From positions 1-29,738 of the IMG/VR virus record IMGVR_UViG_3300023245_000074: a DNA stretch of 29,738 bases. One strand, given 5' to 3'. Made by a program: the position numbers and the translations under genes. Below are positions 1 through 29,738 of the stretch, piece after piece. Source of the DNA: a virus. Within the stretch, counting starts at the first letter, position 1. Each line of letters starts with the position of its first letter. The notes under the pieces are model-generated. The model made no database searches. It was not told where the DNA came from and saw only the letters and a list, made by a program, of their open reading frames with translations.

Positions 1-2
1 AT

Positions 3-470
3 GGAGATCAATTCAAACAAGCAAACAATAAAAATTTTGAAGCTTTGTTTACACAAGCTATTCAACTACCCAATGTAAATTACATTGGATATAAACCGAA
101 TGAGTATATCATAAAACAGTTACCTAAATATGATATTTTTGCTTATCCTAGTATCTTTGAAGAGACTTCGTGCGTCGCGGCGCTCGAAGCTATGTCGGCA
201 GGACTCTATTGTATTACTACCAATTATGGAGCTTTATATGAAACGTGTGCAGAATATGCGGCCTATATTCCTTATCAAAAATCGTATGCAAATTTAGCTA
301 AAAATTTTGCCTATGCTATTGAAACAGCGGTAGGTAATTTAGACAACGAGATTGTTCAAAAACATTTACAAGATCAAATTATTTATACTAACCGATTTTA
401 TAACTGGACTCGTATTGGTTCGTTATGGAATAACTTTTTAAAAGGAGCTATCAATGCAAGATCCAAGTAA
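3..470 (+). CDS. Glycosyltransferase family 4-like, C-terminal part (cut by window edge)
   Basis: The reading frame is open from base 3, so the N-terminal part lies outside the window. The visible part resembles the nucleotide-sugar-binding half of a GT-B fold retaining glycosyltransferase: a FAYPS segment is followed by EETSCVAALEAM, which contains the E-x7-E signature of family 4 enzymes, and then by a conserved-looking G-A-L-Y-E stretch. Such enzymes transfer a sugar from a nucleotide sugar. In a phage the target could be virion proteins, DNA or host surface glycans; nothing here decides which. The stop overlaps the start of the next gene by 17 bases, so the two glycosyltransferases are probably co-expressed. 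A GC-rich patch at about 166-195 stands out from the AT-rich surroundings. Confidence 0.8.
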   Translation, partial: GDQFKQANNKNFEALFTQAIQLPNVNYIGYKPNEYIIKQLPKYDIFAYPSIFEETSCVAALEAMSAGLYCITTNYGALYETCAEYAAYIPYQKSYANLAKNFAYAIETAVGNLDNEIVQKHLQDQIIYTNRFYNWTRIGSLWNNFLKGAINARSK

Positions 471-1284
471 ACCTATCTGGGTAAAAGATAACAAAAAAGA
501 AGTACCTAATGTAAGTAAACTACCTTCTATCTTTGTAGCTACTCCGGTTCATAGCGAATGCTCTATTCATTACACTCAAGCGTTATTAGCATTTCAACAA
601 AAATGTATGGTCAATGGTATTCTAGTTTCTTTTTCTTTATTAAAATCTTCTTTAGTAACGCAAGGTAGAAACTTATGTGTCAATGCGTTTATGGAAGAAT
701 TTGAAAAACATCCCTACACTCACATGTTATTTATTGATTCCGATATTGAGTTTTCTTTTGATACCATTATGAAATTAGTAGCAGCAGAAAAAGATGTAAT
801 AGCTGCTCCTTATCCATTAAAAGATTTAGACTGGAATAAGATTGCTAATAGAATTAAATATAAAAATATACAAGACGGTGCTACTATGTCTAAACAAGGA
901 TTTACTTGGCCGTTAAAATTAGATGGAAAGAATCAAATAACTGCAATCAATGGAGTAGCAGAAGTAAGTCATGCTCCTACCGGATGTATGTTAATTAAAA
1001 AAGAAGTGTTTGATACCATGATTGAGAAGTTACCAGAATTAAAAATTAATCAACCCGCTATTGTTAATGGTGAAATGGTTGAGAAGAAGTTTATGTACAA
1101 CTTCTTTGATTGTTATCATGAACCAGAAACCAAAAAGTACTACGGAGAAGACTTTGGATTCTGTAAAAGATGGGCTGAAATAGGTGGTAAATGTCACATT
1201 TTAGTGGATGAATATATTACTCATATAGGTGAGTATCGATATACCGGTAGGTTTATGGATGATCTTGATTTTAAAAAAGATTGA
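454..1284 (+). CDS. GT-A-like glycosyltransferase
   Basis: This 276-residue protein looks like a GT-A fold glycosyltransferase. A hydrophobic strand (SIFVATPVHSECS) near the N-terminus is followed by a long helix region with QGRNLCVNAF, and then by LFIDSDIEF with Asp95 and Asp97 as a DXD-like metal and nucleotide-sugar site. A later acidic HEPETKKYYGEDFGFCKRW segment resembles the catalytic-base region (ED) of family 2-type enzymes. The start has a good Shine-Dalgarno sequence (AAAGGAG at 440-446) and overlaps the end of the upstream glycosyltransferase. The acceptor is unknown. Confidence is high for a glycosyltransferase and low for the substrate. Confidence 0.78.
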   Translation: MQDPSKPIWVKDNKKEVPNVSKLPSIFVATPVHSECSIHYTQALLAFQQKCMVNGILVSFSLLKSSLVTQGRNLCVNAFMEEFEKHPYTHMLFIDSDIEFSFDTIMKLVAAEKDVIAAPYPLKDLDWNKIANRIKYKNIQDGATMSKQGFTWPLKLDGKNQITAINGVAEVSHAPTGCMLIKKEVFDTMIEKLPELKINQPAIVNGEMVEKKFMYNFFDCYHEPETKKYYGEDFGFCKRWAEIGGKCHILVDEYITHIGEYRYTGRFMDDLDFKKD

Positions 1285-1309
1285 CCTATACTGTAAAAAC
1301 AAGTAAAGT
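1281..1309 (+). promoter_or_regulatory. Possible sigma70-type promoter
   Basis: TTGACC (1281-1286) overlaps the stop codon of the second glycosyltransferase and is followed, 17 bases on, by TAAAGT (1304-1309). It lies in the only sizeable gap before the virion block starting at 1364. The -10 box is weak, so this is tentative. Confidence 0.3.
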
Positions 1310-1363
1310 ATGTATTTTCAGGACTTTTGCGCCTGCTTCATTACTAACAATATTTAAAGGATT

Positions 1364-2431
1364 ATGATATCTAGATCACAGATGAGCAGACAATTATATC
1401 AAAACGGCGGAATTATGGGCGTAGCAAGAGAGAACTACGGCTTTGGAAGTAAATTTAAAAAATTCGTAAGGAACATTATACCTAATGAAATAGCAGATAT
1501 TGCAGTGAAAGCTGCACCGTTTGTTGCACCTTTTCAACCAGGTATTGCAGCAGCAATGAGAGGTATTGGAAGATTTGATCAACGAGGAAGTATCAGCGAT
1601 GCTGTAAAACAAGCGGGAGCAACGTATGGTTTTGGAAAAGCAACTGGTGCAGATGGTTTGAATGTACCGGGAATGTTTGGAGGAGAAGTCCAAGCAGGAA
1701 CTGGAGATACATCTTCTTTTTTTGATAGACTTGGTGGTAATATTTCAGGAGGAGTTGACGGGATTACTAATTTAATACCTGAATCTGTAAAAAGCATAGA
1801 CATACTAGAGAGTATTCAAAGCGGAGCTTCTAGTGTAGGAGAATTTATTTCACAAGGATTTAACTCATTAATGAATGCTGATCCAAAAACATTGCAAGAG
1901 TTGTTTAAAGCAGCTACTTACCTTGCAGGTACAACTTTAAGTTACTTAGATCAAAAAAGAATTAATAAATTAAGAGAAGAAATTCAAGCAAAATTTGAAG
2001 CCGCTCAAGCAGGTAAACGAGCACAATATAATCCAGGTGAAGCAACCAATGCTCCTAGATCATCTTTTACTGCAGCCGATGTAGTACGAGCACCTGCAAT
2101 GAATGGTGGAAGAATGGGTTATGCATATGGAAATTCAGTACAAGACGGAATTATGTCAGCTCCTCAAATAGCAGATCAAATGGGAATGCCGGTAGGTAAC
2201 CCTAGACAAAATCAACAAGGAATTGCAGAACTAGATTATAGAGATCAGGGTGGATTTGTTCCGCCAATTGGTATAAAAGAAAAGGAGGATGATATCCCTG
2301 CGATGTTATCTAATAACGAATTTGTATTTACAGCCGATGCAGTAAGAAATGCAGGCGGTGGAGACACTAACTTAGGTGCTCAGAAAATGTATTCTATGAT
2401 GAAACAACTTGAAAACGGAGGAAGTGTTTAA
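1364..2431 (+). CDS. Probable internal virion or virion-associated protein
   Basis: This 355-residue protein is rich in Gly, Ala and Gln, with alternating amphipathic and hydrophobic stretches at residues 40-65 and 150-195 and no enzymatic motif. Its C-terminus carries DDIPAMLSNNEFVFTADAV, a version of the PAMLS-x-x-E-F-V motif often seen in virion-associated proteins of marine phages. It heads a run of four genes joined by TAATG or very short gaps, ending with a 1381-residue protein, which is the usual position of ejection or internal-core proteins in short-tailed phages. The start ATG follows AAAGGAT. An alternative start is the Met at residue 7. The virion role is inferred from motif and neighbours. 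Confidence 0.6.
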   Translation: MISRSQMSRQLYQNGGIMGVARENYGFGSKFKKFVRNIIPNEIADIAVKAAPFVAPFQPGIAAAMRGIGRFDQRGSISDAVKQAGATYGFGKATGADGLNVPGMFGGEVQAGTGDTSSFFDRLGGNISGGVDGITNLIPESVKSIDILESIQSGASSVGEFISQGFNSLMNADPKTLQELFKAATYLAGTTLSYLDQKRINKLREEIQAKFEAAQAGKRAQYNPGEATNAPRSSFTAADVVRAPAMNGGRMGYAYGNSVQDGIMSAPQIADQMGMPVGNPRQNQQGIAELDYRDQGGFVPPIGIKEKEDDIPAMLSNNEFVFTADAVRNAGGGDTNLGAQKMYSMMKQLENGGSV

Positions 2432-3315
2432 TGGCTTATAATATTACTACCCCTGCTCCTTTTTTAGAACCAGCGGGTGAACGAATAACAGATCTTACCA
2501 TAGATCAAATTAACCAACCAGTTAATATAGGTGGAATGGCGCCTAAGGTTTCCCAAGTTAATCCATTAATTCAAGCATCTCAACAAAGAACCGCAACGCA
2601 AGCAGGATTAGGATCCTTACAATTTTCTCCTCAAGGAGATGTAACAGGAGTAGGCGCTGGAACCGGTGTTGCAGCATATCAACCTTATTTACAAGCAGCA
2701 GAAGATTTAGCTGCGCCAAGTGCATATCAATCGTATATGTCTCCGTATCAAACAGAAGTCATTGACGCGACTCAAGCACTAATGAACGAGCAGCGAGCGT
2801 CAGGGTTAAATACATTACGAGGAGGTCAATATGCACAAGGAGCTTATGGACAAGGACGAGGACAAATTGGAGAAGCAGAATATTTAAGAGGTAGAGATAT
2901 TTCAGATGCAGGACAGCTAGCGGCACTAAGACAACAAGGTTTAACACAAGCACAAAGTTTACAACAACAAGGTTTACAAAATCAATTAGGTTTTGGTCAA
3001 CAACAACAAGCTTTTGAATCAGGTATCACCGGACAATTAGGGGCTACAGGTGCAGGAGCGCAAAATTACTCTCAATCTATTCTAGATGCTATTCAACAAG
3101 GAAATATTTTACAAGAACAATATCCACTACAAAGGTTAGGAACTGCTTCAGGTATATATGGAACAATTGCAAGTGGTACACCTCAAAGCCCTCAACAACC
3201 GATTATGACTAGCCCTGGTTTAGCAGCATCACAAACGTTAGCTAATTTATATGGAATGTTCAATCCAAGACCAACAGCTGCTTACGGTGGATTAATGTCA
3301 TTGATGGGTAGGTAA
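2431..3315 (+). CDS. Gln-rich probable internal virion protein
   Basis: The start overlaps the upstream stop (TAATG), indicating translational coupling. The 294-residue product is Gln-, Ala- and Gly-rich with a long predicted helical, coiled-coil-like centre (about residues 90-215, including QQQGLQNQLGFGQQQQAFE) and a hydrophobic C-terminus. Similar Q-rich proteins sit beside ejection proteins in marine podovirus-like contigs, and a structural or DNA-ejection role is inferred. No catalytic motif is visible. The segment at 2773-2807, encoding the MNEQRAS region, contains seven-base-spaced CAAGC and CGAGC units of the phage's heptad repeat. Confidence 0.6.
   Translation: MAYNITTPAPFLEPAGERITDLTIDQINQPVNIGGMAPKVSQVNPLIQASQQRTATQAGLGSLQFSPQGDVTGVGAGTGVAAYQPYLQAAEDLAAPSAYQSYMSPYQTEVIDATQALMNEQRASGLNTLRGGQYAQGAYGQGRGQIGEAEYLRGRDISDAGQLAALRQQGLTQAQSLQQQGLQNQLGFGQQQQAFESGITGQLGATGAGAQNYSQSILDAIQQGNILQEQYPLQRLGTASGIYGTIASGTPQSPQQPIMTSPGLAASQTLANLYGMFNPRPTAAYGGLMSLMGR
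2773..2807 (+). repeat. Heptad repeat remnant inside a virion gene
   Basis: CAAGCAC at 2773, CGAGCAG at 2787, CGAGCGT at 2794 and CAGGGTT at 2801 all fall on one seven-base phase, with a degenerate unit at 2780. The patch is GC-rich against its surroundings and matches the sense-strand consensus C-R-A-G-C-N-N of the right-end arrays. Confidence 0.5.
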
Positions 3316-3317
3316 CC

Positions 3318-4145
3318 ATGCCTAATATATTTAAAAGACCTATGTTTCGAAAAGGAGGTTCTACTTCCGAAGGTACTGGTATTACTTCTGGATTAACTCC
3401 TAGACAAAACTATCAAGAGCAAGGAAACGTACAAAAAAAAGAACCCTACGAGATTCTTATTGAAAACCAATATCAAAAGATGCTTCCGAGCCAAGGAGAT
3501 AGCATAAGAAATTATATAACTGGATTTGGTGCAAGTGCTGCCAAAGACCCTATGGCACTTCAAACGTTTGGAAGCGCTTTTGGACAAGCTTCAAAAATAG
3601 GTGCTGGTTTAAATGCACAACAAACTGCAGAAGCAAATAAATTTAAAACACAAGCTGGAATACAAGCAGTTAAAAATTTAACTAAAGATGATAGAGATAT
3701 TTTAGAAAAAAGAGCTGCTTTAGTAGCTCAACAAAGAGGCATACCTTACAATGAAGCGTTAGGTTTAGTATTAGATAATTACATGAAAGAAAATTCTCCT
3801 TTCTTAAAAGGAGACTCTCCTGAAAATAGAATGATTAAAGCAGCAAAACAATATGAAGAAGCAGGATATGATGAAATTGAAGCAATTAATTTAGCTAAAT
3901 ATAAAATAGCTCTTCAGTCTAATAAAATACCACCAGATCTAAGAGCAAAATTAGATGTAGGCAATACCATATTAGATACTAAAATAATTATAGTAGATCC
4001 TAAAACTGGAATAGGGTCCTTTAAAACAGAAGCGACTGATAGTAAAAGAACTAGGTATAGCCCTGGCAGAGCATACGTTAGTCCAGCGGACGGAAAAATT
4101 TATATATACGACGGAACAAAATTTGTAAAAGCACCAGGATACTAA
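3318..4145 (+). CDS. Conserved phage virion-block protein, function unknown
   Basis: This is a 275-residue protein starting two bases after the previous stop. The N-terminus FKRPMFRKGGST is a basic, Gly-ending motif that I associate with virion-block proteins of uncultured marine phages. It is followed by a disordered linker, a mostly helical middle (about residues 50-200), and a C-terminal beta-rich stretch around residues 245-275 containing SPADGKIYIYDGTKFV. I recognise no enzyme signature. Its place between the Q-rich protein and the giant 1381-residue protein suggests an internal or adaptor role in the particle, which is inference. Confidence 0.55.
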   Translation: MPNIFKRPMFRKGGSTSEGTGITSGLTPRQNYQEQGNVQKKEPYEILIENQYQKMLPSQGDSIRNYITGFGASAAKDPMALQTFGSAFGQASKIGAGLNAQQTAEANKFKTQAGIQAVKNLTKDDRDILEKRAALVAQQRGIPYNEALGLVLDNYMKENSPFLKGDSPENRMIKAAKQYEEAGYDEIEAINLAKYKIALQSNKIPPDLRAKLDVGNTILDTKIIIVDPKTGIGSFKTEATDSKRTRYSPGRAYVSPADGKIYIYDGTKFVKAPGY

Positions 4146-4154
4146 GGAGGTTCC

Positions 4155-7100
4155 ATGGCGGAAGAATTTAATAATATAGAAGACTATATCGAGTCCGATT
4201 ACCAATTAATTCCAGAAGAATTAGAAGAAGAACCTAAAAAAATTATACAAGTACCAGAACGAACGGGAGAACCTACTCCTGTTGCAGATATTTTATTTGG
4301 ACCTAAGGGCGTAGAATTAGCAGGAGATACTTTTCTAAAAGCTGGAAAAACAGCTAGAAGAATAGCGGAACGAGTACAAGGTGTTCCAGAAAGTGAATTA
4401 ACTCCTTTGGGAGATGTGGATCCTATCAATGGATTTGTAGCTGGAATTGTAGATCTTAGTATTAAAATTCCTTATGGGGTAGTATCTTTGACTGCAGAAA
4501 TTGCAGATGCTTTAGAGGATGAAGGAGTTCCAGTCGATCAAGGAAAAGTGGCTGCATTAGAAAAATATTTTAGCGATACGGTATTTGGTAAAATAGTACA
4601 AGGATCAGAAGATATTATAAAAGATTCTGCGGTAGGAAAATTAACTTCTGCCTTAGGTCAGTTATATGCTTTTGGAAGAGTAGGAGCAAGTTATGGAGTT
4701 AAAGCAGCAGTTAAAGCAAAACAAATTTATGGCAAATGGTCTAAAGCTGCTAAATTAAATAAAGTAGCAAGAGCTAATCCAGGGGCGGTAAAGGCTTCTA
4801 TTAGTGCTAAAAATTTTAACAAATTATCAGGAAAACAAAATTTTGCTGCCGTTACTTTAGGAGGAGCTACGGGAACTGCTCTGGTAGCAGATTTAGAAGG
4901 AATTGGAACTTGGGGAGATGTGTTAGGAGGACCCAGTGCTTTAGATAGAGACAAAAAATTTACAACACAAGATGAAGCAGCTAGAAGATTATGGAACCGT
5001 TTTAAATTTGCAGCGGAAGGTGCAGTGGTATCTGTCCCTATTGCCTATGGACTTAATAGAGTTGCAAAAAGAATATCCGAAGCTGGAAAAAATTTAAAAT
5101 ATAGCGATGATGAGTTAGATAGATTAATTGATAAATATATAGCACAACCTTTTAGACCTAGGGGAGCTAAAGATCAATTAAGTTTTGAAGGTGTAAAAAA
5201 AGTAGAAGGAAAAATAGCAGGAGGTCAAATTACTGCTAGAGATTTAATTAAAGACATTGATAAAAGTTTATATAACATTGCTAAAGAATCGGGAATGTCT
5301 AGTCGTAATCCTGCTTGGAAAAGATTAACAGGAAGATTAGATGAATTATTAACTTCTACGGATGATGTTATTCAAGGAGGCAATGTAGTCTTTAAAGGAT
5401 TTGATGGTAAACAATTAAATCAATTCTATGGTTTCTTAGATGAAATAGGACTTACTAAAAAACAGGGAAATGTTTTAGTAGGAGAAATGATGAAAGTTAG
5501 AAATCAAATGAATGTATTTAAAAATACAGTATTACAAGGGAAAAATATCAATGCGTCTAGTTCAGAGTTTTCCAAAATTATGAATGACCGAATGAGAAAT
5601 ATTTTTAATTCCGAATATAGAATAGCAGAAGGTAAAAGTATTCTTCCTATGCTTAATTATAAACCAGCTCAATCTGCTATTGATGGAGTTAAAGAAGTAT
5701 TTAAACGTTATGCAAAACAAAATGGAGTAAATCTAGGTCCTCAAGATTTGGATGACATTATAGATGATGTCTATAATAATATTACATTTAATCCTCTTAC
5801 TAAAACTCCAGAATTTCCTTTAACCGTATTAAGCGTATTAGATGATAAGGCAACTCAACTTATTAATATTGCAGATAACGTTAAAGGGGGTACTTTTAAA
5901 CCTACTACGTTAATTCAATCTGAAAAAGATTTAAGATCTTTTCAAAGATTTTTTGGTCAAAAAAGAGATATAAGAAATACCATTATTAACACCATGAGCG
6001 ATCTATCTACGTTGGCAGCTAAGGATGATTTTTATAATGGAGTCTTACAACAATCTAAAGAATTAATAAAAAAAGGAGAACGTGCTGCGGTGTATCCTAC
6101 TCGTGTACAAGCTATTAAAAATTTAAGAAATCAACCGGTTATTGCTAACCCACAAGGTATGCAAATAAAATCTCCTTTAGGAGAATCTATTTATACCAAT
6201 CCTTTAAATGGTCAGTTTACTACTAGAGAATTACAAGACGCATTTAATTTTAGTGAAAAATTATTGTTTGACGATATAGCAAAGACCACTATTTATAGAA
6301 ATTTATTTTTAATTCCTAAAGGATTAACTCAAATATCTAAAACAATGTTAGGTCCTTTTACCCATGCTAGAAACTTTACAACATCCGCTCAATTTGCATT
6401 AGGGACCGGTAATTTATTTAAAAACCCAGTTACTATGGTAAAAAATTTTAAACAAGCGTTTAACACGATTCAACCACAAATATTGTATCGTAATACACCT
6501 AAAGATCAGGCTATGTATAAATTTTTGTTAGAAGAACAAGTCGTAAGTTCTTCTGCTTCTGCAAGAGATATTCAAGGATTATTAGATGATATTGGAAGCG
6601 GTGGAGATGTGTACATGAAATTTTTTGGCAAGTTTGGAAAAGCCATGAAAAAAATATACGAGAAAGCAGCCGATGTATATGTAGCAGAAGATGACCAATG
6701 GAAAATATTTAACTTTTTAGGAGAATTTGATACCTATAAAAATGCGTACACTAAAGCATTAAAAAAAGGATTAATTAAAAAAATGCCTGACGATCTTTCT
6801 ATCATGAAAGAAGCTGCTAATATTGTTAGAAACACAGTTCCTAATTATGCATACGTAGGACAATTTGGACAAGCAAGTAGAAGATTACCTACTGGAAACT
6901 TTGTATCATTTCCTATTGAAGTAACCAGGACCGCTGCTAATATTGCGGAGTTAGGATTAAAAGAAGCTCAAAATCCTATTTTACAAACAGTGGGATTAAA
7001 TAGATTAGTTGGATTTGGAGCTGCAACAGCAACGGCACCAGTAGTAGCTACCGCTATGGTAGCAGGAATGTATGGAATTACGAAAGAAATGATTTCTGCG

Positions 7101-8300
7101 GCTAGAGAATTTATTCCAGGTTTTTCAGAAACCTCTACTTTGTTTTTAACTAGAAACGAAGATGGTAGTTTTAATTACATCGATGGTACGGGAGCTTTAG
7201 TTTATGATACCGTAGTCAATCCCTTTCAATCAGTCATCGCTGGAGTAAATTCAGAAGATGCGTTTAATCCTGATGCTCCCTTAACCGTAGGAGTTTTAAA
7301 AGGTTTAACTAAAGGTTTAACAAGATTTGTACGACCTTATGTAGATGAGTCTATTTGGTTTAACGTTATGAATAATTTAATTATTAGAAATGGTCGAACT
7401 GCAGAAGGAAGACAGTTATGGAATGATAGGGCTCCTTGGGGTGAAAAAATAGCTAAGGCTGCTAAATATGCATTTATAGAAGTAGCTCCTTTATCTTATA
7501 AACAAACCGACCGACTAGTAAGAGCTATGGCAGAACTCCCAGGAAAACGTGGAGAAAAATATGACACGGGAAAAGAATTAGCAGGATTAGTAGGATTAAG
7601 ACCTATTCCTTTAAATCCGATTAAAAGTCTTAACTATAAAATTAATGACTTTAAACAAGGAATTAGACAAACAAGAAATTTATTTACTTCAGATGTATTA
7701 AAAGGTGGTGCTATTGATGAAGACACTATTATTTCAAGATATTATGTAGCGAATCAACAACGTTTTAAAGAGTTTCAAACATTAAAAAGAAAAATACAAG
7801 CTGCAGAAATATTAGAAGCAGATAGAAAAGATTTGTTTGTTTTGTTTAAAGAACGTGCAGAAAGTAAAAACTACAACGCTATTCGTAGAGATAAATTTAT
7901 TCCTTTTGATATAACTAAAACAGCTAGAAAAAAATTTCAAGAACAAGAAGAAGCATTGAGAGAAGAGTTTAATGATCTAGAAATTCCAGCTGGATTAAGT
8001 AGAGAAACATTTAGAGTCATTCAACAAATGAGAAGAGATATGTTTAGGCTTGATTTAAATGACGATTTTAATATAGAGTTGCCTTTAACAGATTACTTAA
8101 GCCAGGCCCCAGCAGCTAGCAGCGAGCAGCAAGTGACTATGGTTCCACCATTAGCACCGCAACCTCAACCTAATGCTCAAGTAGTTACTCCACCTGCTCC
8201 TCCAATGGCAGCGTTAAATCAAGGATTGACACCGACGGAAAGTGCTTTATTAAGTCCTGATGAACAACAAATGCGTTTAAAACAAAGAGGATTAAGTTAA
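4155..8300 (+). CDS. Giant internal virion / DNA-ejection-type protein (1381 aa)
   Basis: This is the largest gene in the window, with a strong Shine-Dalgarno sequence (AAGGAGG at about 4144-4150). The 1381-residue product has an acidic N-terminus, long helical regions, Ala/Gly-rich hydrophobic patches (for example near residues 235-250 and 950-985, with GAATATAPVVATAMVAG) and a Pro/Gln-rich C-terminal tail with an LTPTESALLSPDEQQMR region. Size, helical character and position match the large ejection (internal core) proteins of short-tailed phages, which form a conduit across the cell envelope. I see no transglycosylase motif. Near the C-terminus, 8102-8136 is a clear run of the phage's seven-base repeat, encoding the QAPAASSEQQ stretch. 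The function is inferred from context. Confidence 0.65.
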   Translation: MAEEFNNIEDYIESDYQLIPEELEEEPKKIIQVPERTGEPTPVADILFGPKGVELAGDTFLKAGKTARRIAERVQGVPESELTPLGDVDPINGFVAGIVDLSIKIPYGVVSLTAEIADALEDEGVPVDQGKVAALEKYFSDTVFGKIVQGSEDIIKDSAVGKLTSALGQLYAFGRVGASYGVKAAVKAKQIYGKWSKAAKLNKVARANPGAVKASISAKNFNKLSGKQNFAAVTLGGATGTALVADLEGIGTWGDVLGGPSALDRDKKFTTQDEAARRLWNRFKFAAEGAVVSVPIAYGLNRVAKRISEAGKNLKYSDDELDRLIDKYIAQPFRPRGAKDQLSFEGVKKVEGKIAGGQITARDLIKDIDKSLYNIAKESGMSSRNPAWKRLTGRLDELLTSTDDVIQGGNVVFKGFDGKQLNQFYGFLDEIGLTKKQGNVLVGEMMKVRNQMNVFKNTVLQGKNINASSSEFSKIMNDRMRNIFNSEYRIAEGKSILPMLNYKPAQSAIDGVKEVFKRYAKQNGVNLGPQDLDDIIDDVYNNITFNPLTKTPEFPLTVLSVLDDKATQLINIADNVKGGTFKPTTLIQSEKDLRSFQRFFGQKRDIRNTIINTMSDLSTLAAKDDFYNGVLQQSKELIKKGERAAVYPTRVQAIKNLRNQPVIANPQGMQIKSPLGESIYTNPLNGQFTTRELQDAFNFSEKLLFDDIAKTTIYRNLFLIPKGLTQISKTMLGPFTHARNFTTSAQFALGTGNLFKNPVTMVKNFKQAFNTIQPQILYRNTPKDQAMYKFLLEEQVVSSSASARDIQGLLDDIGSGGDVYMKFFGKFGKAMKKIYEKAADVYVAEDDQWKIFNFLGEFDTYKNAYTKALKKGLIKKMPDDLSIMKEAANIVRNTVPNYAYVGQFGQASRRLPTGNFVSFPIEVTRTAANIAELGLKEAQNPILQTVGLNRLVGFGAATATAPVVATAMVAGMYGITKEMISAAREFIPGFSETSTLFLTRNEDGSFNYIDGTGALVYDTVVNPFQSVIAGVNSEDAFNPDAPLTVGVLKGLTKGLTRFVRPYVDESIWFNVMNNLIIRNGRTAEGRQLWNDRAPWGEKIAKAAKYAFIEVAPLSYKQTDRLVRAMAELPGKRGEKYDTGKELAGLVGLRPIPLNPIKSLNYKINDFKQGIRQTRNLFTSDVLKGGAIDEDTIISRYYVANQQRFKEFQTLKRKIQAAEILEADRKDLFVLFKERAESKNYNAIRRDKFIPFDITKTARKKFQEQEEALREEFNDLEIPAGLSRETFRVIQQMRRDMFRLDLNDDFNIELPLTDYLSQAPAASSEQQVTMVPPLAPQPQPNAQVVTPPAPPMAALNQGLTPTESALLSPDEQQMRLKQRGLS
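8102..8136 (+). repeat. Heptad repeat run embedded in coding sequence
   Basis: Five consecutive seven-base units read CCAGGCC, CCAGCAG, CTAGCAG, CGAGCAG and CAAGTGA (8102, 8109, 8116, 8123, 8130). The run lies in the variable C-terminal tail of the giant virion protein and is GC-rich in an AT-rich gene. A seven-base period is not a codon period, so codon usage alone does not explain it. Confidence 0.65.
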
Positions 8301-8896
8301 TGACTAATATTTACGAAGCATATCAACAGTATTTAAGTGACATAGGGGAGTATGTACCTTCGGTAGATGATGTTTATAGCGGTGTCCCTAGATTAGCTTC
8401 TACTATTCAAAACGCTGGAATCACTGGGATTACTGGAATTAAAGATGCTCTTCTTCCTTCTGGTGATGATGGAAATCAAGGACCTCCTGGACCTCCTGGC
8501 CCTGGAGGGGTTGGAGATTTATTTGGTAAATATAATAATGCAAGTTTTTTAGAAAGAGGCCTTGTTAATACCGGAATAGGTATGTTCGCTCCACAATTAG
8601 CTCCTTTGTTAGGAATGTATAATATAGGTAAAGGTATATATGATATAGGTAGGAATGTTCTTGGTTATAATGATCCAGCTTTAAGCGGATACGATCAACT
8701 TGATAACCCTTATGGTTTTAATGATGGCGGTGTTGATACTTTTGGTGGAAATACAGTAGGGACTACTTTTGGAGATGTTAGAGGACCCGACGAAGATGAA
8801 AGTCCTAACGATGCAGCAGGGGATTACGGTGGTGGAAGTGAAGTAGGCCCAGGGGATGACAACGACCCAGGGTATGATTCTGGAGATGACGAATAA
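8300..8896 (+). CDS. Collagen-like phage protein
   Basis: This 198-residue protein is coupled to the previous gene by TAATG. Residues about 56-70 contain GNQGPPGPPGPGG, a short collagen-like G-P-P run, and the C-terminal 60 residues are highly acidic and Gly-rich. Between them is a hydrophobic segment (MFAPQLAPLLGMYNIG). Collagen-like triplets in phage proteins are usually found in trimeric fibres or other virion-associated proteins. The run here is very short, so a trimer is only possible. The position at the end of the virion block supports a virion role. Confidence 0.6.
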   Translation: MTNIYEAYQQYLSDIGEYVPSVDDVYSGVPRLASTIQNAGITGITGIKDALLPSGDDGNQGPPGPPGPGGVGDLFGKYNNASFLERGLVNTGIGMFAPQLAPLLGMYNIGKGIYDIGRNVLGYNDPALSGYDQLDNPYGFNDGGVDTFGGNTVGTTFGDVRGPDEDESPNDAAGDYGGGSEVGPGDDNDPGYDSGDDE

Positions 8897-9105
8897 TGGC
8901 TAAAAAACCACAAACAACTGGAGAACACATCATATCATTATATGGTCATGTGACTGGTGTAAAAAAAGATGTAGACAATATTCGTTGTACACAAAAACAT
9001 ATTCATCAAGACATAGATAAAATACACGGCAAGGTAGATAAGTTATTATACATTTTAATCGGTGCATTAGTTAGTGGAGTTATTGCATTCGTACAAATTA
9101 ATTAG
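8896..9105 (+). CDS. Small coiled-coil protein with C-terminal membrane segment (XhlA/holin-like)
   Basis: The 69-residue product has a soluble N-terminal half with heptad-like spacing (VKKDVDNIRCTQKHIHQDI) and one hydrophobic segment at residues 50-68 (LLYILIGALVSGVIAFVQI) with almost no residues after it. This is the layout of the haemolysin XhlA-type family, which acts at the cytoplasmic membrane with holins and endolysins. The start overlaps the upstream stop (TAATG). A role in lysis is plausible. It could equally be a tail-anchored membrane protein of another function. Confidence 0.55.
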   Translation: MAKKPQTTGEHIISLYGHVTGVKKDVDNIRCTQKHIHQDIDKIHGKVDKLLYILIGALVSGVIAFVQIN

Positions 9106-9111
9106 TTTCCC

Positions 9112-9510
9112 ATGAAAGATAGTCTACTCGTTCATAAACATCTTATTGTCCGAGCAGAAGCGGTAAATCCACCGATGGATGAAACCTTCTTAAAAGAATG
9201 GTTGCAAGACTTCATTAAATGTATTAACATGAAGGTCTTGATGGGTCCGTATGTGATCTACCATAACGTTCCAGGTAATAGAGGTATTACCGGCGCAGCT
9301 ATCATAGAAACATCACACATTGTGATGCATGTCTGGGATGAACCTTCCCCAGCTTTAATGCAATTTGACGTATATTCTTGCGGGGAATTTGACCCTGAAG
9401 TGATATGTGAAAAAATTAAAAAAGATTTTGATATAACTAAAATCGAATACAAGTTTTTGAACCGCGAAACGGGTTTAGTAGACCTTAAAGGCGGTGTATA
9501 CGAATATTAA
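9112..9510 (+). CDS. speD: SpeD/SpeH-family pyruvoyl decarboxylase (S-adenosylmethionine decarboxylase-like)
   Basis: The length (132 residues) and motifs match the short bacterial S-adenosylmethionine decarboxylase family, whose proenzyme cuts itself before a serine to make a pyruvoyl cofactor. TGAAIIETSHIVMHVWDE contains the expected Ser68 and His73, and DVYSCG contains the catalytic-type Cys90. The residue before the serine is Thr67, where the family normally has Glu. The family enzyme supplies the aminopropyl donor for spermidine synthesis, but some SpeD relatives have become ornithine or arginine decarboxylases, so the substrate is uncertain. The gene sits among small membrane proteins and has no clear Shine-Dalgarno sequence. 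It is an auxiliary metabolic gene aimed at host polyamine metabolism. Confidence 0.85.
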   Translation: MKDSLLVHKHLIVRAEAVNPPMDETFLKEWLQDFIKCINMKVLMGPYVIYHNVPGNRGITGAAIIETSHIVMHVWDEPSPALMQFDVYSCGEFDPEVICEKIKKDFDITKIEYKFLNRETGLVDLKGGVYEY

Positions 9511-9524
9511 AAAGGAGTAATTAA

Positions 9525-9710
9525 ATGAGTAGAAAAACTAACACACTATTAATAGCTTTACTAGGTACTATTTTAATGGGTTTATCTACTTGGGTATTAG
9601 TATCACTTATAGAGCTCCAAACAATGGCAGCTATGGTGCAGCAAGAATTAATGGATCTTGACAAGGTTATTGGTAGAATCTATAATCACATAGATAGGAT
9701 GTCCAAATGA
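9525..9710 (+). CDS. Small protein with N-terminal membrane segment
   Basis: This 61-residue protein has a hydrophobic segment at about residues 7-28 (NTLLIALLGTILMGLSTWVL) followed by a soluble, coiled-coil-like acidic C-terminus (QQELMDLDKVIGRIYNHIDRM). It has a good Shine-Dalgarno sequence (AAAGGAG) upstream. Its topology mirrors that of the XhlA-like protein at 8896, with the membrane segment at the other end. The two could be lysis partners (holin, antiholin or inner-membrane spanin). No lipobox or Pro-rich spanin signature is visible, so the role is open. Confidence 0.5.
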   Translation: MSRKTNTLLIALLGTILMGLSTWVLVSLIELQTMAAMVQQELMDLDKVIGRIYNHIDRMSK

Positions 9711-9904
9711 CAAGTGAAAGATTAACAAGTTTTATCATAAAAGAAATTGATAGAAAATTAAAAAAATTGACAGACGAAACTCTTTTAAGAAGTAGAAAAG
9801 AAGTAGAAATTAATGGTAATGGCACTACCGGATATGTTATTAAGGGAGGTCCGCAGAAAGGGAAAGTTCTGAGACATATTCAAATTCCTACTAAAAATAT
9901 TTAA
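9707..9904 (+). CDS. Small hypothetical protein
   Basis: This is a 65-residue protein whose ATG overlaps the preceding TGA stop (ATGA). It has a charged helical N-terminal half (KEIDRKLKKLTDETLLRSRKE) and a Gly-rich, probably beta-structured C-terminal half. I do not recognise the family. Its stop codon shares the tetranucleotide TTAA (9901-9904) with the stop of the convergent helicase gene. Confidence 0.5.
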   Translation: MTSERLTSFIIKEIDRKLKKLTDETLLRSRKEVEINGNGTTGYVIKGGPQKGKVLRHIQIPTKNI

Positions 9905-11334
9905 ATCCAGTCCTTTAACTCTTCGCCCATAACTTGGGACGCAATGTTAATTTTCTTTCGTAAAGCTAATACAATTTTTTCATCAATTGTTTTTTCTGCA
10001 ATGATATCAATGTAGGTCATGTTTCTAGTTTGACCAATACGGTCAATCCTTGCTTCGGATTGAGTTCTTTTTTCTAAATCATATCCATTAGAATAATAAA
10101 TCATGGTACTAGCACCGGTTAGTGTGATACCATAACCACCCGTTTGTGGGGTACCTACAACGAAACGCACAGGACTGTCTGGATTTTGAATAGATTTAAT
10201 TGCTTTTTGTCGATCGTCTGTAGAAGTATCTCCATAATAAGTAACCACTGAATTATCTCCATATTCTTTTTTAACAGCGTCTACAATCGTTTGAATGTCA
10301 TGTCTCCAGTGAGCCCAGATAACTGCTTTACCTTCCATCTCTGATAACACATCTAGTAATTCACTGAGTCTATTATTTTTAATCACCTGAACTTTTCCAT
10401 CATCTGATTTAAAATGACCTGAAGTAATTTGTTGTAATCTCATCATTTGAGTAATAACGTTTGCAGTCGTGGTAAGTTTACCATTCAATTCTGCAAGAGC
10501 CATTTTTTTCATTTGATCATATATTTTTTGTTGTTCCGATGTCAGTTGAATGATTCGTTTCATGTAAGTTTTTGCAGGAAGATCTAAACAATCATCTTTT
10601 AAACATCTAAAAGAAAAAGGTTTTAACTGATTAGATAATTCGCCAAGATTTCTGTATCCACTTACGATGTGGATCATTCTTCCGCTCACATTGATTTGTC
10701 TGGTAATAGCGTACCTAGTTTTAAAACTATAATACGATTGTTGTTCTAACAACCAGGGATCTAAAAAATAACATTGAGTAAATAAATCAAGAGGTGATTT
10801 AGTAACCGGTGACCCAGTTAAAATTCTTTTGTACTTAACATCTTTTCCTAAATCTAAAATAGTTTTAGTTCGGATGGCCGTAGGATTTTTAATGGTAGTA
10901 GATTCATCAATCGCCATCATAGACTCATGACAAGATAAAAATTTAGCTGCAAATATTTTTCCTTTTTTAGTAGACAGAGCCTCTACGTTCATCACTAAAA
11001 TATGAAGGTCGTCTGAAGATTTATATAATTTTTGTAGTTCCTCTTCTTTCTTTTTACCTGCTGTAGATTCCCACAATACCACTTCTTTTTCTATGTGCTC
11101 CGGCATATGGTCTGGAATTTGTTCGTCCGTCCAAGTTTTATAAACCCCTTTAGGAGCAATAATTAACGCTCCATTAATTCTACCTTTGTCATAAAGCATG
11201 GCAATATTATCAATCAAAACTTTAGATTTACCAGTCCCCATTTCCATAAAGTACGCAAATACTTTTTTGTCCCACGACATTTCTAAGGCCTTTAATTGAT
11301 GAGCAAAAGGCTTGCTTTTAAATTTATAATGCAT
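9901..11334 (-). CDS. SNF2-type DEAD/H helicase (SF2 ATPase)
   Basis: The 477-residue protein carries the SNF2 helicase core: a Q-motif region (FAHQLKALE, Gln13), Walker A EMGTGKS (residues 31-37), motif II DEST (143-146), motif III LTGSPVTKSPLDLF, and a C-terminal RecA-like domain ending in EARIDRIGQTRNMTYIDI, the SNF2 motif VI. Phage members of this group are thought to act in replication, recombination or restart as DNA translocases. It is alone on the minus strand, with plus-strand genes on both sides, and has its own consensus promoter (11358-11386). It is tail-to-tail with the upstream block through a shared TTAA. It lacks accessory DNA-binding domains, consistent with compact phage versions. 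Confidence 0.9.
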   Translation of the reverse strand: MHYKFKSKPFAHQLKALEMSWDKKVFAYFMEMGTGKSKVLIDNIAMLYDKGRINGALIIAPKGVYKTWTDEQIPDHMPEHIEKEVVLWESTAGKKKEEELQKLYKSSDDLHILVMNVEALSTKKGKIFAAKFLSCHESMMAIDESTTIKNPTAIRTKTILDLGKDVKYKRILTGSPVTKSPLDLFTQCYFLDPWLLEQQSYYSFKTRYAITRQINVSGRMIHIVSGYRNLGELSNQLKPFSFRCLKDDCLDLPAKTYMKRIIQLTSEQQKIYDQMKKMALAELNGKLTTTANVITQMMRLQQITSGHFKSDDGKVQVIKNNRLSELLDVLSEMEGKAVIWAHWRHDIQTIVDAVKKEYGDNSVVTYYGDTSTDDRQKAIKSIQNPDSPVRFVVGTPQTGGYGITLTGASTMIYYSNGYDLEKRTQSEARIDRIGQTRNMTYIDIIAEKTIDEKIVLALRKKINIASQVMGEELKDWI

Positions 11335-11350
11335 ATACTTATTCTTTCTG

Positions 11351-11379
11351 TTGAAAAGATATATAGATTAGGTTATATA
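11351..11379 (+). promoter_or_regulatory. Rightward sigma70-type promoter, predicted leaderless
   Basis: TTGAAA (11351-11356), a 17-base spacer and TATATA (11374-11379) form a near-consensus promoter. Transcription would begin near 11386, only about three bases before the ATG at 11389, so the mRNA may have almost no leader. It occupies the same DNA as the leftward promoter. Confidence 0.65.
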
Positions 11380-11386
11380 AAGTCAA
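11358..11386 (-). promoter_or_regulatory. Leftward sigma70-type promoter for the SNF2 helicase
   Basis: Read on the minus strand: TTGACT (11386-11381), a 17-base spacer and TATATC (11363-11358). The helicase ATG at 11334 follows with an AGAAAG ribosome-binding sequence. The promoter overlaps the rightward promoter almost completely, so polymerase can use only one at a time. Confidence 0.65.
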
Positions 11387-11388
11387 GA

Positions 11389-11742
11389 ATGAATAATACA
11401 GTATATGTAATACAAGATGTCCCAGGGACAAGAGAAGGTAGACCAAAAATTAATATTATTGGTGCCTCTCAATTTGGTACACTAAAAGTTTTATTACCTG
11501 AGAACGCACAAATTATTTTAAGTGCAGGACCTTTAATTTTTAAATTAAGAAAACTGCTACAAAATTACACACCCCAAGATTATTTATTATTAACAGGAGA
11601 TCCCGCTATTATTGGTGTTGCCTGTTCTATTGTTTCTGATATTACCAACGGTAAATATAACTTATTGAAGTGGGATAAACAGGAAAGAAGATATTATCCA
11701 ATTGAAATTGATCTATATCAAAAAGTTAGTTCGGAGGCTTGA
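11389..11742 (+). CDS. Conserved marine-phage protein of unknown function
   Basis: I chose the ATG at 11389 because it follows the rightward promoter; the longer frame from 11296 would run into the divergent helicase gene. The 117-residue product starts MNNTVYVIQDVPGT, is mixed alpha/beta and has a hydrophobic region YLLLTGDPAIIGVACSIVSD. It looks like a conserved protein found beside replication genes in uncultured marine phages. I know of no function. Its stop codon is inside the -35 box of the next promoter. Confidence 0.65.
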   Translation: MNNTVYVIQDVPGTREGRPKINIIGASQFGTLKVLLPENAQIILSAGPLIFKLRKLLQNYTPQDYLLLTGDPAIIGVACSIVSDITNGKYNLLKWDKQERRYYPIEIDLYQKVSSEA

Positions 11743-11767
11743 CAAACGTATTTTGAGGGATTATATT
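11739..11767 (+). promoter_or_regulatory. Consensus sigma70-type promoter of the replication block
   Basis: TTGACA (11739-11744), a 17-base spacer and TATATT (11762-11767) form one of the best promoters in the window. The start would be near 11774, giving a short leader with an AGAAAGG ribosome-binding sequence before the ATG at 11794. The -35 box overlaps the stop codon of the preceding gene. It probably drives the genes from 11794 onward. Confidence 0.75.
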
Positions 11768-11793
11768 AGAAAGAAAATTAGAAAGGTTATAAT

Positions 11794-12342
11794 ATGAGTA
11801 TAGATTTTAGAGACGACAAAATAGATGCAATGAAAGCTGTGGTTGATCCAAAACAACTAACCGATAAAGTGCAGGAATTAAAAAATTTAGAAGATGAAAT
11901 TGCTAATGCTGAAGAAGGTGTTAAGAAATTAAAAGAGCAAGCAAAAGTTTTAGCAGAGTTTGAAATTCCTTCCATGATGAAGGAAATGAATATTACAAAA
12001 TTAAAGCTAAGTGACGGAGAGTCTGTAGAAGTAGGAAAATTTTACAGCGCGTCTATCCCTGCCGACAAACAAGGGGATGCTTTTCAATGGCTTCGTAATA
12101 ACGGTCTAGGTGATGTTATTAAAAATGATATCACCGTTACCTTTGGTCGTGGCGAAGATAACAAGGCAGCAACTTACGCTGTCCTTGCACGAGGTCAGGG
12201 CTTTGAACCTATCCAGAAAATTGGTGTTCATGCTCAGACACTCAAGGCGTTAGTCAGGGAGCGCATCGAGTCTGGACTCGATGTGCCTTCTGATCTTTTT
12301 AAACCTTACGAGGGTAACCGTACAAAAATAACAAGGAGTTAA
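11794..12342 (+). CDS. Gam/Gp157-like coiled-coil phage protein
   Basis: The 182-residue protein has an N-terminal coiled coil (about residues 20-55, LKNLEDEIANAEEGVKKLKE) and then a compact domain with FEIPSMMKEMNITKLKLSDG and FGRGED. This layout recalls phage proteins of the Gp157 and host-nuclease-inhibitor (Gam-like) type, found next to SSB and recombination genes. The assignment is by pattern only. It is immediately followed by an SSB-like gene. The first 240 bases are AT-rich, but from about 12040 the gene becomes GC-rich with different codon choice, which suggests a recombination joint. A strong hairpin lies at 12261-12286. Confidence 0.6.
   Translation: MSIDFRDDKIDAMKAVVDPKQLTDKVQELKNLEDEIANAEEGVKKLKEQAKVLAEFEIPSMMKEMNITKLKLSDGESVEVGKFYSASIPADKQGDAFQWLRNNGLGDVIKNDITVTFGRGEDNKAATYAVLARGQGFEPIQKIGVHAQTLKALVRERIESGLDVPSDLFKPYEGNRTKITRS
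12261..12286 (+). repeat. Strong inverted repeat inside a coding region
   Basis: CATCGAGTC (12264-12272) and GACTCGATG (12275-12283) form perfect nine-base arms around TG. With outer pairs including one G-U wobble the stem reaches about 12 base pairs. It lies in the GC-rich 3' part of the Gam-like gene and might slow translation, bind a protein or mark a joint. Confidence 0.55.
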
Positions 12343-12344
12343 CT

Positions 12345-13058
12345 ATGGACGAAGTACAAGTAAAGAAACCGGCACAAATGCCTTCTACTATTTTATTTAG
12401 GGAAGATGCCGACAAAGGTTTTGAGAATGTAAGACAAGAATCTCTTGCTCTACCTATCTTAAAACTTTTACAAAACAGTTCAGGAGAAGCACAGAAACGT
12501 AATCAAAATTACGTAGAAGATGCAGAACCTGGAATGCTACTAAATACAGTAACTAAAAAACTGTATGCAGGTGAACAAGGTATTAACGTAATACCGTGTT
12601 ACTATAGAATGGAGTATCAAGAATGGGCAGAGTTTGGAACTGGTTCAGGTAGACCGGAACAAATGTATCCTGATAATTCTGATATTTTATCTAAGACAAC
12701 CAAAGATGGCGGTAAAGATAGATTACAAAATGGTAATTATATTTTAACGGTACATCAAAACTACGTTCTTATCGTGGGAGATAATGGATCGGCAGAAACT
12801 GCTTTAATATCTATGAGTTCATCTCAAGGTAAAGTAAGTAGAAAATGGCAATCACTACAAATGTCACAAACCATGACAGATGCTACGGGTACTTTTACTC
12901 CAGCTTCGTACAGTCATATGTATAACATATCTACTGTATTGAATTCTGGAAAAGGGAATCAATGGTATGGGTATGCTGTGAAAACAGCAGGACCAGTAGC
13001 GAGTGCTAGCTTGTATCAAAGAGCAAAAGACTTTAATGCAAGTTTGAGTAACAAATAA
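12345..13058 (+). CDS. Putative single-stranded-DNA-binding replication protein
   Basis: This 237-residue protein begins two bases after the Gam-like gene and precedes the primase. It contains LALPILKLLQNSSGEAQKRN, an early region with LLNTVTKKLYAGEQGINVIP, the aromatic segment CYYRMEYQEWAEF and a beta-rich C-terminal half with KWQSLQ and GNQWYGYAV. This pattern matches phage proteins often annotated as SSB-like or of unknown function that lie between Gam-like and primase or helicase genes. Coating of single-stranded DNA during replication is inferred from position and from the aromatic, beta-rich composition. No acidic SSB-type tail is present. Confidence 0.55.
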   Translation: MDEVQVKKPAQMPSTILFREDADKGFENVRQESLALPILKLLQNSSGEAQKRNQNYVEDAEPGMLLNTVTKKLYAGEQGINVIPCYYRMEYQEWAEFGTGSGRPEQMYPDNSDILSKTTKDGGKDRLQNGNYILTVHQNYVLIVGDNGSAETALISMSSSQGKVSRKWQSLQMSQTMTDATGTFTPASYSHMYNISTVLNSGKGNQWYGYAVKTAGPVASASLYQRAKDFNASLSNK

Positions 13059-13068
13059 TTGACACAAT

Positions 13069-13090
13069 CGGGTGGTAGCAATACCACCCG
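13069..13090 (+). terminator. Hairpin with GNRA tetraloop between SSB-like and primase genes
   Basis: A perfect nine-base-pair stem, CGGGTGGTA (13069-13077) and TACCACCCG (13082-13090), is closed by GCAA, a GNRA tetraloop. No T-run follows, so it is not a standard intrinsic terminator. It may protect the 3' end of the SSB-like mRNA, be an RNase processing site, or reduce read-through into the primase gene, whose ribosome-binding sequence (GAGGG) lies just after it. Confidence 0.55.
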
Positions 13091-13108
13091 AACAACTAGA
13101 GGGATATA

Positions 13109-14656
13109 ATGTTAGAAAGACTAAAAGAAATCTTTAAGGGATTAGATACTGCTTATGGTCAAACCAAAAAGACAGCTGAAGTTCGACCGAACGGAAAGCA
13201 AGAAGTTAGATCTTTTACTATTAAACAACCTGTTACTGATCACTTATGGCAATCTCATATAGACGGAGTAGAACCAGCATTAGGAATTGTACCTATTAAT
13301 GAAAACAACGAATGCAAATGGGGTGCTATTGATATTGATGTGTATAATTTTGATCATACTGCATTTATAAAAAAGATAAGAAAATTTGAATTACCTTTGA
13401 TCTTATGTAGATCAAAATCCGGTGGAGCACATGTGTTTTGTTTTACCAGTGAGTTTGTACCTGCCTCGTTAATGAGAACTAAGTTACAAGCGATGGCATC
13501 TATCTTAGGATATGCCAAGACAGAAATATTTCCTAAACAAAATAGTGTGAAAGCAGAACGAGGAGACGTAGGTAATTTTTTAAACATGCCGTATCACGGT
13601 GGGGATCGTTCGGTTCGTTATGCGTTTGATGATGTTGGCAAGGCATTAACCATGGAACAATTTTCGGCCTATTATAATAAACATGTTTTGACCAAAGAGC
13701 AACTAATACATGTTCAATTAGAAAAGAATCAAACCGAAGAAACTATTTTTCCTGATGGACCACCTTGTTTACAAACCATTTTATCTAATGGTGCGATTGT
13801 AGAAGGAGAAGATGTAGATCATGCAGGAAGAAATAATGGTCTGTTTAATATTGGAGTGTATTTAAGAAAAGTTAATCCAGATACTTGGAAAAATAAAGTC
13901 GAAGAATATAACATCGCAAGATATATAAATCCACCTTTAAAAGCCAATGATGTAATCAGTGTAATTAACTCTATTGAAAAAAAGAATTATGATTACAAAT
14001 GTAATGACAAACCTATCTGTGGATTTTGTCAGGAGAAACTTTGTTACACAAGAAAGTATGGAAAAGAAGGTGCAGCCATGCCGGAGATTACACAAATTAA
14101 AAAATTAGATTCTGATCCACCGTTGTTTTTTGTAACCGTAGATGGAGAAACTTTAGAAGTAGAACCTGAAATATTACATGATCCTGAAAAGTTTTCTATT
14201 GTATGTTTAACTCAGTTGAACAAACCATTACTTCCAATTGCCAAACTCATCTGGAGAAAAATGATTTCTAAGTTATTAAATGAAATGAATGAACCTTTAC
14301 CTGCTCCTGAGGACATGAGAATTGATGTTCAGTTAAAAGAAGTCTTAGTAGATTTTGTTAGCAGAGCCCCTGGTAAATCCTTATCGGATATTAAAAAGTC
14401 CAAAGCATTTATAGAAGAAGGTGTGTGTTACTTTAGATGGAAAGATTTCTGGAGAGCTTTAGTACGAACTAAGTCTTGGCCGGATAAAACCTATCCTAAA
14501 AATAAAACCATGAGATTAGTTCAAAACATTTTTAAAGGTAAGCAAGTCTTTAAAAAGATTGATGAGAAAACAGAACGAATCTGGGCTGTTGATAAAATAG
14601 ATTTAGATACCGTAATCATTAGAAAGAATAAAGCTAAAGATGCTCCATTCCAATAG
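13109..14656 (+). CDS. Archaeo-eukaryotic-type DNA primase (AEP/PrimPol family)
   Basis: The 515-residue protein shows the AEP catalytic signatures. WGAIDIDVY carries the metal-binding Asp75 and Asp77, and CRSKSGGAHVF carries the S-x-x-G-x-H-like motif with Ser104 and His108. A Cys cluster follows (Cys298, Cys304, Cys307, Cys312, spaced C-x5-C-x2-C-x4-C) that could bind zinc or an iron-sulfur cluster. The C-terminal 180 residues form a helical domain of unknown role. AEP primases make primers for the replicative polymerase and some extend them. Fit with this phage is good because a family A polymerase lies downstream and no DnaG-like primase is seen. The gene overlaps the helicase gene by 17 bases. 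Confidence 0.85.
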   Translation: MLERLKEIFKGLDTAYGQTKKTAEVRPNGKQEVRSFTIKQPVTDHLWQSHIDGVEPALGIVPINENNECKWGAIDIDVYNFDHTAFIKKIRKFELPLILCRSKSGGAHVFCFTSEFVPASLMRTKLQAMASILGYAKTEIFPKQNSVKAERGDVGNFLNMPYHGGDRSVRYAFDDVGKALTMEQFSAYYNKHVLTKEQLIHVQLEKNQTEETIFPDGPPCLQTILSNGAIVEGEDVDHAGRNNGLFNIGVYLRKVNPDTWKNKVEEYNIARYINPPLKANDVISVINSIEKKNYDYKCNDKPICGFCQEKLCYTRKYGKEGAAMPEITQIKKLDSDPPLFFVTVDGETLEVEPEILHDPEKFSIVCLTQLNKPLLPIAKLIWRKMISKLLNEMNEPLPAPEDMRIDVQLKEVLVDFVSRAPGKSLSDIKKSKAFIEEGVCYFRWKDFWRALVRTKSWPDKTYPKNKTMRLVQNIFKGKQVFKKIDEKTERIWAVDKIDLDTVIIRKNKAKDAPFQ

Positions 14657-16163
14657 AACCATTATTCCTGGACCTCCTGGAACGGGTAAGACCTACCGGT
14701 TAATCAATCATCACTTGGCCCGTGAACTAGAACACACCAGTCCTGATAAAGTTTTATATGTATCGTTTAGTAATGCAGCTTCCAATGAAGCAAGGAATAG
14801 AATTAGTATGTTGTATCCGAATAAAGAAGTATTGGTTAGTACCTTACATGCTTTAGGGACGAGAGAATTAGGCATCAATACCAATACACAATTACTTCAA
14901 GGGACCAACTGGAAAGGATTTAAAAACTATTCAGGCATTTGTCAGGACCTAGAGTTTGAAACCATTACCAATGAAAGTGGAATTCCAGAGTACCGAAACA
15001 ATTATATGAAAGTAATTGACTATGCGAGATCTAAAAAGATCCCTGAACTAGATGATGCCGCACTAGAATTAGATGTTATTGATTCTATTGACATGGGTTT
15101 ATGTCAACAAATTAAACAAGACCTAGAAGATTTTAAAAGAGATTTTACCATGTTTGAATTTTCAGACATGATATCCCAGTTTGTTAAGAAAGATAAATGT
15201 CCACCCCTCGACGTTGTCTTTCTTGATGAAGCACAAGATCTAAGTCCCTTGCAATGGGATATGTTCTTTTACATTGAATCCCGATGTAAACGTTCCTACA
15301 TTGCGGGGGATGACGATCAGACAATCTATTCTTTCCAAGGTGCAGACCCTACTATTTTTATTAACCTAGAAGGAACTTTAGATCCACAAACAGAATCGAG
15401 ACGAGTCCCTAGAAGCGTGCATCGAGTAGCTATGTCTATCTTAGAGAACGTAGAGCAACGAAGAGAGAAGGTTTGGATCCCTAGAGATGCAACCGGGATG
15501 GTAGTGGAAGATGCCAGTTTAGAGCAATTAGATTTTAGTACAGGTAACTGGATGATTTTAACTAGGACCAACAATCAAATGAAACCCATTGTAGAGTATA
15601 TGATGTCTCTGGGACATAGGTTTGAATGTAAATATAATCCTTTACTTCCTAATGACTTAGTACAAGCAATTAGTATCTGGAATCGTTTAAACAAAGGTGC
15701 CAGTGTTTCAGGTGCAGAAGCACAACAGGTCTATGAATACTTAACCGTTAAAGATGAGCAAGTGAAATATAAATTCTCTGGAGGCAAGTCTCTGGACGGA
15801 GTGGATACCGTAGACATCGATGAGTTGATGCTGAACCACGGGCTTCTAGTAACGGGCAGCTGGGAACTATTGAATGTAACCGAAGAACAAAAATTACATA
15901 TCCAGGAACTAGTGGCGAGCAGCGAGGATCTAAGTAAAAAAGCTAGAATTAAAATTGCAACCATTCATAGTGTAAAGGGAGAAGAGTGTGACAATGTTAT
16001 TTTATTTACAGATTTAGAAAAAATTATCTACGACTCGGCTTTGCGAGATAAAGACACAGAACACCGATTGTTTTTTGTGGGAGTAACTAGAGCCAAAGAA
16101 CGATTGTACATCATGAGTCATGATTACGATTACCAATACAACATAGGAGAAGAAATCATATGA
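14640..16163 (+). CDS. UvrD/PcrA-like superfamily 1 helicase
   Basis: The 507-residue protein has Walker A GPPGTGKT at residues 11-18, motif II LDEAQD (Asp196, Glu197), motif III GDDDQTIYSFQGAD, motif V-like TIHSVKGEECDNVI and motif VI FVGVTRAKERLYIM. This is the full set of an SF1A UvrD-type DNA helicase, though the protein is shorter than cellular UvrD because the 1B and 2B domains are reduced. It probably unwinds the fork or acts in recombination. It overlaps the primase by 17 bases and the next gene by ATGA. A seven-base repeat run at 15902-15936 encodes the linker VASSEDLSK just before motif V. Confidence 0.92.
   Translation: MLHSNRTIIPGPPGTGKTYRLINHHLARELEHTSPDKVLYVSFSNAASNEARNRISMLYPNKEVLVSTLHALGTRELGINTNTQLLQGTNWKGFKNYSGICQDLEFETITNESGIPEYRNNYMKVIDYARSKKIPELDDAALELDVIDSIDMGLCQQIKQDLEDFKRDFTMFEFSDMISQFVKKDKCPPLDVVFLDEAQDLSPLQWDMFFYIESRCKRSYIAGDDDQTIYSFQGADPTIFINLEGTLDPQTESRRVPRSVHRVAMSILENVEQRREKVWIPRDATGMVVEDASLEQLDFSTGNWMILTRTNNQMKPIVEYMMSLGHRFECKYNPLLPNDLVQAISIWNRLNKGASVSGAEAQQVYEYLTVKDEQVKYKFSGGKSLDGVDTVDIDELMLNHGLLVTGSWELLNVTEEQKLHIQELVASSEDLSKKARIKIATIHSVKGEECDNVILFTDLEKIIYDSALRDKDTEHRLFFVGVTRAKERLYIMSHDYDYQYNIGEEII
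15902..15936 (+). repeat. Heptad repeat run in the helicase gene
   Basis: Units CCAGGAA, CTAGTGG, CGAGCAG, CGAGGAT and CTAAGTA start at 15902, 15909, 15916, 15923 and 15930. A partial run upstream (CTAGTAA at 15846, CGGGCAG at 15853, CTGGGAA at 15860) lies on the same seven-base phase. The run falls in an inter-motif linker of the protein. Confidence 0.5.
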
Positions 16164-16393
16164 CTACTAGACAAGACATGGAACGTTTGTTTCCTACTAA
16201 TAGACAAGAAGGTGGAGATCATTACTCTAAACATAAAATACAACCATACACTTTTATACAGACCAATGGCTTGAGTTTTTTTCAAGGAAATGTTATCAAG
16301 TACGTAGTACGTTATAAAGATAAAAATGGTATTGAAGATCTTAAAAAAATTATTCATTACTGTGAATTAGAAATAGAAAATATAAGCAAATGA
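16160..16393 (+). CDS. DUF3310-family phage protein
   Basis: This 77-residue protein has the DUF3310 pattern: GGDHYSKHKIQPYTFI, then FFQGNVIKYVVRYKDKNG, then DLKKIIHYCELEIE. The domain occurs in many phage early proteins, including T7 gp1.7, a nucleotide kinase, where it is part of a longer protein. The stand-alone short form has no established activity. It overlaps the helicase stop by ATGA and lies just before PolA, which fits a role in nucleotide supply or replication. Confidence 0.8.
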   Translation: MTTRQDMERLFPTNRQEGGDHYSKHKIQPYTFIQTNGLSFFQGNVIKYVVRYKDKNGIEDLKKIIHYCELEIENISK

Positions 16394-16443
16394 ATTTTGC
16401 TTTATTAGTAACTATAGTGGTGTTGATGTATTATGTTATTTGA
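16390..16443 (+). CDS. Candidate 17-residue membrane micropeptide
   Basis: An ATG overlaps the DUF3310 stop (ATGA) and opens a 17-residue frame, MNFALLVTIVVLMYYVI, which is almost entirely hydrophobic and long enough for one membrane helix. It ends 11 bases inside the PolA gene, whose own ATG (16433) lacks a clear Shine-Dalgarno sequence. The peptide may be a real membrane peptide or a coupling frame that delivers ribosomes to PolA. Confidence 0.4.
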   Translation: MNFALLVTIVVLMYYVI

Positions 16444-18292
16444 AGCAGCGACCGAATGGAATTGTCCGGAAACGTTTCCTGATCTAAGTAAAGCAAAGTA
16501 TATTGCGATTGACTTAGAGACTAGGGATCCTGATTTAAAAACTAGAGGATCCGGTGCTGTCATTGGTAACGGAGAAGTAATTGGTATTGCCGTAGCCATT
16601 GAAGGCTGGTCTGGATACTATCCTATTGCACATAGAGAAGGTAACTTAGATAAACGAATTGTATTAGATTGGTTCAAAGAAGTATGTGCAACCGATGGAG
16701 TAAAAATATTTCACAATGCTATGTACGATGTTTGTTGGATTCGTGCCCTAGGTATTCCTATTAATGGTCACCTAGTAGATACGATGGTGATGGCTTCTTT
16801 GATTGATGAAAATAGATTTTCTTATACCTTAAATAGTATTGGTTATGATTATTTAAGAGAAGTCAAAGATGAAAAAGGTTTAAAACTAGCGGCCGAACAA
16901 GCAGGCGTGGATGCTAAATCAGAAATGTACAAACTTCCGGCAATGTATGTGGGAGCCTATGCAGAAAAAGATGCTGAACTAACTTTACAATTATTTAAAA
17001 CATTATCCGTAGAAATTAATAAACAAAACTTAACCGAAGTATTTGATTTAGAAACTAGATTGTTTCCTTGTTTGATTGATATGAAATTTAAAGGCGTTCG
17101 TGTGGACAATGAAAAAGCGCATGTACTGAAAAAAACATTAGTTTCAAAAGAACAAACCTTATTGTTAGATATAAAAAGAGAAACCGGAATAGAACCACAA
17201 ATATGGGCAGCAAGAAGTATTGCAACCGTGTTTGATAAACTTGGTTTAACTTATGAACGAACGGCAAAATCAAATGCTCCTTCTTTTACTAAGAATTATT
17301 TGTCTACCCATCAACATCCTTTAGTACAGAAGATAGCAAAAGCCAGAGAAATCAACAAAGCTCACACTACGTTTATTGATACGATTTTAAAACATTCTCA
17401 TAAAGGAAGAATTCATGCGGATATTAATCCTATTCGTTCTGATCAAGGAGGAACCGTTACCGGTAGATTTAGTTATTCTAATCCTAACCTACAACAAATT
17501 CCTGCTAGAAATAAAGATTTAGGTCCTATGATTCGTGGATTATTTATTCCAGAAGAAAATCATTTGTGGGGTTGTTTTGATTACTCTCAACAAGAACCAA
17601 GATTAGTGGTACACTATGCAGCTTCCACTGAACCGATTTGTTTTGATGAATCGGTTACTAAAATTGTGGCTCAGTTTAAAGATAACTCCGTAGACTTTCA
17701 CCAAACCGTGGCAGACATGGCAGGCATTTCTAGATCTCAAGCTAAGACTATTAACTTAGGATTGTTTTATGGAATGGGTAAAGCAAAATTACAAGCAGAA
17801 CTAGGATTAAGTACCAAACAAGAAGCAGAACAATTATTTAATCAATATCACCAGAACGTTCCGTTTGTAAAAGATTTAATGAATCGAACTTCTTCTCATG
17901 CGCAAGGATCCGGATCTATTGGAACCTTACTAGGACGACGATGTCGTTTTAATAAATGGGAACCGGATACTTTTGGTATGCACACTCCTATGACTTATGA
18001 AGAAGCAGAACTAACGTATGGACGTAGACGAATTAAAAGAGCCATGACTTACAAAGCGTTAAACAAATTGATACAAGGAAGTGCAGCCGACATGACTAAA
18101 AAAGCTATGTTAGATCTTTATGAAGAAGGTATTATACCACATATTCAAATACATGATGAATTAGATATCTCGGTAGAGTCTCCAGAACATGCTAAAAAGA
18201 TAGTTGAGATTATGGAAAATGCTGTTACACTCAAGGTTCCTAACAAAGTAGATTATGAATCCGGCAAAAGCTGGGGAGACATTTATGGCTAA
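16433..18292 (+). CDS. polA: Family A DNA polymerase with 3'-5' exonuclease domain
   Basis: The 619-residue replicative polymerase has an N-terminal exonuclease domain (DLET with Asp27 and Glu29; HNAMYDVCW; YAEKDAEL) and a polymerase domain with motif A FDYSQQEPRL (Asp383), motif B RSQAKTINLGLFYGMG and motif C IHDELD (His574-Asp575-Glu576). No 5'-3' exonuclease domain is present, as in other phage enzymes. In motif B, Arg434, Lys438 and Tyr446 match Arg754, Lys758 and Tyr766 of E. coli Pol I, and the Phe762 position is Leu442. Leu at this site is the variant reported as common in marine viral PolA. It sits at the core of the replication block. Confidence 0.95.
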   Translation: MLFEAATEWNCPETFPDLSKAKYIAIDLETRDPDLKTRGSGAVIGNGEVIGIAVAIEGWSGYYPIAHREGNLDKRIVLDWFKEVCATDGVKIFHNAMYDVCWIRALGIPINGHLVDTMVMASLIDENRFSYTLNSIGYDYLREVKDEKGLKLAAEQAGVDAKSEMYKLPAMYVGAYAEKDAELTLQLFKTLSVEINKQNLTEVFDLETRLFPCLIDMKFKGVRVDNEKAHVLKKTLVSKEQTLLLDIKRETGIEPQIWAARSIATVFDKLGLTYERTAKSNAPSFTKNYLSTHQHPLVQKIAKAREINKAHTTFIDTILKHSHKGRIHADINPIRSDQGGTVTGRFSYSNPNLQQIPARNKDLGPMIRGLFIPEENHLWGCFDYSQQEPRLVVHYAASTEPICFDESVTKIVAQFKDNSVDFHQTVADMAGISRSQAKTINLGLFYGMGKAKLQAELGLSTKQEAEQLFNQYHQNVPFVKDLMNRTSSHAQGSGSIGTLLGRRCRFNKWEPDTFGMHTPMTYEEAELTYGRRRIKRAMTYKALNKLIQGSAADMTKKAMLDLYEEGIIPHIQIHDELDISVESPEHAKKIVEIMENAVTLKVPNKVDYESGKSWGDIYG

Positions 18293-18295
18293 ACT

Positions 18296-18934
18296 ATGGC
18301 GTATCTTAACTCAAATATACCACCTTTATATTGTTCCGTTAGGAAAGAATATCTTTATGATCTTAAAAGTCATCATGGACAAAGTGAAGAGTGTGTGGTC
18401 TTCGGGTTTGCATCAATCGCCACCCGAGCCATCTTGTTTCACGCCTTACTACCGAATGGTGCGGTCTACTATCGATTGCCTATCTCAGCTTTTTTTCAAA
18501 AACATCTTCAAAGAACCGAAGTGCCAGATATGCAAGTTGACGAGTTACAGTTGTGGAACTGTTTTAGTTATCATCCTGCTGTTACTAATTATTCTTTTTT
18601 AGATGGACAACGTGGTAAATTTTTTGGCAAGGATAAAAAAATGTATCCTGGAGAATATTTATTCACCATTGACTGGGCTCATCCAGACTCCAATGTTTTG
18701 GATACAGAACATTCTGAAATCTCTCATGAACATAAGTGTGCACACATTCTGGCTCTTGATAACGGTAATTATGCAGCTCAGCCTAATAATCGTATTCTGT
18801 GGAACATACCTAGTTTTACTACTAGTGACGCTAAGCCAGACTATAAAGTCCAAACTACAACGTGGAACGTAGAGAACAAGGACTGGAAAACAGACGACAC
18901 TGATGATATGTTTTACGATATAGAAAAAAAATAA
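18296..18934 (+). CDS. Conserved marine-phage protein of unknown function
   Basis: This 212-residue protein starts MAYLNSNIPPLYCSVRKEYL, a beginning I associate with a protein conserved in marine phages and placed after PolA. It is acidic and beta-rich with PGEYLFTIDWAH and HKCAHILALDNGNYAAQPNN in the second half. No catalytic or binding motif is clear. It begins three bases after the PolA stop and its stop overlaps the next ATG (TAATG), so it is part of the same operon. Confidence 0.7.
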   Translation: MAYLNSNIPPLYCSVRKEYLYDLKSHHGQSEECVVFGFASIATRAILFHALLPNGAVYYRLPISAFFQKHLQRTEVPDMQVDELQLWNCFSYHPAVTNYSFLDGQRGKFFGKDKKMYPGEYLFTIDWAHPDSNVLDTEHSEISHEHKCAHILALDNGNYAAQPNNRILWNIPSFTTSDAKPDYKVQTTTWNVENKDWKTDDTDDMFYDIEKK

Positions 18935-19395
18935 TGAAACTCTCAGCCAATTTTCAATTAAGCGAACTCGTCAAGTCTCAAACAGCAGAGCGAAAAGGGA
19001 TACCCAACAACCCATCACCTGCCCACATTGATAATTTAAAAGCTTTGTGTGTCAATGTATTACAACCCATCCGGTCTCATTTTGAAGCACCGGTAATGAT
19101 TTCATCAGGGTACCGTAGTCCTGAATTGTGTATTGCCATAGGATCTAAAATAACTAGTCAACATGCAACCGGCAACGCGGCAGACCTAGAAGTTCCAGGG
19201 ATTGATAATAAAATCCTAGCTACTTGGATTAAAGAAAATTTAGAGTACGATCAATTGATTCTCGAGTTTTATCGAGATGGTGAGCCCGACAGTGGCTGGG
19301 TCCATGTCTCATGGAACTCAGAGAAGAACCGTAGCAACTCCCTTCGAGCGGCGAGAGACGAGGAGCTAGGGAAAACAGTATATAAACCATGGTAA
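18934..19395 (+). CDS. M15-type peptidase endolysin
   Basis: This 153-residue protein matches the peptidase M15 (D-Ala-D-Ala carboxypeptidase or VanY-like) family: FQLSELVKSQTA at the start, SSGYRSPELC, then SQHATGNAADLEV with zinc ligands His77 and Asp84, and GWVHVSW with His124. Such phage enzymes cut peptide cross-links in peptidoglycan and serve as endolysins. It has no signal peptide, so it would need a holin; the candidate membrane proteins lie about 9 kb upstream. Its C-terminus, after the third ligand, is encoded by a seven-base repeat run (19345-19372) and so may be a dispensable tail. Confidence 0.88.
   Translation: MKLSANFQLSELVKSQTAERKGIPNNPSPAHIDNLKALCVNVLQPIRSHFEAPVMISSGYRSPELCIAIGSKITSQHATGNAADLEVPGIDNKILATWIKENLEYDQLILEFYRDGEPDSGWVHVSWNSEKNRSNSLRAARDEELGKTVYKPW
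19345..19372 (+). repeat. Heptad repeat run at the 3' end of the endolysin gene
   Basis: Units CGAGCGG, CGAGAGA, CGAGGAG and CTAGGGA start every seven bases (19345, 19352, 19359, 19366); GTAGCAA at 19331 is in phase as well. It encodes the LRAARDEELG tail, outside the catalytic core. Confidence 0.6.
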
Positions 19396-19688
19396 AAAGA
19401 AGTACTATAAGAGATTTAATTAAACAAATAGACACCGTTCATGGTATTTGCCCTGTATGTGAAGAAGAAGCAATTTTAGTTGCAATCGTGACAGATTATT
19501 ATAGATGTACTAACTGTGGAGAAGACACTAGACAATATGTTAATGGCTCCATTAAATATTTAAGAATAACAAACGAAGATAAAAGATGGCTAAAAAAGCA
19601 CAAGTTGGGGTCAGCGAACTCATTAAAGGAAAAAGACGCAAACGCCCAGGAAGACATTCCAAAAAATATAAGAAACCTAAAAAAATAG
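19389..19688 (+). CDS. Zinc-ribbon protein
   Basis: This 99-residue protein has two Cys pairs, CPVC near residue 18 and CTNCG near residue 39, spaced like a zinc ribbon, followed by a basic region (KRWLKKHK). Small zinc-ribbon proteins in phages often bind nucleic acid or host RNA polymerase. The last third overlaps, in another frame, a separate basic gene at 19586, so the C-terminal residues may be under little constraint. The start overlaps the endolysin gene. Confidence 0.6.
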   Translation: MVKRSTIRDLIKQIDTVHGICPVCEEEAILVAIVTDYYRCTNCGEDTRQYVNGSIKYLRITNEDKRWLKKHKLGSANSLKEKDANAQEDIPKNIRNLKK

Positions 19689-19711
19689 AACGCGGTCAAG
19701 GCCACCCTTAA
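19586..19711 (+). CDS. Short, highly basic protein
   Basis: Translation gives 41 residues starting MAKKAQVGVSELIKGKRRKR and continuing PGRHSKKYKKPKKIERGQGH, ending in Pro. The K/R-rich RKRPGRH type of sequence recurs in marine phages. It is too short for a fold prediction but could bind DNA or RNA. It overlaps the zinc-ribbon gene by 103 bases in a different frame and ends at a TTAA shared with the convergent gene. Confidence 0.55.
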   Translation: MAKKAQVGVSELIKGKRRKRPGRHSKKYKKPKKIERGQGHP

Positions 19712-19938
19712 ATGGGTAATTTTCTTTTGTCTTCTATACAAGTAGAATACACTTCGGTAACATATAGTTTGTATAACTCTGCAGTATTTCTTAATTCTTT
19801 TCTTTTACCTATAGCTGCTTTATTGCATACTTCTTCTGTTGGATAATAAACAGGTGGATCTGCAACCAATGGCACACAAGATTCTTGGCCATTAGGGTTT
19901 AGATGACATAACATCGCAATTAAAATAAATGTTTTCAT
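19708..19938 (-). CDS. Small exported protein with signal peptide
   Basis: This minus-strand frame encodes 76 residues. An N-terminal MKTFILIAMLCHLN region looks like a short signal peptide, and the mature part has several cysteines (ESCVPL, EEVCNKAA, YSTCIEDK) that could form disulfides in the periplasm. It is isolated on the minus strand, as the SNF2 gene is, and is tail-to-tail with the basic gene through TTAA (19708-19711). A role at the cell envelope, such as blocking superinfection, is only a guess. Confidence 0.5.
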   Translation of the reverse strand: MKTFILIAMLCHLNPNGQESCVPLVADPPVYYPTEEVCNKAAIGKRKELRNTAELYKLYVTEVYSTCIEDKRKLPI

Positions 19939-19943
19939 AAGGC

Positions 19944-19971
19944 TTGACTTAATATGTTAAAGTCCTATATA
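19944..19971 (+). promoter_or_regulatory. Promoter with operator-like repeat upstream of the RHH gene
   Basis: TTGACT (19944-19949), a 16-base spacer and TATATA (19966-19971) form a promoter, followed by an AGAAAGG ribosome-binding sequence before the ATG at 20006. Within the spacer, GACTT and AAGTC form an inverted repeat with TATGTTAAA between them, a sequence also present in the perfect palindrome at 28754-28775. It may be the operator for the repressor it drives. Confidence 0.6.
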
Positions 19972-20005
19972 ACGTATTTAATTAAATAAAGAAAGGTTAA
20001 ATCAA

Positions 20006-20176
20006 ATGACAGACAAAAGCAAGTACAGTAATGTAACCGTAGATAATGATACCTACGCCATCATTACCAAATTACAAAATAAGTTAAATCCGGACGTAAC
20101 GTTGAGCCGTAGTCAAGTAGTTAAAACATTAGTAAACGAGAAAGCAAGAAAATTAAATGGCAAACTCACAAAGTAA
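20006..20176 (+). CDS. Ribbon-helix-helix DNA-binding regulator
   Basis: This is a 56-residue protein. A short beta strand, YSNVTVDNDTYA, is followed by two helices, IITKLQNKL and SRSQVVKTLVNEKARKL, which is the Arc/MetJ-type ribbon-helix-helix layout. Dimers of such proteins insert the N-terminal strands into the DNA major groove at short inverted repeats. It is the only recognisable transcription regulator in the window and has its own promoter with repeats. The next gene starts inside its 3' end. Confidence 0.65.
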   Translation: MTDKSKYSNVTVDNDTYAIITKLQNKLNPDVTLSRSQVVKTLVNEKARKLNGKLTK

Positions 20177-20474
20177 ACCTATACAATTAGAGTCTGGCGA
20201 TAGTCTTTTAACTGCAGAAGAAAAATTGTGGAGGTCCGTTATGGCGACTGCTATTTTTGATGCCTTACATAAGCCAAATCGTGTTTTAAAAGTAAAACAT
20301 AAAGTGTTTACAGAGGTAAGTGATACCAAGAGCGCTCGCAACTGGTTTAAACACAAAGAAGGAACTTTTGAAACGGTATGTGAAGCACTTAATTTAGATT
20401 CCGATCGTGTCCATAAAATAATGACTCGGAAAATTAATCAAGTTTTATTTCAAGAAAGGTTGTCTCAAATATGA
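20157..20474 (+). CDS. Conserved phage protein of unknown function
   Basis: This 105-residue, mostly helical protein contains EEKLWRSVMATAIFDAL near the start and ARNWFKHKEGTFETVCEALN near residue 65, where a Trp-Phe pair and Cys are followed by LDSDRVHKIM. This pattern is familiar from small phage proteins next to regulator genes. A DNA-binding or regulatory role is possible, but no classical HTH is clear. It overlaps both neighbours in an operon-like row. Confidence 0.55.
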   Translation: MANSQSKPIQLESGDSLLTAEEKLWRSVMATAIFDALHKPNRVLKVKHKVFTEVSDTKSARNWFKHKEGTFETVCEALNLDSDRVHKIMTRKINQVLFQERLSQI

Positions 20475-20623
20475 CTAAGCACAGCGTAGAAGAAATCAGA
20501 GAAGCAGTTAATCTAGTAGTGGGCGATGGAGGTAGACAAGCAGATGAAGTAATTTCTGTATTAGAAACCGATGTCGAACAAAACACTCGAGACTATTTAG
20601 CTAGGAAAGAAAAACAATTATGA
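20471..20623 (+). CDS. Small hypothetical acidic protein
   Basis: This 50-residue frame starts MTKHSVEEIREAV, contains VVGDGGRQADEVISVLETD and ends ARKEKQL. It overlaps its neighbours by ATGA at each end, which supports translation. I recognise no family. Confidence 0.5.
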   Translation: MTKHSVEEIREAVNLVVGDGGRQADEVISVLETDVEQNTRDYLARKEKQL

Positions 20624-20787
20624 CTGGATTTATGATTTGTCCTAATTGCAATGGCAACGGATATGTGGGAAACACTAAGGATGAGAAAAAACAAGACGAT
20701 TGTATTACCTGTCAGAATCAAGGGGAGATAGAAATCACTGATGATACGATTTGGAATACTCTACAATTTATCACAAGGAAACAATGA
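20620..20787 (+). CDS. DnaJ-type zinc-finger mini-protein
   Basis: This 55-residue protein has MICPNCNGNGYVGN and DDCITCQNQGEI, two CxxCxxxG repeats like one half of the DnaJ zinc-binding region. There is no J domain. It may bind a partner protein or nucleic acid. The start overlaps the upstream stop and its own stop overlaps the next start. Confidence 0.6.
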   Translation: MTGFMICPNCNGNGYVGNTKDEKKQDDCITCQNQGEIEITDDTIWNTLQFITRKQ

Positions 20788-20942
20788 AAAAAAATATTGC
20801 AGGATACTATTGGAATGGTAAGGATTTTTTTATTATTGAGGAAGACGATCGTGGTGCAACTAAAATGGTAAAAGAAGAATATAAAGAGTTAGATCAACAA
20901 GTAGAACAAGCTAGAAAAATGCAAAAGGAGATTTATGGCTGA
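20784..20942 (+). CDS. Small hypothetical protein
   Basis: I placed the start at 20784, where ATG overlaps the preceding stop, rather than 33 bases upstream. The 52-residue product begins MKKNIAGYYWNGKDFFIIEE and ends in a charged helix (QQVEQARKMQKEI). No family is recognised. Confidence 0.5.
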   Translation: MKKNIAGYYWNGKDFFIIEEDDRGATKMVKEEYKELDQQVEQARKMQKEIYG

Positions 20943-21093
20943 TAAAGAACATGGACGTAAATGGGATGGTGTTTCTAGAATACCGGATGATACCTACCGA
21001 AAGAATTGGAACGATATATTTGGAAAGAAAGAAGAAGAGGAACTAGATCCTGAAACCCAGGAGTATGTAGACAGTTTGAAAGAGAAAATATAA
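20935..21093 (+). CDS. Small conserved acidic phage protein
   Basis: This 52-residue protein has an N-terminal GRKWDGVSR motif, then PDDTYRKNWNDIFGKK and an acidic tail. The GRKWDG-type start is one I recall from other short marine-phage proteins. The function is unknown. It overlaps the upstream gene by 8 bases. Confidence 0.5.
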   Translation: MADKEHGRKWDGVSRIPDDTYRKNWNDIFGKKEEEELDPETQEYVDSLKEKI

Positions 21094-21114
21094 ATAATAA
21101 AAGAAAGGAAGAAA

Positions 21115-23526
21115 ATGAATAATTTAAATACTAATTTTGAAAACTCAAATGTTTTAGTTAACGATGAAATAGAAATTAAAGAAGATGTGTATAACATAGG
21201 TTTTACGCTTCCTGATGTTTTTCTTTCAAAACAGAAATTTGATATGTCTGATAAGTATCAAGAAAAATTTCACAAACTTCATGGTGTTGCTATAAAACTT
21301 AAAGATTATGAACAAATTGATTATTCTGAATATAAAGAAATTGTAAAAGATAAAGCAATTCCTATTACACCCTATAAAGATGGTTTATTATTAGTTTCGC
21401 CAGAAGATTATAGAAAAAAAGGATATGGTTTCATTGAATTATGTAATTATAAAGAGGATGAAGAACAAACTAGTCAACATTTAGAAAAATTATTAAATCT
21501 TCAAAGTATCCATGATGGTGTTTTAATAGGGGTGATAGCTTCTTTAGATGATTTAAATTTATTAAAACAGCTAAAAGAAAAATGTGTTCTTTATATTGTT
21601 TGTCCAAAAATATCAAAAACAACTGCCTTTAAAATTACTTTATTAAATAATAAAGCAATTAATTCGCTTTATGAACACATGTTAAAAAAATATGAAAATA
21701 AAAAATATGAATTTCACGAAATCACAACACAAATATTAAAACATGGGCCTAGTTTTTTAAAAAAAGGTGCTATAGAATCTTTTCACATAAACGATTTAGT
21801 ACTGTCTATACAACAATCAGAATTGGCAAAAGAAAAAATAAATTTAGTTAAAAATATACCTAATAAATTAAATTTATTACAAATGAATTATTACAAAATG
21901 TTAATGGAACAATTAATGAGATTAATTGACATGGTACATGAAATTGTTCCTCATATCCCTCAAGAAAAAATAAAAAAGGGATGGTCCGCTTCGTTTAGTG
22001 AATGTCACGGAGATCTTGGAAAAATAACGTCTGCTACTTTTAATCTTTTAAAAATACTTTCTTTGGAAAGTAGTATGGACATATTAAAAAACTATAAATC
22101 TCATGAAAAAATAAAATATCAAATATCAAATAGTGAAATTATTTATCGTATTAGTTATGTTTCTATTTTGATGTATCATACTAATCATGGTACTTCTTTA
22201 CCTTTTACAGGTTTTATTAATTACCATGAAATGGGCCCTTCTAAGCCCTCGGAAATAAATCCAGATTGTTATGTATATTGGACTATGATGACCCCACTAA
22301 TAATGAGTTGTGGATGGTTGGAACCCCATCAGGCGCTTATGCGCATTGAAAATGGACTATGTGTTAATACAAAATCAATTTATCTTGATTATGAAAATAT
22401 AGACGAATTTGATGTTACCGATATTGTGCCTACCCACCTGAAAAAGTTAAATGAAGAAACTACGAATACCATAAAAAATATTTTACGTGAGTCTTTTCAA
22501 AATGGTACCGGAGAATGGATTCCTTTCAATGCTTATTTTGAAATAAAAGATGATCCTAATTTTAAATATGTTCGGTTTATTGAATCTAAACATTGGATTA
22601 CTTTTTTTATAACCGATGAAAAAGAAAGAGTTGTTTTTGATATTATTGATAAAGAAACAATGGATTTTAATTATTGTATTTTAAACTCTGGACAAATTCA
22701 TGAAGATTCTAATTTAGAAAAATCTTGTGAATCTATTTATTTGAAAGTGGCTGCTGCCGTTCGGGATTGGAAATTTTTAATTGAACGAGATTCTACGATG
22801 CAATATCGGGGAAAACGTGTGCCTACCGGAGTTCATACCGATATAGCCCGTCATTGTTATTTACCTCGTGTTCGTTATAACAGATTAAAAGGTAACGAAA
22901 AACGAGAAAGGGTTTTTTATAATGAGAACAAGAAATTTAGTGGAGAACGAAGAGCGCACGTTAGAAAATTACCTTCCGGATCTAAACCTTCTAAATACCA
23001 ATTGTTATTGGCAGAACGAAACAATATTCCTGTTCCTGAAAACTATACTTTTGTAAAAGAATCTATCTGGGGATCCAAAGGCATGACAAAAAAAGAAGTG
23101 ATTTATAGAACTAAAAGTCTTCATGGGTTGTTATATGTAAGTGATCATGAATCCCATAAAGCAGTTTCTATTAATGAACTATCCCCCGCTGGTTTTGAAG
23201 AACGTATGTCTAAATATATGGGAAAAAAGGGCTGGGATATTATAGATCGAAATAATTACGATGGGGGTATTGATATACGTGGTTTAAAAGAATTTAAAGA
23301 TGGTGTTATTAAAAAACTTATTGTCCAGTGCAAACATTGGAAAAAACCAATTGGTCCTGATGTGATTAGAGAATTGATCGGTGCTAAAGAAGTAGAGGAT
23401 GATGAGTATGAAAAAGTAATGATGGTGATTACTAGTTCTAGGTTTACCCCTGGGGCTATGGAAGTGGCAAAAAAACATAATGTAGAACTAATAGATGGAG
23501 ATAAATTATTATATGAAATGGAATAG
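21115..23526 (+). CDS. Mrr-type restriction endonuclease-like protein with large unassigned N-terminal region
   Basis: This 803-residue protein ends in a clear Mrr catalytic (PD-D/E-x-K) domain at residues about 690-800. SPAGFEERM carries Glu695, DGGIDIR carries Asp720, and VQCKHWKKPIG carries Gln738 and Lys740 of the D...QxK motif; VMMVITSSRFTPGA and ELIDGDKLL follow as in the family. Mrr enzymes cut modified DNA. Residues 1-680 match nothing I recognise. Residues about 590-650 are rich in Arg and His (ARHCYLPRVRYNRLKG, ERRAHVRKLPSG) and could bind nucleic acid. The codons are more AT-rich than in the neighbours, suggesting recent transfer. It may be an inter-phage or host-genome-directed nuclease. 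It is followed by an HNH endonuclease and a RecB-family exonuclease. Confidence 0.75.
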   Translation: MNNLNTNFENSNVLVNDEIEIKEDVYNIGFTLPDVFLSKQKFDMSDKYQEKFHKLHGVAIKLKDYEQIDYSEYKEIVKDKAIPITPYKDGLLLVSPEDYRKKGYGFIELCNYKEDEEQTSQHLEKLLNLQSIHDGVLIGVIASLDDLNLLKQLKEKCVLYIVCPKISKTTAFKITLLNNKAINSLYEHMLKKYENKKYEFHEITTQILKHGPSFLKKGAIESFHINDLVLSIQQSELAKEKINLVKNIPNKLNLLQMNYYKMLMEQLMRLIDMVHEIVPHIPQEKIKKGWSASFSECHGDLGKITSATFNLLKILSLESSMDILKNYKSHEKIKYQISNSEIIYRISYVSILMYHTNHGTSLPFTGFINYHEMGPSKPSEINPDCYVYWTMMTPLIMSCGWLEPHQALMRIENGLCVNTKSIYLDYENIDEFDVTDIVPTHLKKLNEETTNTIKNILRESFQNGTGEWIPFNAYFEIKDDPNFKYVRFIESKHWITFFITDEKERVVFDIIDKETMDFNYCILNSGQIHEDSNLEKSCESIYLKVAAAVRDWKFLIERDSTMQYRGKRVPTGVHTDIARHCYLPRVRYNRLKGNEKRERVFYNENKKFSGERRAHVRKLPSGSKPSKYQLLLAERNNIPVPENYTFVKESIWGSKGMTKKEVIYRTKSLHGLLYVSDHESHKAVSINELSPAGFEERMSKYMGKKGWDIIDRNNYDGGIDIRGLKEFKDGVIKKLIVQCKHWKKPIGPDVIRELIGAKEVEDDEYEKVMMVITSSRFTPGAMEVAKKHNVELIDGDKLLYEME

Positions 23527-24061
23527 TACTACAACCGAAGGTATACAGTTAGATTTATTTCCTGTAAAAAAAGATAAGGCAATAATTAAAAATATTGATT
23601 ACGTTGATCTAAGTGAATTACCTGATGATTTTTATCGTATTCATTATAATCAATTTTCTACGTTACCAAAAAATACATATCGTATTTTTAAAACAGGTGG
23701 GTACAATGTCTATAGAATAAAAGATGGACCTATTTATCCTTTTGTTCAAAATATTAAAACAGGGAAAATATTATCGGCTAAGGCTAAATTAACCGATGGA
23801 TATCCGTCTGTCCTTGTTTTTGGTTATAAAAATAATAAAAAAGTAAATTTGGCTACCAAAATACATAGACTTGCTGCATTGGCTTTTATTGAAAATAAAA
23901 ATAATTTACGTGCAGTAGATCATATTAATAAAAATGTATTAGATTATAAAATTGAAAATTTACGCTGGTTATCTTTATCGGATAATAATAAAGGTCCTAA
24001 AAAACAAAAGATAAGTGTGGATTGGCAAAATAAACTAGAAAAGGATGGGATAATAAAATGA
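23513..24061 (+). CDS. HNH homing-type endonuclease
   Basis: I chose the ATG at 23513, which overlaps the Mrr-like gene stop by 14 bases; an upstream in-frame ATG lies at 23495. The 182-residue product has a central KIHRLAALAFIENK helix and then VDHINKN (His137) and ENLRW (Asn149), the His and Asn of HNH_3-type homing endonucleases, preceded by a beta-rich DNA-binding region (GYPSVLVFGY). Free-standing HNH genes of this type spread between phage genomes by cutting copies that lack them. The AT-rich composition is like that of the Mrr gene, so the two may have arrived together. Confidence 0.8.
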   Translation: MKWNSTTTEGIQLDLFPVKKDKAIIKNIDYVDLSELPDDFYRIHYNQFSTLPKNTYRIFKTGGYNVYRIKDGPIYPFVQNIKTGKILSAKAKLTDGYPSVLVFGYKNNKKVNLATKIHRLAALAFIENKNNLRAVDHINKNVLDYKIENLRWLSLSDNNKGPKKQKISVDWQNKLEKDGIIK

Positions 24062-24747
24062 AATGGAATAAACTATACGAATACCCGAAGTCCATGCGGT
24101 CTTTGATTAATAATGCAAGACACTATGATGTAGGTGAAGAGAAGAAGCTACCTTCGGTTACCACGGTTCTAGCGGCCACACAGAGCAGCGAGAAGCGAGC
24201 GTCCTTGGCTAAATGGAGACAGAAAGTGGGCGAAATTGAGGCAGAAAGAGTGAAAAACACTGCAGCAGCGAGAGGCACGGCTATGCACAACTATTTAGAG
24301 CATCATGTCGAAGGACAAGGGCTCCTAGATCTAACAGATTTAGGCGTACAGGCCAAGAGAATGGCAGAAACGATCATAGACAAAGGATTTCCTGAATTAG
24401 AAGAAATATACGGGTCTGAGGTCACATTGTATTATCCTGGATTGTATGCAGGAGCAACTGATCTATGTGGTGTGTACATGGGGCGAGAGTCCATTATTGA
24501 TTTCAAACAAACGAACAAACCTAAAAAAGCAGAATGGATTGAAGACTATAAATTACAAATGGCAGCCTATGCTTTGGCTCATGATCAGGTGTATGGGACC
24601 GATATGGAGCAAGGAGTGATCCTAATGTGCACTCCAGATTGCTTCTTTCAGAGGTTTATTATCAATGGAAGTGAGTTTAAAGACTATAAAGGCAAATTTT
24701 TGATGAAAATAGACCAGTATTACCAACAAAAAAAGGAAAGTAGTTAA
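24058..24747 (+). CDS. PD-(D/E)XK exonuclease, RecB/Cas4-like
   Basis: This 229-residue protein begins at an ATG overlapping the HNH stop. Its motifs are RGTAMHNYLEHH, GLYAGATDLCG with Asp135, IIDFKQ with Asp148 and Lys150, and YKLQMAAYA, the Gln-containing motif of the RecB and Cas4-like group. Phage enzymes of this group usually resect DNA ends for recombination or degrade host DNA. The GC-rich patch at 24169-24202 contains CGAGAAG and CGAGCGT, seven bases apart, inside the linker encoding QSSEKRAS. Its composition differs from the AT-rich Mrr and HNH genes, so it is probably the original neighbour. Confidence 0.82.
   Translation: MKWNKLYEYPKSMRSLINNARHYDVGEEKKLPSVTTVLAATQSSEKRASLAKWRQKVGEIEAERVKNTAAARGTAMHNYLEHHVEGQGLLDLTDLGVQAKRMAETIIDKGFPELEEIYGSEVTLYYPGLYAGATDLCGVYMGRESIIDFKQTNKPKKAEWIEDYKLQMAAYALAHDQVYGTDMEQGVILMCTPDCFFQRFIINGSEFKDYKGKFLMKIDQYYQQKKESS
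24189..24202 (+). repeat. Heptad repeat units in the exonuclease gene
   Basis: CGAGAAG (24189) and CGAGCGT (24196) are adjacent seven-base units. CTAGCGG at 24169 is nearby but out of phase, and CGAGAGG at 24269 is a further isolated unit. Fewer units make this the weakest of the coding copies. Confidence 0.35.
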
Positions 24748-24768
24748 CATTATGATAACTAAAAAAGA

Positions 24769-24880
24769 GGTCACAAAACGCAATGTGTGAATTAGTCTTT
24801 AAATTCAATGACTTATTCAACGTAGTGTGTCGTTGTGACCAAAGTGTAACCGAATAAGTTGTTGATATATAAGACTTATT
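24769..24880 (+). ncRNA. Structured intergenic RNA with competing pairings
   Basis: This region lies in the 226-base gap after the exonuclease. GGTCACAA (24769-24776) pairs with TTGTGACC (24833-24840), enclosing TGAATTAGTC (24788-24797) paired 9 of 10 with GACTTATTCA (24810-24819). Downstream, AATAAGT (24853-24859) pairs perfectly with ACTTATT (24874-24880). GAATAAGT (24852-24859) can also pair with ACTTATTC (24811-24818), so the two hairpins compete. This resembles an attenuator or other switching leader for the gene at 24974. No ligand domain or known riboswitch is recognised. It could alternatively be DNA structure at an origin. Confidence 0.45.
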
Positions 24881-24973
24881 ACATGTTTGACACAAAAACA
24901 CACTTTTCAAAAATATTTTCGCGTTTAATAATATTGAATAGTTGTGGTAAGTACTATTAGGAGAACTTTTTAA

Positions 24974-25261
24974 ATGAAAAAAAATAAAAAATTTAAGTAC
25001 AAATCGTTGGTAATAAATAAAAAACGTTATTATTTCTATAAAATAACTTGGTTTGACATTGTTGGAGACGCTAGTCATTCCGATGCAATAGAGTTTAGCA
25101 AGTTTGAAATGGCTACTATGATTAGTTATGGATATATTTTTAGTAAAGATAACCAATGTATTAGATCATTTGCAAGTTATGATAGTAAAGAAGAATCATT
25201 TAGTGATAGAAATGTTTATCCAATCGGGTGTATAAAAGCTCTTGAAAAAATAAATATTTAA
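24974..25261 (+). CDS. Conserved marine-phage protein of unknown function
   Basis: This 95-residue protein has a basic N-terminus, then RYYFYKITWFDIVGDASHSD, FEMATMISYGYIFSKDNQ and SFASYD with SDRNVYPIGCI. The FYKI-W-DI-GD and F-S-D-R-N-V patterns are ones I recall from small marine-phage proteins, but no function is known. It has a GGAG ribosome-binding sequence and a long structured leader. No good -10 box follows the TTGACA at 24887. Confidence 0.65.
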   Translation: MKKNKKFKYKSLVINKKRYYFYKITWFDIVGDASHSDAIEFSKFEMATMISYGYIFSKDNQCIRSFASYDSKEESFSDRNVYPIGCIKALEKINI

Positions 25262-25276
25262 CTGTAAAGAGAATTC

Positions 25277-25429
25277 ATGGGACAACCTCAAACCAATAAA
25301 TGTAGTAAGTGTGCAAAAGATTATTTTGTAACAGATAATCAATTCTTTTGTGACAACTGCAAACCAAACAAAAAAGAAACACTTTCAGATTTAGATGCAG
25401 ATTCTGACGAGTGTCTATCTTGCCAATAA
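25277..25429 (+). CDS. Cys-rich mini-protein (zinc-ribbon-like)
   Basis: The 50-residue frame encodes MGQPQTNKCSKCAKDYFV, then FFCDNCKPNKK and a C-terminal acidic part with ECLSC. Two CxxC pairs form a plausible zinc ribbon and a third CxxC lies at the end. Together with the genes at 19389 and 20620 it makes three small Cys-pair proteins in this phage. Confidence 0.55.
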   Translation: MGQPQTNKCSKCAKDYFVTDNQFFCDNCKPNKKETLSDLDADSDECLSCQ

Positions 25430-25439
25430 AGAAAACATT

Positions 25440-25595
25440 ATGATCAAAAGAAAACACGAAACTGTTGAAGATATCTTAGATAGAATTGAAGAAGACATTA
25501 ATGCTATTAGAGAAAAATGTATTTGTAACGGAGAAGATAGTTATGAGCCAGAAGACGACGATGACGATTCTTTTGATGATGAAGATGAAGAATAA
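25440..25595 (+). CDS. Small protein with highly acidic tail
   Basis: I placed the start at the ATG at 25440. The 51-residue product has a helix (ETVEDILDRIEEDINAIREK), a CxC pair and an Asp/Glu-only tail (PEDDDDDSFDDEDEE). Such tails can mimic DNA charge. The last 55 bases are antisense to the Ser-rich tail of the small terminase gene. Confidence 0.5.
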   Translation: MIKRKHETVEDILDRIEEDINAIREKCICNGEDSYEPEDDDDDSFDDEDEE

Positions 25596-26164
25596 GTATC
25601 GGATTCTGATGAAGATTGATCATTCTCGTGTAGCACTGGGGATACTTGCTTTGGTAATGTTAAGTTGGTTTGGTCTTTTGCTGTCTTAACTTTTTCTGTA
25701 AGTTCTTCTACTTCAATACCTTCTAAAATCGGTGAGTATTCATTAATGATTTCTTTCATTCTGGACTCTAATTGTTCAGCTGAAAGATCTTCTAATTTTC
25801 CTGTTCGGATGATTTTTTGTTCGACATAAAGGCCGGCCGCCTTACCACGCGCAACTTCCGCGTTAACCGCTGCACTCCAGGCTTTTTTAACTCTGGCTTC
25901 GTTACGAAGTTTAGCCAATTCTGCGATATGATTTTCAAAAGTGACTTCATATTTTTTTTGGTATTCTTCTCTAAGCTCTCCAATGTACCGAACCACTAAA
26001 GGATACAATTTTGGATTAGTTAATTTACTAGCTGTAAATCTGGCATTATCTTTTGAATAGCCAGCGTCCACTGCACAATCTGTTTTGGTCTTACGACCTT
26101 CATTACTTATTAACTCTTGAGCAAATTTCATTTGCATCTCAGTTAAACTTTTTGGTAAACCCAT
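25541..26164 (-). CDS. terS: Small terminase subunit (Terminase_2-type)
   Basis: I chose the ATG at 26164 (MGLPKSLTEMQMKFAQEL), which follows the minus-strand promoter. The N-terminal domain SNEGRKTKTDCAVDAGYSKD with ARFTASKLTNP is the helix-turn-helix of small terminase subunits, which bind the packaging site. A central helical oligomerisation region follows (residues about 65-150). The 207-residue product ends in an unusual Ser-rich tail (SSSSSSKESSSSSSGS). It is on the minus strand, isolated from the structural genes in this window; the large subunit is not seen here. Its -10 box is only about eight bases from the ATG, so the mRNA may be leaderless. Confidence 0.82.
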   Translation of the reverse strand: MGLPKSLTEMQMKFAQELISNEGRKTKTDCAVDAGYSKDNARFTASKLTNPKLYPLVVRYIGELREEYQKKYEVTFENHIAELAKLRNEARVKKAWSAAVNAEVARGKAAGLYVEQKIIRTGKLEDLSAEQLESRMKEIINEYSPILEGIEVEELTEKVKTAKDQTNLTLPKQVSPVLHENDQSSSESDTYSSSSSSKESSSSSSGS

Positions 26165-26167
26165 GGC

Positions 26168-26196
26168 TTGACTTTTAAGGTAACAATGAGTATATG
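26168..26196 (+). promoter_or_regulatory. Rightward sigma70-type promoter
   Basis: TTGACT (26168-26173), a 17-base spacer and TATATG (26191-26196) form a promoter, with a start near 26203. It would drive the gene at 26280, which has a strong AAGGAG ribosome-binding sequence, through a leader of about 75 bases. Confidence 0.6.
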
Positions 26197-26200
26197 TCAA
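26172..26200 (-). promoter_or_regulatory. Leftward promoter for the small terminase
   Basis: On the minus strand, TTGACA (26200-26195), a 17-base spacer and TAAAAG (26177-26172) form a promoter with a strong -35 and a weaker -10. It overlaps the rightward promoter, and CTTGAC and GTCAAG bound the pair as an inverted repeat. Confidence 0.5.
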
Positions 26201-26279
26201 GTTCTGGAGTTGGCTTACGACGTGGATGATGATCATTTATACCCACTGATACTGGGCTCCAGGTTTAAAAAGGAGAATT

Positions 26280-26501
26280 ATGAAAACAAAAGAATTAAGA
26301 TCTATATTAGATAAATTTTTAACCTCTGAGATGGCTAGTAATGCAAGGGTTCAAGTTGCTTTACCTGATGGTAAATTTTATGACATCAAAGGTATTCAAT
26401 TATTAGAAAATAAATTGTTAGGAGTAAGAGAATCGCATAGAATGGTACTTACCATTGAACCTGAAAAATGGATGATGGGAGAAGTAATTAAAAAATTATG
26501 A
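26280..26501 (+). CDS. Small conserved phage protein
   Basis: This 73-residue protein has a strong Shine-Dalgarno sequence. It starts MKTKELRSILDKFL, then shows a beta-rich segment with RVQVALPDGKFYDIKGIQ and HRMVLTIEPE, a layout I recall from small marine-phage proteins of unknown function. The gene follows the rightward promoter at 26168. Confidence 0.6.
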   Translation: MKTKELRSILDKFLTSEMASNARVQVALPDGKFYDIKGIQLLENKLLGVRESHRMVLTIEPEKWMMGEVIKKL

Positions 26502-26559
26502 TTGAAGGAGACAGTTTAGAGTATGAAGTATTTGAATAAATCCAACTGACCCTGTTGCC

Positions 26560-26928
26560 TTGAAACCTGAACGTAAATTCTGGAATGAACTTAAAAAAGT
26601 TACACCTGAAATATCTTGGACAAGAGTAGAAAACATGGCGGCTTTAGGTACACCAGACCTGTTGGGATACAACAAAAATAATACTTTTTTCACTGTTGAA
26701 CTGAAAGTCACAACTACCAACAAAGTGCGTCTCTCTCCGCATCAAATTGCCTTCCATGTGAGGCACCCTCACAATTCATTTATCATAGTAAAGTCTCTCG
26801 CCTCTAGCTACGTGAAACTTTACCAAGGACACAAGGTCTTGGAGCTTGCCGCTTGCGGCTTGAAGCTTGAGGCTTGCAGCTTGGGGCTTGAGGCTTGTTG
26901 CTTGCGGCTTCATGAGCTTGGCGCTTGA
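26560..26928 (+). CDS. VRR-NUC-type nuclease with repeat-encoded tail
   Basis: The frame probably starts at TTG 26560; no ATG fits upstream of FWNELKK. The nuclease core has GTPDLL (Asp33), FFTVELKV (Glu47 and Lys49) and SPHQIAFH (Gln62), the VRR-NUC form of the PD-(D/E)xK fold found in phage resolvase-like or repair nucleases. From about residue 95 onward the frame runs into the heptad array and encodes AACGLKLEACSLGLEACC and similar sequence, so the natural C-terminus seems to be lost or replaced. It may cut branched DNA in replication. No ribosome-binding sequence is clear, so the start is uncertain. Confidence 0.7.
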   Translation: MKPERKFWNELKKVTPEISWTRVENMAALGTPDLLGYNKNNTFFTVELKVTTTNKVRLSPHQIAFHVRHPHNSFIIVKSLASSYVKLYQGHKVLELAACGLKLEACSLGLEACCLRLHELGA

Positions 26929-27114
26929 GGCTTGCTGCTTGCAGCTTGTCGCTTGAGGCTTGCCGCTTGAAGCTTGAGGGTTTAGGAGCTTGACGCTTGT
27001 GGCTTGTGGCTTGTGGCTTGTGGCTTCATGAGCTTGTCGCTTGTGGCTTGAGGCTTGCGGCTTGAAAAGGTTGGTTCGAAAGCTTGCGGCTTGTGGCTTG
27101 CGGCTTGTGGCTTG
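26844..27114 (-). repeat. Main heptad array: 35 units of CAAGC plus two variable bases
   Basis: On the plus strand GCTTG recurs with exact seven-base spacing in five in-phase blocks: 10 units from 26844, 9 from 26916, 6 from 26988, 5 from 27032 and 5 from 27082. Two units read GCTTC, each followed by ATGA, so the next unit is nine bases on. The five constant bases are separated by two variable bases, mostly cg, ag, tg, aa, ca or cc. The orientation given is that of the minus strand (CAAGC). It fills the space between the convergent VRR-NUC and GP88 genes and supplies the tail of VRR-NUC. There is no other gene in this stretch. Confidence 0.9.
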
Positions 27115-27116
27115 GA

Positions 27117-27173
27117 GCCCGGCACCAGGTTTCCCTGGTGGTAGAACTGCTACGGAGTGAAGGTAGCCCGGGC
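27117..27173 (-). ncRNA. Three-way-junction RNA candidate 1
   Basis: On the minus strand GCCCGG (27173-27168) pairs with CCGGGC (27122-27117) and encloses two hairpins: GCTAC/GTAGC (27167-27163 with 27153-27149, nine-base loop) and CACCAGG/CCTGGTG (27140-27134 with 27129-27123) capped by GAAA, a GNRA loop. The stems abut the closing stem with no unpaired bases on either side, and an eight-base linker joins them. It lies just upstream, on the minus strand, of the main heptad array and downstream of the GP88 stop. Confidence 0.6.
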
Positions 27174-27188
27174 AAATTTGTGCGGCTC

Positions 27189-27208
27189 ACGGGGCTAATG
27201 AACCCCGT
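27189..27208 (-). terminator. Hairpin overlapping the GP88 stop codon
   Basis: ACGGGG (27208-27203 on the minus strand) and CCCCGT (27194-27189) pair around an eight-base loop that contains the stop codon TAG (27197-27195). No T-run follows. It may slow ribosomes at the stop or stabilise the mRNA end; intrinsic termination is uncertain. Confidence 0.4.
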
Positions 27209-27794
27209 AAGCAACATTTTTAACAGAAGGATCCCAGCACATCCGACAGTCTAAACACTTGCCGCCCTGCTTAGGAGCGGGACAAGTGGCCCCGGAGGTA
27301 ACGACCGTTGACGTGTTTTTCCAATTGCCAGAAGCTTTCTGGTCAATCATGGGAATGGAAAATCGTATTGTTAAATTATCTGGTTTTCTGTCCTGGTACT
27401 TTTGAGTCCAGGCCTCGCGCGTTGGTAACCAGTGTTTCATATCAGGTGTTAATCTGGCTACTTTAAAAATTTTAGCTAGATGCTTCAGGTCCTGAACGTC
27501 GCCAGAATCGTGCCATCTAAAGACATTTGCCTTCTGGTGTAATAAATGAAAAGTCATAGCTTGAACCCATAGCGGGTGGCGTATGGCGTCTAGTCTCGTA
27601 TACTGAGCTGATTGTACAACGGGAAAGACATAACAGCCTTTGAGAGCGTAACAGCTCGAGCAGGTGCTGCCTGGAATTTTTGCCAGCTTCGATCCTGTTT
27701 TACATTCCTTAGCCGGTAGGCCGTAGGCTTTACCTGGCATCTTAGACGGTTTACTAAGTGAACCCGTAATATTAAGCGCTTCTATTTTATTCAT
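27195..27794 (-). CDS. GP88-family phage protein
   Basis: The 199-residue protein matches the phage gene-product-88 family: CSSCYALKGCYVF (Cys45, Cys48, Cys54), then RWHDSGDVQ (His95, Asp96, Asp99), LPTREAWTQKY, and a second Cys group near the end (CPAPKQGGKCLDCRMCW). The conserved Cys sets could hold a metal cluster, but the family's activity is unknown. It begins with an AGAAAGA ribosome-binding sequence and has its own TTGACA promoter. It is the largest gene of the right-end minus-strand cluster. Confidence 0.8.
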   Translation of the reverse strand: MNKIEALNITGSLSKPSKMPGKAYGLPAKECKTGSKLAKIPGSTCSSCYALKGCYVFPVVQSAQYTRLDAIRHPLWVQAMTFHLLHQKANVFRWHDSGDVQDLKHLAKIFKVARLTPDMKHWLPTREAWTQKYQDRKPDNLTIRFSIPMIDQKASGNWKNTSTVVTSGATCPAPKQGGKCLDCRMCWDPSVKNVAYGVH

Positions 27795-27821
27795 ATTATT
27801 TCTTTCTGTTATTATATATCC

Positions 27822-27849
27822 TATATAATCATTTATTCTTTATTGTCAA
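27822..27849 (-). promoter_or_regulatory. GP88 promoter abutting a heptad array
   Basis: On the minus strand, TTGACA (27849-27844), a 16-base spacer and TATATA (27827-27822) make a strong promoter. The -35 box directly follows the last repeat base (CAAGC then TTGACA), so the array sits exactly upstream of the promoter. Confidence 0.7.
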
Positions 27850-27993
27850 GCTTGCGGCTTGTAGCTTGCGGCTTGTAGCTCTGGTATCTAGCTCCCGGAA
27901 AAATTTCTCGCAGCTCTTCACATAGCTGGCCGGAAGATCCGCGCGATTCCAGGTGAACCACGGGATCAAATCATTGTGTTTGATTCTCTTCAT
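27829..27993 (-). CDS. Small MKRI-type protein, copy A, with repeat-derived tail
   Basis: I placed the start at 27993, four bases after the upstream gene. The 54-residue product begins MKRIKHNDLIPWFTWNR, contains LPASYVKSCEKFFREL, and ends in the repeat-derived TRATSRKLQAASLTIKNK. Copy B at 29108-29311 is clearly related, so this is a duplicated gene. No function is known. The conserved part ends just before the repeat, which shows that the array has entered or replaced the 3' end. Confidence 0.6.
   Translation of the reverse strand: MKRIKHNDLIPWFTWNRADLPASYVKSCEKFFRELDTRATSRKLQAASLTIKNK
27850..27882 (-). repeat. Heptad array 2 (4 units plus a GCTCT end unit)
   Basis: GCTTG starts at 27850, 27857, 27864 and 27871, with GCTCT at 27878, all seven bases apart. 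It codes for the end of the MKRI-type gene at 27829-27993 (RATSRKLQAAS) and borders the GP88 promoter. Confidence 0.8.
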
Positions 27994-27997
27994 AGGT

Positions 27998-28288
27998 CTA
28001 ATAATTCTGTATAACAAAACCACCATCAAAAGAAATGACCTTTGTTTCTCGTTCAAGGTCTTTCATGCTTTTTATGTCGGGATAGTTTTCTTGTACTTCT
28101 TTTAAGTTTTTATATTCGGAATAATTACAACAGATATCAATAGGATCGAATTCCAGTACTTCACCAGTGTTTTCTTCGTATTCTTCGAAGCCCTGCCAAA
28201 GAGCTTGGAGAGCGTTATATGAGAATTGATTAGGTCTTATTCTCATGAAGTCGTCTGTAAAATCACACTCATTCATTATATTAATCAT
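27998..28288 (-). CDS. Conserved acidic protein of unknown function
   Basis: This 96-residue protein has RPNQFSYNALQALWQGFEEY, EVLEFDPIDICCNYSEYKN and KVISFDGGFVIQNY. This F-S-Y/L-A-L plus I-C-C-x-Y-S-E-Y pattern occurs in many phage and bacterial proteins of unknown function. It has an AGAAAGA ribosome-binding sequence, shared in form by the whole cluster. An alternative start is the Met at residue 5. Confidence 0.65.
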   Translation of the reverse strand: MINIMNECDFTDDFMRIRPNQFSYNALQALWQGFEEYEENTGEVLEFDPIDICCNYSEYKNLKEVQENYPDIKSMKDLERETKVISFDGGFVIQNY

Positions 28289-28300
28289 TGTTATATCTTT

Positions 28301-28358
28301 CTGTTTATTAATTTACCTTAAACTATTTATACTAATTTTATATTACCAAAGTGTCGCA
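28301..28358 (-). promoter_or_regulatory. Duplicated promoter-like block, copy A
   Basis: This block upstream of the gene at 28288 is nearly identical to 29095-29153: both have TTAATTTACCTTAAAC, CTATTTATA and, after a diverged stretch, CAAAGTGTCGCAG joined to a heptad array. Minus-strand TATAAA is the best -10 candidate, but no standard -35 lies 16-18 bases from it, so a non-sigma70 or activated promoter is possible. Confidence 0.5.
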
Positions 28359-28553
28359 GCTTGCGGCTTGTTGCTTGCGGCTTGCTGCTCTGTCCCAGAT
28401 TTCTATAAATCTCTTCAACCAATTAGATTGAGCTATAGTTAGGCCAGGCGTTCCTAGTAATACCTCATCCGCGCTCATTTTTTCTAGATTATTTTTATCC
28501 ATCCATTTAACATAAATTTCTGATAATCTATTCAAGGGTGTCATTGTTTTCAT
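28338..28553 (-). CDS. Small hypothetical protein with repeat-derived tail
   Basis: The 71-residue frame starts at 28553, where stop and start form TGATG with the upstream gene; an in-frame ATG at 28559 is an alternative. The conserved-looking part is helical (LNRLSEIYVKWMDKNNLEKM, TIAQSNWLKRFIEIWD); the end RAASRKQQAASCDTLVI comes from the heptad array and the promoter block. No function is known. Confidence 0.5.
   Translation of the reverse strand: MKTMTPLNRLSEIYVKWMDKNNLEKMSADEVLLGTPGLTIAQSNWLKRFIEIWDRAASRKQQAASCDTLVI
28359..28391 (-). repeat. Heptad array 3 (4 units plus a GCTCT end unit)
   Basis: GCTTG starts at 28359, 28366, 28373 and 28380, then GCTCT at 28387, as in array 2. It encodes the RAASRKQQAAS tail of the gene at 28338-28553. 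Confidence 0.8.
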
Positions 28554-28726
28554 CAGCATAAATTCTCGTTTGCATAATCAGCTAACAATTCGCTAGCCAT
28601 TTCTGTATCTTTAGTTTTTAAATATTTATAGAATAACTTTTTAAAAGTTTTATCTTCTAATAAGTCTTCAAATAAACAAGATGTCTCACTCTCTACTAAT
28701 GACGCTATGATATTTCTTTTGTCCAT
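28553..28726 (-). CDS. Small hypothetical acidic protein
   Basis: The 57-residue frame reads MDKRNIIASLVESETSCL and continues with FEDLLEDKTFKKLFYKYL and EMASELLADYANENLC. It is preceded by the cluster's common AACAGAAAGATATAACA leader, which supports translation. It is predicted helical. No family is recognised. Confidence 0.55.
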   Translation of the reverse strand: MDKRNIIASLVESETSCLFEDLLEDKTFKKLFYKYLKTKDTEMASELLADYANENLC

Positions 28727-28741
28727 TGTTATATCTTTCTG

Positions 28742-28906
28742 TTATTTAGCTATTTTAACATACTTATATGTTAAATAGTGCTGCCAAATTGTCGCAGGTG
28801 CTTGCAGCTTGCAACTCGGATCCTCTTCTTCCTCTAGTATATAGTCAATTTCTTCTAAAGATAAATTAGATTCCAGCAATTCATTTAAAGTCATTTTTTT
28901 AGTCAT
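28742..28906 (-). CDS. Small acidic protein with repeat-derived segment
   Basis: The 54-residue frame starts MTKKMTLNELLESNLSLEEI, then YILEEEEDPSCKLQAPAT, where CKLQAPAT is encoded by heptad units, and ends by reading through the palindromic operator (TIWQHYLTYKYVKIAK). Its ATG overlaps the upstream stop (TAATG). The part after the acidic stretch is probably not ancestral. Confidence 0.5.
   Translation of the reverse strand: MTKKMTLNELLESNLSLEEIDYILEEEEDPSCKLQAPATIWQHYLTYKYVKIAK
28754..28775. promoter_or_regulatory. Perfect palindrome, probable operator
   Basis: TTTAACATA (28754-28762) and TATGTTAAA (28767-28775) are perfect nine-base arms around CTTA; with a one-base bulge the match continues outward to CTAT and ATAG. 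It lies just upstream of the gene at 28726. The half site TATGTTAAA recurs in the RHH promoter at about 19954. Confidence 0.55.
28800..28818 (-). repeat. Heptad array 4 (2-3 units)
   Basis: GCTTG at 28800 and 28807, and ACTCG at 28814, on one seven-base phase. It is preceded by CCAAATTGTCGCAG, related to the CAAAGTGTCGCAG block beside arrays 3 and 5. Confidence 0.6.
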
Positions 28907-29085
28907 TAATTTAAACTTTCGTTTTTAAATCCAGCGTTTACTATTCTTTCTGAATAGGCTCTGAATACAGTTTCATTCCAGCCTTTAATTCCTGGAATTT
29001 TTTCCTCCATACGCTCTCTAATTATTTTCCAATCTTCATCTTTCATAGTAGATAGTAGACTAATGTATTGTTCTTTTGTAAGCAT
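28906..29085 (-). CDS. Small hypothetical helical protein
   Basis: I chose the ATG at 29085, six bases after AGAAAGG; a GTG at 29091 is less likely. The 59-residue product MLTKEQYISLLSTMKDEDWK with IRERMEEKIPGIKGWNETVF is charged and helical. The stop overlaps the next ATG. No family is recognised. Confidence 0.5.
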   Translation of the reverse strand: MLTKEQYISLLSTMKDEDWKIIRERMEEKIPGIKGWNETVFRAYSERIVNAGFKNESLN

Positions 29086-29094
29086 ATTCACCTT

Positions 29095-29153
29095 TCTGTT
29101 ATTTAATTTACCTTAAACTATTTATATTAAAATCATATTGCCAAAGTGTCGCA
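29095..29153 (-). promoter_or_regulatory. Duplicated promoter-like block, copy B
   Basis: It is the second copy of the block at 28301-28358, again placed between a small minus-strand gene start and a heptad array. The conserved bases cover AT-rich promoter DNA and the CAAAGTGTCGCAG junction. Confidence 0.5.
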
Positions 29154-29311
29154 GCTTGACGCTCGAATCTCTCTGCTTGTAGCTCGTTGCTTGCGGCTTT
29201 GATACCCAGCTCACGGAAAAATTTCTCGCAGCTTTTTAAGTATGCAGCAGGCAGCTGGCCATGGTCCTCCCGGAACCATGGCAACAGATCGTTGTGATTA
29301 ATTCTCTTCAT
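29108..29311 (-). CDS. Small MKRI-type protein, copy B, with repeat-derived tail
   Basis: This 67-residue relative of the gene at 27829 starts MKRINHNDLLPWFREDHGQL and shares AAYLKSCEKFFREL. After this core it reads through heptad units (IKAASNELQAERFERQAAT) and the promoter block. Its ATG lies inside the 3' end of the upstream gene. A perfect inverted repeat, GCCATGGT and ACCATGGC (29258-29265, 29275-29282), lies in the 5' part. Confidence 0.6.
   Translation of the reverse strand: MKRINHNDLLPWFREDHGQLPAAYLKSCEKFFRELGIKAASNELQAERFERQAATLWQYDFNINSLR
29154..29200 (-). repeat. Heptad array 5 (7 phases, degenerate)
   Basis: Units on a seven-base phase: GCTTG 29154, GCTCG 29161, a degenerate unit at 29168, GCTTG 29175, GCTCG 29182, GCTTG 29189 and GCTTT 29196. 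The mix of GCTTG and GCTCG links the right-end CAAGC type with the CGAGC type found inside plus-strand genes. Confidence 0.75.
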
Positions 29312-29471
29312 TGTCCTCTTCTATTTTTTTAGATACATGTGCCATATCTTTTTTCACCAGGAACAAGATCTCGTCCATTGCATCGGCTATTCTACGTAGT
29401 TGTGTAACTTCACCGGTTCTATAAGTTCTTTTGTGAACCAACTCTTCTAACTCTTCTATTTCTTTTGCCAT
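29298..29471 (-). CDS. Small charged coiled-coil-like protein
   Basis: The 57-residue frame MAKEIEELEELVHKRTYRTG with EVTQLRRIADAMDEILFLV and KKDMAHVSKKIEEDNEEN is amphipathic and helical. It is preceded by AGAAAGGAAA and by the promoter at 29501-29530, and overlaps copy B by 14 bases. No family is recognised. Confidence 0.55.
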   Translation of the reverse strand: MAKEIEELEELVHKRTYRTGEVTQLRRIADAMDEILFLVKKDMAHVSKKIEEDNEEN

Positions 29472-29497
29472 TGTTTATTTTCCTTTCTGTTGTTTAA

Positions 29498-29530
29498 AGT
29501 ATCCTACAACATATAGGATACTATTGTCAA
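29498..29530 (-). promoter_or_regulatory. Promoter containing a perfect inverted repeat
   Basis: AGTATCCTA (29498-29506) and TAGGATACT (29514-29522) are perfect nine-base arms around seven bases. On the minus strand TTGACA (29530-29525) lies beside them, and TAGGAT at 29506-29501 (18-base spacer) is a possible -10. A protein bound to the repeat would cover the spacer and -10, so this is a likely repressor-controlled promoter. Confidence 0.6.
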
Positions 29531-29546
29531 CTAACTTTATACGTGT

Positions 29547-29572
29547 GCTTGAAGCTTGGAGCTTGCTGCTTG
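29547..29572 (-). repeat. Heptad array 6 (4 units)
   Basis: GCTTG at 29547, 29554, 29561 and 29568. It joins directly to the first base of the three-way-junction RNA candidate 2 and lies upstream of the promoter at 29530. Confidence 0.75.
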
Positions 29573-29655
29573 AGTCTAGCGGCCCGGCGGGCTATGTCTC
29601 CATAACCTAGATAAAACTATGGATAGTTTAAAGATAACACCGGGCCACTAGATTC
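29572..29655 (-). ncRNA. Three-way-junction RNA candidate 2
   Basis: On the minus strand the 16-base arms GAATCTAGTGGCCCGG (29655-29640) and CCGGGCCGCTAGACTC (29587-29572) pair with one mismatch and one wobble. They enclose AAACTA/TAGTTT (loop TCCA) and the seven-base-pair stem GGTTATG/CATAGCC capped by GAGA, a GNRA loop. The order of parts is the same as in candidate 1, including the GCCCGG/CCGGGC core and the adjacent heptad array. It is strongly GC-rich in its outer stem against an AT-rich background. Confidence 0.6.
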
Positions 29656-29657
29656 AA

Positions 29658-29711
29658 TTACTTATTTTTTTGTTGTAGCTTATACAACTTACGGTCGTAA
29701 TATCTTTCCAT
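29658..29711 (-). CDS. Candidate 17-residue peptide
   Basis: A short frame MERYYDRKLYKLQQKNK begins at the ATG at 29711. It has no clear ribosome-binding sequence. It lies just upstream of the RNA candidate on the minus strand. Evidence is weak; the rest of 29656-29738 shows nothing else I can support. Confidence 0.2.
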   Translation of the reverse strand: MERYYDRKLYKLQQKNK

Positions 29712-29738
29712 GCATACACACAGCACGAAAGATAGGAA

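Follow-up and report, generated by a model that had tools for sequence, protein, structure and literature searches.

Do two structured stretches that lie directly beside heptad repeats in a marine phage belong to one RNA family, and what might they do there? The question was raised by a leftward gene block in a 29,738-base IMG/VR fragment (35% G+C), the whole of which is called the window below. It stems from a phage related to the marine, SAR11-type Pelagibacter phage HTVC027P; few viruses on Earth are as abundant as the phages of SAR11. The block lies between a convergent gene and the right end of the window. Besides a GP88 gene it contains small genes on the minus strand, and its four CAAGCNN arrays are all on that strand too. 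A sequence-only reading had described two structures in it, here named elements 1 and 2, as three-way junctions, possibly of a new RNA family linked to the repeats. The features of the block are:

26560-26928, plus strand: convergent gene, its end overlapped by the long CAAGCNN array
26838-27114, minus strand: long CAAGCNN array with 33 CAAGC at 26844-27114, 3' of element 1 and extending over the end of the convergent gene
27117-27173, minus strand: element 1 (S1), a closing stem and two hairpins, the second capped by GAAA; known from its fold and an identical copy in L002/L215
27195-27794, minus strand: GP88 family gene of 199 aa (Pfam PF17338, E 2.7e-25), orthologue of HTVC027P gp33, with 80 relatives
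27850-27875, minus strand: short CAAGCNN array, upstream of the promoter region of GP88; its 5' side showed no notable structure
28359-28384, minus strand: short CAAGCNN array separating two small genes of the minus strand
29298-29471, minus strand: gene of 57 aa with homology to HTVC027P gp34, lying beyond element 2 and its array on the 3' side
29501-29530, minus strand: sigma-70-like promoter TTGACA-18-TAGGAT (consensus match only), between the array of element 2 and the next gene
29547-29572, minus strand: short CAAGCNN array with 4 CAAGC, directly 3' of element 2
29572-29655, minus strand: element 2 (S2), a long closing stem GAATCTAGTGGCCCGG/CCGGGCCGCTAGACTC and two inner hairpins, the second capped by GAGA
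29658-29738, minus strand: last part of a small ORF truncated at the right edge of the window, its stop codon immediately preceding element 2

Both structures were found to fold on the minus strand, each directly 5' of CAAGCNN repeats, as had been proposed. Element 1 (minus strand, 27173-27117) consists of GCCCGG, a 5-bp hairpin with a 9-nt loop, an 8-nt linker, a 7-bp hairpin capped by GAAA, and CCGGGC. Its MFE was -29.5 kcal/mol, with a dinucleotide-controlled z of -3.95, and an equally good fold was obtained in 0 of 200 shuffles. Element 1 falls within the 3' end region of the GP88 gene; it starts 22-23 nt past the stop codon of GP88 and stops 2 nt short of the first CAAGC. Element 2 (minus strand, 29655-29572) has a closing stem of about 15 bp, including GGCCCGG/CCGGGCC, followed by a 6-bp hairpin and a 7-bp hairpin capped by GAGA. 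For the stretch 29567-29660 the MFE was -43.6 and the dinucleotide-controlled z -7.25. Element 2 follows immediately on the TAA stop (complement of 29658-29660) of the small ORF, the full length of which is 41 aa in the relative L223 and 42 aa in L003, and it ends at the next array. The plus strands of both elements fold too, less well. Across the whole window, z was below -4 in 9 of 1483 sliding minus-strand windows, and since other stretches are equally stable, stability alone does not single out elements 1 and 2.

The proposal of one shared layout stood in outline: the closing GCCCGG/CCGGGC pairs, the two hairpins and the GNRA caps are common to both elements. In detail the layouts differ, the closing stem of element 2 being more than twice as long as that of element 1 and followed by 8-10 unpaired nucleotides before the first hairpin. 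Outside the closing stem the two elements could not be aligned and are not homologous. The differences between two non-homologous look-alikes cannot show covariation, and the proposal that covariation had kept a shared structure is not supported. A descriptor for the layout, a closing stem around a hairpin and a GNRA hairpin, was composed after elements 1 and 2 had been seen; it matched only these two within the window and gave about one match per 48 kb of strand in other loci. Next to arrays elsewhere, it found only copies from the same virus group and two dissimilar sites. Three sequence patterns, run against 2.9 million viral contigs, returned no independent further copy of either element. 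The patterns for element 1 matched only L002/L215 and chance coding sequences, among them L216, L221 and L222 from unrelated phages, and a database BLAST for copies elsewhere returned nothing. L002/L215 represents a near-identical virus (99.9% over 2,992 bases), in which element 1 is identical. The pattern for element 2 matched only L223, which is 98% identical around the element; a single linker substitution is seen in L223 and L002. The further copies of the junction thus came down to the same virus group and chance matches.

No known riboswitch or ribozyme core had been recognised; the window had no Rfam match at the gathering threshold, and a relaxed threshold gave only matches at chance level. 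An integron attC site, a CRISPR repeat, a known ribozyme and a known riboswitch were rejected as identities, there being no Rfam match. CCGGGC as a common motif at array boundaries was likewise rejected, as it was not enriched outside the group of elements described below as family A (10 occurrences compared to 10 and 13 in control stretches). Transcription of the minus strand fits the orientation of GP88 and the expression of gp33 (PMC12753301); the GNRA loops that had been used to fix the strand are the poorer evidence. Elements 1 and 2 are best read as functional counterparts in equivalent positions; neither by sequence nor by structure do they make up one family.

A diverged homologue of the closing stem of element 2 was found in L003 (2657-2725) after the orthologous ORF. 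In this relative GP88 is 89% identical and the flanks about 88%. The two stems differ by 11 substitutions in 32 arm positions, and in 4 of the 16 pairs both partners have been replaced and still pair; each sequence forms 15 of the 16. Random substitution at the same rate gave P 0.0013 for at least 4 double changes and P 0.00014 for at least 15 pairs, and slid registers gave 0 double changes; a separate shuffle control is weak because the comparison has two sequences only. Pairing in the closing-stem family of element 2 has accordingly been kept through substitutions, in a homologue at an orthologous place. The interior of the L003 element holds a different hairpin, CTGGAGGTAAAC, unrelated to the junction and GNRA hairpin of element 2. 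Since the stem covaries and the interior is unrelated, the alignment with L003 indicates that the closing stem of element 2 is kept and its junction is not; the compensatory changes foreseen for the junction are confined to that stem. L074 and L165 carry the hairpin CTGGAGGTAAAC as well, within other stems, and an interior module, CTGGAGGTAAACnCGnGCAG, is common to three different closing stems (L003 2680, L074 5398 and L165 3038).

Element 1 has no diverged homologue and hence no covariation evidence of its own; taken alone, it could be a product of chance. At its place, L003 carries an unrelated 19-bp stem (z -7.1), which is common to L088 with a different loop. The order of stop codon, stem and array is thus retained in L003 at both places, with both interiors unrelated to those of the window. 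Among the 80 relatives of GP88, the sequence 3' of the gene usually leads into CAAGC arrays, often via a stem-closed element, and these elements differ between relatives at the one locus. The arrays lie on the GP88 strand in a ratio of 163:3 (first 95 loci). Excluding family A, the mean z of the 75 nt preceding arrays on the 5' side was -1.21, compared to -0.50 in upstream controls (p 2e-6) and -0.17 on the 3' side (p 3e-14), p values that are too small because the sequences are related. The association of structured elements with arrays is real, and the relatives show that structures in this position recur and are under selection. The proposal of a new RNA family linked to the repeats therefore holds as a rule linking structure to array, and for family A, and does not hold as one family that includes both elements. 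The proposed family was absent, yet structured RNA and arrays do belong together, and the trail led to an element that Rfam does not contain. All 16 dinucleotides were observed at the NN positions of the arrays (window 26838-27114 and relatives). In HTVC027P the arrays are restricted to the leftward block (first 50 kb), and phage 023Pt_psg01 has no array by the array criterion and a coding stretch rich in CAAGC/CGAGC after GP88.

Family A occupies the locus of element 1 in relatives, close behind GP88 and with a CAAGC array following directly:

HTVC027P (MN698241) 16634-16695, minus strand: family A element, inside gp32

It is stem-closed like element 1, but differs from it in sequence and architecture. 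The layout is GGATCAGG-N-NATTAG-(variable hairpin, loop mostly C-GACG-G)-CGT-N'-C-CCTGGTCC-GGGCC, then the array, with a P1 of about 12 bp containing a bulge and a hypervariable P3 usually capped by C-GACG-G. In an alignment of 82 copies from separate loci (A1), 97.3% of cells were paired and 99.9% in P1, where conservation is partly imposed, the collecting pattern having fixed most of the P1 arms and the ATTAG. The covarying positions free of the pattern are the column pairs 2/67, 10/58, 11/56 and 17/52, and P3. Cells with double changes numbered 138 over the whole structure compared to 42.7 in shuffled alignments, and slid registers paired at most 38%. In one pair, U-G is the commonest combination. 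No record, not even a genome of 56-58 kb, had more than one copy of family A. Its covariance model (R1) gave no match in the window up to E = 10 with filters off, and the family had no match in Rfam. Judged from this alignment, family A is a robust, strongly supported covarying structured element, absent from Rfam. It forms an in-frame part of a small ORF (HPKYYKEL... or FPRGI...); 71 of 71 distinct interiors are open compared to 51.5 expected, and the CGACGG loop occurs in two codon phases about equally. The open interiors and the loop in two phases together imply that nucleic acid and frame are both constrained. Of 72 loose matches in cellular genomes, only the small MAG contigs L330 and L374 fitted a stricter pattern, and these are probably viral pieces.

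The reading preferred here, at a probability of roughly 0.45, is that elements 1 and 2 may be gene-end RNA stems punctuating single-gene transcripts. In this block of an HTVC027P-related pelagiphage, with its small genes under separate promoters, the recurring order is stop codon, stem-closed RNA, CAAGCNN array, promoter and next gene; at element 1 the long array closes the block in place of a promoter and a next gene. The closing stem would be the working part, leaving the interiors of elements 1 and 2 free to change. Such a stem may set or protect transcript ends by blocking 3'-to-5' decay; alternatively, it may serve for processing of the RNase III type or for attenuation, with a stable 3' end as the outcome. 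The reading draws on the folds, their place and strand, the excess of structure 5' of arrays, and the pair-preserving changes in element 2 and family A. In HTVC027P, gp33 (GP88) and gp34 make up a separate temporal cluster of expression with a peak at 6-9 h (PMC12753301), as expected of separately expressed units. No U-tract or terminator call was obtained at element 1 or element 2, and because they have no U-run, the elements are not intrinsic terminators in the usual sense. They share with Rho-independent terminators a GC-rich hairpin after the stop codon and differ from them in having no U-tract. Family A lies in an ORF and not strictly after a stop codon, so a single role for all the elements is not assured.

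The main rival to gene-end stems holds that the stems act as DNA hairpins or cruciforms marking points of module exchange (recombination, nicking or replication start), with the arrays as homology tracts and RNA folding as a by-product. Constant stems with swapped interiors would be expected of it, as would the presence of CTGGAGGTAAAC in three different stems, the different gene content beside the arrays in L003, L223 and L002, and the near-perfect palindromic arms, read on both strands, of some members of a further group, family C. However, the strict bias of strand and order relative to genes and arrays speaks against a DNA site, the stems keep G-U pairs, which pair in RNA and less well in DNA, and the gene swap of L223/L002 by element 2 starts at the Shine-Dalgarno region and not at a stem. 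A DNA role is thus considered unlikely. Mobile or decaying palindromic elements, tolerated at gene ends or in frame and without function for the phage, could account for the in-frame family A with its open interiors and for different elements at one locus in different phages. A dispersed element would not, however, be limited to one family A copy per record, and the family A pairs are kept by double changes over a wide divergence, which makes this explanation quite improbable.

Chance would require that GC-rich arrays and gene ends commonly hold stable hairpins, two of which were picked for their likeness. The nine minus-strand stretches with z below -4 and the frequency of descriptor matches agree with it; the dinucleotide-controlled z values of about -4 and -7, the place kept in L003 with compensatory changes and the excess of structure over controls do not. 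Already disfavoured for element 2, chance is given little weight. Least credible of all is a new trans-acting or ligand-binding three-way-junction RNA family of which elements 1 and 2 are diverged members. It would explain the common pairs, hairpins and caps and the position of both beside arrays, but was already weakened by the lack of alignable sequence and by the loss of the junction in the homologue of element 2 itself. Neither the viral contigs nor the descriptor at other arrays offered a further copy, and CCGGGC was not enriched 5' of arrays outside family A.

A broader extension of the gene-end stems is possible, but doubtful: a class of pelagiphage devices in which a closing stem, conserved and covarying, is combined with an interior open to exchange and with CAAGCNN repeats on one strand. 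Together these parts would control the ends and fate of single-gene early transcripts. Elements 1 and 2 would then be two devices with new interiors and family A the most widespread fixed form, placed in a coding frame. T7-type RNase III processing stems and 3'-protective hairpins are intergenic and lie between phage genes. The elements described here are of comparable length and stand between small, separately expressed genes; processing is only putative here. Rickettsia palindromic elements form RNA structures in frame in ORFs and are dispersed in many copies in cells. Family A is likewise in frame, but limited to one copy at most per phage record. A literature search gave nothing on heptad arrays or structured RNAs of pelagiphages, and two pelagiphage full texts mention neither. 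As family A is present in the cultured HTVC027P, for which an infection transcriptome has been sequenced, the role of gene-end structures is directly testable.

Two further structured elements were observed. Family C comprises 69 distinct cores (for example L104 9209-9263 and L229 1407-1455), with constant arms (C)TGATCCCTGATCCATTG / CAATGGATCTGGGATCA(G) that were fixed by the search pattern, and an interior that varies in both length and sequence and does not align over its whole extent. At least 3 CAAGC were found within 300 nt 3' in 38 of the 69 and 5' in none; family C usually stands before such arrays and sometimes occurs without them. An antisense or guide role of the variable interiors of families A and C was rejected, as their longest matches to the own contig, antisense or sense, equalled those of shuffles, on contigs most of which are fragments. 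The second is the Flavobacterium-1 RNA (RF02976), found in HTVC027P at 17753-17873, minus strand (L082 5529-5649), with 90.2 bits. Its place is in the leftward block too, where a CAAGC array and a promoter-like sequence follow it closely on the 3' side. Six other records tested also contained it, and the score was above the family cut-off in 6 of the 7 in all. Flavobacterium-1 RNA spans 121 positions with a sequence and structure of its own, unlike elements 1 and 2, which did not match it, and it was not found in the window.

In E. coli, arfA is controlled by a hairpin inside its own ORF. HTVC027P gp30 (15768-15944, minus strand) is annotated as the ribosome rescue factor ArfA (PMC12753301), and the in-frame family A hairpin near it forms a loose parallel. 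In L223/L002 the promoter is followed by an extra small gene (MYQRDHKIAFENAISKG...) that is missing from the window (29480-29540); this gene swap begins near the CAGAAAGGA ribosome-binding region.
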